Shown piece by piece: positions 1 to 59,103 of a stretch of DNA of 59,103 nt. The notes beneath the pieces were generated by a model. The model saw only the letters and a list, made by a program, of their open reading frames with translations, made no database searches and was not told the DNA's origin. The translations under genes were made by a program, and so were the position numbers. This DNA is from Candidatus Kerfeldbacteria bacterium (GTDB taxonomy: Bacteria; Patescibacteriota; Patescibacteriia; UBA9570). Where the stretch lies: the NCBI GenBank assembly GCA_016182495.1, contig JACPGK010000005.1, positions 1 through 59,103 on the forward strand, read 5' to 3'. Position 1 is the stretch's first letter. Each line of letters starts with the position of its first letter.

Positions 1-146
1 CCTTCCACTAATTGAAAGATGGCATGTTTTCCAACGATATGATTGTCAATGTCCATAGTAGTCGTGTTGTTAATCCAGTACTTCCCCAAGAGGACACGAT
101 GCTCAACAGACTATGGGGACATTATAGCTGCTCGCCTACAGGGGGC
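1..146. other. Leading flank without a recognised gene
   Basis: No convincing coding frame or known RNA is visible here. A 6-bp inverted repeat (TCCCCA at 83-88 and TGGGGA at 114-119) could close a loop of about 25 nt, but no T-run follows it on either strand. The neighbouring gene to the left is outside the window, so this may be the end of an intergenic region. Confidence 0.3.
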
Positions 147-175
147 TTTACAAAAGTCCTGATTTCGTCTATACT
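147..175 (+). promoter_or_regulatory. Candidate promoter facing the 3' end of murI
   Basis: TTTACA (147-152) and TATACT (170-175) lie 17 nt apart, a near-consensus housekeeping promoter. The predicted start near 182 sits just before the murI terminator hairpin, and there is no coding frame downstream on this strand. It could drive a short RNA antisense to the end of murI, or it could be chance in AT-rich DNA. Confidence 0.35.
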
Positions 176-186
176 GTTGTGTCATT

Positions 187-261
187 AAAAAATCACTCTA
201 GCTCTCTTGGCTGCGCTCAAGTCTTTATGGCCCATGGTGCAGGCAAGAGACATAGAGTGAT
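187..261 (-). terminator. Rho-independent terminator after murI
   Basis: Read on the minus strand, the murI stop is followed at once by a long imperfect hairpin. Its arms are 244-261 and 192-209: 9 bp, a 2x2 mismatch, then 7 bp, with a further CTGC/GCAG pairing inside (211-214 with 239-242). It ends in a run of six T (192 to 187). It would close the six-gene operon that begins near 6565. Confidence 0.65.
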
Positions 262-266
262 ACCGT

Positions 267-992
267 TTACGCCAGATATTTTTTTATCTGTTGATCGAAC
301 ATTGCTTTATTACCGCTACAGTCGAATTGATAGGCGGGGTGAGTAGATGGTTGTTCTAGCTGATCACGACGCATTACGCGTAATACTTGCCGAGCGACCG
401 CTTCGTTGGAATCAATCACCCGCACATCTGGACCGACCAAATTTTGAATCAAACCTTTAATCAAAGTGTAATGCGTACACCCTAACACTACTACATCAGC
501 GCCGTTAATGCCCTGTAAAAAACCGCCTAACTGATTTTTAGTTAAAGTAGCATGTTCAATAGCACTGGCTAAACCAGAGCAAGCAATTTTGATCACTTGT
601 TTATCATGAGCCAATTGTTGGATTAAGTGGTCAGTGGCAGGTGATTGACAAGTAGCCACTGTTGCCAGCAAAGCAATTTGGCCGTTTTGGCTAATTTGAG
701 TAGCTGTTTTAATTACTGGTACTACTCCAATAATTGGAACAGCAATCATAGAACGCAAGTATTCCAAATCATTCATTGAAGCAGTATTACAGGCAATCAC
801 AATAATGGCACATTGGCTGGCTAAGCGCTGTAAACCGTGCAAGGTAATGGTCCTCACTTCATCCGCCGGACGATCACCAAATGGCATGTAGCGCGTATCC
901 CCATAATACCAAATTGATTCATCCGGTAACACAGAGCGCACTGTCTTAAAGATGCCTAAACCGCCAATGCCTGAATCGTAAATACCGATCAT
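267..992 (-). CDS. murI: Glutamate racemase MurI
   Basis: Interconverts L- and D-glutamate in the cytoplasm to supply D-Glu for peptidoglycan. The protein has 241 residues, slightly short for the family (usually 250-290). It opens with the DSGIGG motif at residues 6-11. The two catalytic cysteines are both present, in ACNTAS (Cys68) and GCTHY (Cys172), so the active site looks intact. It is the last gene of a minus-strand operon, 2 nt after the ABC permease stop, and a terminator hairpin follows. Its presence implies that this cell makes its own peptidoglycan precursors. Identification is firm from motifs; the substrate is inferred from the family. Confidence 0.93.
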   Translation of the reverse strand: MIGIYDSGIGGLGIFKTVRSVLPDESIWYYGDTRYMPFGDRPADEVRTITLHGLQRLASQCAIIVIACNTASMNDLEYLRSMIAVPIIGVVPVIKTATQISQNGQIALLATVATCQSPATDHLIQQLAHDKQVIKIACSGLASAIEHATLTKNQLGGFLQGINGADVVVLGCTHYTLIKGLIQNLVGPDVRVIDSNEAVARQVLRVMRRDQLEQPSTHPAYQFDCSGNKAMFDQQIKKYLA

Positions 993-994
993 AG

Positions 995-1813
995 TTATTT
1001 TGGTTTACTGAATAAGCGCGCTGCCAAGGTTAATAGTACAGCAGAAAATCCCACCAGAATAATAATATCAATCCAAGCTGATACATTATGACCAAATATG
1101 GTAAAAGAAAAACGATTAATGGTATCGAGTGGAATGTGTTGTTGAGTCAGCACGATTCGTCGCATTACATCAACAGCGTAGCTGGCTGGATTAAGCCGTA
1201 CTACAGTTTCCATCCAGCTGGGTAGTTGCCCTAATGGAAATAAAGCGCCGGATAAAAAGAACATGGGCATATTCACAAAATTAACCACAAATTGAAAGCC
1301 TTCTTGGTTATCAAACAGAGCCGTTAGCACAATACCAATCGAGGCTAAGGCTAGCGCCACTAACCAAATAGCTGGTAACAATAGCATAATCATTACCGGA
1401 GTAAGATGCACCCCAATAAATGGGCCCAATATTAAAATGAGGGTAGCCTGAATGGCCGCGGTGGAAGCTGCTCCCAATGATCGACCGAATACAATGGTAG
1501 ATCGTGGTACTGGTGCCACTAAAATTTCTTTTAAAAAACCAAACTCTTTATCTTTTACCGTATCCAAAGCCGAGAAGATGGCATTAAAAATTAAACTCAT
1601 GGCAATCACTCCAGGAAAAATAAATTGTACATACGAAATGCCATCAATCAGACTGGTGTTGCCTTGACTAAGCGATGATGACATGCCGCCACCAAAAATA
1701 AATAACCACAACATCGGCATGGTTAAACCAACAATCGCTCGTACTCGGTTACGCCAATAATGGAGTAAATCTCGTCGCCATAGTACCCAAATAACCGCTA
1801 GATAGGCTTTCAT
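995..1813 (-). CDS. ABC-2 type transporter permease
   Basis: A 272-residue integral membrane protein with about six hydrophobic segments and a basic N-terminal stretch before the first one (WRRDLLHYWRNR). This is the usual layout of ABC-2 permeases of the DrrB/NodJ kind. The conserved internal stretch KEFGFLKEILVAPVPRST resembles the cytoplasmic coupling region of this family. The start overlaps the stop of the ATPase gene by 4 nt, so the two are translationally coupled and almost certainly form one exporter. The cargo (lipid, glycan or drug) cannot be told from sequence. It sits between gpmI and murI in the operon. Confidence 0.85.
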   Translation of the reverse strand: MKAYLAVIWVLWRRDLLHYWRNRVRAIVGLTMPMLWLFIFGGGMSSSLSQGNTSLIDGISYVQFIFPGVIAMSLIFNAIFSALDTVKDKEFGFLKEILVAPVPRSTIVFGRSLGAASTAAIQATLILILGPFIGVHLTPVMIMLLLPAIWLVALALASIGIVLTALFDNQEGFQFVVNFVNMPMFFLSGALFPLGQLPSWMETVVRLNPASYAVDVMRRIVLTQQHIPLDTINRFSFTIFGHNVSAWIDIIILVGFSAVLLTLAARLFSKPK

Positions 1814-2580
1814 AACAGTTCATCTTCACGAATGCCATGACCAGTGGCTTCTAAAAATACTTGATTCATCGTGTTGACTTGGTAACGTGTTTTCAGGGTG
1901 CTGGGCTGATCCAAGGCAATAATTTTACCACCATCAATAATGGCCACTCGGTTACAATTTTCTACCTCATCTAAATAATGAGTTGTTAAAAAGATCGTCA
2001 TGGATCTGGTTTGACGAATTTTATCGATATAACGCCAAATATGTTCTCGGGTTTGTGGGTCTAGGCCTAGAGTTGGTTCATCTAAAAATAGTATTTCCGG
2101 TAAATGCAGTAATCCACGAGCAATTTCTAGCCGACGTTTCATACCACCAGAAAATTCTTGTACTATTGAATGAGCTCGGTCACTCAATTCAACCATGGCT
2201 AATAATTCAGTAATCCGTTGTCGTCGGGTAATGCGGTTGATACCATAAAGTACACCATGGAAATTAAGATTTTCGTAAGCGGTAAGCTTATGATCAAGTG
2301 TGGTTTCTTGGAAAATAATTCCAATTTTTTTACGCACCTGATCGCGCTGCTGTTGAATATCAAAACCGGCTACCGTAGCAGTCCCACTACTTGGTAACAA
2401 TAAGGTCGTCAGCATGGCGATAGTGGTACTTTTGCCAGCTCCATTTGGTCCTAAAAAACCGAATAATTCCCCTTGTTGTACTTGAAATGAAATATGATCC
2501 ACCGCAGTAATGGTGCGGGAATTACGTCCTTTCAAACGAAATGATCGAGATAATTGCTCAACGGTGATGACCGACGACAT
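1810..2580 (-). CDS. ABC transporter ATP-binding protein (DrrA/NodI type)
   Basis: A 256-residue nucleotide-binding subunit with every expected motif: Walker A GPNGAGKST (residues 44-52), Q-loop Gln91, signature SGGMK (144-148), Walker B ILFLDEP with Glu168, and H-loop His201. The arrangement EFSGGMKRRLEIARGL with LDEPTLGLD is typical of DrrA/NodI-type ATPases that pair with ABC-2 permeases, and the gene overlaps such a permease by 4 nt. It starts 4 nt after the gpmI stop. It hydrolyses ATP at the inner face of the membrane to power export; the substrate is unknown. Confidence 0.9.
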   Translation of the reverse strand: MSSVITVEQLSRSFRLKGRNSRTITAVDHISFQVQQGELFGFLGPNGAGKSTTIAMLTTLLLPSSGTATVAGFDIQQQRDQVRKKIGIIFQETTLDHKLTAYENLNFHGVLYGINRITRRQRITELLAMVELSDRAHSIVQEFSGGMKRRLEIARGLLHLPEILFLDEPTLGLDPQTREHIWRYIDKIRQTRSMTIFLTTHYLDEVENCNRVAIIDGGKIIALDQPSTLKTRYQVNTMNQVFLEATGHGIREDELL

Positions 2581-2584
2581 AGTA

Positions 2585-4123
2585 TTAGGAAATAATTAAA
2601 CTACGGCCAGTCATATCGTTTGGTATTGGCTCGTTGAGTAAATGTAAAATGGTTGGAGCACAATCTTTCAGTGTGCCATCGTCGCGTAATTGCATCTGCC
2701 GACGTTGATCATCGACCAAAATAAATGGCACAAATGAATCGGTATGAAAAGTATGTGGACAATTCCACTGTGTATCCCACATTACTTCGGCATCGCCATG
2801 ATCGGCCGTAATTACCATAATAGCTTGTTGTTGTACAATTTCTGTATAAATGAGTTTAAGGGCTCGATCAACTGCGGCAATCCCAAGCAAAGCAGCTGCC
2901 GTATTACCGGTGTGCCCTAACATATCAGCATTCGGAAAGTTAATGATATACACATCAAAGGATCGATCACGTAAATGTGTCACCGTTTCTTCAGCAATGG
3001 CTTGAGCTTGCATGGCCGGTTGTAAATCATAGGTGGCTACTTTATCTGATGGAATGAGAATACGTTCTTCACCTGGAAATGGATCTTCCCGCATGACGTT
3101 AAAAATTTTCGTCACATATACCCATTTTTCAGTTTCGGTCAGGCGCAGCTGTCGATAACCGCGACTGCTTAATACTTCACCAAGGATATTTTTGGCAGCC
3201 AATTCAACTCGGGCTAAGGCCGTTGGTGCAGTCATGGTGTTGTAATATTTCGACATGCCCACATAGTGTAGTTGTGGCCAGTGCCGCCGTTCAAAATGAT
3301 GAAAATCACTTTCAATCAAAGCTTGGGTAATTTCAATTTCTCGATCTATCCGAAAGTTGAAATTAATCACCACATCACCTGATTGCATTGTACCAGCTGC
3401 ATTGATGACGGTCGGTTGAATAAATTCATCAGTTTCACCACGGCTGTAGGCAGCCTTAATCGCTGCGTCAATAGTAGTATAGTGATGTAAACCTTCACCC
3501 AGCACCAGTAATTTATAGGCTGCCTCAACCCGTTCCCAACGGTGATCGCGATCCATCACCCACCAGCGTCCTTGCAAGGTAGCAATAGTGCCGCTACCAG
3601 TTGTGGCTATAGCTGTTTTTAAACGAGCCAAATACATAGGGAGAGATTGTGGCGGTACATCACGACCATCACTGATAATATGGATATAGACCTCTGGTAT
3701 TTGAGCAGTCTTAGCCATCGCCAATAATTCATGACAAGCAGCATCGTAGGTATGCACTCCACCATCGGATAGTAAACCCATCAAATGCAACCGACCAGTA
3801 CCCTGTTTGGCTTGGGCCAAAGCTTGTTGCAGTACAGTATTATGTTTGAACTGGCCAGTGTGAATGGCTTCAAGTAGTTGCTGCTGGGGTAATAGTAGAT
3901 CGCGGCCAGCACCCATAATAAGATGCCCCATTTCGGTAGAACCAGGGTGCCCTTGGGGCAAGCCAATATGTGGGCCAGCTGCTCCAATTGGTTTATTGGG
4001 GTAGGTCGCCAAAATATGATCAAGCGTTGGAGTGTTGGCCATAAAAATGGCGTTATGCTTATCATCAGTGCCAATGCCCCAGCCATCGAGAATAATAAAT
4101 ACAATTGGTCGTTTCGTTTTCAT
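2585..4123 (-). CDS. gpmI: 2,3-bisphosphoglycerate-independent phosphoglycerate mutase
   Basis: Interconverts 3- and 2-phosphoglycerate in glycolysis and gluconeogenesis; 512 residues is the normal size. Family motifs are present: LDGWG near the N-terminus, SDGGVHTY, ISDGRD, DRDHRWER, NADMLGHTGN and TADHGD, which carry the metal and phosphate ligands. The oddity is the nucleophile. The usual GNSEVGH reads GSTEMGH (residues 61-67), so the residue aligned with the phosphorylated serine is Thr63, with a serine just before it. The start overlaps the phosphomannomutase stop by 4 nt (ATGA). Assignment is firm; whether the Thr63 form is fully active is open. Confidence 0.93.
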   Translation of the reverse strand: MKTKRPIVFIILDGWGIGTDDKHNAIFMANTPTLDHILATYPNKPIGAAGPHIGLPQGHPGSTEMGHLIMGAGRDLLLPQQQLLEAIHTGQFKHNTVLQQALAQAKQGTGRLHLMGLLSDGGVHTYDAACHELLAMAKTAQIPEVYIHIISDGRDVPPQSLPMYLARLKTAIATTGSGTIATLQGRWWVMDRDHRWERVEAAYKLLVLGEGLHHYTTIDAAIKAAYSRGETDEFIQPTVINAAGTMQSGDVVINFNFRIDREIEITQALIESDFHHFERRHWPQLHYVGMSKYYNTMTAPTALARVELAAKNILGEVLSSRGYRQLRLTETEKWVYVTKIFNVMREDPFPGEERILIPSDKVATYDLQPAMQAQAIAEETVTHLRDRSFDVYIINFPNADMLGHTGNTAAALLGIAAVDRALKLIYTEIVQQQAIMVITADHGDAEVMWDTQWNCPHTFHTDSFVPFILVDDQRRQMQLRDDGTLKDCAPTILHLLNEPIPNDMTGRSLIIS

Positions 4124-5514
4124 GATCCTCTAATCACGGCTAGTAATTCAGCTGTTTTAGTGGCACAAATGTCCGCACTCACTGCTTCCAAGTTTAACCG
4201 CAACAGCGGCTCGGTATTGGAGGCCCGAACATTAAACCAATAATTTGGATATTCAATGGTAATGCCATCTAACTGTGATACAGCTTTAGCCGCACTACTA
4301 TAGCGCTGTGTAATTGCTGTCATGACCGCGGAGACATCACGAACAGTTGAATTGATTTCTCCAGAATGAAAATATGTACGAAACGAACGCACTTGATCAG
4401 CACTGGTACCGTGATGAGCGCTAAAATATTCAAGTAATTTTAACGTGACAATACAGGGAGCTTCAAACATGCCATGATCCATCTTTACAAAAAAGTGTCC
4501 AGACGATTCGCCGGCAAAAATAGCTCCCTCGGCAATGGCTTGCTCTTTAATAAGAGAATGACCTACTTTAGTGACCGATGGTTTGCCGCCGGCTGCCACA
4601 ATCATATCGTAGGTAATTTTACCTGGTCGAATATCGTAACAAATGGTAGCACCAGGCTGTTGTTGCAATAGTATTTGAGCCATTAGTCCACGAATAATGG
4701 CCGGTTCAATTAACTGGCCTTCATTATCAATAAAGAAAATTCGATCACCATCACCATCAGTGGCAATGCCTAAATCGGCTTGTTCCGCCACCACTCGTTC
4801 CATCAAACTGCGGTTGTTCTCTGCTTTAAACGGGTCAGCTTCATGGGCTGGAAAAGTGCCGTCCAGTTTAAAATTCATTGGTAGTAACTGACCAGGTAAG
4901 TGTTTAAATAATTCTGCTAAATACGTTGCCCCCATGCCATTGGCAGCATCGGCTACAATTTTAAACGGTTTTATCTTAGATTGGTTCTGACAAAACTCTA
5001 AAGCATAGGCGACGTCGGCCGCAACAATATCATCCCGCGAGCTGACCTGACCAGGCGTTTTTGTTGTACCAAAGGCAGTATCGGCTACTACGGCATCACG
5101 TATGGTTATAATGCCAGTATCTTTACTAATCGGTACACCGCCGGCCCGAACCATTTTTAAACCATTATATTGAGGCGGATTATGTGATGCTGAAATCATG
5201 ATGCCACCATCATAACCGTATTTAGCGACAGCAAAATAAAAAGCCGGTGTAGATACCAAACCAACATTAACTACCTGACACCCTTCATCACTTAAACCCT
5301 GCTGTACGTGCTGATGTAAAGCGGGCGATGATACTCGCATATCAGCGCCTAACACTATGGTTAATAGTTTACCGGGCTGTTCAGCTTGTAATAATTGAGC
5401 CAACGCCCGAGCAGTTTTATAAACAATCAGCTCGGTTAATTCGCTACCGTACACTCCTCGAATATCATAGGCTTTGTAAATGTTAACGGCTACGTCCATG
5501 GTGTTGATACACAA
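4120..5514 (-). CDS. Phosphomannomutase / phosphoglucomutase
   Basis: A four-domain alpha-D-phosphohexomutase of 464 residues. The catalytic serine loop is SASHNPP (Ser110), the metal loop DGDGDR, the sugar-binding loop GESSGHFF, and the C-terminal phosphate-binding loop RASNTEPLLRLN; all are intact. It interconverts hexose 6- and 1-phosphates, feeding GDP-mannose or UDP-glucose formation. That fits the GDP-mannose-using enzymes in the polysaccharide locus about 20 kb away. The 5' end overlaps the upstream gene by 32 nt; the second in-frame Met (codon 6, 5499) would shorten this to 17 nt and is an equally good start. ManB/AlgC-type specificity cannot be separated from PgcA by eye. Confidence 0.9.
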   Translation of the reverse strand: MCINTMDVAVNIYKAYDIRGVYGSELTELIVYKTARALAQLLQAEQPGKLLTIVLGADMRVSSPALHQHVQQGLSDEGCQVVNVGLVSTPAFYFAVAKYGYDGGIMISASHNPPQYNGLKMVRAGGVPISKDTGIITIRDAVVADTAFGTTKTPGQVSSRDDIVAADVAYALEFCQNQSKIKPFKIVADAANGMGATYLAELFKHLPGQLLPMNFKLDGTFPAHEADPFKAENNRSLMERVVAEQADLGIATDGDGDRIFFIDNEGQLIEPAIIRGLMAQILLQQQPGATICYDIRPGKITYDMIVAAGGKPSVTKVGHSLIKEQAIAEGAIFAGESSGHFFVKMDHGMFEAPCIVTLKLLEYFSAHHGTSADQVRSFRTYFHSGEINSTVRDVSAVMTAITQRYSSAAKAVSQLDGITIEYPNYWFNVRASNTEPLLRLNLEAVSADICATKTAELLAVIRGS

Positions 5515-6556
5515 CTACTGCGCTACCAACCGCCCACAATATCAAACCAAGTTGGATGATGCTGCCGATCACGACAAACGGTGACGGTAACACACTGAAC
5601 AGTTGAGTGGCAGCATAGTACAAGGTGACGCCAAGCAGCATTGGCCACAACAGATTTTTTTTATTCATTAATAATAACTGACCCACCGCAGTGCCAACAT
5701 ATATTTTGGCCACATATAACGTGATGCCAAATAATACAACACCAATCAGGCTTAATGGTAAACCAATCAAGGTGAGTAATAACACCAGTAAGCCAAGGGG
5801 CACTACCAGTACATAGGCCATTCCCCACACTAAGCTCCGCCACGGTTGGGCTAGCATTTGTTGTACAATAGCAGCGGTCCGTCGAGCGAATAACTTCACC
5901 AGCACTACACCGACCAGCAATAATCCTAACCAGCCGATTATTTTTACACCGATTAACCAGAAGTTAAATTGATGACGCCAATCAGTAGCTTCAACCTGCA
6001 CATCAACATCCTGACCAACATAACCGTTCAAAGTAAAGTTACCAATTTCACCTCGTAGAGATCCATTCACTGCCCCGGCAAAGATCACTTCGCCGCCACT
6101 GACAAATAGATCTTTACCAATCAAAGCAGCTGGCGTAATAAGTACTGTTCCGGCAAACAGCGTCACATTACGGTCAACATTGTTTGTAATAGTAATGTTA
6201 CCGCCCGCCGCCCGGACATTACCATGGACTATGGCGTTGATTGTAATAGTAGCTCCAATGGCAATCACATCACCATCAACTATTCCATTAATAGTAATAT
6301 TTTGACCAGCCACAATCACATCATTTTGAAAATGTTCTTCAACCGTAATATCATTATTAGCCATGATGAAAGTTTCTGGATGCACTGGTAATTGCTCCAA
6401 TGTAGGTTCAGGGGCCTCATCTTCAGTTGTTTCAGTTGTTGGTGATAACCAAGCTGCATCTACTCGTATAAACGAAAAAAACAGTATCCCAACAACGAGT
6501 ACTGCACTAAAGGTAAAAACTAAAGGTAATGTTTCCCTGAAATCTTTCAATTTCAT
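5483..6556 (-). CDS. Membrane protein with bactofilin-like polymer-forming domain
   Basis: A 357-residue protein with one N-terminal membrane segment (about residues 12-32). After an acidic Thr/Glu/Pro stretch comes a right-handed beta-helix-like section (about 65-185), built of short repeats such as GDVIAIGATITI and GNVRAAGGNITI, as in bactofilins. The C-terminal part has about four membrane segments. This layout suggests an extracytoplasmic or envelope-anchored polymerising domain rather than a cytoplasmic bactofilin. It is first in the pmm-gpmI-ABC-murI operon, and its promoter lies inside the end of the upstream methyltransferase gene. The role is inferred as envelope organisation; no enzyme motif is visible. 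Confidence 0.75.
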   Translation of the reverse strand: MKLKDFRETLPLVFTFSAVLVVGILFFSFIRVDAAWLSPTTETTEDEAPEPTLEQLPVHPETFIMANNDITVEEHFQNDVIVAGQNITINGIVDGDVIAIGATITINAIVHGNVRAAGGNITITNNVDRNVTLFAGTVLITPAALIGKDLFVSGGEVIFAGAVNGSLRGEIGNFTLNGYVGQDVDVQVEATDWRHQFNFWLIGVKIIGWLGLLLVGVVLVKLFARRTAAIVQQMLAQPWRSLVWGMAYVLVVPLGLLVLLLTLIGLPLSLIGVVLFGITLYVAKIYVGTAVGQLLLMNKKNLLWPMLLGVTLYYAATQLFSVLPSPFVVIGSIIQLGLILWAVGSAVVVYQHHGRSR

Positions 6557-6564
6557 TGGTGTAT

Positions 6565-6593
6565 ACTATACTAAACAATCACCTTTTTGGCAA
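6565..6593 (-). promoter_or_regulatory. Promoter of the murI operon, leaderless type
   Basis: On the minus strand TTGCCA (6593-6588) and TATAGT (6570-6565) are 17 nt apart. The -10 box ends only 8 nt before the ATG at 6556, so transcription should begin at or next to the start codon. It lies across the stop of the upstream methyltransferase gene and would give the six-gene operon its own transcription. Confidence 0.7.
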
Positions 6594-7251
6594 GAGTAAC
6601 AATATTGTACTGATGGCTGGAGTAGGCTTGGGTAATTGGCTCCCAACCAGTCTGCTGCAGTAAGCTGGCTAATTCTGGAATAGTAAAACCGTGATAGTAG
6701 CGTTGAGCTAAAATTTTTCCCTGATCGTTTTTCCACGGTATTAAAAAATCATTATCATCAAAGCCATCAGCCTGGTTAGCCCGATATGATTGGTACCGGA
6801 GTTGGTGTAAATTCCAATTGGTCATAAATAATATCGCTCCGGGCTGACTAACTCGATAGGCTTCATCTAAGCACTGTATTTTCAATTGTAACGATGGTAT
6901 ATGTTGTAGGCTGGCAATCATGGTAATAACGTCGAAAGTGTGATCAACTAATGGTAATGCCAACATCGAACCCTGGATAAAGCGTTGGCGTGAATGCCGC
7001 TGTTGAGCCAGGGCTAGTAAGTTAGCCGAGAAATCCAAGCCAGTATAGTGTAGCTTGATTTTCTCTGCCAGTTCGGCTAGTCTGCCACTACCACAACCCA
7101 TATCCAATAACTGCTGCGACGGCTGTAACACTGCTTCAAGCAGAGCAAACTCTGGCCAAGCGGCTTGACGAGTGCTGGCAAACTGTGGCGCAATTACATC
7201 GTAATCTTGTTCTAGTTGCTGCATTAATTGTTTGGCCAATGACAGAAGCAT
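6571..7251 (-). CDS. Trm9/ABH8-like tRNA wobble-uridine methyltransferase
   Basis: A 226-residue class I SAM methyltransferase with motif I DMGCGSG (50-56). Outside the general fold it carries marks of the Trm9/ABH8 group that methylates 5-carboxymethyl-uridine 34 to mcm5U. These are YDVIAPQF (17-24) followed by TR and WP (27-33), FLIPW (169-173, yeast VFVPW), and RYYHGF..PEL (184-193, yeast RYYHLYREGEL). Elp3, which makes the cm5U substrate, is the divergent neighbour. The family match is seen directly; substrate and the need for a Trm112-like partner are inferred. A plain small-molecule methyltransferase is the alternative. The start at 7251 is supported by a -10 box 6 nt upstream. Confidence 0.75.
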   Translation of the reverse strand: MLLSLAKQLMQQLEQDYDVIAPQFASTRQAAWPEFALLEAVLQPSQQLLDMGCGSGRLAELAEKIKLHYTGLDFSANLLALAQQRHSRQRFIQGSMLALPLVDHTFDVITMIASLQHIPSLQLKIQCLDEAYRVSQPGAILFMTNWNLHQLRYQSYRANQADGFDDNDFLIPWKNDQGKILAQRYYHGFTIPELASLLQQTGWEPITQAYSSHQYNIVTLAKKVIV

Positions 7252-8819
7252 TACACACTATTATTACACAATCATTAGAACGGCAAGTGAGTGATGCCCT
7301 AAGTTTGCGTACTATTAAAGCCGAAGTGGCTAAACAGTACGGGGTGAGCATGCCTACCAATGCTAGCATATTGGCTGCCTATCACAAACTACTCACCGAA
7401 CAACGTCAGCTCGCTGACCAAAAGTTTTTGCGGTTATTACAAGTGCGTAGCGTGCGTACGTTATCAGGTATTGCGCCAATTACTGTGCTGACAAAACCAT
7501 ACCAATGCCCGGGCCGCTGTATCTATTGTCCAACCGAAGCGAACATGCCAAAAAGTTATATTGATACTGAACCCGGAGCAATGCGGGCGTTGGCCTTGCG
7601 CTTTGATCCGTATCAGCAGGTCACCAAACGGTTACAGGCTTTAGAACAGAATGGCCATATTCCCGAGAAATGCGAACTGATCGTATTAGGTGGCACCTGG
7701 ACAGCCTATCCCAATGATTATCAAGAGTGGTTTATGAAACGATGCTACGATGGCTTTAACGAAGATCATCGGGTTGATGGAGCGGCCGGCTTGGCCGAAG
7801 CCAAGGCGTTAAATGAAACAGCGCGCTATCGGGTAATTGGATGTACCTTAGAAACTCGGCCAGATCATATTGATGAAACTGAAGTAAAACGGTTGCGTTG
7901 GTTTGGGGCTACCCGTATCCAAATTGGCGTACAGTCGTTGAATAAACATGTGTTGGCTTTAAATTTACGCGATCAAACTAATGAGGGTGTGCAACACGCT
8001 ACCAAATTACTCAAAGAGGCCGGTTTAAAAATTACCTATCACATGATGCAAAATTTACCCGGCTCTGTACCGGCCAGTGATTTACAAGATATTAAAACTA
8101 TTTTTTCTGATCCTGGGTATCAACCGGATCATATTAAAATTTATCCATGCGTGGTAGTGAAATCAGCTCCTTTGTATCGCCATTGGAAAGCCGGCCGTTA
8201 TACAACCTACCCACCGGCCGTACTCACAAACTTGTTAGCCGATATTAAAGCTAACGTACCACCGTATGTGCGAATAGAACGCCTGGTGCGTGATATTCCG
8301 GCTAACTCTATTATTGATGGCAATACCATCACCAACCTGCGCCAAATTATGCAACAAAAAGGAGTCCAGTGTGTTTGTATTCGCTGTCGTGAACCACGAG
8401 CCGATACCACTGGAATTGAGCAAGCGGACCTGGTAGTACGTGAATATGATTCGGCTGATGGGCGTGAATATTTTATGTCGTTTGAAGATCCGGATCATAA
8501 AAAATTATTTGCCTTTGTACGTTTGCGCTTACAACACCGATTGAAGCATTGGTATGAAGAACTGCAAGACGCTGCTATTATTCGAGAGCTACATGTGTAC
8601 GGGCAGTTAGTGCCAGTGATGGAATCCTTCGACCAACTCGAAGCGTCTCCAGGTGTACAACACAAAGGGTTTGGCAGAAAATTAATGGAGCAGGCTGAAC
8701 AGATAGCGCGCGGCCAAGGGTTCAAAAAAATTGCCGTGATTGCCGGTGTTGGCGTACGTCAATATTATGAAAAACTAGGCTATCATTTAGATCAAGAGTA
8801 TATGATTAAAATTATATGA
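7239..8819 (+). CDS. elp3: Elp3: tRNA uridine-34 carboxymethylation radical SAM/GNAT enzyme
   Basis: A 526-residue two-domain enzyme. The radical-SAM half carries CX3CX2C (Cys90, Cys94, Cys97; CPGRCIYC), the iron-sulphur/SAM site, followed by the Elp3-typical LGGTWTAYP and GVQSL stretches and a CVCIRCREP zinc-binding-like segment. The C-terminal GNAT half carries the acetyl-CoA loop KGFGRKLM and GVGVRQYYEKLGY. Family members use acetyl-CoA and SAM to install the cm5 group on wobble U34. The reading frame is open to 7185, but that start would lie deep in the divergent gene. ATG 7239 is preferred, and GTG 7287 is possible. No Shine-Dalgarno is visible. Confidence 0.92.
   Translation: MTEALHTIITQSLERQVSDALSLRTIKAEVAKQYGVSMPTNASILAAYHKLLTEQRQLADQKFLRLLQVRSVRTLSGIAPITVLTKPYQCPGRCIYCPTEANMPKSYIDTEPGAMRALALRFDPYQQVTKRLQALEQNGHIPEKCELIVLGGTWTAYPNDYQEWFMKRCYDGFNEDHRVDGAAGLAEAKALNETARYRVIGCTLETRPDHIDETEVKRLRWFGATRIQIGVQSLNKHVLALNLRDQTNEGVQHATKLLKEAGLKITYHMMQNLPGSVPASDLQDIKTIFSDPGYQPDHIKIYPCVVVKSAPLYRHWKAGRYTTYPPAVLTNLLADIKANVPPYVRIERLVRDIPANSIIDGNTITNLRQIMQQKGVQCVCIRCREPRADTTGIEQADLVVREYDSADGREYFMSFEDPDHKKLFAFVRLRLQHRLKHWYEELQDAAIIRELHVYGQLVPVMESFDQLEASPGVQHKGFGRKLMEQAEQIARGQGFKKIAVIAGVGVRQYYEKLGYHLDQEYMIKII
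7258..7286 (-). promoter_or_regulatory. Promoter of the Trm9-like gene, inside elp3
   Basis: Minus-strand TTGCCG (7286-7281) and TAATAG (7263-7258), spacer 17 nt, with the -10 ending 6 nt before the ATG at 7251. The whole element lies within the first codons of elp3 on the opposite strand. Confidence 0.5.
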
Positions 8820-8837
8820 ATATTGTATGTGTCTCGA

Positions 8838-8875
8838 TTGACAACAATACATACATTGTATATACTAAGTATATA
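8838..8875 (+). promoter_or_regulatory. relBE promoter with overlapping palindromic operators
   Basis: TTGACA (8838-8843) and TATACT (8861-8866) are 17 nt apart, a consensus promoter. The start codon follows 8 nt after the -10 box. Two inverted repeats overlap it: ATACA-T-TGTAT at 8851-8861 in the spacer, and TATATACT-A-AGTATATA at 8859-8875 across the -10 box and start point. These are placed as expected for autorepression by a ribbon-helix-helix antitoxin. Confidence 0.75.
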
Positions 8876-9186
8876 TGAATACAGCGATCATCAATATTAA
8901 AACCGACCCTAAAGTAAAACAACAGGCGCAAAAAGTAGCTGAAGATTTAGGCTTGAGTTTAAGTACGGTTATCAATGGGTATCTTAAACAGTTTGTACGT
9001 AATAGAAGTTTTCAAGTCAGTTTATATGGTATCGAGGAACCATCTGATTATTTAATTCAAGCATTACAGACAGCACAAGCTGATGAGGCTGATGGTTGGG
9101 TATCGCCAACCTTCACTAATCTGCACGCTATGACTACTTGGCTGAATAATCCAGAACGGATATATAAAAATGGAAGTCGCGGTTAG
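8875..9186 (+). CDS. RelB/DinJ family antitoxin
   Basis: A 103-residue protein whose first 45 residues fit a ribbon-helix-helix DNA-binding domain (short strand NIKTDPKVKQQA, then helices around AEDLGLSLSTVINGYLKQF), as in RelB and DinJ. The rest is a flexible toxin-binding tail. It should neutralise the RelE-type toxin encoded next to it (17-nt gene overlap) and repress their shared promoter at the palindromes just upstream. The start codon lies so close to the -10 box that the mRNA would be leaderless. The gene follows elp3 on the same strand after a 55-nt gap. Confidence 0.85.
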   Translation: MNTAIINIKTDPKVKQQAQKVAEDLGLSLSTVINGYLKQFVRNRSFQVSLYGIEEPSDYLIQALQTAQADEADGWVSPTFTNLHAMTTWLNNPERIYKNGSRG

Positions 9187-9430
9187 TAGAAATTTTACCA
9201 AGCAATATAGTAAAGCTTCTCATAAAATTCAATTGGCGTTTCAAAATCGAGTACAGTTATTGTTGTCTAATCCACAACACTCGCAATTGCGGTTACACCT
9301 ATTACAAGGTAGGTTAAGAGGTTATTATAGTATAAATATAACGGGTGATTGGCGAGCACTCTTTATCTATCGTAACGACCAGACGATTGTTTTTCAGGCG
9401 ATTGGTACGCATAGTCAGTTGTATAAATAA
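9170..9430 (+). CDS. RelE/YafQ family mRNA-interferase toxin
   Basis: An 86-residue toxin with the YafQ/RelE signature: basic N-terminal helix region, HLLQGRLRGYYSINITGDWRAL, then the C-terminal IGTHSQLY. Members are ribosome-dependent endoribonucleases that cut mRNA in the A site. The catalytic basic and histidine residues of the YafQ branch (the His of the HxLxG stretch, the Arg of DWR and the His of GTHSQLY) all appear to be kept, so it is probably active. It overlaps the antitoxin gene by 17 nt, which couples their translation. Confidence 0.87.
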   Translation: MEVAVSRNFTKQYSKASHKIQLAFQNRVQLLLSNPQHSQLRLHLLQGRLRGYYSINITGDWRALFIYRNDQTIVFQAIGTHSQLYK

Positions 9431-9433
9431 TAT

Positions 9434-9973
9434 ATGTCAACACAAACACAACTGGAATATTATTTTCAACCATTACGCGAAGTGTATCCTAAACTGACTG
9501 CTGCCCAGCGCTTACTGGTGCGTAGTGTACTAGCTGAAAATTTTTTTGATGTTATTCGAGAGCAACTGGCACCACAGTTATACCTGGTATCAGATGAAAA
9601 CTTTATTGAGGAGATGAAACAACGGGTAGCTGTTTTTGTGGCAACTGATGAAATCACCAGTCCTTTGCTTGAAGGTTGTTTTCAAGCAGCTAAACAGCAC
9701 GGGTTGAATTCAATTTTAGCGTTATGTGAATATACGGCCATACAATACAGTGATGCTGAACGGGACTTGCAACGCAATCGAGTATTAGCTAATATTGATG
9801 ACGATACTCGTGAAAGACGGATTGATACTGTACATCAGCAGCAGGTTGAGTTGTTGAGCCAGATTGGAGAGATTTTTCCAGAAATGGCCCCTACTCTCAA
9901 CGATGATTTGACTGAACGCCGTCGTTTGAAATCATTGCCAGAACGTAAGCTTTTCCGCGAACCGATGCACTAA
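9434..9973 (+). CDS. Uncharacterised protein, first of a related pair
   Basis: A 179-residue, mainly helical, soluble and charged protein with no recognised domain, no signal peptide and no membrane segment. It starts 3 nt after the toxin stop, so it should be read from the toxin-antitoxin transcript. It resembles the next gene in layout. Both have an early EY..L then QRL(L/I)VR or QRLIRVI helix, a middle stretch AAKQHGLNSILALCEY (here) versus AAEQLQLHSLAELCGQ (there), and a basic C-terminal end. The two probably arose by duplication. Function is unknown; a role linked to the toxin module is only a guess from position. Confidence 0.7.
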   Translation: MSTQTQLEYYFQPLREVYPKLTAAQRLLVRSVLAENFFDVIREQLAPQLYLVSDENFIEEMKQRVAVFVATDEITSPLLEGCFQAAKQHGLNSILALCEYTAIQYSDAERDLQRNRVLANIDDDTRERRIDTVHQQQVELLSQIGEIFPEMAPTLNDDLTERRRLKSLPERKLFREPMH

Positions 9974-9976
9974 ACT

Positions 9977-10576
9977 ATGTCGTCACCTCATCAACTATTG
10001 GCAGAATACCAGGCCTTAAGCTCGCCTACACAACAGCGACTGATTCGAGTGATTGTGAATACTATACTAGGACGAGCAGTCAGAAATTATTTTGAACAAG
10101 GCTATGCTAACGCTGATACGATGGCCCGCATTGATGCTGTGGAAGCCGCTCGAGACCAGTTTATTCATGGCGATCAGGCTGAAGCGGTATTACATTACTG
10201 TCTACCCGCCGCTGAACAATTACAGCTGCATTCATTGGCGGAACTGTGTGGTCAGTGGTTATTTGAATCGCTGCTGTATACTAATCCAGAATATCGACCA
10301 CGGTCAGATATGCTTGAAATTGACCCAGGTAACATTGATCCTACACCAGTTGAAAAGCGGCCGTTAGTGCGCCTAAAGTTTCAACTGCAAGAATTACAAC
10401 GCAAGCAAGATCAATTACAACATAGTGGTTTGGATCAAACCATCATTGATCAAGCCAGTCAATATGCTCAACGATTAATGACCGAGCACCGACTGGAACA
10501 CCCCCAAGATTATCCAGCTGTAGAAGCTCAAGCTCAATTACGTAAACTCACTCGCCGAACAGAGCCATTTCACTAA
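9977..10576 (+). CDS. Uncharacterised protein, second of a related pair
   Basis: A 199-residue helical soluble protein beginning 3 nt after the preceding gene. It shares its helix pattern and the AAEQLQLHSLAELCGQ-like central segment with that gene, plus a glutamine- and charge-rich, coiled-coil-prone stretch (about 125-150) before the C-terminus. No catalytic motif, membrane segment or signal peptide is visible. It ends 54 nt before glyA, and a separate promoter probably lies in that gap. Unassigned; possibly a lineage-specific protein. Confidence 0.68.
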   Translation: MSSPHQLLAEYQALSSPTQQRLIRVIVNTILGRAVRNYFEQGYANADTMARIDAVEAARDQFIHGDQAEAVLHYCLPAAEQLQLHSLAELCGQWLFESLLYTNPEYRPRSDMLEIDPGNIDPTPVEKRPLVRLKFQLQELQRKQDQLQHSGLDQTIIDQASQYAQRLMTEHRLEHPQDYPAVEAQAQLRKLTRRTEPFH

Positions 10577-10586
10577 TAATAAAATA

Positions 10587-10607
10587 TGCTACAATGCTAA
10601 CGTTAGC
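10587..10607 (+). promoter_or_regulatory. Extended -10 promoter with palindrome before glyA
   Basis: TGCTACAAT (10587-10595) is an extended -10 box. A perfect 12-bp palindrome GCTAACGTTAGC (10596-10607) directly follows and would sit on the transcription start. The glyA ATG is 23 nt further on, with no Shine-Dalgarno. The palindrome may be an operator; as RNA it makes only a 4-bp stem. Confidence 0.45.
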
Positions 10608-10630
10608 TTATTTTTAATTTTTTTATCCAC

Positions 10631-11875
10631 ATGCTGGAGCATCTTCGCCAAACCGACCCTGATTTAGCCCGTTTAATTGAGGGTGAACTGAATCGGCAGC
10701 GTCATAATGTAGAACTGATTCCTTCTGAAAATTTTGTATCGGCGGCCGTACTGGAAGCGCTCGGTAGTGTGTGTACCAATAAATATTCCGAAGGGTATCC
10801 TGGCAAACGGTACTATGGAGGTCAGGAGTGGATTGATCAAATAGAACAGCTAGCGATTGATCGCGCTAAACAAATATTTGGAGCCGAGCATGTTAATGTG
10901 CAGCCATTATCAGGCGCGCCGGCGAATTTAGCCGTATATACTGCCTTATTGCAACCAGGTGATACCATCTTAGGCATGGATTTGTCACATGGTGGGCACT
11001 TAACGCATGGTCATCCGGTGACATTTATGGCCAAGATTTATAATTTTATTCGTTATAAAACTGGAGCAGATGGCTTGATTGATTTTGAGAATTTGCGCCA
11101 GATGGCCTTAGAGCATAAACCCAAGCTAATTTTAGCTGGATTTTCGGCCTATTCGCGCGATCTCGATTATGCCAAGTTTAAAGTCATTGCGGATGAAGTT
11201 GGAGCTTTAACCATGGCTGATATCGCCCATATTGCCGGCTTAATTGCTGCTGGCGAACTGAATAATCCAGTACCGATTTTTGATGTAGTCTCTACCACTA
11301 CCCACAAAACATTACGCGGTCCCCGTGGTGGCATGATTATGTGCCAGGCCAAGCACGCCAAAGCCATTAATAAAGCTGTCTTTCCAGGCTTACAAGGAGG
11401 ACCACACGAACATCAAATTGCTGCCCTGGCCGTAGCCTTAGGCGAAGCTATGACTCCGGCGTTTAAAGACTATGCCAAACAGATTCGAATAAACGCCAAA
11501 GTATTGTGTGCTGCCCTAAAAGCAGGCGGTTTGAAGATTATGCATGGTGGCATGACTGATAATCATCTTATTTTAGCTGACGTTACCCCACTAGGCATTA
11601 CTGGTAAAATTGCTCAAACTGTACTAGATGAAGTGAGCATTACTTTAAATATGAATACCATTCCAGATGATCTCCGTGGCCCACTCGATCCATCCGGTAT
11701 CCGCTTGGGCACACCAGCCATGACTACCCGTGGCATGAAAGAATCCGAAATGGAACAAATTGCTGGCTTGATTTTAAAAACACTACAACAACCTAACAAT
11801 GCTACAGTCAAAGCCGAAGTCAAACAGGCTGTACATGATTTAACTGATCGGTTCCCCTTGTATCCAAATTTTTAA
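10631..11875 (+). CDS. glyA: Serine hydroxymethyltransferase
   Basis: A 414-residue PLP enzyme that converts serine and tetrahydrofolate to glycine and methylene-tetrahydrofolate. Family landmarks include the start LIEGELNRQRHNVELIPSEN, YPGKRYYGG, DMADIAH-type segment (MADIAHIAGL) and the PLP-binding lysine in TTTHKTLRGPRGG (Lys226). Length is normal for bacterial GlyA. It begins after an extended -10 promoter and is followed 3 nt later by ychF, so the two are likely co-transcribed. All catalytic landmarks appear intact. Confidence 0.96.
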   Translation: MLEHLRQTDPDLARLIEGELNRQRHNVELIPSENFVSAAVLEALGSVCTNKYSEGYPGKRYYGGQEWIDQIEQLAIDRAKQIFGAEHVNVQPLSGAPANLAVYTALLQPGDTILGMDLSHGGHLTHGHPVTFMAKIYNFIRYKTGADGLIDFENLRQMALEHKPKLILAGFSAYSRDLDYAKFKVIADEVGALTMADIAHIAGLIAAGELNNPVPIFDVVSTTTHKTLRGPRGGMIMCQAKHAKAINKAVFPGLQGGPHEHQIAALAVALGEAMTPAFKDYAKQIRINAKVLCAALKAGGLKIMHGGMTDNHLILADVTPLGITGKIAQTVLDEVSITLNMNTIPDDLRGPLDPSGIRLGTPAMTTRGMKESEMEQIAGLILKTLQQPNNATVKAEVKQAVHDLTDRFPLYPNF

Positions 11876-11878
11876 ACA

Positions 11879-12934
11879 ATGAGTTTACAAATCGGTATTG
11901 TTGGTTTGCCTAATGTTGGCAAATCAACCTTGTTCAAGGCCCTAACAAAAATTCAGGTTGATGCCAGTAATTATCCGTTTTGTACAATCGATCCTAATGT
12001 TGGAGTAGTGCCAGTGCCTGATGAGCGTTTGCATCAGCTGGCTGCCTTGGCCCAATCAAAAAAAACCGTCCCAGCTGTGATTGAGTTTGTTGATATTGCC
12101 GGCTTGGTAGCTGGTGCCCATAAAGGCGAAGGTTTAGGTAATCAATTTTTAGCGAACATTCGGGAAGTGGATGCGATTGTGCAGGTAGTGCGAGCCTTTA
12201 GTGATAGTAACGTAACGCACGTGCATGGCAAGATTAACCCCACTACTGATGCCGAGGTGATTAATTTAGAATTAGTGATGGCCGATGTTCAGCAAGTGCA
12301 GAAGTACCAAGAAAAATTGGAGAAAAAAGTGCGTGGCCAAGATAAAACTGCCATAAAAGAAAAAATCGTGGTTGATAAATTATTGACTGCCTTACAAGCT
12401 GGCCAGTTAGCCAGTAGTGTAGTACTTGATCCTGAACAAGAAGAGCCCCTAATTACACATTTGAATTTACTCACTCGTAAACCAATGTTGTACGTGTTGA
12501 ATGTGGATGAAAATAGTCAAACTGATACTAGTGCTGTAGGCATATCAATTTCTGCTAAAATCGAAGCGGAATTATCAGAATTGCCCGAAGCCGAAGCCAA
12601 AGAAATGATGACGGCGTTAGGTGTGCAGCAAACTGGCTTAGAAAAATTAATCGCGGCTAGCTATCAGTTATTAAATTTACAATCGTTTTTAACCACTGGT
12701 CCAGATGAAACTCGAGCCTGGACAATTCAGCGGGGTTGGTTAGCGCCGCAAGCGGCCGGAGTGATTCATAGTGATTTTGAAGCAAAATTTATCCGGGCTG
12801 AAGTGATTAGTTGGCAGCAATTAGTCGAAGCGGGCAGCTGGAGTGCTGCCCGCGATCGAGGCTGGGTGCGAATGGAAGGTAAACATTACCAAGTGCAGGA
12901 CGGCGATGTGATGGTATTTCATCACGCTGCCTAA
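11879..12934 (+). CDS. ychF: Ribosome-binding ATPase YchF (Obg-related)
   Basis: A 351-residue P-loop protein of the Obg family. The P-loop is GLPNVGKST (residues 9-17), followed by NYPFCTIDPNVG, the G3 region DIAGLVAGAHKGEGLGN, and the nucleotide-specificity motif LNVDE, whose Glu explains the ATP preference of YchF. The C-terminal part (about 265-351) is a TGS domain. It binds ribosomes and is linked to stress and translation control in other bacteria. It begins 3 nt after glyA and ends 3 nt from the convergent gene on the other strand. Confidence 0.96.
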   Translation: MSLQIGIVGLPNVGKSTLFKALTKIQVDASNYPFCTIDPNVGVVPVPDERLHQLAALAQSKKTVPAVIEFVDIAGLVAGAHKGEGLGNQFLANIREVDAIVQVVRAFSDSNVTHVHGKINPTTDAEVINLELVMADVQQVQKYQEKLEKKVRGQDKTAIKEKIVVDKLLTALQAGQLASSVVLDPEQEEPLITHLNLLTRKPMLYVLNVDENSQTDTSAVGISISAKIEAELSELPEAEAKEMMTALGVQQTGLEKLIAASYQLLNLQSFLTTGPDETRAWTIQRGWLAPQAAGVIHSDFEAKFIRAEVISWQQLVEAGSWSAARDRGWVRMEGKHYQVQDGDVMVFHHAA

Positions 12935-12937
12935 TTG

Positions 12938-14605
12938 CTATTTTTTCACTTTTACTTTCATGGTAGAACCTTCTACGATGTTACTGGCTAGTTGTTGTTC
13001 GGCGGCAGTACCGTAGGCTGCTCGGCGACCGAGCGAGACGGTAAAGGTATCGCCCACTTTAAGTTTTCTGGCACCTTTATATTTCAGTACAGCCGCAGCG
13101 ACATCTTTCACTTTAATGCGATCAACTTCTTTGTCATTGATATATAAAATTAGCTGATCACCTTTGCTAATACTTTTACTGGATACCTTCAAACGAAATA
13201 CTTCACCTTTGGCCGTGACAGTTTTGGTTTTACTAGCGAATAAACTCAACACCGCATTGGTTTTTGGCGCTGATAAAATGGTAGTTTCTTCAGTTGGTTC
13301 AATTGGTAATTGTTCATCCAAATGCAGCACATAAATGCGCGATTGATCAGTAGAATTTTGAGTACCAAACAGTAACACTTTTTTATTCTTACCGTTATCG
13401 GTAATGGTACGGTTAGCCACGCTCACTACTTCACGTTCATCCGCCCCGCCGCCTAAACCACTATCAATTAATTGCATCAGTTCATTATCAGTGTTCAGTG
13501 CCAAGGTGCGTGTGCCGAACTCGCCATTACTGGTAAACAGGGCTAGGTATTGTCGATCAGTACCAAAGGTATGGCTCAATGTCATTTTATTGATGATCTC
13601 ATCACTTGATTCGAGTTGCACAATTTCTTCCCAGGTTGGTTCAGTCGCAGCTAAATCGTAAGCAAACACACTGGCGCCATTGTCGACATCTTGATTGCCA
13701 ACATAGACATGATTATTAAATACGGCCACGGCTGGTAAATTATAACCCATGGTTTGTTCGCCAGAGATATCTTCTAAATACCCCTCACCAATTGTCACAT
13801 AGGTTGCGCCATCAAAACTCATCACCTCGCCACTAGTGAAGGCTAGGTAAATTAAACCATTTGGATCAGGTTGACTGGCCTCTAACGGCACTCCAGTAGG
13901 TTGACCGGGTAAATCAGTGCGGTCGCTCCAGGTAGTACCATCCCACAAAGAAACACCGCCAGTGAAAAACATAACTAGTTGTTGATTATCTTCGGTGCCA
14001 ACCACAGCCGCAGTGGGATACGATGTATTCATATTGTTCCCTTGATCGGGCTGATCAGGATTTTGTTGATCAGGTGGAGGAGGGAGTGGCTCACCTTCTT
14101 GAATAGCAGCAGTAGGCTGTTGGTCATTACTATCTTCGGTGAGGTTAGTATGTACAATGGTGGCAGAGGTTAAATCGGTTTGCTGAAATACATGATTGCC
14201 ATCTTCACAGTTAGCAGCAAAGTAGGTAGCATTGTTATACATCAACATAGTATGACGACCAATTTGACCGCAGGTATGTTCTGCTAATGGGTTCGTATCA
14301 GCTTGAGCCCACTCTAACCCTAGAGCATCTTCTGCCACCCACAGTTCAGCACTATCAGAGTTAGTGGTATAGGCAAAAAAACCAGCTTGATCAGGAATAA
14401 AACCTAGCACTGATTCGGTGTTGGCGCCAACGCTAGCTTCTAAATGAGCCACTTCGTACAAGGCTCCAAACACGGTACTATTGGCTGTGACCGTTTCTTC
14501 AGCGGCCCTACCTGATTCTACCGTACTGACTAAGCTGGTAGTAACCACAGCCATAATCATGGCTGCTAACGAGGAACCAATCAAATGACTATTTTTTACT
14601 TTCAT
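12938..14605 (-). CDS. Secreted protein of unknown function, propeller-like
   Basis: A 555-residue protein with an N-terminal signal/anchor segment (about residues 9-31, ending near SGRAAEE). A body of short repeated strands follows (phrases such as SLWDGTTWSDRT, VMSFDGATYVTIGEGY, VYVGNQDVDNG) that look like a beta-propeller of the sort found in sensor or Kelch-like proteins. A proline/glutamine/asparagine-rich linker (near 170-190) interrupts it, and the last 95 residues form a lysine-rich beta domain. There is no catalytic motif. It should be exported and cell-surface or envelope bound. The start region carries three 8-bp tandem repeats. Assignment as a propeller is a reading of pattern only. 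Confidence 0.65.
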   Translation of the reverse strand: MKVKNSHLIGSSLAAMIMAVVTTSLVSTVESGRAAEETVTANSTVFGALYEVAHLEASVGANTESVLGFIPDQAGFFAYTTNSDSAELWVAEDALGLEWAQADTNPLAEHTCGQIGRHTMLMYNNATYFAANCEDGNHVFQQTDLTSATIVHTNLTEDSNDQQPTAAIQEGEPLPPPPDQQNPDQPDQGNNMNTSYPTAAVVGTEDNQQLVMFFTGGVSLWDGTTWSDRTDLPGQPTGVPLEASQPDPNGLIYLAFTSGEVMSFDGATYVTIGEGYLEDISGEQTMGYNLPAVAVFNNHVYVGNQDVDNGASVFAYDLAATEPTWEEIVQLESSDEIINKMTLSHTFGTDRQYLALFTSNGEFGTRTLALNTDNELMQLIDSGLGGGADEREVVSVANRTITDNGKNKKVLLFGTQNSTDQSRIYVLHLDEQLPIEPTEETTILSAPKTNAVLSLFASKTKTVTAKGEVFRLKVSSKSISKGDQLILYINDKEVDRIKVKDVAAAVLKYKGARKLKVGDTFTVSLGRRAAYGTAAEQQLASNIVEGSTMKVKVKK

Positions 14606-14627
14606 AAGAGTATAAGAGTATAAGAGT
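14604..14627. repeat. Three tandem copies of an 8-bp unit at a gene start
   Basis: The + strand reads ATAAGAGT three times without interruption (14604-14611, 14612-14619, 14620-14627), running into the start codon of the secreted protein at 14605. On the coding strand each unit junction makes a TATACT box, so copy-number change would shift candidate -10 boxes relative to the ATG. Confidence 0.85.
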
Positions 14628-14656
14628 AATGACTCTAAATATTTATTTTTTATAAT

Positions 14657-15814
14657 TCACTTTCCTAAGTATACCATAAAATGTATCTGTCTGGCAACCT
14701 TGGCTTGCATCCGTTTATAAATAATGGGTTGATGAAATACTTGAAAACCATTCTGGTCGATGGCCTGTTGCAGCGACATTGTTTGAATAGCGTTGTATCG
14801 AACCCAGGCTGGTAACGCTAACACTACTCGAGCATCGGTTTGTAGTAATTTCGGCAAAGTGTGCAGAACCAATTGATAGAATGTCGTCAGTTGGCGATGA
14901 ATCTTATCAATCTTATGAGGGTGCACTGGTCCAAGGTAACCTTCACTAATCACACAATTAATTGAATGAGGCGGAATATATTGATCTAATTTTAAAACGT
15001 CAGTTTGATATAATTTTGGCAGAGATGTTGCCTGTAATGTTGGTACATTTTTTTGTAACCATTCCAAGTTCGTTGTTGTATCCTCAATCGCTTTAGCCGA
15101 GATATCACTACCAATGATGTTAGTATACCCCAAGGTTAAGGCTTCTTGCAGCACGGTTCCCGAACCACAGAATGGATCGAGGAGAGATGTGGCAGGTAAC
15201 GTTTGCGCAGACATATTTTGCATACCAATATTTAACATCATCCGAGCTACTTTAGGTGGCAACATGCCAGAGTGATGATCACGTTGTGGTCGTCCATAAT
15301 CGTGATCAGAAAATTGACGATAGTTTTGAACAGCAATGGTTTGAGCTAACAGAATTTCATGTTTATACAGCACTACCATAAAATCGGTTTGGTTATCCAA
15401 CAGGTGTTCTTTGTGCACAATCACCGAAGATAATTCTGGTTCATCACTCACCACAAATCGAACCGATCGCCCGGCTGCTCGTAATTGTTTTTTCCAAATA
15501 ATACCAGTGGCGCGTAATTTTTTAGCGTAATGTTTTACAACGGCTGCATCAATTTTATTATCACCTGCATACACACTAAAACCGAACCATAGTTTTTTAT
15601 CAGCCGGTAAACCTGCCAGCCAATGGTACAGTTGTTCTAGCCCAAATAAATCTCGCGGAATACGGGTAATCACTCGACCTAATTTTACAGTGCCACCTAA
15701 TCGGTCCAGCACTGGCAGCTCATTTAACACCGCTACCTGACCACCAGACCAGGTTACTCCTAATTCAAGAGCCGATAGTTCAGGAGTGTTACCCAGAATT
15801 GCTAGCCAAGTCAT
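14657..15814 (-). CDS. TRM11-like tRNA guanosine methyltransferase
   Basis: A 385-residue protein in the layout of Trm11/TrmG10, the tRNA guanosine-10 N2-methyltransferases. It has a THUMP-like N-terminal half, the linker DYGRPQRD followed by GMLPPKVARMM, then a Rossmann methyltransferase with motif I DPFCGSGTVLQEA. The catalytic motif IV, normally DPPY, is replaced by SEGYLGP (in CVISEGYLGPVHPHK). This matches my memory of a bacterial side branch, but it makes the target base uncertain. It is the last gene of a three-gene operon and overlaps its upstream neighbour by 4 nt. A nucleic-acid methyltransferase is likely; m2G10 activity is inferred. Confidence 0.72.
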   Translation of the reverse strand: MTWLAILGNTPELSALELGVTWSGGQVAVLNELPVLDRLGGTVKLGRVITRIPRDLFGLEQLYHWLAGLPADKKLWFGFSVYAGDNKIDAAVVKHYAKKLRATGIIWKKQLRAAGRSVRFVVSDEPELSSVIVHKEHLLDNQTDFMVVLYKHEILLAQTIAVQNYRQFSDHDYGRPQRDHHSGMLPPKVARMMLNIGMQNMSAQTLPATSLLDPFCGSGTVLQEALTLGYTNIIGSDISAKAIEDTTTNLEWLQKNVPTLQATSLPKLYQTDVLKLDQYIPPHSINCVISEGYLGPVHPHKIDKIHRQLTTFYQLVLHTLPKLLQTDARVVLALPAWVRYNAIQTMSLQQAIDQNGFQVFHQPIIYKRMQAKVARQIHFMVYLGK

Positions 15815-16044
15815 ATCTTACGACCATACCACCACCCGGCCACACTGGCTAGGGCTATAAGACACCAACTTAACCACCACACCCCAGTCAGTAGTTCGCG
15901 CCCAGTGAGGTTAGGCTGATTGACTGGATCACCTAATACTAATTGACCAGCTGGTTGTAAAGCTAGTAGCAGTACACTAATACTAATTAGCACTATGCCT
16001 ATCGCTACTAACCATAATACTACTTGGTGAATCGGCTTGGTCAT
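15811..16044 (-). CDS. Small membrane protein with two membrane segments
   Basis: A 77-residue protein with two hydrophobic segments (about 10-30 and 50-70) joined by a short polar loop (LGDPVNQPNLTGRELL). It overlaps both neighbours by 4 nt, so it is read as part of the operon between a large GT-C-like protein and a Trm11-like enzyme. No motif is recognised; the tight coupling is the best evidence that it is a real gene. Confidence 0.65.
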   Translation of the reverse strand: MTKPIHQVVLWLVAIGIVLISISVLLLALQPAGQLVLGDPVNQPNLTGRELLTGVWWLSWCLIALASVAGWWYGRKI

Positions 16045-17597
16045 AGAGTGGTTAATGAGTAAATTTGATAACTGGCATTTTCAAAAATAATGTGATTAGC
16101 TGGCACAATTTTTTTCCATAAACGGTATTCTGGGCCGTTTTTCCAAACCAGCGCATCGGTGATACCTTTGGCAGCACGGTAAGCCTGGGCTGCAGCACTG
16201 GTTGGTTGAGTAACAACGGCATACAATCCCTGTAAATCAGCGTACTGCGGTTGCACCTGCTGGGCGATAATATTTTGCAGTAACACACTCCGGGCTGAAA
16301 AATCTAATAAATCACGATGATTCATATCAGAAAAAGGATACGCCACAATATCACCAGTATAGAATAAACCAGCATACTGAATTTGACGATTATGAATATT
16401 CGCTACGCCCAGCACAAAGGTATCAGTCGTTCGATAGCGTTCTAACCAACTGATGGCTTCTACAAAATCTGGCTGTGGCAAAAAGCGTTTGGCAATATCA
16501 TCAGTATCACTCCGAATAAATTGCCCAGCGTGAGCCAGTTGAGCCAAACTAATAGTACACAGCATTATCATCGTTGTTATCATCGGTAGTTGTTTTATGA
16601 AATAGGCCAACGCCATCATGGCAAATAGTAGTAGCGGCAGCCAGGCAAAAGCGATCATACGATCGGGTACGAGTTGGATACCAAAATAATGTAATTCACC
16701 ACCAATCATGGCAGTGAGTCCCAGGCCGATACTAAAAGCGATCCGTTGCCACCAGCCTTGACGCATACTCCAGGCTAAGCCAAAACCAGCCAACGGAGTA
16801 ATACCATAGCCCCAAATAGCTAAATGATCCCACCATGGTTTTACCACACCGGGCGCGTTGATTCCCTGCACGTAGGGTAATAAATCTAACGGCCACCATG
16901 ATTTGATAACATAACTTAACACGGTATAGGCAACGACACTAGCCAGCCCCAACCACCACCATTGTTTTTGAACGATAGTCCAAGCAATACTGTAGCCAGT
17001 TAACGCTACTGCTGTGACGGCAAAAGACAATGGGTGAATACTATATAATAGTATAGTGCATAGCCAAGCTAGGCCAAGCCAATGTACAGCTGGCCAGTGA
17101 TTTTTTTTAGGCAGCAAGCACAGGGTAATGATTGCTAAAAATAAAAAACCGAATAAATTGTGCGGTGTCATCACCAGGCTTCGTACTAACCCTAAACTGG
17201 TGATAGCCAAAATGCCGCCAACCAGGCTCAACCACGCTGTGTTGAATAAGCGCTGTACTATACCAGTGACCACTATCACCGTGCCAACAAATAGACTAAT
17301 CGCCAATACAATCACGGCCAAGGTAGTATTGCCCCATAGTAACCAACCTAGGCCAGCAGTGACTACTTGAATAACGGGATAGGTGGATTGAGTCCAACAC
17401 GGGGCATAGTTTAAATAAATACCGTGGGTTTGATTACTGATGAATTCGCCATCAGTGAGCAAGTGTTGAGCAGCACAGGCCAGTTGTACACCATCGGGAC
17501 TAGGATAAAAATCGAGCGTTGCATAACTAATGACGCCAAATCCTGCAGCCAATACAGCTACACTCAACCATTGCCACCAGCCTAAACAATCACGCAT
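16041..17597 (-). CDS. Polytopic membrane protein, GT-C glycosyltransferase-like
   Basis: About 518 residues with roughly ten to twelve membrane segments and a soluble C-terminal part (about 390 onward). The first extracytoplasmic loop has the acidic stretch DFYPSPDGVQLACAAQHLL, as in GT-C enzymes that use polyprenyl-linked sugars. The frame is open upstream to a TTG at 17615, but that would overlap a TATACT box. ATG 17597, 8 nt after the box, is the better start. A family cannot be named. The position beside a Wzx-like flippase suggests a role in glycan assembly or protein glycosylation. Confidence 0.6.
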   Translation of the reverse strand: MRDCLGWWQWLSVAVLAAGFGVISYATLDFYPSPDGVQLACAAQHLLTDGEFISNQTHGIYLNYAPCWTQSTYPVIQVVTAGLGWLLWGNTTLAVIVLAISLFVGTVIVVTGIVQRLFNTAWLSLVGGILAITSLGLVRSLVMTPHNLFGFLFLAIITLCLLPKKNHWPAVHWLGLAWLCTILLYSIHPLSFAVTAVALTGYSIAWTIVQKQWWWLGLASVVAYTVLSYVIKSWWPLDLLPYVQGINAPGVVKPWWDHLAIWGYGITPLAGFGLAWSMRQGWWQRIAFSIGLGLTAMIGGELHYFGIQLVPDRMIAFAWLPLLLFAMMALAYFIKQLPMITTMIMLCTISLAQLAHAGQFIRSDTDDIAKRFLPQPDFVEAISWLERYRTTDTFVLGVANIHNRQIQYAGLFYTGDIVAYPFSDMNHRDLLDFSARSVLLQNIIAQQVQPQYADLQGLYAVVTQPTSAAAQAYRAAKGITDALVWKNGPEYRLWKKIVPANHIIFENASYQIYSLTTL

Positions 17598-17605
17598 AGA
17601 TAGAT

Positions 17606-17611
17606 AGTATA
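17606..17611 (-). promoter_or_regulatory. -10 box for the GT-C operon
   Basis: Minus-strand TATACT (17611-17606) ends 8 nt before ATG 17597. No good -35 is visible (TTCCGA lies about 18 nt upstream). The box overlaps the extra codons of the longer reading frame and argues for the ATG start. Confidence 0.45.
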
Positions 17612-17618
17612 GCAAACT

Positions 17619-19124
17619 TTAGGCTTTACTCGGAATCAGTTTTTTGATGTAGGATAAAAAGATTGTCCTATCTTCTTGATTTAACATTACAATGCTTGAG
17701 AGCGCAATAATACCACAGCCAGCCATAACTAGGCTAAGGAGCAGCGCGCTCACATGCTGAATAGCTGGTAAGGTGAGATACAGTACACTAGCTGATAGTA
17801 CTATCACTGGTAGAGTCCGTAACCACACTGTTGCTTGAAATAACCAACCTATTTTGAGTTGTCGTTCAGTGTATCGTTGCATGAGCAGCAACACCCAATG
17901 TGCACCAATAAAAGCTAGCGCGGCTCCAGGTAATCCCCAGGTGGGTGTGAATAATAATAACAAAGTAATATTGGATAGAGCAATACCAACCATGAAGTAC
18001 ATACTTTGTTTTTGTTTATTAAAACCAGCCAAAAAGGAAGTTTGAATACTGGTGAGGCTAAATAAAGAATAACCGATAACACTTAATTTCAACAAAAAAC
18101 CACAAGGACCAACATACGCTTGTCCAAGCCACAATTCAATAAGTTTATCAGAGTACACAACCAGTGGAACACCCATGGCTACTAAACCAACCAGGTTTAC
18201 TTTGGTGGCTTTGATATATAAACTGATTAATTCAGCTGTGCGTTTCTGGGTGTCAAAAGCAGCTGATAATGGGAATAGTATTTGATTGATGTTAGCAATA
18301 GTACCATGTATTTTTGTGCCAACTGCCGATGGAATACTATAATAGGCAACATAACTTGGACCATATAACCAACTGACGAATAATCGATCAACTTGAAACA
18401 ATAGTCGGTTGGCGATGATAATAAAGAATGTGCTGGCCGAAAAGCTGAACAACTGTTTAAAAATAGCGTAGTCGAATACGATGCTGATGCGGTAGGTGGG
18501 TAAAGTTATTTTTGTAATTACTAAATAAGTCAGCATGAGGGTTGCGGCACTGCCAAGATTGACTGCCATTAAATTTACAACCGATGGCTGATAATAGAGC
18601 ACTAAAAATGTTACACTTGTAAATAAAATAGTATTGATAATGAGTACTATATTTATAGTGGTGAATTTTTGGTAGGCTTGCAAGACGGCATTATACACAC
18701 TCATAATGAGAAAAGCTGGTAGAGACATGACGGCTAATAGTAATGCTAGACGGGTTTCGGCATACAGTTCTGATGGAATGTTCATGATTTGAATTACGGG
18801 TTGCATTACTACTATTGTGAGCATAACTAACCCAACACCTACTCCAATAAAAATAATGACATTCATGTTGATGATGCGATTCAATTTACTAAGGTCACCA
18901 GTTTCTCGAGCTTCGGTAATAAAACGGATCGATGAATAGGCTAGACCAAAATCTAAAAAATTGAGTAGACCAGTGACAGCAAATAAAATGGCATACACGC
19001 CATATCGGGTATCATGTAATTGGTTGATGGTATAAGGCGTGACGATGAATGCTGAAATGGCCAGTGATAAAAATCCTAAAAAACTAGCAATCGAATTGGT
19101 GATAGTGTTGTGTGCAATATTCAC
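17619..19124 (-). CDS. Wzx-like polysaccharide flippase (MOP superfamily)
   Basis: A 501-residue protein with about 12-14 membrane segments and the opening typical of RfbX/Wzx flippases (NSIASFLGFLSLAISAFIVTPY, DTRYGVYAILFAVTGLLNFLDFG). Such proteins move undecaprenyl-linked oligosaccharide repeats across the inner membrane. The start codon is GTG at 19124, supported by a consensus promoter whose -10 box ends 8 nt before it. It is divergent from a glycosyltransferase gene, and the two promoters share their -35 region. It marks one edge of the surface-glycan locus. Confidence 0.85.
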   Translation of the reverse strand: MNIAHNTITNSIASFLGFLSLAISAFIVTPYTINQLHDTRYGVYAILFAVTGLLNFLDFGLAYSSIRFITEARETGDLSKLNRIINMNVIIFIGVGVGLVMLTIVVMQPVIQIMNIPSELYAETRLALLLAVMSLPAFLIMSVYNAVLQAYQKFTTINIVLIINTILFTSVTFLVLYYQPSVVNLMAVNLGSAATLMLTYLVITKITLPTYRISIVFDYAIFKQLFSFSASTFFIIIANRLLFQVDRLFVSWLYGPSYVAYYSIPSAVGTKIHGTIANINQILFPLSAAFDTQKRTAELISLYIKATKVNLVGLVAMGVPLVVYSDKLIELWLGQAYVGPCGFLLKLSVIGYSLFSLTSIQTSFLAGFNKQKQSMYFMVGIALSNITLLLLFTPTWGLPGAALAFIGAHWVLLLMQRYTERQLKIGWLFQATVWLRTLPVIVLSASVLYLTLPAIQHVSALLLSLVMAGCGIIALSSIVMLNQEDRTIFLSYIKKLIPSKA

Positions 19125-19132
19125 AAGAAAAT

Positions 19133-19161
19133 AGTGTAACAGTGATGGATTAGTTTGACAA
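19133..19161 (-). promoter_or_regulatory. Flippase promoter, leaderless type
   Basis: Minus-strand TTGTCA (19161-19156), a 17-nt spacer, TACACT (19138-19133), then 8 nt to the GTG start at 19124. Its -35 overlaps, on the opposite strand, the -35 of the divergent glycosyltransferase gene. Confidence 0.7.
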
Positions 19162-19185
19162 GATGATTTTACTCGTTAGTATAGT
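19155..19185 (+). promoter_or_regulatory. Glycosyltransferase promoter, leaderless type
   Basis: TTGACA (19155-19160) with TATAGT (19180-19185, spacer 19 nt) or TAGTAT (19177-19182, spacer 16 nt) as -10 box. The ATG at 19192 follows 6 or 9 nt after. The -35 overlaps that of the divergent flippase promoter (shared bases 19156-19160). Confidence 0.6.
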
Positions 19186-19191
19186 AACTTA

Positions 19192-20307
19192 ATGACCATG
19201 ATTACTAACCAACGTATTTGTTTCGTTAACTACTATGTAGAAAATATTTATCATCCAGAAACCAAAGCCATCTTTGGCGGGGCTGAAGTGCAGTTGTATC
19301 AATTGATGACAGCTCTATACCAAACCAGTGATTGGGCTGTTCATGTATTAAGTCATAATCAACGTCGACCAAGGGTCGAGCAGTATCGTAATATCATCTT
19401 TTGGCACGTGCGAGAGTTACGCAATCGGCCACTATTTAATTTATATAATGTGCTGCAAACATTTACTGCAATGATTAAGCTTAACGCGGACGTGTATGTT
19501 ACCCGGGCGGCATCATTTGATACAGGTTTAGTAGCTCTGTACTGTCGTTTGTTCCATAAAAAATTTGTGTTCATGACAGCACACTCGTTAGATGTTGATG
19601 GCAGTTTTGAACGTGATAATAGTTGGTTGGCTAGGTATATGTACCGTTATGGATTACAACATGCCACAGTGATTTTAGCCCAAAATCATGAACACATCTC
19701 TGCCTTACAACAACAGCATGGTGTCACTGCTAGATATTTACCAAATGGGTTTATCATTCCACCCATGCCAGTGCATCATCAACCCCACACCATTTTATGG
19801 GTAGGGCGCGCCCATGCTTCAAAACAACCCGAGGTGTTTGTGCGTTTGGCTCAACAATTTCCGGCTGAACAGTTTGTGATGATACTCAATCCGCAAGAGC
19901 CAGCCATTGAGCAGGCCGTGCAGCGTTTAACCGCAGCGCTACCCAATTTGTCTGTGGTGAAAGGCGTGCCATTTTTTGTAGTGGATCAATATTTCAGTGA
20001 AGCCAAAGTATTCATTAATACGTCATCTGCCGAAGGTTTTCCTAATACGTTTATTCAAGCGGGGATTGCTGGTTGTCCAATCTTGTCCTTGACCGTTAAT
20101 CCTGATCATTTTTTAGATACCTTTAATACGGGTTGGTGTGCCCAAGGTAGTGAGTTAGAACTGCAGAAACAACTTAGACAGTTATTGGCAGAACCAGCCC
20201 TGCTGCAAACCGCAGGACGTAATAATCGTCAGTATGTTGAAGCACATCATAATATTAATAATACGATCACGGAGCTGCTATCTCATTTATCCGTTATAAC
20301 GAAGTAG
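19192..20307 (+). CDS. Glycosyltransferase, GT-B fold (family 4-like)
   Basis: A 371-residue retaining-type glycosyltransferase. The acceptor-side loop IFGGAEVQLYQL is near the N-terminus, and the donor-side motif reads SAEGFPNTFIQAG. The usual EX7E pair thus reads EX7Q, as it does in the related gene at 31248-32351. The donor half begins near HTILWVGRAHASKQPE. The predicted role is sugar transfer from a nucleotide donor during glycan repeat assembly on the cytoplasmic face. It stands alone on its strand, divergent from the flippase and overlapping the next convergent gene by 25 nt. Confidence 0.83.
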   Translation: MTMITNQRICFVNYYVENIYHPETKAIFGGAEVQLYQLMTALYQTSDWAVHVLSHNQRRPRVEQYRNIIFWHVRELRNRPLFNLYNVLQTFTAMIKLNADVYVTRAASFDTGLVALYCRLFHKKFVFMTAHSLDVDGSFERDNSWLARYMYRYGLQHATVILAQNHEHISALQQQHGVTARYLPNGFIIPPMPVHHQPHTILWVGRAHASKQPEVFVRLAQQFPAEQFVMILNPQEPAIEQAVQRLTAALPNLSVVKGVPFFVVDQYFSEAKVFINTSSAEGFPNTFIQAGIAGCPILSLTVNPDHFLDTFNTGWCAQGSELELQKQLRQLLAEPALLQTAGRNNRQYVEAHHNINNTITELLSHLSVITK

Positions 20308-20669
20308 AGGATAATGTAGCTGACTAAAAATAGTAGGGTAGCATTAATTACATCTAGGGTACTGCTGGAGCTAAATGTCCAAACATAAGCCAGTGCAGCG
20401 CAGAGGGCAACACATCCAATGCTGCTAGCTTGTATAAATGATAAACCTCCCAACGCAGTCTTTGTAGAATTGTTATTAGGTTGATTATGGAACACCCAAA
20501 TAAAACTAGCTATGCTCCATACCATGGCGAGTTTTAAATACATTAGAATGGTGTCATCGGTCAGCCAGGTATTATTAAGATGACTATACGTAAGCACGCC
20601 AAAGATCCATAGCCACAAGGCTAGAGTAATGCTATGAGCGATGGTGTAGCGATTGACGCCGTACGGCAT
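20283..20669 (-). CDS. Small membrane protein, possibly the C-terminal half of a split gene
   Basis: About 128 residues from ATG 20669 (the frame opens at TTG 20675), with three to four hydrophobic segments and no motif. It overlaps the preceding 105-residue membrane gene by about 40 nt in another frame. Together they would make one membrane protein of about 220 residues with six to seven segments, so a frameshift is a real possibility. A 10-bp palindrome GCCGTACGGC (20658-20667) lies in the overlap. Its 3' end overlaps the convergent glycosyltransferase by 25 nt. Confidence 0.5.
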   Translation of the reverse strand: MPYGVNRYTIAHSITLALWLWIFGVLTYSHLNNTWLTDDTILMYLKLAMVWSIASFIWVFHNQPNNNSTKTALGGLSFIQASSIGCVALCAALAYVWTFSSSSTLDVINATLLFLVSYIILYFVITDK

Positions 20670-20949
20670 ACACAATGATGGTTATGACTGTAGTAGTTAG
20701 ATCAATAAACCAAACCCCTTCAAGTGATGGTGCTAATAAAATCGTTACGTGCAACAGGTATATGATTAATGGTTGTAGGGTGAGGCTAATCCCAAAACTA
20801 ATAATACACCGGTCCAGCCATGGCAGTTCATTAGTTTGTGGATACATAGCCCAGGTCCAACTAAAGCCATACAAAAATAGACCATAGACTATTCCAATAG
20901 TGAGGTAGGTGATGGCGAAAATAGAATTTAGATCAGTCTGTAGGGACAT
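20632..20949 (-). CDS. Small membrane protein, possibly the N-terminal half of a split gene
   Basis: A 105-residue protein with three hydrophobic segments. The phrase WLDRCIISFGISLTLQPLIIYLLH resembles the first part of DUF1616-like or polysaccharide-locus membrane proteins, which are usually longer. It overlaps the upstream 536-residue gene by 17 nt and the downstream frame by about 40 nt. The abrupt polar end (VRRQSLHHRS) in place of another membrane segment supports a frameshift with the next frame, but coupled separate genes remain possible. Confidence 0.5.
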   Translation of the reverse strand: MSLQTDLNSIFAITYLTIGIVYGLFLYGFSWTWAMYPQTNELPWLDRCIISFGISLTLQPLIIYLLHVTILLAPSLEGVWFIDLTTTVITIIVYAVRRQSLHHRS

Positions 20950-22540
20950 AACGCCATAATTTTATATCATTATTATCGAACATTAGCCGAAAATATTTTT
21001 GGTCATCGAAGTTTTCGAGATTAGCGCCATCGAGTGACTGTTTACGAAAACCCAGACTGTCCCAGGCTTGTTGGTTATATGATTTTACTAGTGAGTAGGC
21101 AATATAAACGGGTTTCGTAGGATCAATGGAGCGTAGGGCGATTAATTGTTCAATAGCCGATGCTGCGGTTTCCGCTGAATCAGCATAGAAAATTTCATTC
21201 GCCAGTTTAGTATTACGTTGCGTCAGCGATGAATCTAGCTCAGCATTAATTGTTCCAAATAGTCGATTGCTAATGACGACATTGTTAAGCTCTGAAGGCA
21301 GTAATATAAATAATGGGTAGCTAGTAGCTTGAGTGAGAATAACGCTATTAGTAATGTTATGTTCAGTAATATATTGCAAGACGTTAGTTTCATTACCCAG
21401 AATATACCCTAAATCAGTAATATCAGCATCCTGTTTAATAAAACCAGTGGTGATAAGTAAGCAGCCAATGATACTGAAGCGTAGGATTTTTTTTGGTAGA
21501 CGTTGTAGATAGTATAAGAGTAATGGAACGGCTCCAATCCATAAATACACCAGCATGCGCGTTGGTAAAATAACGGCATAACCAAGTACAGGGCCTAACC
21601 ACGTCATGGTTAGGCCAAATAAAAATAGCAGACACGAGGGTAAGATCAGTAATGTGGGAATCACTGCTCGACCTGATGTACGGAAACGATCGATGATCAA
21701 AACTATTCCACCAACTGCTATAATCATTGTAAAGAAAAAGCCCAAGTACGAAAGAGTATTTCGTAATGTTAGACCAATACCATCAAGTAGGTCAGTATTA
21801 TTTTGATTATAAATAGTTAAAAACATAATAGTGACAGATGCCAGTAGCGTATTTCTCCCCAAGGTGATCATGTATAGAATGATACTCAACATGCCAATAC
21901 TAATCCACTGCCAATACCGTTTGTAAGTAAATAAGTAGCGCAAAGCAAGGCAGCCAAGTACAATGATACTTACCAGCACGCCAAAGACATGGGTAAGACT
22001 AAGGGCAGTAATTAAGGCGATCAACAGGGATAGAGTGATCCATGAACTGGGTTGTTTATATAGTTTGCAATAGGCCCATAATACCAGTGGGCAGATCACT
22101 AAACTAAAGATTTGTGGACGGGTTTGAAATAGTTCGTAAAAAAATTGTTCCCCTATCACCGTCATGAATGCACCGGTTAACGCTATAAACTCATTTTTGA
22201 ATAATTCTCTGTAGAATAGGTAAAAGAATAGAAGCGATACTGAAAAAATAATGGGCAGAACAATACGCATCAAATCAAAGACACTGATGTTAGTTAGGCG
22301 GTGTACGATGGTTGTATAGTAGTATAGTAGTGGCTGATGGCTATATAATCGATCTTGGTCGATTTGTTTATTTTGAATGAGATAAGCTTGAACTGTGTAG
22401 TAATCACGATAAGTGTCACTACTGGCAAAATATGCGTAAGGACTCAAATAACTGTAGACGCTAATAGCAGTAAACAGCACAGCAAACACAATTGCTGCCG
22501 TAACAAGTTTTTTATGTCCAACCTTTTCAGTATCCCTCAT
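20933..22540 (-). CDS. Polytopic membrane protein, GT-C glycosyltransferase-like
   Basis: About 535 residues from ATG 22540 (a GTG codon lies directly before it), with about ten to twelve membrane segments and a soluble C-terminal part of about 150 residues. The first large loop holds SSDTYRDYYTVQAYLIQ, with acidic residues positioned as in GT-C enzymes. No family can be named. It is divergent from a sugar epimerase gene and followed by two small overlapping membrane frames. The likely role is glycan assembly on the outer face of the membrane, inferred from location and topology. Confidence 0.6.
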   Translation of the reverse strand: MRDTEKVGHKKLVTAAIVFAVLFTAISVYSYLSPYAYFASSDTYRDYYTVQAYLIQNKQIDQDRLYSHQPLLYYYTTIVHRLTNISVFDLMRIVLPIIFSVSLLFFYLFYRELFKNEFIALTGAFMTVIGEQFFYELFQTRPQIFSLVICPLVLWAYCKLYKQPSSWITLSLLIALITALSLTHVFGVLVSIIVLGCLALRYLFTYKRYWQWISIGMLSIILYMITLGRNTLLASVTIMFLTIYNQNNTDLLDGIGLTLRNTLSYLGFFFTMIIAVGGIVLIIDRFRTSGRAVIPTLLILPSCLLFLFGLTMTWLGPVLGYAVILPTRMLVYLWIGAVPLLLYYLQRLPKKILRFSIIGCLLITTGFIKQDADITDLGYILGNETNVLQYITEHNITNSVILTQATSYPLFILLPSELNNVVISNRLFGTINAELDSSLTQRNTKLANEIFYADSAETAASAIEQLIALRSIDPTKPVYIAYSLVKSYNQQAWDSLGFRKQSLDGANLENFDDQKYFRLMFDNNDIKLWRYVPTD

Positions 22541-22579
22541 CACTTTTTATGCTGAATAATATCACGCTGTAGGGTAGTA

Positions 22580-22585
22580 TATACT
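22580..22585 (+). promoter_or_regulatory. -10 box for the nucleotide-sugar operon
   Basis: TATACT (22580-22585) ends 6 nt before ATG 22592. The spacing and flanking bases (TATACT-AATTTA-ATG) closely match the glycosyltransferase promoter at 19180 (TATAGT-AACTTA-ATG). No good -35 is seen. It would drive the ten-gene operon to 32351. Confidence 0.5.
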
Positions 22586-22591
22586 AATTTA

Positions 22592-23575
22592 ATGAGTTAT
22601 GCTATAAATTCAAACTGTATGGAAACAATTTTAGTAACCGGAGCAGCTGGCTTTATTGGCAGCTATACCTGCAAAGCCCTATTGGAGCAGGGATATCAGG
22701 TGGTAGGGATCGATGATCTTAATGATTATTATGATCCTGCGCTAAAAGAAGCCCGCTTACAATGGTTGCGCAGGTATGATCAATTTCTATTCCACAAAAT
22801 TGATTTCCGTGATTTGGTCACTACCCAAGGCATTTTTCAACAATATCAATTTGAGCGAATTTGTCATTTAGGTGCTCGAGCCGGAGTGCGCGCCTCGGTT
22901 GAAGATCCGTTGATATATGAAGCTACTAATATTCGAGGGACTTTAAATTTATTAGAGTTAGCGCGGCAATACTCCATTCGTTATTTTGTGTTAGCTTCAA
23001 CCTCATCGGTGTATGGCGGTAACACCAAGCTACCATTTGCCGAAACCGACCCAGTTGATCATCCAGTATCACCGTATGCTGCTACAAAAAAAGCGGCGGA
23101 AATATTAGCCTATACCTACCATCATTTATACCAAATACATTGTATTATTCTACGTTTTTTTACAGTGTACGGACCATGGGGCAGGCCTGATATGGCCTTA
23201 TTTAAATTTACCCAGGCTATTCTCAACGATCAGCCAATTCAAGTGTATAATTTTGGCAAGCAGCGGCGCGATTTCACCTACATTGATGATATTGTGGCAG
23301 GAGTAGTAGCCGCCTTACACAGTGACTATGCCTATGAAATTATTAATTTAGGCAATTCTAATCCAGAACAATTGATTGATTTTATTACAGCCATTGAACA
23401 GGCCACCGGCAAAACCGCTCGTCAACAATTAATCGAGGCTCAACCTGGCGACGTGGTTGAAACCTACGCTGATATTACTAAAGCTAAACAATTACTTAAA
23501 TTTCAGCCTACCACTAACCTTGTTCAAGGTATTGAACAATTTGTTCGGTGGTATCGTGATTATTACCATGTATGA
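22592..23575 (+). CDS. NAD-dependent sugar epimerase (UDP-glucuronate 4-epimerase-like)
   Basis: A 327-residue extended short-chain dehydrogenase. It has the Rossmann motif TGAAGFIG, then HLGARAGVRASVEDP, SSVYGG, the catalytic YAATK pair, and RFFTVYGPWGRPDMA. These phrases match UDP-glucuronate 4-epimerases closely, which turn UDP-GlcA into UDP-GalA. The -10 box 6 nt upstream supports the ATG at 22592, but Met10 (22619) lies directly before the conserved start of the domain and could also be used. It is first in a ten-gene plus-strand operon and overlaps the next gene by 4 nt. Confidence 0.85.
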   Translation: MSYAINSNCMETILVTGAAGFIGSYTCKALLEQGYQVVGIDDLNDYYDPALKEARLQWLRRYDQFLFHKIDFRDLVTTQGIFQQYQFERICHLGARAGVRASVEDPLIYEATNIRGTLNLLELARQYSIRYFVLASTSSVYGGNTKLPFAETDPVDHPVSPYAATKKAAEILAYTYHHLYQIHCIILRFFTVYGPWGRPDMALFKFTQAILNDQPIQVYNFGKQRRDFTYIDDIVAGVVAALHSDYAYEIINLGNSNPEQLIDFITAIEQATGKTARQQLIEAQPGDVVETYADITKAKQLLKFQPTTNLVQGIEQFVRWYRDYYHV

Positions 23576-23931
23576 TTGTACTGTTTATTATCATCAACGC
23601 AGTGATTAGTGCAGCGGCCCAAGTGGTGCTCAAAATTGGTGTCAACCGTATTGGCAGCGTCAGTGTAGATCGCAGTCTTGATTTTTTTGTGCAGGCGGCT
23701 ACCTCGCCGTATGTTCTTACTGGTACCGGCTTGTATGTATTATCACTGGCTTTATGGCTGGTGATTTTAACCAAGGCCAGCGTTAGTTTTGCCTATCCAA
23801 TTATGAGTTTAGCCTATGTATTTGGTTTAGTATTCGCCATGCTGTTTTTAGGTGAACGAGTGGTTCCCTGGCAATGGGCCGGAGTAGGGTGCATTATTTT
23901 AGGCACCTATCTAATTGCTCACTCCGCCTAA
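23572..23931 (+). CDS. EamA/SMR-type small membrane transporter
   Basis: A 119-residue protein with four membrane segments, in the shape of EmrE/ArnE-type small multidrug-resistance or EamA half-transporters (start MIVLFIIINAVISAAAQVVLKIG, end WAGVGCIILGTYLIA). In glycan loci, proteins of this shape (ArnE/ArnF) act as flippases for undecaprenyl-linked sugars, probably as dimers. Overlaps of 4 nt upstream and 1 nt downstream place it firmly in the operon. Substrate is inferred only. Confidence 0.75.
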   Translation: MIVLFIIINAVISAAAQVVLKIGVNRIGSVSVDRSLDFFVQAATSPYVLTGTGLYVLSLALWLVILTKASVSFAYPIMSLAYVFGLVFAMLFLGERVVPWQWAGVGCIILGTYLIAHSA

Positions 23932-24923
23932 TGATTCGGTGGCTCACACCATTACGCGGTACTGTGCCGGATGATATTACAGCTCGCTGTCAGTTGCTGG
24001 CAACGGCCCCCAGTGGAATGTTGTTTGGATTTGAGTTAATTTTACTGCAGCACGACTATACCCAAGCGGACGTCATTATGCATAATACCAAAAATATACC
24101 GTATCCCATTAGTTCGGTGCATGTGCCATTTCCGCAAATCAATGGTCAGCCAGCCCAGTACGATCTATTCACTCAAGCCGGCCAAGCCAAGTTACGAGCC
24201 ACTGCCGCCATCGCTAAACAGGTGGGCGCTGCAATTGTAGTGGTCCATTCACAAGTAGCCATTCCAATCAGCGCTTGGTTGCCAGAATATACTACCGTGA
24301 CTTGGCGTGATAAATTATTTGAGAAAATTTTTACCGTTCTTAAAACTGTGCAAGCTGATTATCCAACAGTGACGTTGTGTTTAGAAAATATGCCCTTGCC
24401 GTTATTTGCCGATAGCGTCAATACTAGTACTGCCATGTTGTATAACCCCTGCTTAATCACAGTGGCGGATATGAAGCAGGCCGCCCAGGCCGGTATTCAA
24501 TTAACGTTTGACGTGTGCCATTATGATTTAATGCGTCGGTTATGGCATAACTGGATACAACGCGATGGTGATATTATACCAGATCGTATCGCAACGCATG
24601 GTGGTATTGTGGGAGTATACCCCACTGGGCGGCAACCCAGCTATGCCCAGTTATGGCAACAACTTAAGCCAGCCATTGGCCATATTCACCTTGCTGATTC
24701 TAGCGGAATGTGGCACAATAATGGCCGGTTGCCCGGCGGAGGTTTACCATTGGGTACTGGTGATATAGATGCAACCGAATTATACCAGTGGCTGCAACCA
24801 TTGCTAGCAGATAGCCAACATACCTATACCATTAATTTAGAAGTACGGGATCGTGATATGACTGTGCTAGCCGAGACCGCTGCTTCACTTACCTATCTGC
24901 ACCGATTATTATATGCCAACTAA
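23931..24923 (+). CDS. Sugar phosphate isomerase/epimerase-like TIM-barrel protein
   Basis: A 330-residue protein of the xylose-isomerase-like/AP-endonuclease-2 TIM-barrel group. It carries the metal-ligand phrases SSVHVPF, VVVHSQ, CLENMP, FDVCHYD and [11 protein letters not shown], then LPLGTGDID and NLEVRDRD. The frame is open from 23874, but the ATG at 23931 overlaps the previous stop as TAATG and begins at the domain edge, so it is preferred. A sugar isomerase or epimerase role fits the neighbourhood better than DNA repair. It overlaps gmd by 11 nt. The exact substrate is not visible. Confidence 0.7.
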
Positions 24924-25944
24924 ACGACGTGCTTTTCTTACCGGTATCACCGGACAAGATGGTTCTTACCTGGCCGAATTGTTATTAGAAAAAGGCTACG
25001 AGGTGTATGGCATTATTCGTCGCTCGAGCTCTTTTAATACCGGACGGATCATGCACATTTTTAAGGACCTCAAGCTAGAGTATGGTGATTTATCTGATTC
25101 GGCCGTGTTAACCAAACTGATGAACACGATTAAACCGCATGAAGTGTACAACTTAGGTGCCCAAAGCCATGTCAAAGTCAGCTTCGACGTACCCGAATTT
25201 ACAGCGGAAGTAACAGCCGTTGGCACCCTGCGCTTATTAGATGCCATGCGTAGCGCCGGTTTACGTAATAGCCGGTTTTATCAAGGCTCTAGTTCTGAAA
25301 TGTACGGTTTAGTGCAAGCTATTCCTCAATCCGAAATTACACCGTTTTATCCCCGCAGTCCTTATGCGGTGGCTAAATTATATGCCCATTGGATTACGGT
25401 GAATTATCGTGAAAGTTATCGCATGTTTAATTGTTGCGGCATTTTGTTTAATCACGAATCGCCGCGTCGCGGTGAAACATTTGTGACTCGAAAAATTACC
25501 CGAGCAGTTGGTGCGATTGTGCGTGGTGAACAAAAACAATTAGTGTTGGGCAATTTAAAAGCCAAGCGCGATTGGGGCTATGCCAAAGAGTATGTTCAGG
25601 GGATGTGGTTAATGTTACAGCAACCCAAACCTGATGATTTTGTACTGGCCACCGGCGAAACACATACGGTGCAAGAGTTTGCTCAAAAAGCTTTTGCTCA
25701 TGTTGATTTAGATTGGCGCAAATATGTTAAGGTATCGCAAAAATATTTTCGCCCAGCTGAAGTAGATTTTTTACTCGGTGATCCGCGTAAAGCCAAGCGT
25801 AAACTTGGTTGGCAAGCCAAAACTAAGTTTGATGATTTAGTTAAATTAATGGTCGATGCTGATTTAAAGGCCGATCACTATAATTTAGCCAAAGATACCG
25901 ATTTAGGTGATGGCATTAATCCGTATGAACATATGCACGAATAA
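24913..25944 (+). CDS. gmd: GDP-mannose 4,6-dehydratase
   Basis: A 343-residue NADP-dependent short-chain dehydrogenase. The opening [21 protein letters not shown] is the classic Gmd signature, followed by [22 protein letters not shown], the Ser/Tyr/Lys site (SSEMYG and [11 protein letters not shown]) and [16 protein letters not shown]. It converts GDP-D-mannose to GDP-4-keto-6-deoxy-D-mannose. The two following genes look like the ColD-type dehydratase and the reductase that would carry this intermediate to a dideoxy sugar. No GDP-mannose pyrophosphorylase lies in the window. Confidence 0.95.
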
Positions 25945-25946
25945 CT

Positions 25947-27122
25947 ATGATTAAACTTATCAAGAACACTTTTTATCGAGAAGAGGACACCAAATCCAAG
26001 CTAATTGAATTTATTCGTGGCGCTAAAATTTTAAGCATGAATAAAGAAGTGCTGAAATTTGAGCATGACTTTGCTGCCTATCAAGGCCGCCAATACTGCA
26101 CCATGTTTAACAGTGGTTCATCAGCTAATTTAGCTTTAATGCAGGCGTTGGTGAATTTAGGCCGTTTGAAACGCAATGATACTGTTGGATTTTCTTCACT
26201 CACTTGGGTAACCAATGTTACACCGATGCTGCAGCTAGGCCTGAATATTTATCCGTTAGAGGTGGAATTGAATAATTTAAATGTATCACAACGTTACCTG
26301 GCGCAAGGCCATACCCAGCAGCCATTGCAGGCGCTTTTTTTAACCAATTTACTTGGATTTTGTGCCGACATTGATGCTATCGCAAAGTATTGTCAGGCTA
26401 ATAACATCATGCTGTTAGAAGATAATTGTGAGTCACTTGGTTCAGCCATAGCCGGAAAAAAATTGGGTAATTTTGGATTAGCCAGCACCTATTCATTTTA
26501 TGTCGCTCACCATTTATCAACTATTGAAGGCGGCGCAGTGTGCACCGATGATGCCGAACTTGACGAAATGTTACGCATGGTACGAGCCCATGGTTGGGAT
26601 CGTAATTTATCAGCCGACCGTCAGCAGGTCATTCGTCAAACCAATCGAGTGGCAGATTCGTTTTATGCCCAATACACCTTTTATACGCTAGGCTATAATT
26701 TACGTCCTACTGAAATTAATGGCTTTTTAGGGCATACTCAAATTCCGTATTTACCCGAAATGGTGGCTCGTCGCCAGGCTAATTTTAAACGGTTTATGAC
26801 TATTGTAGAAAATCATCCCGATCAATTTGAAGCTTTAAAATTTGATCACATGGATGTGGTGTCTAATTTTGCCATGCCCATTGTGTGCAAAACGAAAGAA
26901 ATTTTTGACCAATCAACTAAACTACTGATGGAGAACGGAGTAGAAATTCGTCCAATTGTGGGTGGTTCTATGATTGAACAACCATTTTTTCAAAATTTAC
27001 AGCTGGGTGATTTTTCCAGTCTGCATAATGCCCATCACATTCATGCTCATGGATTTTATTTTGGGAATCATGCCGATTTGACCGATGAAGAAGTAAATTT
27101 TGTGGTCAATTTGTTTAAGTAG
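25947..27122 (+). CDS. colD: GDP-4-keto-6-deoxy-mannose 3-dehydratase (ColD type)
   Basis: A 391-residue member of the DegT/DnrJ/EryC1 PLP fold. In normal aminotransferases of this fold the PLP-binding lysine sits in a phrase like FHPTKNITT. Here it reads FYVAHHLSTIEGG, with His188 in its place, and Asp159 (LLEDNCESLGS) is kept. Lys-to-His at this site marks the 3-dehydratases ColD and RfbH, which remove the C3 hydroxyl instead of adding an amine. With gmd 2 nt upstream the GDP-linked substrate is the natural one, giving GDP-4-keto-3,6-dideoxymannose. RfbH-type use of CDP sugars is less likely, because no CDP-glucose gene or iron-sulphur cysteine cluster is seen. Confidence 0.78.
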   Translation: MIKLIKNTFYREEDTKSKLIEFIRGAKILSMNKEVLKFEHDFAAYQGRQYCTMFNSGSSANLALMQALVNLGRLKRNDTVGFSSLTWVTNVTPMLQLGLNIYPLEVELNNLNVSQRYLAQGHTQQPLQALFLTNLLGFCADIDAIAKYCQANNIMLLEDNCESLGSAIAGKKLGNFGLASTYSFYVAHHLSTIEGGAVCTDDAELDEMLRMVRAHGWDRNLSADRQQVIRQTNRVADSFYAQYTFYTLGYNLRPTEINGFLGHTQIPYLPEMVARRQANFKRFMTIVENHPDQFEALKFDHMDVVSNFAMPIVCKTKEIFDQSTKLLMENGVEIRPIVGGSMIEQPFFQNLQLGDFSSLHNAHHIHAHGFYFGNHADLTDEEVNFVVNLFK

Positions 27123-28097
27123 ATGGAGACTAATTTTTACGCAGGAAAAAAAGTACTCGTTACCGGTGGAGCCGGATTTATTGGCTCACATGTAGTAGAA
27201 TTGTTAGTGGCCCGGGGCGCTCGAGTAACGATTCCAGTGCGTTCTGAACGCAGCAATGTGAGTTTTTTAGCGGCAGTGAAAACCGATGTGAATATTGTCT
27301 ACGCTGATTTATTAGACAGTACTGCTTGCAATCGAGTTATGGTTGGTCAAGATATAGTGATGAATTTAGCCGCCCGCGTTGGGGGTATTGAATATAATAT
27401 TAAACATCCCGGATCGATTTTTCGAGAAAATTTAACCGTCTTTATGAATGTGTTAGAAGCCGCTCGTCAAGCCAACGTCGAGCGCTTTTTAGTCACCAGT
27501 TCAGCCTGTGTGTATGCGCGTCATTGTGCAATTCCTACACCAGAAACTGAAGGGTTTGTCGGTACACCAGAGCCAACTAACGAAGGCTATGGTTGGTCGA
27601 AACGGATGGAGGAATTTTTAGGAGATGCCTATCATCGTGAACATGGTATGACCATTGCTATTGCTCGACCGTACAATGCCTACGGGCCACGTGATAATTT
27701 TAAACCCGAATCTAGCCATGTTATTCCAGCGCTCATTAAACGGGTGATTGATGGTGAGAATCCATTAGTGGTATGGGGTGATGGCTCACAAAGTCGATCA
27801 TTTTTATATGTCACTGATTTTGCTCGCGGCTTATTAGCCGTATGCGAACACTATGCCGTTAGTGATGTATTGAACATCGGCGCCGATGAAGAAACCACTA
27901 TCAAAGAATTGATTGAATTAATTGTCCGTTTGACTGGAGTTAAGGTGGATATTCAGTTTGATGTTAGTAAGCCCGCTGGGCAACCTCGTCGCCATTGTGA
28001 TGCAACCAAAGCAAAGGCTACCATCGGTTTCGAAGCCCAGGTTAGTCTGGAAGAAGGCTTGCGCCAGACGATTGAATGGTATAGAAGTAATAAATAA
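27123..28097 (+). CDS. GDP-L-colitose/GDP-L-fucose synthase-like epimerase-reductase
   Basis: A 324-residue short-chain dehydrogenase with GGAGFIG (15-21). It has the hallmark NLAARVGGIEYN of GDP-fucose-synthase-type epimerase-reductases, catalytic Tyr156 and Lys160 (GYGWSK), and YGPRDNF followed by SSHVIPALI. It starts directly at the colD stop (TAG-ATG). After a ColD step the same chemistry on the deoxygenated intermediate gives GDP-L-colitose (ColC). If the ColD call is wrong, GDP-L-fucose is the likely product. The order gmd-colD-this gene is the main support for colitose. Confidence 0.75.
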   Translation: METNFYAGKKVLVTGGAGFIGSHVVELLVARGARVTIPVRSERSNVSFLAAVKTDVNIVYADLLDSTACNRVMVGQDIVMNLAARVGGIEYNIKHPGSIFRENLTVFMNVLEAARQANVERFLVTSSACVYARHCAIPTPETEGFVGTPEPTNEGYGWSKRMEEFLGDAYHREHGMTIAIARPYNAYGPRDNFKPESSHVIPALIKRVIDGENPLVVWGDGSQSRSFLYVTDFARGLLAVCEHYAVSDVLNIGADEETTIKELIELIVRLTGVKVDIQFDVSKPAGQPRRHCDATKAKATIGFEAQVSLEEGLRQTIEWYRSNK

Positions 28098-28109
28098 TTA
28101 TTTAGGAGT

Positions 28110-28796
28110 ATGAAATATTCTTTAGTGATTCTGACCTATAATGAAATTGACGGTGTTACAGCCCTGCTTGATAAAATTCCTTACCAGGCGGTTGATGAAG
28201 TATTTGTAGTTGATGGTGGTTCAACCGATGGCACCATTGAACTATTTAAGCGCCATACTATTCGCGTGATTGAACAGCAGTCACGGAAAGGGCGAGGCGA
28301 GGCTTTTCGCATCGCTGCCGAGCATGCCACTGGTGATGTGATGATTGTATTTAGTCCGGATGGTAATGAAGATCCAAATGATATCCCAAAATTTAAACAC
28401 TATATGGAAACTACCGGTGCCGATGTAGTAATTGCCTCACGCATGATGCCAGGTGCTCATAACGAAGAAGATAATAGTTGGTGGCGAATACGCAAGTGGG
28501 CCAATAATGTATTCAATTGGCTAGCCAATATTTGTTTTAATCGATCTGGCACCTACGTCACCGATAGCATTAACGGTTTTCGGGCAATTAAACTAGATTT
28601 ATTTAAACGTTTGCAACAAGATGCTGTTGGTTACACCATTGAGTATCAAATGACCATGCGTTGTTTTAAAGCCAAGAAAAAAATTGTCGAATTTCCCACC
28701 TACGAATCAGCTCGCATTGGTGGAGAAAGTTATGCTAAATCTATTCCCACGGGCATTGCCTTCTTAAAATGTTTGTGGCATGAACTGGTCGGCTAA
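28110..28796 (+). CDS. Family 2 glycosyltransferase (dolichol-phosphate-mannose-synthase-like)
   Basis: A 228-residue GT-A enzyme with the nucleotide-binding VVDGGSTDGTIE and a DxN-type acidic site in FSPDGNEDPNDI, but no C-terminal membrane pair. This is the compact form of polyprenyl-phosphate sugar transferases, which load one sugar on undecaprenyl phosphate. Such lipid-linked sugars are the donors for GT-C enzymes, and two GT-C genes follow directly (17-nt overlap). An AGGAG sequence lies right before the ATG, but too close to be a normal ribosome site. Confidence 0.8.
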   Translation: MKYSLVILTYNEIDGVTALLDKIPYQAVDEVFVVDGGSTDGTIELFKRHTIRVIEQQSRKGRGEAFRIAAEHATGDVMIVFSPDGNEDPNDIPKFKHYMETTGADVVIASRMMPGAHNEEDNSWWRIRKWANNVFNWLANICFNRSGTYVTDSINGFRAIKLDLFKRLQQDAVGYTIEYQMTMRCFKAKKKIVEFPTYESARIGGESYAKSIPTGIAFLKCLWHELVG

Positions 28797-30033
28797 ACAA
28801 TATCGTTGGGCTGCACTAGCGATTATTGTGCTAGCGGTCGTTATTCGAGCAGCCTATTTTTTATCGTATCATCCGCCGTTAGTCGTCCATGAAGGCGATG
28901 CACCAGCCTATGATATACCCGCTTGGAATATTGTAGCTGGCAATGGTTATGTCTATGAACTTGGAGTACCATTTGCTTCGCGTGAACCCGGCTATGCTTT
29001 ATATTGGCTGGTGCCCATTTACTTTGTTTTTGGCCATTCGGTGATGGCCGTCAGTATCCTGCAGCTGACTTTAGATGTAGTTATGCTTGGTCTGGTGATG
29101 TTATTTTTAAAGCGGCACAATACTGCTGCTGTGGCTGTGCTGGGTGGTTTGATATATGCTATCTATTTGCCGTTTACTTTTCAGAATGGAGAAATTTTAA
29201 CTGAGCCGATCTATCAGTTTGGATTATTATGTTTGGTCTGGCTGATGACATATCATTTTACTAAACCACACTGGTACACCAGTGGCTTGATTGGTGTAGT
29301 AATTGGAGCCATTGCCCTGGTCCGGTGGGGCGCAGTGCTCATGCCACCCTTTGTGATGTTAGCGTATTGGTTGACTTATCATCAGTGGCGTAAAGTGTTG
29401 CTACATGGTGGGTTGTTGATTGGTGGAGTGCTCATTTTTACTATGCCATGGATAGTCCGTAATTACTTGGTGTTCGATCAGTTTGTATTTGGACGAATTG
29501 GTGGGGGTGAAATTTATTGGACGGGTAGTTATCTGCCCTACGATGGTGAGTGGCATGCCCCCACAGATGTTTCCAGAGCAATTTCAGCAGATTTACCATT
29601 AATAGAATCGGATAAAGCGTTTACTAGAGCGGCTCTGGATAATATTCGTCAGTATCCACTACAGGTAACGTGGATTTGGCTAAAGAAACCGGTAAAAATT
29701 TATATATTTCCCGAAGCTTTAAATTATCTTAATCGCACGGGGATTCGTGTGTTGCAATTGCGTGATCCCACCATGTTATTGTTGCTAGCGTATGCCATTA
29801 GTTTACACTGGTTGCTGTGTGGAGTGGCTGTGCTGGCATTTTGGTGGCGTAGTTTTAGCCCAGCCGTGCTGTGGGCTTGTGGAGTGGTATTAGTATTTTC
29901 GTTGCTACTGTACCTGCCACTGAATCCAGTACCACGGTATAATGTACCAGTGATGCCCTTGATTATTATTTTATCAGCGCCAATTTTGTACCATATACTG
30001 CAGTATGTTTACCGCCGTGGCGCTAAAATATAA
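28780..30033 (+). CDS. GT39/ArnT-like membrane glycosyltransferase, first of a tandem pair
   Basis: A 417-residue protein with about ten to eleven membrane segments and acidic first-loop residues (HEGDAPAYDIPAWNIVAGNGY), as in PMT/ArnT GT-C enzymes that use lipid-linked sugars on the outer face. It shares with the next gene the first-loop phrase REPGY and the later GGGEIYWTGSY followed by a DG(E/D)W stretch, so the two are tandem duplicates. It overlaps the preceding GT2 gene by 17 nt and the next gene by 29 nt. Confidence 0.75.
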   Translation: MNWSAKQYRWAALAIIVLAVVIRAAYFLSYHPPLVVHEGDAPAYDIPAWNIVAGNGYVYELGVPFASREPGYALYWLVPIYFVFGHSVMAVSILQLTLDVVMLGLVMLFLKRHNTAAVAVLGGLIYAIYLPFTFQNGEILTEPIYQFGLLCLVWLMTYHFTKPHWYTSGLIGVVIGAIALVRWGAVLMPPFVMLAYWLTYHQWRKVLLHGGLLIGGVLIFTMPWIVRNYLVFDQFVFGRIGGGEIYWTGSYLPYDGEWHAPTDVSRAISADLPLIESDKAFTRAALDNIRQYPLQVTWIWLKKPVKIYIFPEALNYLNRTGIRVLQLRDPTMLLLLAYAISLHWLLCGVAVLAFWWRSFSPAVLWACGVVLVFSLLLYLPLNPVPRYNVPVMPLIIILSAPILYHILQYVYRRGAKI

Positions 30034-31261
30034 AATTTATTTCCTAGTCTTTGCAGCCATTGTTATTGTCCAAGGGTTGTACTTGGCCATCGTCCAGCCA
30101 CCACTGCAGTGGTTCGATTCGGCGGTGTATGATGCGGAGGCTTGGAATTTTGTGCAAGGTTTAGGGTTATCATATACTCCTGGGATCCCCGATGCCTTAC
30201 GCGAGCCAGGTTATTCTGTACTGTTGCTAGCACCAATTTATAGTATCTTTGGCCATAGTTTACTGGCCGTCCAAATTGTTCAAGTAGTGTTGTCGGCTGT
30301 AACTGGGGTAATAATTGTAATCATTGCCCAGCGTTTTATTGGGCGCACTGCTGTTGGCGTTATAGCGGCTCTATTATTTGGTTTTTATCCTGGTGTGGTG
30401 GTAGCTAGCGGTGAAATTCTAACAGAAACATTTTTTGCTTTTTTGATTATTATATTCACCTGGTGCTGGTTAGAAGCTCTGCAGCGACGCTCGGTTCAAC
30501 TACTTATGCTTGGCGGGTTCATTTTGGGCTTAACTACCTTAACGCGTTTCGTCGCGTTATTGTTTCCGGTAGTTGTAGTGATAGTTATATGGTGGCTATG
30601 GCGTGATTCTAAAAGAACTTTGATCGGTTTAGCTGGTTTTGGTCTACTATTTATGGTACCCTTAGCGCCGTGGTTTGCACGTAATTATATTGTCTTGGAT
30701 CACTTTATTATGGGGCGCACCGGTGGGGGTGAAATTTACTGGACGGGTAGTTATATTCCGTGGGATGGTGATTGGCAGGGATATCTCTGGCCATTATCCG
30801 AATATCAAGCAGCTACTCCCAATATGTTCGATCATGATGCAGCGATGACTCAACGAGCACTGGAGAATATTACAGCGGATCCAATTGGCGTGGCTGGCAT
30901 TTGGATCAAAAAACCATTAAAGATTTTTTTTCAACCAGAAGGGTTACAATTTTTAATTCATGCCGGCGCCTTCACACCGAGCCAGCTGTTATTATCGGCG
31001 CTGGTCATTATTGCATTTTGTGGCCATCTACTGCTGTTAACCTTGGCCGCACTGGGTGTGCTGCGCTGGAAACAGGCCCGATTGTTTTTTATCGTAACGG
31101 GAAGCTTGCTACTCTACATGGTGGTAATTCACTTACCTCTTAATGGAGTACCCCGCTATGCGGTGCCGTTTTATAGTCTGATTTTTATTGCATCAGCTAT
31201 TGGATTATTGGAGTTACTCAACGATGTTAAAACCCATTTAAAAACGCATGTCAAACGGTAG
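30005..31261 (+). CDS. GT39/ArnT-like membrane glycosyltransferase, second of a tandem pair
   Basis: A 418-residue paralogue of the preceding gene: first loop FDSAVYDAEAWNFVQGLGLSY, then REPGY, the shared GRTGGGEIYWTGSYIPWDGDW phrase and a similar number of membrane segments. The first residues overlap the previous gene by 29 nt. Starting at a later codon would shorten the first membrane segment, so the ATG at 30005 is kept. It presumably adds a second, different lipid-donated sugar. It overlaps the following GT-B gene by 14 nt. Confidence 0.75.
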   Translation: MFTAVALKYKIYFLVFAAIVIVQGLYLAIVQPPLQWFDSAVYDAEAWNFVQGLGLSYTPGIPDALREPGYSVLLLAPIYSIFGHSLLAVQIVQVVLSAVTGVIIVIIAQRFIGRTAVGVIAALLFGFYPGVVVASGEILTETFFAFLIIIFTWCWLEALQRRSVQLLMLGGFILGLTTLTRFVALLFPVVVVIVIWWLWRDSKRTLIGLAGFGLLFMVPLAPWFARNYIVLDHFIMGRTGGGEIYWTGSYIPWDGDWQGYLWPLSEYQAATPNMFDHDAAMTQRALENITADPIGVAGIWIKKPLKIFFQPEGLQFLIHAGAFTPSQLLLSALVIIAFCGHLLLLTLAALGVLRWKQARLFFIVTGSLLLYMVVIHLPLNGVPRYAVPFYSLIFIASAIGLLELLNDVKTHLKTHVKR

Positions 31262-32351
31262 CATTATTTTTTTTGGATATTTTGCCTACGGTATCTTTAA
31301 TCCTGCCAGTCAGATTGTATTTGGTGGAGCAGAAGTGCAAATTTATCAACTAGCAACCCAACTAGCTAAAACCGGCAAGTCTGTTGCATTAATTACGGCT
31401 GGGACTAAACCATACAGCCAATCTGTAATAGATGGAGTGCAGGTTTATAAAGTATTACCGTTGAATCGGCAGAACAGTATCTGGACTAAAAGCATGGCGA
31501 TAGGCAGGATGTTTTACTACCTGGCTAAGCTACCAGGCAGAACTGTAGTACAGCGAGCGCTAGGCCCAGAAACGGGTATGCTGACATTTTTTTGTAAACT
31601 GTTAGGCAAACGGTTTGTGTATATGGTGGCACATGACTGGGATGTGAATGGTAGTTATAAACAAAAGTATGGCTGGCTGGGTAAACTGGCTATTTGGGGT
31701 CTGCGTCACGCCAGTGTGGTATTAACACAGAACCATGAACAGCAAGCGATGCTACATCAGACTTACGGAAAAGCTAGTACAGTGTTTCCAACCGTATATC
31801 CTATTCCAGCTACGGTGTTGCCACGTAGCCTACGGAAAGGCATTTTGTGGGTAGGTCGGGCTGAACAGTGGAAACAGCCGGAATTATTTATCAATTTAGC
31901 GGAGCAATTACCGCAGCAATCGTTTACGATGATTATGCCAGCGGGAAATGATGTAGCATTTTATCAAACAGTGTTAACACGAGCCCGCACATTTTCTAAT
32001 TTAACTGTACTTGAACAAGTTCCTTTTACCCAGATTGATGATTATTTTAGCCGAACATTATTATTGGTTAATACTTCTACTATGGAGGGTTTTCCGAATA
32101 CCTTTATTCAAGCTACCAAAAATGGTACACCCATCGTATCGTGGCGCGTGAATCCAGATGGTATCATTACCACGCATAATTTAGGCGCAGTGGCGAGTGA
32201 TAGTAGCGAACAGCTGGTTGAACAGGTCCAACAGTTAGTCACGGATACAGCTCTCTGGCAGCAGTGCAGTGATCATTGCCACACCTATGCCCAAGCCCAA
32301 CACGATATTAAGCGTTGGTTACCGGAGTTTGAGCGTCTGGTGCAGGCATAG
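31248..32351 (+). CDS. Glycosyltransferase, GT-B fold, paralogue of the 19192 gene
   Basis: A 367-residue GT-B protein, last in the plus-strand operon. It shares FGGAEVQIYQLA, MVAHDWDVNGSY, ILWVGRAEQWKQPE and EGFPNTFIQA with the gene at 19192-20307, including the Gln in place of the second Glu of the EX7E motif. The two are clear paralogues at the two sides of the locus. It ends with a 44-nt tail-to-tail overlap with a methyltransferase gene on the other strand. Confidence 0.83.
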   Translation: MSNGSIIFFGYFAYGIFNPASQIVFGGAEVQIYQLATQLAKTGKSVALITAGTKPYSQSVIDGVQVYKVLPLNRQNSIWTKSMAIGRMFYYLAKLPGRTVVQRALGPETGMLTFFCKLLGKRFVYMVAHDWDVNGSYKQKYGWLGKLAIWGLRHASVVLTQNHEQQAMLHQTYGKASTVFPTVYPIPATVLPRSLRKGILWVGRAEQWKQPELFINLAEQLPQQSFTMIMPAGNDVAFYQTVLTRARTFSNLTVLEQVPFTQIDDYFSRTLLLVNTSTMEGFPNTFIQATKNGTPIVSWRVNPDGIITTHNLGAVASDSSEQLVEQVQQLVTDTALWQQCSDHCHTYAQAQHDIKRWLPEFERLVQA

Positions 32352-33057
32352 TGTTGCGCAGCACCACACAATAGTCTTCCGGCATGCCCAAATAGGCATT
32401 ATGATAGCCTTGAGAAATTAATAGTGAATTTTTAAATAGGCGGGCTAGTGTAGCCACGAGAGCATCAACTGCCAAAGCGAACACATTAAAGAACATAAAA
32501 GTGGGTGCCAAAATAATCCAAGAATAGGGGAAATATTGTAGCAAGGTATTCAATAACCGACACAGCGTATTGATGTAACCTGATAATCCAGTGATCGAAA
32601 CGATCGTAAAGTTGCGCAATAAGTGGCGCAATCCAAATTGAGTAAAGCGCCAGTAGTCATAGGGTTGACCGTGTTCTACAAAAGCAAACGGAGCCGAAAT
32701 AAAAATGTAACCACCCGGTTTAACAACGCGTTGGATCTCTTTAATAGTAGAATCAAGATCGCGGGTGTGTTCTAACACTTGAGTTGAAATCAATACATCG
32801 AAACTAGCATCGGGAAATGGCAAATTCCAGGCTTCACCCACAATATCCACCTGTGCCCCAGGAACAATATCTAGTCCGGTATAGGTAGTAGCGCCCGTAA
32901 ATACACTGCGGTAGGGCTTAGTGCCACAACCAAGATCAAGCAGGGTGTATTGTTTCGGTAATGTGGCCGCGAAGTGTTTCAATTCACGCAGTAAGGGCTT
33001 CATGCCCAGGTAATCCCACTGCCAGATGTGGGGATGAGTTTTATCCGTTTGATGCAT
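32308..33057 (-). CDS. SAM-dependent methyltransferase, second of a tandem pair
   Basis: A 249-residue class I methyltransferase: motif I LLDLGCGTKPYR, the acidic post-motif GLDIVPGAQVDIVGEAW, and VVKPGGYIFISAPF. The C-terminal 80 residues are hydrophobic (two probable membrane-touching helices). It is about two-thirds identical by eye to the next upstream gene over the first 150 residues. In glycan loci such enzymes methylate sugars or lipid-linked intermediates; the target is not visible. It is last in the seven-gene minus operon, and its end overlaps the convergent glycosyltransferase gene. Confidence 0.78.
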   Translation of the reverse strand: MHQTDKTHPHIWQWDYLGMKPLLRELKHFAATLPKQYTLLDLGCGTKPYRSVFTGATTYTGLDIVPGAQVDIVGEAWNLPFPDASFDVLISTQVLEHTRDLDSTIKEIQRVVKPGGYIFISAPFAFVEHGQPYDYWRFTQFGLRHLLRNFTIVSITGLSGYINTLCRLLNTLLQYFPYSWIILAPTFMFFNVFALAVDALVATLARLFKNSLLISQGYHNAYLGMPEDYCVVLRNTMPAPDAQTPVTNA

Positions 33058-33802
33058 GTTGGTTGCGTATTACCATGCAGTAATTTTCTGGTAAGGCCCA
33101 GTATTCCCGCCGGTAATGTTCGTGATAGGTTTTTAACGGTCGGCGCAGTATTAATTTCAATACACCTGGAATGAAGCCAAGAATAATAACACGGTATAAC
33201 CAATCCAAGATTAGAGCACTACAGTTATTCCATAGCACAATCGGGATAAGTAGATATTCAAAGAACGGACGTGGGCCATGATTAATCAAAAATGCATTCA
33301 GTAAGCGCCGTTGGGTGAGGAAAAAACCTTGCAGTGGCACAATTCGATCTATCTGTAGATCTCCGGCTAAGGTGCGTAAACCAAACTGCGTGAAGCGCCA
33401 GTAATCGTAGGGTGCACCATGTTCCTGAAAGGCGAAGGGAGCAGAAATAAAAATGTAACCACCGGGTTTTACCACTCGGCGGATTTCCGCCATGGTTTCG
33501 GTAAGTTTCATGGTGTGTTCAAATACTTGAGTAGTGATTAACACATCAAAACTAGCATCGGGAAAAGGTAGATGCCAAGCTTCGCCCACAATATCCACCT
33601 GGGGTCCGGGAACAATGTCTAACCCAATGTATTCGGTAGCGCCCTTAAATAAGGATCGGTAAGGCTTTGAGCCGCAACCTAAATCTAGTAGCCGGTACGA
33701 ACCTGGCAAGCTATGAGTAAATTGGGTTATTTCCCGCAGTAGCGGTTTCATGCCCAGATAATCCCATTCCCAGATTTGCGGATGTGTTTTATCGCCCCAC
33801 AT
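33041..33802 (-). CDS. SAM-dependent methyltransferase, first of a tandem pair
   Basis: A 253-residue class I methyltransferase with LLDLGCGSKPYRSLF, YIGLDIVPGPQVDIVGEAWHLPFPD and RRVVKPGGYIFISAPFAF, followed by a hydrophobic C-terminal part. It is nearly the same as its downstream neighbour over the catalytic half and diverges after about residue 150. That is the pattern expected of a duplicate that changed target. It overlaps the neighbour by 17 nt and follows asnB after 24 nt. Confidence 0.78.
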   Translation of the reverse strand: MWGDKTHPQIWEWDYLGMKPLLREITQFTHSLPGSYRLLDLGCGSKPYRSLFKGATEYIGLDIVPGPQVDIVGEAWHLPFPDASFDVLITTQVFEHTMKLTETMAEIRRVVKPGGYIFISAPFAFQEHGAPYDYWRFTQFGLRTLAGDLQIDRIVPLQGFFLTQRRLLNAFLINHGPRPFFEYLLIPIVLWNNCSALILDWLYRVIILGFIPGVLKLILRRPLKTYHEHYRREYWALPENYCMVIRNQHASNG

Positions 33803-33826
33803 AATTAGTAGCTGCTTGATAATTAA

Positions 33827-35707
33827 TTAAAACCAGGTACGTAACCAGTGCTCTAACATGATTAGTGACCAAATATGGTTAGCGTAATCACGGTCGGTAG
33901 TAGCATGGGTATCTAATAGCTGCTTGACACGGTTACGGTCAAACCAGCCCTGTTGCAGTAGTTTACCATCTAAAATGGTATCGTACATGTAGTCTTTTAA
34001 TTCACCTCGAAACCAATGGACTAAAGGAACCCCAAAACCCATTTTAGGACGATACAAAATTTCTCTCGGTAACATTGGTTCCAGCGCTTTTTTGAAGATG
34101 TATTTGGTTTCCCCGTTCTTAATTTTTAACAATGATGGTATTTGGGCGGTCAGTTCCAATAATTCATGATCCAATAACGGAGAGCGTCCTTCTAAGGAAT
34201 TAGCCATGGCGGCAATATCTACTTTGGCCATTAAGGCATTGGGTAGGTATGAATTGATATCGGTGTATAAGATTTTATCTAAATAATCATTACTGCCAGA
34301 GGCCATGGCTAAATCGGATAAAATTTGGGCGCTGTCATGTTGGCGCATTCTTTCGGCAAAGTTTTTAGTGTAAATAGATTCCTTCTCTTCGGTAGTAAAA
34401 TAACAAATGTAATTATAGTAGCGATGTTCCGGCGCATCCGCTAAGGAATGAGCAAAGCGGGCGGCCCGATCAAAAAAAGTAGTTTTAATAAGATGCTTAG
34501 CCAAATCAGCTCCTGGCACTAGTAGTCCTTGGCGTAACCAGCTTGGTATCATGGCATATTTTTTGCCCATCAAATGATAATTATAGCGGCCGTAACCAGC
34601 AAAGTTTTCATCACCACCATCGCCATTCAATGCTACCGTGACATGTTGGCGAGTGAGTTTGGCTACATAGTACGTTGGTATGGCCGATGGATCAGCGAAC
34701 GGTTCCTCAAAGTGCCAGGCTAAAGTAGGAAATAATTCGACCGCCTTTGGCTCAACCGTAAATTCAATATGGTTAGTGGCAAACTGTTGGGCAATCATTC
34801 GGGCATAACGCGTTTCATCGTGCGAGGCTTCATTAAAACCAATAGAGAAAGTTTTGACTGGCTGGTCAGAATGACGCGCCATCATCGCTACGACGGCACT
34901 GGAATCGATGCCACCGCTTAAAAAAGCTCCTAATGGCACATCACTCATTAATCGAATCCGAGTGGCTTCATCCAGTTTAGCAATAATGCGTTCGCACCAA
35001 TCGGCCTCTGATAGATTGAGTTTATGACTGTAATCTAAATTCCAATATCGTTTTATTTCTACTCGACCATGTTGCATGGTTAAATAGTGACCCGGCGGTA
35101 ATTTTTGAATACCTTTAAAACCAGTCGCTGGATGTTGCACATATTGTAATGTTAGGTAGTGATGAATAGCCACCTCATCAATAATCCGCGGAATGGCCGG
35201 GTCAGCCAAGATCGCTTTCAATTCCGAAGCAAAGGCGATGTGTTTGTCATCGATATAGTATTTCAGTGGTTTTTTGCCTACGCGATCACGAGCCAGCAAC
35301 AATTTTTTTTGTGTCACATCCCAAATGGCAAAAGCAAACATGCCCCGTAACTTTTTAACGCAATCTTCCCCATACTCTTCATATAAGTGTATGATTACTT
35401 CGGTGTCAGTTTTCGAGGTAAAGCGGTGACCACGTTTAATGAGATCGTCACGGAAATCGAGGTAATTATAAATCTCACCGTTGAAGGTGATCCATACGGT
35501 GCCATCCTCGTTCGTCATCGGATTATGGCCAGCCGGTGATACATCAATAATCGCTAACCGGCGTTGTCCTAAACCAGCTTGGCCAAAACATTCAATACCA
35601 AAATCATCTGGGCCACGATGCTTAATTTGGTTAAGCATCTGGTCAATTTCCTGGTCGGCTAACCGGTACCCAGGATCAAAATATACTTTACCGGCGATGC
35701 CGCACAT
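33827..35707 (-). CDS. asnB: Asparagine synthetase (glutamine-hydrolysing)
   Basis: A 626-residue two-domain enzyme. The glutaminase half begins MCGIAGKVYF with the catalytic Cys2 and carries KHRGPDDFG and NGEIYNY. The synthetase half has the ATP pyrophosphatase loop GAFLSGGIDSS. Start choice is fixed by Cys2. It moves ammonia from glutamine to an acid acceptor, classically aspartate. It sits in the middle of a glycan operon, where AsnB-type proteins often amidate sugar acids. Free asparagine synthesis and uronate amidation cannot be told apart here. It overlaps the upstream glycosyltransferase by 20 nt. Confidence 0.92.
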   Translation of the reverse strand: MCGIAGKVYFDPGYRLADQEIDQMLNQIKHRGPDDFGIECFGQAGLGQRRLAIIDVSPAGHNPMTNEDGTVWITFNGEIYNYLDFRDDLIKRGHRFTSKTDTEVIIHLYEEYGEDCVKKLRGMFAFAIWDVTQKKLLLARDRVGKKPLKYYIDDKHIAFASELKAILADPAIPRIIDEVAIHHYLTLQYVQHPATGFKGIQKLPPGHYLTMQHGRVEIKRYWNLDYSHKLNLSEADWCERIIAKLDEATRIRLMSDVPLGAFLSGGIDSSAVVAMMARHSDQPVKTFSIGFNEASHDETRYARMIAQQFATNHIEFTVEPKAVELFPTLAWHFEEPFADPSAIPTYYVAKLTRQHVTVALNGDGGDENFAGYGRYNYHLMGKKYAMIPSWLRQGLLVPGADLAKHLIKTTFFDRAARFAHSLADAPEHRYYNYICYFTTEEKESIYTKNFAERMRQHDSAQILSDLAMASGSNDYLDKILYTDINSYLPNALMAKVDIAAMANSLEGRSPLLDHELLELTAQIPSLLKIKNGETKYIFKKALEPMLPREILYRPKMGFGVPLVHWFRGELKDYMYDTILDGKLLQQGWFDRNRVKQLLDTHATTDRDYANHIWSLIMLEHWLRTWF

Positions 35708-36800
35708 AGAGTTCGCGGAACAACTGATTTAAGCGTTCTAGGGTATATTCAAGTGAGAATTGACGAAGCATAGTTGCTCTGGCATTTTGGCCCAGGCGAT
35801 CACGTTCAATGGGATGCTGCAGTAAGCTTTCAATATGTTGGGCTAGGGCAGTGCTATTACAAACCTGGACTAGTATACCATTTTGATTCGAGTCAATCAA
35901 TTCTCTGTTTTCTGGTATATCGGTGGTAATCACTGGTTTAGCCAAACTCATCGCTTCCATAATGGCATTGGAGATGCCTTCAAACATGGTAGGTGATACA
36001 AAAATGTCAGTCACTGCCAACAAATCAGTGACATCGCGGCGAAAACCTAAAAAATGTACCAAGCTCCCCAGGCCGACATTGTTGGCTTGTTGTTGTAAAC
36101 TAGCCCGGCTGGGGCCATCACCAACCAGTAGCACAGTCAATTGTTGATGGATAGTTTCTGGTAATAGGGCTAGAGCAGTCAGCAAGTATTCCAAACCTTT
36201 TTGCGGATCTAATCTGCCCACATAGGTAACGATGTCATGATCGGCTGGCAACTGTAGCCGCTGTTTCAATTGTTGTTTCATTACGTTTGTAGGCAATGTT
36301 GGTACTACTAAACCATTATGAATGACGGTAATTTTATCAGCTGGCACCCGTAATTGTTGTTCAGCCCACCGCTGTACTGAACTTGATACAGCTACAAAGT
36401 GGTGAGCTAATGGGACTGTCCAACGAGATAATTTTACTAACCACGGTTTATCTTTATGAGCACAGCGCAGCGACGATACAATCACCGGTACACTAGCTAG
36501 TCGACCAATAATACGGCCCATAATATCAGCGTGCAGTAAATAGGTGACTAGAATATCTGGACGCTCTCGCCGGAGCAAACGCCATAATTTGTAGGGTGCC
36601 CGAATATCGAATAGAGACCGTAAATTTAAATAATGCACCGCTGTCCCTAACGCTTCCAACTCCTCACCAATTTTTTGGCGGGGAATAATACTGCACACCA
36701 TTTGCTGTTCAGCTAATTTCGGCAGGGTCAGCAAGAGCATTTTTTCTGCTCCACCAATCGTTAACCCAGTAATCAAATGGAATACTTTCATTTGCGACAC
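35688..36800 (-). CDS. Glycosyltransferase, GT-B fold (family 4)
   Basis: A 370-residue retaining glycosyltransferase with N-terminal ITGLTIGGAEKMLL, the donor-side start VTYVGRLDPQKGLEYLL, and the intact EX7E phrase FEGISNAIMEAMSLAKPVI. It transfers a sugar from a nucleotide donor in the cytoplasm. It overlaps asnB by 20 nt downstream and a methyltransferase by 13 nt upstream, so it is read from the operon that starts near 39512. Confidence 0.87.
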   Translation of the reverse strand: MSQMKVFHLITGLTIGGAEKMLLLTLPKLAEQQMVCSIIPRQKIGEELEALGTAVHYLNLRSLFDIRAPYKLWRLLRRERPDILVTYLLHADIMGRIIGRLASVPVIVSSLRCAHKDKPWLVKLSRWTVPLAHHFVAVSSSVQRWAEQQLRVPADKITVIHNGLVVPTLPTNVMKQQLKQRLQLPADHDIVTYVGRLDPQKGLEYLLTALALLPETIHQQLTVLLVGDGPSRASLQQQANNVGLGSLVHFLGFRRDVTDLLAVTDIFVSPTMFEGISNAIMEAMSLAKPVITTDIPENRELIDSNQNGILVQVCNSTALAQHIESLLQHPIERDRLGQNARATMLRQFSLEYTLERLNQLFRELYVRHRR

Positions 36801-37468
36801 AAGTAGCTGGCACCTGGCGAAACATAATCGTCGTTGCGCTCTAGTGGTCGAAACACAATATTACCAATTTTACAAATCACATACACTATGCCTAGAGCAC
36901 CAATATGTAGCCAGCGCGCCGGATTAAACCAATTGTGTTTACGCTTCAACATTTTGCCAAACTCGGCAAAGGTTAAATATTCAATGGTCAGCATAGTGCC
37001 ATAAATTCCGAGCGGTTCAATTAACGTAAAGCCATGGCGTTGTAGTACGTGTCCTAATCCAACCGTGGTAAAACGACGATAATCTTCGGGGTCAGGATGA
37101 TACGGTTGTAGAAATGGAATGCTGACATATAATTTACCACCTGGTTTTAACACCCGATAGATTTCTTGCAACACAAAGCGTTCATCAGCCACATGTTCCA
37201 ATACCGCGTTGCAAATAACAAAATCAAAAGTATCATCGGCAAACGGATAACGTTCTGTACTAATATCAAGGTGCTGATCAGCTAATGGATTAAAATCGAT
37301 GCCAATATATTCGCACTGGGCTGGTAAATATTGCTGTAAACGTTTGTTGCCACAGCCAACATCAAGTACTTTGCCATTGGCCTGGGCTAATACTCGTTGC
37401 AATAAACGTCGATCGAGCCAAATGTAGCTGCTAATATAGGGTTGAATGGCATCAAACATACATAACAA
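36788..37468 (-). CDS. SAM-dependent methyltransferase
   Basis: A 226-residue class I methyltransferase with motif I VLDVGCGNKRLQQYL, EYIGIDFNPLADQHLDI, and VLKPGGKLYVSIPFLQPYHPDPEDYRRFT. The last phrase is typical of the group found in polysaccharide loci. It lacks the long hydrophobic tail of the other two methyltransferases here, though a hydrophobic stretch lies near residues 190-210. The target is unknown. The first residues overlap nothing; the gene follows the upstream glycosyltransferase by 2 nt. Confidence 0.78.
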   Translation of the reverse strand: MLCMFDAIQPYISSYIWLDRRLLQRVLAQANGKVLDVGCGNKRLQQYLPAQCEYIGIDFNPLADQHLDISTERYPFADDTFDFVICNAVLEHVADERFVLQEIYRVLKPGGKLYVSIPFLQPYHPDPEDYRRFTTVGLGHVLQRHGFTLIEPLGIYGTMLTIEYLTFAEFGKMLKRKHNWFNPARWLHIGALGIVYVICKIGNIVFRPLERNDDYVSPGASYLCRK

Positions 37469-37470
37469 AA

Positions 37471-38583
37471 TTATAGGCTAGTAAACAGTAGTGTATACTG
37501 TTTAACCAGTTTTTGCCAATTGAACTGTTCAAGAATTTTTTCACGTCCAGCTTGGCCATACTGCTGCCGCAAGGCCGGTTGTTCAACTAGGCGCATAATG
37601 TGGTGTTCCAGTAAATTAAGATCGCCTGGTTCGAGTAATAAACCAGTACGTTCATGATCAATTAAATACGGTAGGCCGTTAATATTACTGGCAATACACG
37701 GCCGGCCAGCTGCCATGGCTTCCATGATCACATTAGGCAAACCATCACCGTAGGTTGGCAATACTACAATATCACTGGCTGCTAAAATATTTGGAATATC
37801 TTGACGCACGCCAGTAAACTGGATGCGATCGGATTGATACTGTTGCACAATGGCGGCGCGACCAGCCGTATTACCCACGATCAAAAAACGAATGGTTGTT
37901 GATTGACGACATACTCGTTGCGCTACAGTTAGTACATCGAGATACCCCTTAATGCGATCCAGTCGACCAATGTAGGTAATCACTACTTCATCAGGTTGTT
38001 TGATGATATCGGTAGCTGGTTGGGCTTGTAAAAATTGACTAGGATCAATCCCATTATGAATCACTTGGTAACGCAGGCCTAAAGCCCGAGCCCGGGCTTC
38101 TAACCCTTCATGGTATAGCACCACCTGATTAGCCAAGTGTAAAATAATTGTACCAATGGTGTGCGCATACAACCACATCACCGCATTCACCAAACGTGAC
38201 CACGACCACCAATCAAAACCCTGAAAGGCATCAGTGGTAACAATCACTTTTTTGCCCCATAATTTTAAAGGAATAATTGTCCAGGCCATCGGCCACATGT
38301 ACTTATTGATAATATAGATGTCGAAATCATCACGTCGGCGCCATAAAGAGCGTACCAAACCACGAGTAAACACATAATTAGCCGGTTCAGGAATATACCA
38401 AGCTGGTAAGCGTTCGATAGTAACTTGTTCTAATTGTTCGTGCCGAGCGGCTTGATAGGTACAACTCGTGTATACAGTAACCTGGTGCACTTGACTTAAG
38501 GCCTGAGCCATTTTTTCGGCACTGGCCATGGCATTGGGGTATTCGTTCAAAAAGGGCGTTACTATACAAACCCGCATAGTCAC
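37471..38583 (-). CDS. Glycosyltransferase, GT-B fold (family 4)
   Basis: A 370-residue enzyme opening VCIVTPFLNEYPNAMASAEK, with donor-side start VVITYIGRLDRIKGYLDVL and the intact EX7E phrase YGDGLPNVIMEAMAAGRPCIAS. It is second in the seven-gene minus operon and overlaps the preceding GT2 gene by 4 nt. The sugar and linkage are not predictable from sequence. Confidence 0.87.
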   Translation of the reverse strand: MTMRVCIVTPFLNEYPNAMASAEKMAQALSQVHQVTVYTSCTYQAARHEQLEQVTIERLPAWYIPEPANYVFTRGLVRSLWRRRDDFDIYIINKYMWPMAWTIIPLKLWGKKVIVTTDAFQGFDWWSWSRLVNAVMWLYAHTIGTIILHLANQVVLYHEGLEARARALGLRYQVIHNGIDPSQFLQAQPATDIIKQPDEVVITYIGRLDRIKGYLDVLTVAQRVCRQSTTIRFLIVGNTAGRAAIVQQYQSDRIQFTGVRQDIPNILAASDIVVLPTYGDGLPNVIMEAMAAGRPCIASNINGLPYLIDHERTGLLLEPGDLNLLEHHIMRLVEQPALRQQYGQAGREKILEQFNWQKLVKQYTLLFTSL

Positions 38584-39503
38584 TTGTGACCGCTTCGTTT
38601 TTTCAACACAATATCAAGCTCGCTAAAGCGTCGATTGATTGTGCTGATAATAAAACCAGTTTGAAACACCGATAAGGCCACCAAAATTAAACCAATTGAT
38701 AAAATGGTCGTAGGCAGACGCAGCACTAAACCGGTCTGAAAAAATTCTACAGTGACACTAATACCGCCAATTAAACCCGGTATAAAAAACACCAGCGATA
38801 GTAATGGAAAGAATGTCATTGGCCGATAATCACGTAAAATCCAAAAAATAGTCAGTAAAATTTTATAACCATCACGAAACGTACGCACTTTTGAAATACT
38901 ACCGACTGGGCGTGCCCGATAAGTGATGGCTCGTTCCAGCACAATGTATTTGCGTTCCAAAGCTTGAATAGTCATTTCTGTTTCTACTTCAAATTCTTGA
39001 GCCAGCAGTGGAATATTTTTAACAAACTCTCGATTCATCACCCGATACCCTGATAGCATGTCTTTAAAATCAGCACCAAATAATAGGTTCAGAATGCGTA
39101 ATAATAGATGATTACCAAAATGATGCAGCCAACTAAAGTTTTCTCGGTCAGCCTTGGCTAAGCGGTTTCCCACCATCATGTCAGCTTCGCCCAGCAGCAC
39201 CGGTTCAAGTAAGGTATGAATCTCGTCGGCTGGATAGGTGTCATCACCATCCACCATGATATAAATATCAGCTTCAATTTCTTCAAACATGCTGCGAATA
39301 ACATTACCCTTACCTTTATGCGGTTCTTTGCGAACGATGGCACCAGCCTGTTCGGCCACGGCGATAGTAGCATCGGTTGAACCATTATCGTATACAAACA
39401 CCCGCACAGTAGGCAGTTGTGCTTTAAAATCACCAATAACTTTAGCGATGGTTTTTTCCTCGTTTAAACAAGGCACCAGCAGAGCAAGCACCGGTTCAGA
39501 CAT
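38580..39503 (-). CDS. Family 2 glycosyltransferase with C-terminal membrane pair
   Basis: A 307-residue GT-A enzyme. The N-terminal half has LVPCLNEEKTIAKVI, VYDNGSTDATI and the metal site MVDGDDTYPADE. The C-terminal part has two membrane segments (about 235-258 and 270-293). This is the form of polyprenyl-phosphate glycosyltransferases. It is first in the operon, and a consensus promoter ends 8 nt before its ATG. It is divergent from rpsF. Confidence 0.88.
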   Translation of the reverse strand: MSEPVLALLVPCLNEEKTIAKVIGDFKAQLPTVRVFVYDNGSTDATIAVAEQAGAIVRKEPHKGKGNVIRSMFEEIEADIYIMVDGDDTYPADEIHTLLEPVLLGEADMMVGNRLAKADRENFSWLHHFGNHLLLRILNLLFGADFKDMLSGYRVMNREFVKNIPLLAQEFEVETEMTIQALERKYIVLERAITYRARPVGSISKVRTFRDGYKILLTIFWILRDYRPMTFFPLLSLVFFIPGLIGGISVTVEFFQTGLVLRLPTTILSIGLILVALSVFQTGFIISTINRRFSELDIVLKKRSGHK

Positions 39504-39511
39504 ACTCTAAA

Positions 39512-39540
39512 GGTATATCATAGCCTTGACGCTGTCGCAA
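39512..39540 (-). promoter_or_regulatory. Promoter of the seven-gene glycan operon, leaderless type
   Basis: Minus-strand TTGCGA (39540-39535), a 17-nt spacer, TATACC (39517-39512), then 8 nt to ATG 39503. It overlaps the divergent rpsF promoter (39526-39554), so binding at one should hinder the other. Confidence 0.65.
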
Positions 39541-39554
39541 GCCTTTGCTACACT
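39526..39554 (+). promoter_or_regulatory. rpsF operon promoter
   Basis: TTGACG (39526-39531) and TACACT (39549-39554), spacer 17 nt. Predicted start near 39561, leaving a leader of about 87 nt before rpsF, unlike most promoters in this window. Confidence 0.7.
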
Positions 39555-39577
39555 AGCGCAGCCTAAACAATTAATGC

Positions 39578-39631
39578 TGCTACTCTTTATATCCAAGTTG
39601 AAGCCGAGTCTCGCGGCGGCAACGGGTAGCA
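39578..39631 (+). promoter_or_regulatory. Structured leader of rpsF, probable S6-binding element
   Basis: TGCTACTC (39578-39585) pairs with GGGTAGCA (39624-39631), 8 bp with one U-G pair. It encloses a GCCG/CGGC hairpin (39603-39606 with 39614-39617). GGAG at 39637-39640 then serves as a true Shine-Dalgarno before ATG 39648. Autoregulatory S6 or S6:S18 leaders are known in this position in many bacteria. The fold is seen; binding is inferred. Confidence 0.5.
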
Positions 39632-39647
39632 CTGAAGGAGACGATAC

Positions 39648-40166
39648 ATGCAACGACATTATGAAATGATGTGCCTAGTGCCTGGTTCAATGGACGAGGC
39701 AGCTGTGCCGATGGTGAAAGATCGGTTGGTGCAGTTATTAAGCACTACAGAAGCAACCGTTACTTTTCAAGAAGATATGGGTCGGCGCCGCTTAGCCTAT
39801 CCCATTAATCAGCAAACGGCCGGGCATTATTTGGTATTTGAATTTGATGCTCCCAGTACGGCGGTACAACAACTCAATGCTCAACTGAAACTTGATCCAG
39901 AAATTTTACGCCATCTTATTATTTCAACTAGCCTGAAAACCCCAGAACAGTTACAGGAATTAGCTGATCGTCGTAAGCAACAACACATTGCTTGGGAAGA
40001 AAAGATAGCTCAAGGAAAACAGCCATCAGTAGTTGAAAAAGTAAAAATTGTTGAAGATATTGAATATGTTACCAAGCCAACGGTTGATCCAAAAGTGTCC
40101 TTGGAAGAATTGGATAAAAAGTTGGATGCCATTTTAGACGACACTGATTTAGAAGCTAAATTATAA
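39648..40166 (+). CDS. rpsF: Ribosomal protein S6
   Basis: A 172-residue S6 whose first 95 residues match the family (HYEMMCLVPGSMDE, GRRRLAYPINQQTAGHYLVFEFDAP, LDPEILRHLIIST). The remainder is a charged tail of about 70 residues (KIVEDIEYVTKPTVDPKVSLEE and on to DTDLEAKL) not found in E. coli-type S6 except for its short acidic end. It is first in the rpsF-ssb-rpsR-efp cluster, with a structured leader and the clearest Shine-Dalgarno in the window. Confidence 0.95.
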   Translation: MQRHYEMMCLVPGSMDEAAVPMVKDRLVQLLSTTEATVTFQEDMGRRRLAYPINQQTAGHYLVFEFDAPSTAVQQLNAQLKLDPEILRHLIISTSLKTPEQLQELADRRKQQHIAWEEKIAQGKQPSVVEKVKIVEDIEYVTKPTVDPKVSLEELDKKLDAILDDTDLEAKL

Positions 40167-40179
40167 TCAGCCAGCCTCT

Positions 40180-40605
40180 ATGGATCTCAATAAAGTTATG
40201 ATTATTGGTCGAGTGACCAAAGATCCCGAAGTTCGAACTATTCCTTCGGGTCAAACTGTGGCGACATTTTCATTGGCCACCAACCGACAATGGACTGATC
40301 AAGCTGGCCAGCGCCAAGAAAAAGCCGAGTTTCATAACATTGTCGCTTGGCGCAAATTGGCTGAAATTATTCAACAGTATGTTAAAAAAGGTATGCGCTT
40401 GTATGTGGAAGGTCGGATGGAAACCCGTTCCTGGCAGGATCAGCAAGGTGTAAAAAAGTATCGCACCGAAGTAGTGGCCGATAACATGATTATGCTTGAT
40501 AGTAAACATAGCGGCGCTGCCTCAAACACTAACGTCACGACCGCTCCAGAACCAGTAGTCAATGCCCCGAGTGATGAAATTACCGTTGAAGACATTCCAT
40601 TTTAA
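40180..40605 (+). CDS. ssb: Single-stranded DNA-binding protein
   Basis: A 141-residue SSB. The OB-fold occupies about 1-108 (start MDLNKVMIIGRVTKDPEVR, with SLATNRQWTD and EFHNIVAWRKLAEI). A short linker and the acidic, partner-binding C-terminal tip ITVEDIPF follow, the equivalent of DDDIPF. It protects single-stranded DNA and recruits repair and replication proteins through that tip. It lies between rpsF and rpsR, the usual bacterial order. Confidence 0.96.
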   Translation: MDLNKVMIIGRVTKDPEVRTIPSGQTVATFSLATNRQWTDQAGQRQEKAEFHNIVAWRKLAEIIQQYVKKGMRLYVEGRMETRSWQDQQGVKKYRTEVVADNMIMLDSKHSGAASNTNVTTAPEPVVNAPSDEITVEDIPF

Positions 40606-40624
40606 TTAATCTTTATAGTATTTT

Positions 40625-40864
40625 ATGCCAGCACCGACTCATCATGGTCCTCGTAAACGCGGGGCGCGTCATACGGAACCACTCAATATCACGATTGAAG
40701 ATATTGATTATAAAAATCTCGAATTACTTCGTCGCGTGATTTCTAACTACGCTAAAATTTTTTCAGGGCAACGTTTAGGAGTAAATGCTAAATTGCAACG
40801 CAAATTAGCTCAAGCTGTTAAGCGCGCTCGGTTTATGGCTTTAATCCCATATACTCGCCGCTAA
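40625..40864 (+). CDS. rpsR: Ribosomal protein S18
   Basis: A 79-residue S18 with IDYKNLELLRRVISNYAKI and the basic C-terminal AVKRARFMALIPYTRR. It binds S6 in the small subunit, and its gene follows ssb by 19 nt. No zinc-binding cysteines are present, so this is the zinc-free form. Confidence 0.95.
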   Translation: MPAPTHHGPRKRGARHTEPLNITIEDIDYKNLELLRRVISNYAKIFSGQRLGVNAKLQRKLAQAVKRARFMALIPYTRR

Positions 40865-40867
40865 GCC

Positions 40868-41440
40868 ATGACCACCTTATCAAGTTTAAAGGATATTCGA
40901 GTAGGTGTAGCCATTGATATTGATGCTCAACCTTATCAAGTACTATGGGCCGATTTTATGCGCACTGCCCAGCGTAAACCGGTGATGCGCACCAAGTTAC
41001 GCAATTTAATTACTGGGCAGGTGTTAGAAAAAACCTTCAAGCCGGGTGATAAAGTAGCCGAGGCCGATTTACAACGAGGTCAAGCCAATTTTATGTATCG
41101 CGATGGCGATAATTTTAATTTTATGGATAACGCCACCTTTGAACAATTTGGCTTTGCCTTAGATCAAATCGGAGATATTGGCAATTATGTTAAAGAAGGT
41201 AGTGATGTTGACTTATTAAAATTTAATGGTAATCCAGTAGCGGTATTATTACCCCCCAAAGTAGAGTTACAAGTAATCGAAGCGCCTCCCGGAGTAAAAG
41301 GCGATTCAGCTGCGAACGTCACCAAACAAGTAAAAGTAGAAACTGGCCATTTAGTGAATGTGCCATTATTTATCCGCGAAGGCGATACGGTGCGTATTAA
41401 CACGAGTACGGGTGATTATGTGGAACGAGTAAACAAATAA
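40868..41440 (+). CDS. efp: Elongation factor P with an atypical tip loop
   Basis: A 190-residue three-domain EF-P (KOW-like N-domain and two OB domains, with NLITGQVLEKTFKPGDKV and the C-terminal GDTVRINTSTGDYVERV). It rescues ribosomes stalled at polyproline. The tip loop that reaches the peptidyl-transferase centre is normally PGKGQAF with a modifiable Lys34. Here the aligned stretch is TAQRKPV, with Gln at the lysine position followed by Arg-Lys. No EpmA, EarP or other EF-P-modifying gene is nearby. It starts 3 nt after rpsR. Confidence 0.93.
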   Translation: MTTLSSLKDIRVGVAIDIDAQPYQVLWADFMRTAQRKPVMRTKLRNLITGQVLEKTFKPGDKVAEADLQRGQANFMYRDGDNFNFMDNATFEQFGFALDQIGDIGNYVKEGSDVDLLKFNGNPVAVLLPPKVELQVIEAPPGVKGDSAANVTKQVKVETGHLVNVPLFIREGDTVRINTSTGDYVERVNK

Positions 41441-41450
41441 CCCAGTCACT

Positions 41451-41564
41451 ATGGTTGAACCAGGTAGGCGGCGCGAACGTCGTCCAGAAAAGGTGAGGAT
41501 TGATTGTTATTATCATCAGCAAATCAGTTCGGCCGAATTTGTAATTGTGCTATACTGTCATTAA
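41451..41564 (+). CDS. Possible 37-residue basic peptide
   Basis: An open frame of 37 codons begins 10 nt after the efp stop (MVEPGRRRERRPEKVR, then a hydrophobic C-terminal end) and runs through the mntA promoter. There is no Shine-Dalgarno and no known family. It may be noise; the only support is its position directly after efp and its strongly basic N-terminus. Confidence 0.18.
   Translation: MVEPGRRRERRPEKVRIDCYYHQQISSAEFVIVLYCH
41548..41556 (+). promoter_or_regulatory. Extended -10 promoter of the MntA/HepT module
   Basis: TGCTATACT (41548-41556) is an extended -10 box ending 11 nt before ATG 41568, so the leader would be about 5 nt. The -35 region (TTCGGC, 41528-41533) is poor, which the extended box could offset. 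Confidence 0.55.
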
Positions 41565-41567
41565 GAT

Positions 41568-41951
41568 ATGCAGCCAATAGTTTTAAATCATCTCAAAGAG
41601 ATTATTGTCCATCATCCCGTGCGCCAGGCTTATTTATTTGGTTCACAGGCGCGCGGTACGGCTGGGGCGCTATCCGATATTGATATCGCTGTTTTGTTTC
41701 GATCAGATATTGATCAGGAAAAAGGCGAGTCAATGTTATTTGTTGATTTATCTCAAGCTCTGCACACCGATAATATTGATATCGTTAATATTGAAACAGC
41801 TTCGCCATTATTAGCACATCGGGCAGTGCTACGCGGCCTACCAATTCTTGATCATTTACCACACGAAACAGCGTTGTTAAAAACTAAGATTTTACACGCG
41901 TATGAGGATACTCGTCATTTGCGTGAAATAAAACAAGCTGCCTTTGTATGA
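41568..41951 (+). CDS. mntA: MntA-like nucleotidyltransferase antitoxin
   Basis: A 127-residue minimal nucleotidyltransferase with the GSQARG motif (Gly25-Ser26) followed by SDIDIAVLF, which carries the metal-binding Asp37 and Asp39. In type VII toxin-antitoxin systems MntA adds AMP to a tyrosine of the HEPN toxin HepT and so silences it. The HEPN gene follows with a 4-nt overlap. It has its own extended -10 promoter between efp and pyk. Confidence 0.87.
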   Translation: MQPIVLNHLKEIIVHHPVRQAYLFGSQARGTAGALSDIDIAVLFRSDIDQEKGESMLFVDLSQALHTDNIDIVNIETASPLLAHRAVLRGLPILDHLPHETALLKTKILHAYEDTRHLREIKQAAFV

Positions 41952-42376
41952 CCATCGATCACGAATCTATCATTGAAAAAAAGGCCAAACTGCAACAAGC
42001 GATCCGGGTATTAAAACGGTTGCGAGAATATCCGTTAAACAAACTCACTAGTGATGAAATAACCGTTGGGTCGGCCTTGCATTATCTCACCATTGCTATT
42101 GAAGCAGTGCTTGATATCGGAGCACATATTTTAACGGAAGATTTCAAAGCATCTCCAGAAACATACGAAGATGTTATTACCTTACTCAAGCAACACAATG
42201 TGATACCAGCTAGCTTAGCGCAGCGTTCGAGTGGCATGGGTAAGTTTCGTAATAAAATGATTCACGAATACGCTGATATTAATATCGCAAAAGTATATGC
42301 GTATTTGAAAACAGCGCCTGATGAATTTGAGCAATTTGATCAGGCTTTTAGTGTTTATCTAAAGCGATCAGAGTGA
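41948..42376 (+). CDS. hepT: HepT-like HEPN RNase toxin
   Basis: A 142-residue helical protein of the HEPN/DUF86 group. The catalytic RX4HXY motif is intact (Arg101, His106, Tyr108 in FRNKMIHEYAD), including the tyrosine that MntA modifies. Family members are dimeric RNases that cut tRNA or mRNA. It overlaps mntA by 4 nt and ends 5 nt before the pyruvate kinase start, so pyk is likely read through from this module. Confidence 0.88.
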   Translation: MTIDHESIIEKKAKLQQAIRVLKRLREYPLNKLTSDEITVGSALHYLTIAIEAVLDIGAHILTEDFKASPETYEDVITLLKQHNVIPASLAQRSSGMGKFRNKMIHEYADINIAKVYAYLKTAPDEFEQFDQAFSVYLKRSE

Positions 42377-42381
42377 TAACT

Positions 42382-43827
42382 ATGTCAAAACGGACTAAAA
42401 TTGTTTGTACCATTGGGCCAGCGTCAGAAAGTAAAGCAACCCTTGCCAAAATGATTCGAGCTGGCATGGATGTAGCCCGATTGAATTTTTCGCATGGCAA
42501 ATACAGCAATCATCGCCTACTGATTAATAATATTCGATTAGCTAGTCAGCAGGCCAATCGGCCAATGGCGATTATGCAAGATTTGCAAGGTCCTCGTATT
42601 CGTATTGGAGAGGTGCATCATGATGGGATTGATTTACGGCGCGGCGAGACGGTGGTATTTGTGCCCGAACAGTTAGTCAACTATAAATTGCTCATTACTG
42701 GTCAACAAAAAATTGTACCATTAGGGTACGATCAACTGTATCGCTTTGTGAAAGTTGGCCGTCATATTTTGATCAATGATGGTTTGATTGATGTGAAAGT
42801 TAGTCGCATTAAAGATCGTTGTATTTATGGTGAAGTGATCAAATCTGGCATGGTGTTTTCACATAAAGGTATTAATTTGCCCGGAGTAACAATTCAAGCT
42901 GATGTCATCACCAAAAAAGATAAACAAGATTTAATCTTTGGTCTGCGTCAGGGCATCGATTACGTGGCTTTATCTTTTGTGAAAGATGCTAGTAATGTGC
43001 GCCTGCTGCGAAAATTAATTGGTCGGCACCCAGCAAAAATAATTGCCAAAATTGAACGTAAAGAAGCCCTAGATAATTTTACAGAAATTTTGGCAGCAGC
43101 CGATGGTATTATGGTAGCCCGTGGTGATTTAGGTATTGAAATCCGCCCAGCCACTGTTCCATTAGTGCAAAAAGAGATGATCCAGCAATGTTTACGGGCC
43201 GGTAAACCAGTGATTGTGGCAACCCAGATGCTCGAATCGATGGTGATAAATGCTCGTCCAACCCGAGCTGAAGTATCCGATGTGGCCAATGCGGTAATTG
43301 ATCATACCGATGCTGTGATGTTATCTGGCGAAACTGCTTTTGGTAAATATCCAGTCGAGGCAGTGCAGATGATGGCTGATATTGTGAAACAAACCGAACG
43401 TTCCAAATATGATGACGTTCCGCTGCATTACTTGAAGTTAGCTCATCAAACCATCCCAGATTCAATTTCGTTTGTGGCTGATGATTTAGCTCATCAAGAA
43501 CAGGTCAAAGCCATAGTAGTGAATTCATTATCTGGCCAAGCCGCCCGTTTAATTGCTCGCCATCGTCCCGAACTGCCTCTTATTGTACTTACGAATAATC
43601 GCGCTACTCTGCGACAACTCGCTCTTATTTGGGGAGCGCAAGGGTATTTTGTACCACCATGTAAAACCCTTGATGAATTATTATTGAAATCAGTTCAGTT
43701 GGTAAAACAGCGTCGGCTAGTACAACCGAATAATAAAATAGTCGTTGTGACTGGCCATCCTGTTGGTCGATCACAAGGTATTAATTTGGTCAAGTTACAT
43801 ACAGTGTTAGGAAGAAAACAAAAGTAG
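42382..43827 (+). CDS. pyk: Pyruvate kinase
   Basis: A 481-residue enzyme converting PEP and ADP to pyruvate and ATP. Motifs include KIVCTIGPAS, NFSHG, MQDLQGPRIRIG, the active-site KIERKEALDN, ADGIMVARGDLGIEI, TQMLESM and MLSGETAFGKYP. The frame opens at a GTG (42373) inside the hepT end; ATG 42382 is at the normal start of the family. The C-terminal regulatory domain is present. With ppsA nearby, both directions of the PEP-pyruvate step are encoded. Confidence 0.95.
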   Translation: MSKRTKIVCTIGPASESKATLAKMIRAGMDVARLNFSHGKYSNHRLLINNIRLASQQANRPMAIMQDLQGPRIRIGEVHHDGIDLRRGETVVFVPEQLVNYKLLITGQQKIVPLGYDQLYRFVKVGRHILINDGLIDVKVSRIKDRCIYGEVIKSGMVFSHKGINLPGVTIQADVITKKDKQDLIFGLRQGIDYVALSFVKDASNVRLLRKLIGRHPAKIIAKIERKEALDNFTEILAAADGIMVARGDLGIEIRPATVPLVQKEMIQQCLRAGKPVIVATQMLESMVINARPTRAEVSDVANAVIDHTDAVMLSGETAFGKYPVEAVQMMADIVKQTERSKYDDVPLHYLKLAHQTIPDSISFVADDLAHQEQVKAIVVNSLSGQAARLIARHRPELPLIVLTNNRATLRQLALIWGAQGYFVPPCKTLDELLLKSVQLVKQRRLVQPNNKIVVVTGHPVGRSQGINLVKLHTVLGRKQK

Positions 43828-43835
43828 ATTTTTAA

Positions 43836-43854
43836 ACTCAATAATAGGTTGAGT
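43836..43854. terminator. Weak bidirectional terminator between convergent genes
   Basis: ACTCAA (43836-43841) and TTGAGT (43849-43854) form a 6-bp stem with a 7-nt loop, with short T-rich stretches on both sides (ATTCTTTAT on +, GTTTAAAAAT on -). It lies between pyk and the convergent GT-C gene. The stem is AT-rich, so termination may be partial. Confidence 0.4.
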
Positions 43855-43870
43855 ATTCTTTATGCCGTTG

Positions 43871-45244
43871 TCAATGGTAGGTGTAAATATCAATATTGGA
43901 CAGATGCTGTACAGTACCTTTACCAAACACGCGTTCAGCTGAATGAATCAGGATGTTATTGATATCGGTTGATTCATGGTACACAATGACTACCCAGGGG
44001 GCGTTTGTCATATTTTTTTCTACGTCTTCAGCAGTTGGTGCGGTTGGAAACTTAGCATTGGTTGCTCCCTGATAATAATACCGCCAAGCATACTGATTAT
44101 AGCTCTTGCTAATATAAATTTTCCCTGTGCCATCATCTATTCTAGCCACAGCGGCTGTAGCTCCTTTCCAATCTTCTTTTTGTAAGCTACTAAAATAGCC
44201 GCCATACCAACCAATTGAACTAATGAGTACTGCCAGACATAATAATCCACGTAACCAGGGCCACGGCCAAATTAACCAGCAGATCAGAATATAGATAAAC
44301 GGCAACACTAGTAACATGTAACGATCCAGCCAAATCCCTTGGGCAATAAAACAAACGAATGGTGCAATAATGATCAACCAGAGTAAATACAGATTACTTC
44401 GAACCGTTGCTTCACTGCGCTGATGGAGCCAGACACTACCAACTACCAGACCCCCAAGTATCGTTAGCGTAGCAACGGTCATTACAACAGTCGCAGTAGT
44501 GGGAATAAATAATAGCTTGTTTATGAATAACGAAAAACTGCTCCAAGTAATATTTGGTTGCCACAAGCGATTGGTGTTTGAACTAATTAATGTGGGATAG
44601 ACTGAAATCCCAAACCAATACATAAATCCGACTACTGTAATAAGGATAGGCAGTGCCGCTGCAAATAACGTTTTCCACTGCCGCCAATGTATGACCAACA
44701 ACCACACGCTGCAGGCTAATAGCACTGCAATAAAGGAGTAATGGGTATAGATCGCCAAGATACCAATTAAACCGGTCATAAATCGGTTGCGTCGTTCATA
44801 CAAACACGCTACAAACAAAACAGTTAATACTATCAGCAGAGAATAACTTCTGGCTTCTTGGCTATAAGATACTAGATACCATGAGGTCGCAGTCCATATG
44901 GCGCTGTACATACCAATCCCTACGCGACGCGTCATTTTCCAAGCTAAATAACCCGTTACGACTACTGTGCCAATGCCGCTCAGGGCCGAAACCAACCGTA
45001 GTTGAAATTCTCCCATCCCAAGTAGGCTGGTCACCAGTTTGGTTACCACATAAAATAATGGTGGATTGGCTCTATCTAACGCTCCGCCATTAATCAATTC
45101 TACGATTGAGTGTCTTCGTAATAATATGGCAGTATAACCTTCATCGGTCCATAAACTTTCGTGGCCAAGTTGTGTAAAGCGTAATACTGTTGCCAGTAGC
45201 ACAATGACTAAGCATAACCAACGATACCGACGCTTCACTGGCAT
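43871..45244 (-). CDS. GT39/ArnT-like membrane glycosyltransferase
   Basis: About 457 residues with ten to twelve membrane segments. The first loop carries the DE pair of the family (LWTDEGYTAI) and ANPPLFYVVTKL, as in ArnT/PMT-type GT-C enzymes, with a soluble C-terminal part of about 90 residues. It transfers a lipid-linked sugar to a target on the outer face. The frame is open to a TTG at 45262; the ATG at 45244 just before the basic KRRYRW stretch is preferred. A TATAAT box lies 19 nt upstream of the TTG. It stands as a single gene outside the main glycan locus. Confidence 0.78.
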   Translation of the reverse strand: MPVKRRYRWLCLVIVLLATVLRFTQLGHESLWTDEGYTAILLRRHSIVELINGGALDRANPPLFYVVTKLVTSLLGMGEFQLRLVSALSGIGTVVVTGYLAWKMTRRVGIGMYSAIWTATSWYLVSYSQEARSYSLLIVLTVLFVACLYERRNRFMTGLIGILAIYTHYSFIAVLLACSVWLLVIHWRQWKTLFAAALPILITVVGFMYWFGISVYPTLISSNTNRLWQPNITWSSFSLFINKLLFIPTTATVVMTVATLTILGGLVVGSVWLHQRSEATVRSNLYLLWLIIIAPFVCFIAQGIWLDRYMLLVLPFIYILICWLIWPWPWLRGLLCLAVLISSIGWYGGYFSSLQKEDWKGATAAVARIDDGTGKIYISKSYNQYAWRYYYQGATNAKFPTAPTAEDVEKNMTNAPWVVIVYHESTDINNILIHSAERVFGKGTVQHLSNIDIYTYH

Positions 45245-45351
45245 GTTTTTGTTATTATTCAATAATCAGAACTAGCTGAAATTATACATTACACAACCAG
45301 ATAGATACACTAACCCAGTCACTGCGAACTGATGAGTGATCGCCGAGTCAT

Positions 45352-46773
45352 CTAAAAGTAATACAAATATACTGCTCCGGCGCCAGAACCGCCATCATCA
45401 TTTTGATCTGATCCGATCAAAACATCAGGGGTGCCGTCGCCATTAATGTCGCCATTACCAGTGATACTATAGCCCGCACCATCACCAGCATTTTCTCCGG
45501 TATATTCAGTCCAAGTGGATAAGCTACTAGAGCTGAGTGCACTAGCTTGACCATAAATAAGATATGTACTGCCAGCATTACTGCCTGCCGTGTCTGTATT
45601 CGGCGCGCCGATCATGAAATCATCATAACCATCGGCATTAACATCACCTACAGCGGCTAGAGTTTGGCCAGCGAAATCGTCGCTACTGACGCCGGTAAAA
45701 ACTACCCCGTTCGTGGTTGGCTGGGAAGTAAAATCAGTCCCTTGTCCATAAAAAAGGAAAACCTCACCATTGTTCGATAAACCGGTAGATTCTGCAGCAT
45801 ACGCGGAGATGATAAAATCGTCGTACCCGTCGGCATTGAGGTCACCTACCCCTGTGACAACATGACCGGTACTACTCAGATAGCTCACTCCGGAAAAAGT
45901 AACTGCACTACTTAAACTACTTGATGGCAGTTTGGCTGGTCGGCCGTATAACAAATAGGCCGCTCCCGCATCACTGGCACCACTTGCTCCACTCGCCCCA
46001 ATTAAAATATCATCAAAACCATCTCCATTGACATCGCCGGCCGATCCAACTGCACTTACCAGGTCAATTTCGGCAGCACCCGTAAATTCTCGAAAGCGAC
46101 TGATGCTTCCAGCCTTAATGCGCATACAATGACCATAGATAATATAAGCCGCTCCGGCACTCGTGCCACCGTCGTCATTCGATGGTGCGCTTGTTAGGAT
46201 ATCGCTATAACCATCACCATTCACATCACCGGCGCCCACCAGTCCTCTTCCCAAACCGTCACCGCTGGCTTCGCCGGTAATTTTTCGACGTATGCCTAAG
46301 TTGGCTGATCTGTAGGGTAGGGCTTTGCCATACAAAAGGTAGATTGCTCCGGCATCTGTTCCGGCGGCATCGTTGTATGGTGCACCAATAGCAAAATCAT
46401 CATAGCCATCATTATTCACATCACCTAAGCCCGCTAGGCTAAGACCTAGATAATCACCCGCCGCCTCGCCGGTAATTTTAATGGCGGAAGCCACACTACC
46501 ACTAGTAATAGCCGTTGCATCACCATAATACAAATACACTGCACCGGCGTCAGTACCGGCGGTATCATCATATGGGGCAGCAATGGCAAAATCATCATAG
46601 CCATCAGCATTAATGTCTCCCAGTATCACTACTTTGCCAGCATGTTGCTCGGCTGTTTCTCCGGTTAACTCTGTCCAAGTTGATAAAGAATCGGCTTGGG
46701 CAATGGCGGGTGCAAACATGATACCTAACACAAACAATGTGGATGAAGATTTTAGCCAATTGAGTATAGTCAT
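45352..46773 (-). CDS. Secreted FG-GAP repeat protein (integrin-alpha-like propeller)
   Basis: A 473-residue protein with a signal peptide (LFVLGIMFAPAIAQA, cut near residue 27), followed by seven repeats of about 60 residues. Each repeat has a calcium-binding loop such as GDINADGYDDF, GDVNNDGYDDF or GDVNGDGYSDI, then an APxxD and a YLxYG strand. Seven such units make one closed propeller, as in the integrin alpha head, and the protein contains almost nothing else. It has no membrane anchor or sorting signal at its C-terminus. It is likely a secreted or surface adhesion protein. Confidence 0.85.
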   Translation of the reverse strand: MTILNWLKSSSTLFVLGIMFAPAIAQADSLSTWTELTGETAEQHAGKVVILGDINADGYDDFAIAAPYDDTAGTDAGAVYLYYGDATAITSGSVASAIKITGEAAGDYLGLSLAGLGDVNNDGYDDFAIGAPYNDAAGTDAGAIYLLYGKALPYRSANLGIRRKITGEASGDGLGRGLVGAGDVNGDGYSDILTSAPSNDDGGTSAGAAYIIYGHCMRIKAGSISRFREFTGAAEIDLVSAVGSAGDVNGDGFDDILIGASGASGASDAGAAYLLYGRPAKLPSSSLSSAVTFSGVSYLSSTGHVVTGVGDLNADGYDDFIISAYAAESTGLSNNGEVFLFYGQGTDFTSQPTTNGVVFTGVSSDDFAGQTLAAVGDVNADGYDDFMIGAPNTDTAGSNAGSTYLIYGQASALSSSSLSTWTEYTGENAGDGAGYSITGNGDINGDGTPDVLIGSDQNDDGGSGAGAVYLYYF

Positions 46774-46844
46774 ACGAGTTAATAAAAATGATAAATTAAT
46801 CGTTGACTATTACAACGTACCAACTAGTAAACTGTGACAAACAG

Positions 46845-46873
46845 TTGCCAAACTAACCTAGCCCTAGTACAAT
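46845..46873 (+). promoter_or_regulatory. Promoter of ppsA
   Basis: TTGCCA (46845-46850) and TACAAT (46868-46873), spacer 17 nt, giving a leader of about 32 nt to ATG 46912. A second -10-like TATAAT lies at 46890-46895. The promoter lies inside the longer reading frame that opens at 46834 and so supports the later start. Confidence 0.6.
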
Positions 46874-46911
46874 ACGCGGGTACTTTTTCTATAATTATTA
46901 ACGCTTTCGCC

Positions 46912-49344
46912 ATGGCTACCGATAAGAAAACCGCTCATATTTTATGGTTTAAAGAACTCACCATCGCTGATGTGCCACTGGTTGGTGGTAAAAATGCCTC
47001 CTTGGGTGAAATGTATCAACACATGGCCAAACAGGGGGTAGTAGTACCGAACGGCTTTGCTATTACTGCCCAAGCGTACAATGATTTTTTAAAAATTACC
47101 GGTGTTAAAGAAAAAATTCGAGATATTCTTAAAACACTCAATACCCATGATTTAAAAAATCTCCAAGAGCATGGTCATCGGGTGCGTGAAACTATTTTAG
47201 AAGCCGAACTACCCCAGGCCTTAAAAGACGTCATTGAGCAAGCCTATCAGCAGTTGAGTGATCTTGAAGGTGGTAGCGAAATTGATGTGGCGGTGCGTAG
47301 TTCAGCCACAGCCGAAGATTTACCAGATGCCTCATTTGCCGGCCAGCAAGAAACTTTTTTAAATATTCGCGGTCCACATGATGTTATTGAAGCCACCAAA
47401 CGTTGTATGGCTTCGTTGTTTACTAACCGAGCTATTTCGTATCGGGCCGACAAAGGCTATGATCATTTTAATGTATCGTTATCGGTGGGTGTGCAAAAAA
47501 TGGTGCGATCCGATGAAGCTGGCTCTGGCGTAATGTTTTCGATTGATACCGAATCTGGTTTTCAAAATGCCGTAGTCATCAACGCGGCCTATGGTTTAGG
47601 TGAAATGGTTGTGCAAGGAAAAGTGGAACCCGATGAATACTATGTATTTAAGCCCACCTTGTTAGATGGGGTAACAGTCACTGATGAATCACTCAATTTT
47701 AAATATCGTCCAATTGTTGGTAAAAGCCGCGGTCATAAAGAAATGAAAATGGTGTACAGTATCGAAGGTAATAATCCAGTCAATGAAGTACCAGTAGCCG
47801 AAGAGGATCGTAAAAAATTTGTATTAACCGACGACGAAGTATTGCAGCTGGCCTATTGGGCTTGTTTGATTGAACAGCACTATGGCAAACCAATGGATAT
47901 TGAATGGGCCAAAGATGGTTTGAATCATCGTTTGTACATTGTGCAAGCTCGTCCGGAAACTGTCCACTCGCAGTCAGACAAAAAAGTCTTAGAAGAGTAT
48001 TTGATCAAAGGTACAGGCAAGGTAGTAGTTGAAGGCGTATCAGTTGGTTCAAAAATTGGCCAGGGCAAGGTACGGGTGTTAAAAGATGCCAGTCATATTC
48101 ACGATTTTAAAGCTGGTGAGGTATTAGTTACTGAAATTACCGATCCTGATTGGGAACCAATCATGAAAATTGCTTCGGCTATTGTCACCAACTCTGGTGG
48201 TCGCACGTCGCACGCGGCTATTGTATCACGTGAACTAGGTACACCGTGTGTGGTAGGTAGTAAAACGGCTACCACTACATTGCACACCGGACAAGCAGTA
48301 ACAGTGTCATGTGCCGAAGGTGAACGTGGCTACGTGTATGAAGGCGATGTACCGTTTGAAGTGAAAAAAACTGATCTCGGCGCACTGACCAATCCCGCCA
48401 CTGATATTTTACAGATTGTTGGTGATCCATCACGAGCCTTTGATTTTTGCATGATTCCAAACCGTGGCGTTGGTTTAGCTCGTTTAGAAATGATTATTCT
48501 CAATGCCATCAAAGTACATCCATTAGCCTTGCTGCATTTTGATCAACTCACCGATGCTAAAGCCGCTGCCGAAATTACCGAACTCACCAGTGGCTATATC
48601 AACAAAGCCGATTATTTTGTGGATCAATTAGCTCTTGGCGTTGGTCGAATTGCCGCGGCGTATTATCCTAACCAGGTGATTGTACGGTTATCGGATTTCA
48701 AATCCAACGAATACGCCAATTTAATTGGTGGTCGGCAATTTGAACCTCACGAAGAAAACCCAATGATTGGTTGGCGCGGAGCGTCACGCTATTATTCCAC
48801 CGAATACAAAGCTGCCTTTGCTTTAGAATGTCGAGCCATGAATAAAGTGCGGCTAGAGATGGGTTTAACCAATATGAAAGTGATGATACCGTTTTGCCGC
48901 ACTCCCGAAGAAGGCCGCAAAGTATTGGCCACTATGGCCGAATTTGGATTAAAACAGCACGAGCATGATTTAGAGGTATACATGATGTGTGAAATTCCAT
49001 CGAACGTTATTTTGGCTGAAGAGTTTATTAAAATTTTTGATGGCTTTTCGATTGGTTCGAACGATCTTACCCAACTTACCTTAGGCCTCGATCGTGATTC
49101 TGGGTTAGTATCACATATTTACGATGAGCGTAATCCGGCTATTAAAATATTATTGGCTCAAGCTATTAAAACCGTGCACGCCGCTGGTAAAAAAATTGGT
49201 ATTTGTGGTCAGGCACCATCTGATTTTCCGGAAATTGCTGAATTTTTAGTCGAACAGGGCATTGATACCATGTCGGTCACTCCTGATACTGGTTTGAAAA
49301 CCTGGATCAATGTAGCTGAACACGAAAGCAAAACTCGTAAATAA
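46912..49344 (+). CDS. ppsA: Phosphoenolpyruvate synthase
   Basis: An 810-residue enzyme making PEP, AMP and phosphate from pyruvate and ATP. The order of domains is the ATP-grasp half (LVGGKNASLGEMY, AVRSSATAEDLPDASFAGQQET), the phosphohistidine domain with the catalytic His in GGRTSHAAIVSRELG, and the PEP-binding barrel with GSNDLTQLTLGLDRDS and the catalytic Cys in GICGQAPSD. The frame opens 26 codons earlier, but the promoter sits there and the family begins near the second Met. It supports gluconeogenic flux, opposite to pyk. It is divergent from the FG-GAP gene. Confidence 0.95.
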   Translation: MATDKKTAHILWFKELTIADVPLVGGKNASLGEMYQHMAKQGVVVPNGFAITAQAYNDFLKITGVKEKIRDILKTLNTHDLKNLQEHGHRVRETILEAELPQALKDVIEQAYQQLSDLEGGSEIDVAVRSSATAEDLPDASFAGQQETFLNIRGPHDVIEATKRCMASLFTNRAISYRADKGYDHFNVSLSVGVQKMVRSDEAGSGVMFSIDTESGFQNAVVINAAYGLGEMVVQGKVEPDEYYVFKPTLLDGVTVTDESLNFKYRPIVGKSRGHKEMKMVYSIEGNNPVNEVPVAEEDRKKFVLTDDEVLQLAYWACLIEQHYGKPMDIEWAKDGLNHRLYIVQARPETVHSQSDKKVLEEYLIKGTGKVVVEGVSVGSKIGQGKVRVLKDASHIHDFKAGEVLVTEITDPDWEPIMKIASAIVTNSGGRTSHAAIVSRELGTPCVVGSKTATTTLHTGQAVTVSCAEGERGYVYEGDVPFEVKKTDLGALTNPATDILQIVGDPSRAFDFCMIPNRGVGLARLEMIILNAIKVHPLALLHFDQLTDAKAAAEITELTSGYINKADYFVDQLALGVGRIAAAYYPNQVIVRLSDFKSNEYANLIGGRQFEPHEENPMIGWRGASRYYSTEYKAAFALECRAMNKVRLEMGLTNMKVMIPFCRTPEEGRKVLATMAEFGLKQHEHDLEVYMMCEIPSNVILAEEFIKIFDGFSIGSNDLTQLTLGLDRDSGLVSHIYDERNPAIKILLAQAIKTVHAAGKKIGICGQAPSDFPEIAEFLVEQGIDTMSVTPDTGLKTWINVAEHESKTRK

Positions 49345-49352
49345 TCCCAAGC

Positions 49353-50207
49353 ATGTTTAAAAAATTTCTAGCTAGTCTGTGTGCCATTGTTGTGCTGGCG
49401 TTAATGCCAATTGTTATTACCTTAACGGTGTTGCGCTACACGGTGCTCACCCCACTAGCTTTAAAACAAGCTGTGCGATCGGCTCAAGTGGGCGAATCAC
49501 TGCCGAGCATTATGGATACTGTGCTACAGAAGAACGATGAGTTTGATGCTGTCATCGTGAAAGAATTGCTCCCCCCGACTGAAGTGTATTCAATTGTGGA
49601 TCAAGTGATTGATCTCGTTTGGGTATGGTGGAAAACCGATCAACCGCTTGAGCAATTAGTTAGCCAAATTCGTTTAGGCACTTTATCTGATCGCATTAAT
49701 CAACTGGTTGATATACCAACTCAACCAAATCAATTGTTTGATATCCCCCAGGCTATCCAGCAATGGATGGTGACTAATCCAGCTCAAGTTAAAATCATCA
49801 CTACGGTTAGTACCCAAATACGTGCTTGGTTAGAATGGATCGCCCAAATTTTGTTGATTAGCCAAATTGTGACGATTGTGAGCTTAGTGTTGATGGTAGT
49901 ATTACGTTTACCCGTATGGCGATCAGTTTGGCGCTGGCTCGGTTTGGTGGCATTACTCGCTGGACTAGAAGTACTCGTGAGCGCTTTAGTTTTATTTTTT
50001 GTACCACAGTTGATTATTATCTTAGCGGGGATACCCAATTACGATGTAGTGATGACGGTAGTTTCTAATGTACTCACAACACTATTACGACCAGGCATTA
50101 TTTGGTTGCTGTGGTTGGGTGGCGGCATGGTAGTAAGCGGCATACTGTTACAGTTCGTAGCGCACTGGTGCAAAAAACCACAGTCAACTATTCCCGCGAC
50201 AAATTAA
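49353..50207 (+). CDS. Membrane protein of unknown function
   Basis: A 284-residue protein with one N-terminal membrane segment (about 8-28), a soluble part of about 120 residues (30-155), then three membrane segments (about 160-185, 195-222 and 240-265). This layout resembles uncharacterised envelope proteins with an extracytoplasmic domain held between helices. No motif is seen. It starts 8 nt after ppsA and may be co-transcribed. Its 3' end overlaps the convergent phosphatase gene by 20 nt. Confidence 0.65.
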   Translation: MFKKFLASLCAIVVLALMPIVITLTVLRYTVLTPLALKQAVRSAQVGESLPSIMDTVLQKNDEFDAVIVKELLPPTEVYSIVDQVIDLVWVWWKTDQPLEQLVSQIRLGTLSDRINQLVDIPTQPNQLFDIPQAIQQWMVTNPAQVKIITTVSTQIRAWLEWIAQILLISQIVTIVSLVLMVVLRLPVWRSVWRWLGLVALLAGLEVLVSALVLFFVPQLIIILAGIPNYDVVMTVVSNVLTTLLRPGIIWLLWLGGGMVVSGILLQFVAHWCKKPQSTIPATN

Positions 50208-51306
50208 CGGTATCAACAATATAGCCTTGAGTGTTAATTGCCTCAATTTTTATTTTTTTGTATCTAGCGGTGATAGCTAAAAAATGGTACACTGCTTCAA
50301 ATTTTTCTGAATAGGGATTAAGCTCAAGGTTGGTTTGGCCATATAAACTATCATGGCCACCGCCACCAGTGACAATATAGCGTACCCCATTGATGGTGGC
50401 AGTACGCTCATAGTCGTGATCATGACCATTCAATACTACATCTACCCCATACTGCTCAAACAAGGGTACAATGGTGGTTTGCATATCTATGGTACTACCA
50501 TGTTCGCCTGAACTGTATGGTGGGTGATGAAAAAACACAATTATCCAGGGTTGGGTAACAGCTGCGGTCAGATCACTGGCTAACCAGTTGTACATAGCAC
50601 TGCCAACACTATAATCTAGATTGCTGTTGAGAGACACAATATGAATACTGTCATAATTAAATGAGTAGTAATCTTCTGACGGCCCGCCGGCAGTAGGCAT
50701 TTCAAAAAAATCTTTATATGGCCCGGCTTGATCGGTAATATAATCATGATTACCCGGTGATAAATAAAATGGTACTTCCGGTAACAAAGCTTGATAGGGC
50801 TCAAAAAAATTACTGATAAATTCTTCAGTGGTACCAGAGTAATAGGCAATATCACCGGTATGTAGAATCATGTCAGGCTGCCAGCGCATAATTTGACTAG
50901 CCACGGCATATTGATCGGTAGTATTGCGTCCAGAATCGCCGAACACCGCCAATTTGAGCGGATCAGCCTTGGTAATATTTTTTTCAGTTGAAAATTGATA
51001 GGTCATGGTTAAGCGATCATCATTTTCGGACAAATAATATTCATAGGCCTGACCTTTTTTTAAACTGGTCAATCGAAAACGATGTTCAGTTGAAGCTGAA
51101 GCGCTAGGGCTGGTTTTCCAGTGATCTGCTCCCACTTTGCGATAGTGGATAGTGACGGTGGTCGCTAAATCGGTACGCAGTAAAATGGTAGCGGCATGTG
51201 CTGATACGCGCTGCAAATATGGGCCAATCTGAATTGTAGTAATAGCTTGAGCCGCTGTGTGTGGTAGAATGCTTAACGCTAGTATCAGAACAATTCGTTT
51301 GATCAT
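50188..51306 (-). CDS. Secreted purple-acid-phosphatase-like metallophosphoesterase
   Basis: A 372-residue exported enzyme: signal peptide (residues 1-20, ending PHTAAQA), a fibronectin-III-like N-terminal domain (about 22-110), then a calcineurin-like phosphoesterase domain. The five metal-ligand blocks are in order: VFGDSGRN, HTGDIAYYSG, PGNHDY, FFHHPPYSSG and NGHDHDYERT. That order and the YERT ending are typical of purple acid phosphatases, which use a two-metal site to release phosphate. It would act outside the membrane, perhaps for phosphate scavenging. It overlaps DedA upstream by 4 nt. Confidence 0.88.
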   Translation of the reverse strand: MIKRIVLILALSILPHTAAQAITTIQIGPYLQRVSAHAATILLRTDLATTVTIHYRKVGADHWKTSPSASASTEHRFRLTSLKKGQAYEYYLSENDDRLTMTYQFSTEKNITKADPLKLAVFGDSGRNTTDQYAVASQIMRWQPDMILHTGDIAYYSGTTEEFISNFFEPYQALLPEVPFYLSPGNHDYITDQAGPYKDFFEMPTAGGPSEDYYSFNYDSIHIVSLNSNLDYSVGSAMYNWLASDLTAAVTQPWIIVFFHHPPYSSGEHGSTIDMQTTIVPLFEQYGVDVVLNGHDHDYERTATINGVRYIVTGGGGHDSLYGQTNLELNPYSEKFEAVYHFLAITARYKKIKIEAINTQGYIVDTVNLSRE

Positions 51307-51914
51307 GGTTTGTGTTTAGGGAGTTGACGATATATAAAATAACCAATGGTACCAACTATGCCAAGTACTACTATTATATCCAACCACTCACTATAGTGTT
51401 TTACTACTGTCCAATGATCGCCTAGTAGTACTCCCACATAGCCTAAAAAGCTATTCCACAAGGTAGCCCCAACCAGTGTATACACAATAAACTTACCTAG
51501 GTTCATACCCCCAACTCCAGCCGGTACAGAAATTAAATGTCGCACCACTGGCACAAAGCGGCTAACAAAAATAGCTCGATCGCCATATTGAGCAAAAAAA
51601 CGCTCCGTGGTGGCTAAATGGTGTTCATTCAATAATAAATATTTGCCAAACTTTTTTATAAACGCCTTACCGCCGTATTTGCCCAAATAGTAGGAGATGA
51701 TCGAACCAATCAAACTACCAATTGAACTAGCTAGAATAATACCTAGTAAATTAAAACGCCCGGTTGATACTAAAAATCCGGCAAACGGCATAACGGCCTC
51801 ACTCGGTACCGGAGCAATCATACTCTCTAAGGTCATTAATAGCGCAATGCCAACGTAACCAGTGACAGAAATAAAAGCAGTGATGTAGTCAACTAAAAAT
51901 TCAGTAATACCCAT
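51303..51914 (-). CDS. DedA family membrane protein
   Basis: A 203-residue protein with four to five membrane helices and DedA hallmarks: ESMIAPVPSEAVMPFAGF, SIGSLIGSIISYYLGKYGGK, and FVPVVRHLISVPAGVGGM, which carries the conserved arginine. DedA proteins take part in moving undecaprenyl phosphate or phospholipids back across the membrane. That fits a cell with many undecaprenyl-dependent glycan enzymes. A TATGAT box ends 8 nt before the ATG. Confidence 0.9.
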   Translation of the reverse strand: MGITEFLVDYITAFISVTGYVGIALLMTLESMIAPVPSEAVMPFAGFLVSTGRFNLLGIILASSIGSLIGSIISYYLGKYGGKAFIKKFGKYLLLNEHHLATTERFFAQYGDRAIFVSRFVPVVRHLISVPAGVGGMNLGKFIVYTLVGATLWNSFLGYVGVLLGDHWTVVKHYSEWLDIIVVLGIVGTIGYFIYRQLPKHKP

Positions 51915-51922
51915 AGATGCCT

Positions 51923-51928
51923 ATCATA
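51923..51928 (-). promoter_or_regulatory. -10 box for dedA, leaderless spacing
   Basis: Minus-strand TATGAT (51928-51923) ends 8 nt before ATG 51914. The matching -35 (TGGTAT, 17 nt upstream) is poor. Confidence 0.4.
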
Positions 51929-51956
51929 TCATAGTAGTGTATCTCATACCATGAAC

Positions 51957-51985
51957 TTGTTCAGTCAGCCATTTTACGCTACAGT
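51957..51985 (+). promoter_or_regulatory. Promoter of the DUF3048 gene, leaderless type
   Basis: TTGTTC (51957-51962), a 17-nt spacer, TACAGT (51980-51985), then 9 nt to ATG 51995. The dedA promoter points the other way about 30 nt to the left. Confidence 0.55.
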
Positions 51986-51994
51986 GAAGCATAT

Positions 51995-53113
51995 ATGCCA
52001 ACCTGGAAAGACATTAAGCACTGGTTACATCATCCTAGCCCACAGTGGTTAATGATCGCCGGGGCAATCGTTGCGATCATTATCACAGCCGGAATGATTT
52101 GGTATGTGTTATCATGGCGACCACAGCATCAACCGGTGGTAGTAGCCAAGCCATTGCAGCCCAATACTGTGACGAAAAATATTTCTAAAAAAGATACTCA
52201 ACCCATTACTGAACCTAGCATTGTGTCGCGCCGCTTGGATGGTTTATTAGTAGCTAGATCCGATGCCAATACAGTGCCAGGCTGTGTGATGATTGAAAAC
52301 GCAGCCTTTGGCGGGGTTCGTCCGCAATCCGGTTTAGGGGCAGCCTCACTGGTGTATGAAATTATCGTTGAAGGCGGTATCACCCGGCTAATGGCAGTGT
52401 ATGCCGGTGAACAAACCGCTACGATTGGTCCGGTGCGTAGTGCTCGCGATACCTATATAGAGTTTGCTTCGGAATTACAGTGTGCCTATGCTCATGCCGG
52501 TGGTAGTTATACTGCCTTGTTAGCCTTACAGAATTTTCAAATGCGGGATTTAGATGGCTTACGAGAACCAACTTGGTTTTGGCGTGATCCTGGCAAGTTT
52601 GCACCACATAATTTATTCACCAGTTCAGAAAAACTCTATCAAGCTATTATCGAAGGCCATAGTTGGACCGAACCACCCACGTATGATAGTTGGAAATTTG
52701 TTGAGGCGGTGACTGCTTCAACTACAGCAACTGAAGTCAATGTATATTTTGGCGGCGCCTATGACGTACGATATACTTATCAGGCGGATAAGAAGTATTA
52801 TGAACGATATAATGGTGGAGAACTGCAACACGATGCTACCACTAGTGAAATATTGTCAACGCGCAATATCGTTATTCAACAAGTACCGGCCGGCTGGTAT
52901 GTAGAGGGTAAGGGGCGGATTAATTTTAGTGTTACTGGCGAAGGCAAAGCCTATGTGTTTCGCGAGGGTACTCTCACCGAGGGTATCTGGCGCAAACCTG
53001 ATCGGCTAGCTCGCACGACATTTTATAATAGCGCTGGCAATGCTATTGAATTTGTTCGTGGTAATACCTGGGTAGAAATTGTGCCGGTTGATCGAACCTT
53101 TGATTGGAAATAA
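51995..53113 (+). CDS. DUF3048 (YerB-like) membrane-anchored protein
   Basis: A 372-residue protein with a short cytoplasmic start, one membrane segment (about 20-42), a lysine/threonine linker, then an extracytoplasmic domain matching DUF3048/YerB. Key phrases are ARSDANTVPGCVMIENA, SGLGAASLVYEIIVEGGITR, GPVRSARDTYIEF and AHAGGS. YerB-type proteins are lipoproteins of unknown role in Firmicutes; here a membrane helix replaces the lipobox. Function is not known. Confidence 0.82.
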   Translation: MPTWKDIKHWLHHPSPQWLMIAGAIVAIIITAGMIWYVLSWRPQHQPVVVAKPLQPNTVTKNISKKDTQPITEPSIVSRRLDGLLVARSDANTVPGCVMIENAAFGGVRPQSGLGAASLVYEIIVEGGITRLMAVYAGEQTATIGPVRSARDTYIEFASELQCAYAHAGGSYTALLALQNFQMRDLDGLREPTWFWRDPGKFAPHNLFTSSEKLYQAIIEGHSWTEPPTYDSWKFVEAVTASTTATEVNVYFGGAYDVRYTYQADKKYYERYNGGELQHDATTSEILSTRNIVIQQVPAGWYVEGKGRINFSVTGEGKAYVFREGTLTEGIWRKPDRLARTTFYNSAGNAIEFVRGNTWVEIVPVDRTFDWK

Positions 53114-53138
53114 TTTTTATCATAATTTACATTAATAT

Positions 53139-53537
53139 ATGCAATATGAAACACCACATAAGCCACGATCGCCACAACTAGGTGATGCCGCTTTACAGGC
53201 ATTCAGATCAGCCCGACGACCAGAATTCGCCGGAAATTTACAAGCCGGTGAAGAGCTGGCTAGTAGAGCTGTAGGCGATATGTTTGTTCATAATACTTTT
53301 CAAGAACGGTCAGGTATTACTCTGTTAACTGATGATGCTCGTCAGTTAAAAGTTGGCACAGCAATTTTTGATGTTCATGGTTTTTTTGGGCCATGGCTTG
53401 AGTTACCGGCAGCGCTTGATGGAGCGACCACAAAAGAATTTCTTGAAGAATCTGAACAGCGCGGTTCAACTACAGTCAAACGGCGTTTGGCCAGATTTGA
53501 TGGTATCACGATTGTGGAGATAAAGAGAGAGCAGTAG
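53139..53537 (+). CDS. Uncharacterised soluble protein
   Basis: A 132-residue protein with a charged N-terminus (PHKPRSPQLGDAALQAFRSARRPEF) and a compact alpha/beta pattern afterwards (GITLLTDDARQLKVGTAIFDVHGFFGPW, DGITIVEIKREQ). No family recognised, no signal or membrane segment. It follows the DUF3048 gene by 25 nt and may share its transcript. Even codon composition suggests it is a real gene. Confidence 0.6.
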   Translation: MQYETPHKPRSPQLGDAALQAFRSARRPEFAGNLQAGEELASRAVGDMFVHNTFQERSGITLLTDDARQLKVGTAIFDVHGFFGPWLELPAALDGATTKEFLEESEQRGSTTVKRRLARFDGITIVEIKREQ

Positions 53538-53559
53538 AGCTTGTCGAGAGGCGAAGCAG

Positions 53560-53630
53560 AGCGAGTGAGGGGAATCGAACCCCCGTCTTATGCTTGGGAA
53601 GCATACATACTACCATTGTACTACACTCGC
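53560..53630 (-). tRNA. tRNA-Gly (anticodon CCC)
   Basis: The minus strand folds as a cloverleaf: acceptor GCGAGTG with CACTCGC, anticodon stem TATGC/GCATA with loop TTCCCAA (anticodon CCC), and a T-arm with loop TTCGATT. The discriminator base is U, as usual for tRNA-Gly. CCA is not encoded. A TATACT box and TAGACA lie upstream. Confidence 0.95.
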
Positions 53631-53646
53631 ACGATCAAGTGGTACT

Positions 53647-53676
53647 AGTATAAACTAGTTTGTTTTTAAATGTCTA
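53647..53676 (-). promoter_or_regulatory. Promoter of tRNA-Gly
   Basis: Minus-strand TAGACA (53676-53671) and TATACT (53652-53647), spacer 18 nt, about 16 nt before the tRNA 5' end. The -35 box overlaps the last codons of the broken YbaK-like gene. Confidence 0.6.
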
Positions 53677-54050
53677 CATAGTAAACAGGATTGCCGCAGT
53701 AATCAAGAAATTTTTTAAAATCAGCTCGAGCTAGTTCCAGTGTAGCGGTATTAACATACCGAGCCAGGGATCACTCCTAGATACTGTTGCAGTCGTTCGG
53801 ACGAGGCAAAACTAATATCTTTTTCATGAACAATCCGAGCTAGTTGTTTTAGATCAGCCCGCTTGTGACTAGGGAGAATAACTAAGTAATGAGTATCACC
53901 TTTACGATTGCGTAAAAATAAATTTTTACTTTTAGCACCGGGGATTAAACGGTAGTATGGTTCAGCTTGTTCACAGGTAAACAGTGCTGGATGATTGTGC
54001 TGAATATAGGCTAGCTTGAGTTGTTGTAAGATGCTGTAAATATCTGGCAT
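53666..54050 (-). pseudogene. YbaK/ProX-type aminoacyl-tRNA editing gene with internal deletion
   Basis: The 99-codon frame (54050 to 53751) is the N-terminal part of a YbaK/PrdX trans-editing domain: CEQAEPYYRLIPGAKSKNLFLRN, then LVILPSHKRADLKQLA and LGVIPGSV, followed at once by a stop. In another frame directly beyond, 53758-53666 reads YVNTATLELARADFKKFLDYCGNPVYYVDI before its stop, broken here as YVNTATLELARA and DFKKFLDYCGN. This is the C-terminal end of the same family (compare HPNVNTAT...FLKWCGN). The piece between, about 30-35 codons, is missing. An internal deletion with frameshift is the simplest reading. The family clears misacylated tRNA. Confidence 0.8.
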
Positions 54051-54131
54051 AGTGACGCTAACTGTAGCACATCAAACCGGGTTGACAAATAGTGCAGCAA
54101 CATTTCACCGAGTGGATAACTTCATATTGCA

Positions 54132-54174
54132 AAGGTTGCATTTTTTTGAAAGTTTCTTACACTTAAGCAACCTT
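54132..54174 (+). promoter_or_regulatory. Promoter region with 8-bp inverted repeat before the microprotein
   Basis: AAGGTTGC (54132-54139) and GCAACCTT (54167-54174) are perfect inverted repeats 27 nt apart. They enclose a smaller palindrome GAAAGTTTC (54148-54156). A candidate promoter TTGCAT (54136-54141)/TACACT (54158-54163), spacer 16 nt, lies within. It may be an operator or a 5' RNA structure. Confidence 0.4.
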
Positions 54175-54193
54175 ACTATTAACCGCAACTCTC

Positions 54194-54256
54194 ATGGCCT
54201 ATCTTGACCCATGTCCAAATTGCGGCAATGAACCCTGCACTTGCGGAGAAATGTAA
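54194..54256 (+). CDS. Cysteine-rich 20-residue microprotein
   Basis: An intact frame encodes MAYLDPCPNCGNEPCTCGEM. Its four cysteines are spaced CX2CX4CXC, resembling one zinc knuckle or zinc ribbon half. It is too short for ordinary gene callers. The surroundings favour a real transcript: a promoter-like region with an inverted repeat lies upstream, and a very strong terminator begins 26 nt after the stop. No Shine-Dalgarno is visible, as elsewhere in this window. The alternative is a noncoding RNA of about 150 nt that happens to hold the frame. Confidence 0.5.
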   Translation: MAYLDPCPNCGNEPCTCGEM

Positions 54257-54281
54257 TAGGGTTCATTCGTAAAATAAAAAT

Positions 54282-54324
54282 AAAAACGTAGGGAACAGTC
54301 GCGACTGTATCCCTACGTTTTTTT
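54282..54324. terminator. Strong bidirectional terminator
   Basis: AAAAACGTAGGGA (54282-54294) pairs perfectly with TCCCTACGTTTTT (54310-54322). The inner palindrome ACAGTCGCGACTGT (54295-54308) extends the stem with one bulged A. T-runs follow on both strands. It closes the microprotein transcript (+) and the helicase gene (-). Confidence 0.92.
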
Positions 54325-54334
54325 AAAAATCACA

Positions 54335-55543
54335 TTATCGTCGTCGTCGCTGATGAAAACCACCACTGCCACCTCGTCGTCTGCGCTGGGATGATTTATA
54401 GACTATTTTTTCTGGTGCAAATTCAGTTAGCTTAGTTAAAGGAAGATTTCTCTGAATCAATCGTTCAATCCTTCGAATATCCACGCGTTGATCCGGCGTA
54501 GCTAAGGATATAGCCTTACCAGTTTTGCCAGCGCGTCCGGTGCGACCAATGCGATGCACATAATCTTCCGGATTATCAGGTAAATCATAATTAATCACCA
54601 GAGCAATGTCGGTAACATCAATACCACGAGCGGCAATATCTGTGGCCACTAAAATTTGATGTTTGCCAGTTTTAAAACCAGCCATGGCCGCTCGGCGCTG
54701 GGCTAATGAGCGATTAGAATGTATTTCGGCTACTTTATACCCGCTATCTCGCAAACTAGCACAAATTCGTTTGGCTCCATGCTTGGTGCGAGAAAATACT
54801 AGTACTCGTCCAGAACACTCGCGTAGCAATTTTTCTACCACAGTTGCTTTGTCGGTTTTTTGTACAATAATCATTTCTTGTTCCACTCCGGCAGCGGTAG
54901 TACCGGCTGGAGCTACCTCTACCCGTAAAGGCAATTCCATGTAACTGGTGGCTAATTGTACGATCGGCGCCGGCATCGTAGCAGAAAATAGCATGGTTTG
55001 ATGTGGGGTAGGGACATGTTTTAAAATTTGATGTAACTGTGGAGCAAATCCCATATCGAACATACGATCAGCTTCGTCGAGTACAACAATTTTAACCGCT
55101 TGTAAGGTGATGGTTTTTTGTTTCATGTGATCTAATAAACGTCCGGGTGTGGCAATAATCACATGTGGTTTACGGCGCAACCGTTGCAATTGTAAGTGCA
55201 TAGACTCACCGCCAATAATCATGGCTGTCCGTAGGCCAACTTGGGTACCTACTTGTTGTAAGGTTTCGTCGACCTGTTGGGTCAACTCGCGGGTGGGTAA
55301 CACAATTAAGGCTTGCACACCAGGCATTTTGGCTAAACATTGAATCACTGGCAAACCAAAGGCCAGGGTTTTACCTGTGCCGGTTTGGGCTACGCCAATA
55401 ATATCTTTGCCGCTGGCAGCAATGGGAATAGCCCGTTGTTGAATTGGCGTAGGAGTAGAAAAATGTAAGCGCTGTAATATTGTCAGTAATTTTGGAGCAA
55501 TACCCAGCCCGGCAAAACCATCCGGTGCAGTAGCAGGCGTCAT
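54335..55543 (-). CDS. DEAD-box RNA helicase (RhlE-like)
   Basis: A 402-residue helicase with the Q motif (TPTPIQQRAIP), motif I AQTGTGKT, Ia PTRELTQQ, II DEAD, III SAT, V ATDIAARGID and VI HRIGRTGRAGK. It ends in a short arginine/glycine-rich tail (SSQRRRRGGSGGFHQRRRR) that binds RNA. The size and tail fit RhlE-like enzymes acting in ribosome assembly or RNA decay. It lies between a bidirectional terminator and a divergent tRNA-Ser gene. A TATAAT box about 23 nt upstream may be its promoter. Confidence 0.94.
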   Translation of the reverse strand: MTPATAPDGFAGLGIAPKLLTILQRLHFSTPTPIQQRAIPIAASGKDIIGVAQTGTGKTLAFGLPVIQCLAKMPGVQALIVLPTRELTQQVDETLQQVGTQVGLRTAMIIGGESMHLQLQRLRRKPHVIIATPGRLLDHMKQKTITLQAVKIVVLDEADRMFDMGFAPQLHQILKHVPTPHQTMLFSATMPAPIVQLATSYMELPLRVEVAPAGTTAAGVEQEMIIVQKTDKATVVEKLLRECSGRVLVFSRTKHGAKRICASLRDSGYKVAEIHSNRSLAQRRAAMAGFKTGKHQILVATDIAARGIDVTDIALVINYDLPDNPEDYVHRIGRTGRAGKTGKAISLATPDQRVDIRRIERLIQRNLPLTKLTEFAPEKIVYKSSQRRRRGGSGGFHQRRRR

Positions 55544-55596
55544 GCCCAGGAGCTTAGCACATTGCCATTATACTGTATAGTCAGAGTCAGCGAGCA

Positions 55597-55625
55597 TAGA
55601 CTAATCTAACAAAAATGGGTATAGT
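55597..55625 (+). promoter_or_regulatory. Promoter of tRNA-Ser (UGA)
   Basis: TAGACT (55597-55602) and TATAGT (55620-55625), spacer 17 nt; the predicted start is about 19 nt before the tRNA. Confidence 0.5.
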
Positions 55626-55650
55626 ATTCAGCGCAGTCAATCCTGCCCCA

Positions 55651-55737
55651 GGAGAGGTGGCCGAGTGGTTTAAGGCGACAGTCTTGAAAACTGTTGTGCC
55701 CGCAAGGGTACCGCGAGTTCGAATCTCGCCCTCTCCG
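55651..55737 (+). tRNA. tRNA-Ser (anticodon UGA)
   Basis: A class II tRNA: acceptor GGAGAGG/CCTCTCC, anticodon stem ACAGT/ACTGT with loop CTTGAAA (anticodon TGA), a long variable arm (TGTGCCCGCAAGGGTACC) and T-arm GCGAG/CTCGC. Discriminator G. CCA is not encoded (GCCT follows). It reads UCA and UCG codons. Confidence 0.96.
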
Positions 55738-55786
55738 CCTACGTCCCTCGACCAGCTCGGAACTCCGGCGGACAAGTCCGCCAAGT

Positions 55787-56482
55787 TCAGTCAGCTTTAA
55801 TATGAATCGTTTCTATAATCGAATCGAATAATGGTTGTAACTGTACAAAGGTTGTTTCTGGTCCGTACAGCGACATTATCACAACTCGATCTGTGCTATC
55901 ACCTAGTGGAATATATACTGTACCAAAGGTTGAATAACCAATCACTTGATAATCTAGTTTAGCTGGAAAACCGTCAATCATACGATCTTCAATGGTGCCT
56001 ACTGTACCAATATAGTCTTTATCATTTTGTTTAATCCATTTTTCTAAAGATAACTCAACTGGCTGGGTAAGAACAGTAACTTCCAATTTATGTCCAGGAA
56101 CAGTTTCTGCTAGGCCATCGACTGGTTTTGATACAAAGTCGGCAATTTGAATGTAATCGGATAGTGGGGTAGTACCTTCCCACAGTTGCCAACTACTAGG
56201 ATAATCGAATCGAATTGGCAGCGTTCGACTATTAAACGTGGTGACTGTTGTGGATGTGATAGCATTAGTATCTTCTAAGGCATCATTACCTTCTGGCAAG
56301 GCATCCAAATCAGGCACCGGCGAGTTGATAGTTTTTGGTATGTCAAAAGTTTGCACTGGTGCAACATCGTCAGCCATCACTGCTATCCACCAGCGCGCTG
56401 CCATAAAACCAATCACTACAACGCCACCAATTAAACCACTCATCAGCACAACCAACCACCAGCTTGGTTTTATTTGTTCCAT
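55787..56482 (-). CDS. Membrane-anchored protein with PsbP-like domain
   Basis: A 231-residue protein with one N-terminal membrane segment (about 9-31), a Thr/Asp-rich spacer, then a domain of about 145 residues. That domain begins FNSRTLPIRFDYPSSWQLWEG and ends with a helix (FVQLQPLFDSIIETIHIK). The opening FDYPSSW and the closing helix are typical of PsbP-like or DUF1795-type folds found in bacterial lipoproteins. It starts 2 nt after the S8 protease stop and is probably read with it. The function is unknown; it may be a companion or substrate of the protease. Confidence 0.65.
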   Translation of the reverse strand: MEQIKPSWWLVVLMSGLIGGVVVIGFMAARWWIAVMADDVAPVQTFDIPKTINSPVPDLDALPEGNDALEDTNAITSTTVTTFNSRTLPIRFDYPSSWQLWEGTTPLSDYIQIADFVSKPVDGLAETVPGHKLEVTVLTQPVELSLEKWIKQNDKDYIGTVGTIEDRMIDGFPAKLDYQVIGYSTFGTVYIPLGDSTDRVVIMSLYGPETTFVQLQPLFDSIIETIHIKAD

Positions 56483-56484
56483 AG

Positions 56485-58770
56485 TTATTTTTGAATACAG
56501 GCTACCATATAACCAGGTGCAGCGCAGGCATAAATTGCCTGATACCCTTCTCCCTCACATTTACACTCTAACGTGTAAGTACGGCCAACGCCAGCTGGGC
56601 ACTGAATTTGTTCACAGGCGATGGTTTCTCGAGAGAAATAGAATCCGGGGGCACAATCACCTTCAGCCGGAGGCACGGTAAAGCCACTCACGGCACAGCC
56701 AGTGGCCGATACCACGATGCCATTGTCTAAGACAGTGACATCATCATCAACACTATCAGTAGTATCAGCGCCATCACTAGCGGTGGTATCGGTGTTTGTA
56801 CTATTCGTATCATTATTGGTTAGGTTGTTGGTGTTGCTACTTTCATTAGTATTTTCATCATCTTTGCCTGATAATTCAATAAACACCAATTCCAATACTT
56901 CATCACCAGCTAATGGTGGAGGAGTAATAGATTCTTTACCTTTGGCTTCACCTTTATTTGCCAGTAAAGTTCGATTAATACGTTGTAGGTAAGGTACGAT
57001 ATAATCACCCTCATTATTGGTTGTTAAATACCAAGCGGCTGGTTGCATCGTAACATCAGCGTTCATAACAAAGTTCATATCTTCATCAATCACTGTTCCT
57101 GTCACACCAAAACGTTTGGTAGTACGCAGCAAGGCTCGCCAAGCATCAACGTTATTATTTGGTTCAACCGAACTTTTTTCTAGGATTTTTTTTACCAACA
57201 ATGCACCAAATTTTGGACGCAAGGAACGTACCAAGGCGGTGGTTGCACACACCGCTGGTGTTGACATAGATGTACCAGATAAATATTCATAGCGTTTTGG
57301 ACTTTCTACCGTCGACCAAATTTTATAACCAGGAGCTGTGACATCAACTTGGGCACCGATATTTGAAAAGTTGGTGATGGCACCAGTAGCATTGCCAGCT
57401 GCCACAGTAATGACTTCGTTATAGTTAAGGCCGTTTAATTGAGAATCATAACCCCAATCATTACCAGCTGATTTGCAAAACACGCCACCACCGCGATAGT
57501 ATTGTTGAAATGATGGACGAATAATGGCATCCAGGGCGGCCGATGTTTGTTGCATGAATTGTTGAGTAAAAGGTGCCAACCCAGCATTGGTTCGTTTGAT
57601 ATTTTTTTTGCGCCAACCCCAGCCCATCGACATGCTGGCAATGCGTACGCCAGGCCATTGTTGTAAAGTGTTGAATACTTGTGGCAAACGAGCCAGGTCA
57701 TTAATTTTTATCGGTAACACCCGCACCTGTGGAGCAATCCCAGTTAGACCCTCATCATTATTTTGGCGAGCTGCTATGATGCCGGATACATGTGTGCCAT
57801 GACGAGGTGTAGCATTCAGCGCCGTGGTACTAAAATTTAAAGTAGTTTTGGTAAAAGCTCCTACTAAATCAGGGTGATCAAGCTCAAAACCGGCATCAAT
57901 GACCGCTACTACTATTGTGCTAGAACCTTTAGTCATTTGCCAAGCTGGCTCTAGGTTCATTGTGCGCAACCACCAACTTTTATTTTTGTCAGTGTAATCT
58001 GGATCAGTCGGAGCAAAGCTAGCGGCGTCTGGTTCAAGTAGATAGTTTTGTAAAGCACCAGTCACGCCAGCAGTGTGTTGTAAGGCGCTTACTACCCCTG
58101 GCACTTGAGTTTGGTCAGCTACATATACTATACTCGTCAAGGTGGTGGCATCGTCATAACGCATGGTGCCCCCAGCCGCTGCCACTGCCATGGCCCGTTG
58201 TTCGGCAGTGAGCTCGGCACTCCAGCCAACCAAAATTTCACCCTGCACCACCTCCACCGCTTCTTCATTGGTAATAATCGTAGTTGGATCCATTGGTGGA
58301 GGCAAACCGGTGGCAGGGGCATTGACTATTGGTAGAACAATCACTGGAGTTGTGTCAATCATAGAAGAATCGGGATAATATCCTTGAGTTATTTCATCAA
58401 CCAATTGGGCGCGTTCATCGGTAGTTAAACTGGAATTAGTGCTATCACCAAACAGAGCATCAAGTTCGGCGATACTAGGCGGTGTAGCATCAGGATCTTC
58501 ATCTAAATCAAGCAGCACAGCAGCATCACCACTGCCTACAGTGATGCTATCATTGGCTCGAGCTAACTGGATTGTAAAATAACCAGTCTGGTCTGTATTC
58601 ACTTGATCAAAGCTACTTACTACTACAACATCTGCCAATGGGTTGCCTGCTAAATCAACTACTCGTCCAGTATAATAATGTGGCGACCAACGCCAAATCA
58701 TTAATCCAAACACTACCGCTAATAATCCAGCTAATAGTACTAGCCACCATCTCCGGCGACGATGAATCAT
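56485..58770 (-). CDS. Membrane-anchored S8 (subtilisin-like) serine protease
   Basis: A 761-residue exported protease. In order: membrane segment (about 9-26), a carboxypeptidase-regulatory-like beta domain (34-78), a propeptide-like region (about 172-248), and the S8 domain (about 265-525). Asp292 (VIDAGFELDHPD), His324 (HGTHVSG), the oxyanion Asn437 (SAGND) and Ser501 (GTSMSTP) are all kept. A second regulatory-like domain (about 552-585), a long Asn/Thr/Asp linker, and a cysteine-rich C-terminal domain of about 75 residues with eight cysteines follow. The active site looks intact. It would act outside the membrane; the C-terminal domain may bind partner or surface. Confidence 0.9.
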   Translation of the reverse strand: MIHRRRRWWLVLLAGLLAVVFGLMIWRWSPHYYTGRVVDLAGNPLADVVVVSSFDQVNTDQTGYFTIQLARANDSITVGSGDAAVLLDLDEDPDATPPSIAELDALFGDSTNSSLTTDERAQLVDEITQGYYPDSSMIDTTPVIVLPIVNAPATGLPPPMDPTTIITNEEAVEVVQGEILVGWSAELTAEQRAMAVAAAGGTMRYDDATTLTSIVYVADQTQVPGVVSALQHTAGVTGALQNYLLEPDAASFAPTDPDYTDKNKSWWLRTMNLEPAWQMTKGSSTIVVAVIDAGFELDHPDLVGAFTKTTLNFSTTALNATPRHGTHVSGIIAARQNNDEGLTGIAPQVRVLPIKINDLARLPQVFNTLQQWPGVRIASMSMGWGWRKKNIKRTNAGLAPFTQQFMQQTSAALDAIIRPSFQQYYRGGGVFCKSAGNDWGYDSQLNGLNYNEVITVAAGNATGAITNFSNIGAQVDVTAPGYKIWSTVESPKRYEYLSGTSMSTPAVCATTALVRSLRPKFGALLVKKILEKSSVEPNNNVDAWRALLRTTKRFGVTGTVIDEDMNFVMNADVTMQPAAWYLTTNNEGDYIVPYLQRINRTLLANKGEAKGKESITPPPLAGDEVLELVFIELSGKDDENTNESSNTNNLTNNDTNSTNTDTTASDGADTTDSVDDDVTVLDNGIVVSATGCAVSGFTVPPAEGDCAPGFYFSRETIACEQIQCPAGVGRTYTLECKCEGEGYQAIYACAAPGYMVACIQK

Positions 58771-58778
58771 AGAATTAT

Positions 58779-58807
58779 AGTATACCGTAGATTAAGAAAA
58801 TTGTTCA
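58779..58807 (-). promoter_or_regulatory. Protease promoter, leaderless type
   Basis: Minus-strand TGAACA (58807-58802), a 17-nt spacer, TATACT (58784-58779), then 8 nt to ATG 58770. Confidence 0.6.
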
Positions 58808-58827
58808 ACTTCTCACTTACACAAAAC

Positions 58828-58856
58828 TTGATTGATTGCGAAGATCTCCGTATACT
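58828..58856 (+). promoter_or_regulatory. Promoter of tRNA-Ser (GGA)
   Basis: TTGATT (58828-58833) and TATACT (58851-58856), spacer 17 nt; the start is about 10 nt before the tRNA. Confidence 0.6.
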
Positions 58857-58872
58857 GACTAACACTATTTTT

Positions 58873-58962
<90 letters not shown>

Positions 58963-58990
58963 TTTTACATTCAGCGAAATTGAAAGAGGT

Positions 58991-59015
58991 TGCCTCGGCG
59001 CTTCGCGCCTCGGCA
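58991..59015 (+). other. Hairpin after tRNA-Ser; remaining end of window unassigned
   Basis: TGCC-GGCGC (58991-59001, with TC between the blocks) pairs with GCGCC-GGCA (59005-59015), a 9-bp stem with a 2x2 mismatch and a TTC loop. No T-run follows, so it is not a typical terminator. A second small hairpin TGTGC-GAA-GCACA lies at 59089-59101. No coding frame is supported in 58961-59103. Confidence 0.35.
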
Positions 59016-59103
59016 TGGTATTTCCCCGCGAGAATCCAAGCATTTTTGAGGGGGAACGAAAGCGTCCGCTCGGCAATGCGGAAGTTCCTGTGCGAAGCAC
59101 AGA

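Follow-up and report, generated by a model that had tools for sequence, protein, structure and literature searches.

Does an elp3 gene that lies head to head with the gene for a small methyltransferase in a member of the Patescibacteria specify a wobble-uridine pathway of the eukaryotic kind? In the usual division, cmnm5/mnm5U34 is bacterial and mcm5U34 is eukaryotic, and two reviews state that bacteria are without Trm9 relatives or that mcm5U is found only in eukaryotes (PMC5372719, PMC6382703). The window, by which we mean the whole stretch of 59,103 nucleotides that was analyzed, comes from a Candidatus Kerfeldbacteria assembly of 1.31 Mb in 38 contigs that is 96% complete. It encodes a Trm9-like class I SAM-dependent methyltransferase of 226 aa on the minus strand (6571..7251) and an Elp3 protein of 526 aa with radical SAM and acetyltransferase domains on the plus strand (7239..8819), and these positions and the divergent orientation are as an earlier note on this DNA had stated. 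We consider it probable that this gene pair is a compact pathway in which Elp3 makes cm5U34 and the Trm9-like enzyme converts it to mcm5U34 without Trm112, with thiolation by MnmA.

The Elp3 protein scores 524 bits on the TIGR01211 model (cut-off 350) over residues 9–525, that is, over its full length, and it aligns along its whole length with the archaeal and bacterial Elp3 structures 6ia8 and 5l7j (E ~1e-112). The cysteines of the radical-SAM CxxxCxxC motif (C90, C94, and C97) do not vary among 130 homologs taken from the collected loci, and Pfam matches to the GNAT acetyl-CoA domain were found. The stretch CVCIRCRE aligns with the linker cysteines of the Dehalococcoides protein, and such linker cysteines have been reported in bacterial and archaeal, but not in eukaryotic, Elp3 (PMC6367351). 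The identity of the gene at 7239–8819 (+) as elp3 is thereby confirmed, and it is a predicted cm5U34 maker; for archaeal Elp3, the production of cm5U34 is established (PMC13315578). Like Elp3 of Dehalococcoides mccartyi (5l7j), whose cysteine motifs it shares, it is a bacterial Elp3 that stands alone; unlike the situation here, no linked Trm9-like gene has been reported for D. mccartyi in the literature examined. The listed elp3 open reading frame begins with GTG at 7185; however, because similarity to the profile and to homologs sets in just downstream of the ATG at 7239, this ATG is likely the true start. The methyltransferase start at 7251 aligns with the starts of the 31 other members of a 32-member family alignment (A1), and with these two inferred starts the 5′ ends of the genes would share about 13 nt (7239..7251, no strand assigned). 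Directly downstream of elp3 lie genes for a RelB-type antitoxin and a YafQ/ParE-type toxin (8875–9186 and 9170–9430, +), adjoined by open reading frames of 179 and 199 aa (9434–9973 and 9977–10576, +) with no Pfam match.

General domain libraries return only a class I methyltransferase domain (Methyltransf_11) for the neighboring protein METHYLTRANSFERASE. A single-sequence search of the PDB placed Trm9 from Yarrowia (5cm2_Z) fourth, and of the top four matches it alone aligned over nearly the full length, including the TR..WP, PW, and RYYH motifs. With a family profile built from alignment A1, 5cm2_Z ranked first among 177,635 PDB sequences (E 1e-29). Reciprocally, Yarrowia Trm9 has one significant match in the 1.3-Mb genome, which is this methyltransferase (E 7e-8), and in the genomes of relatives the match is usually the neighbor of Elp3. 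The profile gives 106–120 bits on yeast-type and haloarchaeal Trm9 and 27–48 bits on UbiE, UbiG, BioC, CmoM, and CmoA from Escherichia coli. The likeness of the methyltransferase to Trm9 exceeds chance. The affinity to Trm9/ABH8 that the earlier note had read from short phrases is thus borne out by profile and reciprocal searches; the phrases themselves (YDVIAPQF..TR..WP, FLIPW, and RYYHGF..PEL) can be read in the protein, and their TR..WP, PW, and RYYH portions coincide with the sequence of the Trm9 crystal structure outside the SAM core, where that note had placed them. A plasmid search additionally found a stand-alone Trm9-like methyltransferase on a megaplasmid of the haloarchaeon Natronorubrum bangense (L226:3518-4228), for which Trm9 alone in the PDB reaches an E value of 1e-8 or better, and a Trm9 scan of viral sequences found no relative. 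Records titled Lysobacteraceae (L141) and Omnitrophota (L147) carry versions of the methyltransferase like those of Patescibacteria and are perhaps mis-binned contigs.

In yeast Trm9, the substitutions R29A, H115A, R241A, Y243A, and N271A cause loss of tRNA affinity and of activity or turnover (PMC5372719). Placed by motif, the equivalents of R241, Y243, and N271 are R184 (conserved in 131 of 142 homologs), Y186 (tyrosine in the window protein and in 89 of 142), and N216 (135 of 142). The equivalents of R29 and H115 we take, by counting along the yeast sequence, to be R28, which is present in all 142 homologs, and position 116, which is Q in the window protein and H in 114, N in 13, and Q in 11 of the homologs. 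On this mapping by motif and by count, four of the five functional residues are kept in the window protein and H115 is replaced by Q116. An AlphaFold model of the methyltransferase (pLDDT 96.5, pTM 0.92) contains a two-stranded β hairpin at residues 168–187 (strands 168–174 and 180–187) that bears the PW and RYYH motifs, and the modeled hairpin looks like the lid described for Trm9 (PMC5372719).

To what extent the two genes occur together was determined in 380 Patescibacteria genomes, in which the methyltransferase was called at an A1 profile score of at least 105 bits, a cut that we chose. Elp3 is encoded in 140 of these genomes and the methyltransferase in 109, of which all but one (108) also encode Elp3. 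The two genes are at most 500 bp apart in 88 of the 108 genomes and divergent in every one of these 88; in ten others they lie on the same contig but farther apart, and in the last ten they lie on separate contigs. The 108 genomes represent 55 family groups (counted by hand), and Fisher's test of the association gives p 2.6e-64, uncorrected for phylogeny. Because 32 of the 140 genomes with Elp3 have no detected methyltransferase (e.g., in family group f72), Elp3 does not everywhere require the methyltransferase; in such genomes, modification may stop at cm5U, or this base may be processed otherwise. In a collection of named genomes, 430 relatives were confirmed and 80 were kept, nearly all with titles of Patescibacteria lineages or unclassified bacteria; Elp3 lies within the stretch at 64 of the 80 kept loci and is divergent at 62 of these 64. 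The gene neighborhood, whose conservation the earlier note had left to be examined, is therefore strongly conserved in both sets.

Profile searches, on which all gene absences reported here rest, were also used to look for the partners expected in each known pathway, and those for MnmE and MnmG were positive in nine control genomes. MnmG has no match in the genome of the window or in any of the 57 class-level genomes, which include it; across the phylum it was found in 6 of 380 genomes (absent from 374) and never together with Elp3, which with n = 6 could be chance. For MnmE, nothing near the cut-off was found in this genome or in the 57 class-level genomes. The matches obtained consist of GTPase domains alone, mostly as tandem pairs within one open reading frame as in Der, and were rejected as MnmE; their tandem layout suggests that they are Der. 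Thus both enzymes, whose presence the earlier note would have counted against the pathway, are absent. That note had also seen no obvious Trm112, and indeed no match to PF03966 was found in the genome, where a short gene could be missed at 96% completeness; this domain is over its cut-off in 2 of the 57 class-level genomes, inside longer open reading frames. MnmA, the enzyme for s2U34, is present in the genome and is over its cut-off in 50 of the 57.

Gene identities, homology, arrangement, co-occurrence, and the absences of MnmE, MnmG, and Trm112 being established, we infer reaction products, step order, tRNA substrates, and partner independence as follows. Elp3 would use acetyl-CoA and radical SAM chemistry to carboxymethylate C5 of U34 in split-box tRNAs (cm5U34), and the adjacent enzyme, which its profile, residues, and AlphaFold model mark as a predicted tRNA cm5U34 carboxyl methyltransferase, would transfer the methyl group of SAM to the carboxylate to give the ester mcm5U34. 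This step would need neither Trm112 nor the Elongator subunits Elp1-2/4-6. MnmA, encoded elsewhere, would 2-thiolate the Lys, Glu, and Gln tRNAs to give the final mcm5s2U34, and the three enzymes together would replace the absent MnmE/MnmG chemistry. The methyltransferase most likely works like Trm9; because Trm112 was sought and not found, we do not class it as a Trm9-Trm112 holoenzyme.

Several observations speak against this pathway. Among them are the 32 Elp3 genomes with no detected methyltransferase, and also fold comparisons that do not single out Trm9 and an AU test on the tree (both given below). In the window enzyme, Q116 takes the place of the H115 that is required in yeast Trm9, and Trm112 is missing although eukaryotic Trm9 and ABH8 depend on it (PMC5372719, PMC6382703) and the yeast Trm9 protein, when purified by itself, shows no activity in its absence (PMC6382703). 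The dependence of the eukaryotic enzymes, together with the almost constant adjacency of the two genes, would fit a version of the same pathway in which mcm5U is made with an unrecognized Trm112 substitute, possibly Elp3. No candidate partner was found, although without a systematic search, and the methyltransferase model folds confidently alone (pLDDT 96.5), which still leaves room for a partner. We regard this version as doubtful but worth keeping in mind; its probability overlaps that of the pathway as a whole and does not add to it. Less probable is that the methyltransferase acts on another site or base of tRNA, such as m3C32 like METTL6 or an ester of cmo5U34 like CmoM, and lies near Elp3 since both act on the anticodon loop. 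CmoM likewise esterifies a U34 carboxylate, and METTL6 is level with or above Trm9 in comparisons of the modeled fold, which have no power to decide function, with many class I methyltransferases tying: Foldseek placed METTL6 and 5cm2_Z at ranks 2 and 3 with an uncharacterized archaeal enzyme close by, and VIA-align put METTL6 first (Z 24.4 vs. 21.5 for Trm9). However, neither METTL6 nor CmoM is among the PDB profile matches at E 1e-12 or better, which Trm9 leads at 1e-29, and the family profile gives CmoM 36 bits compared with 106 for Trm9. The near-strict dependence on Elp3 (108/109) also argues against another target, and use of the Elp3 product by the methyltransferase is the best explanation of this co-occurrence.

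That an ordinary small-molecule methyltransferase of the UbiE or BioC type lies beside Elp3 by chance is very improbable. The generic Methyltransf_11 domain and the matches of UbiE models to the SAM core would allow it, and the broader Pfam model PF01209 passes its cut-off (45.5 vs. 20.1), again over the SAM core only. However, the scores on UbiE models are 71 bits against a cut-off of 158 (TIGR01934) and 67 against 216 (NF001244), and the protein is under every curated NCBIfam cut-off among the matches listed. In a maximum-likelihood tree, which includes just two Trm9-type references and involves long branches, Trm9 and the haloarchaeal Trm9-like protein fall inside the Elp3-linked set, and UbiE, UbiG, BioC, CmoM, and CmoA fall outside it with support of 95/92; an AU test does not reject a grouping of Trm9 with these other methyltransferases (p 0.28). 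On the model scores, the low family-profile score of UbiE, and its position outside the Trm9/Elp3-linked group, we rejected an identity as UbiE/COQ5, the grouping that the earlier note had named as the outcome contrary to its proposal. Chance would also have to account for a divergent pairing with Elp3 that is kept in 88 genomes.

The pathway proposed here, Elp3 followed by a Trm9-like enzyme, shares with the eukaryotic system of Elongator and Trm9-Trm112 or ALKBH8-TRMT112 the Elp3 core, a Trm9-type enzyme, most active-site residues on the mapping given above, and the lid motifs. It differs in that no Trm112 was found and the Patescibacteria pair is without an AlkB or RRM domain, in the head-to-head genes, and in the use of bacterial MnmA in place of Ncs6/Urm1. 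We know of no Elongator subunits other than Elp3 in prokaryotes. Closer is the archaeal combination of Elp3 with a predicted Trm9 in Haloferax and Sulfolobus (PMC2584109, PMC5372719), which likewise has no Elongator subunits, a co-occurring Trm9 homolog, and a predicted mcm5s2U-like base; however, the host here is bacterial, and in the archaea the thiolase is of the Tuc1 type and Trm112 is present in many. Because an Elp3-Trm9 gene cluster was noted in Sulfolobus solfataricus in 2008 (PMC2584109), a pathway reduced in this way is not a new idea. Like bacterial MnmE-MnmG-MnmC with MnmA, the pair would modify the same position (C5 of U34) of the same tRNAs, and thiolation by MnmA is kept, whereas the enzymes and the chemistry are different (mcm5 rather than cmnm5/mnm5) and MnmE and MnmG are missing.

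A bacterial pair of Elp3 and a Trm9-like enzyme contradicts the statements of the two reviews. A search of the open-licence literature for Elp3 together with Patescibacteria or the candidate phyla radiation and tRNA modification returned no paper. The presence of the pair in bacteria, how widely it is distributed there, its constant divergent arrangement, and its combination with MnmA where MnmE and MnmG are lacking all appear to be unreported in the searchable literature. We give about even chances to the broader proposal that mcm5U34/mcm5s2U34 is standard in a large part of the Patescibacteria through a two-enzyme, Trm112-free Elp3-Trm9 system that replaces MnmE/MnmG, with eukaryotic and archaeal Trm9 nested among the bacterial sequences. 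If the proposal holds, a pathway thought to be confined to eukaryotes and perhaps some archaea would be carried in a two-gene version by many ultra-small Patescibacteria, which would break the usual division, bear on the origin of eukaryotic Trm9, and give a minimal model of a disease-relevant human pathway.

The bacterial pair would also suggest how Patescibacteria free of MnmE and MnmG decode split boxes. All 47 tRNAs of the genome were read, and among them are Lys UUU, Glu UUC, Gln UUG, Arg UCU, and Gly UCC, the five anticodons that make up the usual mcm5U-type set. The genome also encodes a tRNA-Ile with the anticodon UAU (G000 contig C35:17838-17910, L190), with no more than two CAU tRNAs among those read; AUA is therefore probably read without a lysidine-modified tRNA-Ile.
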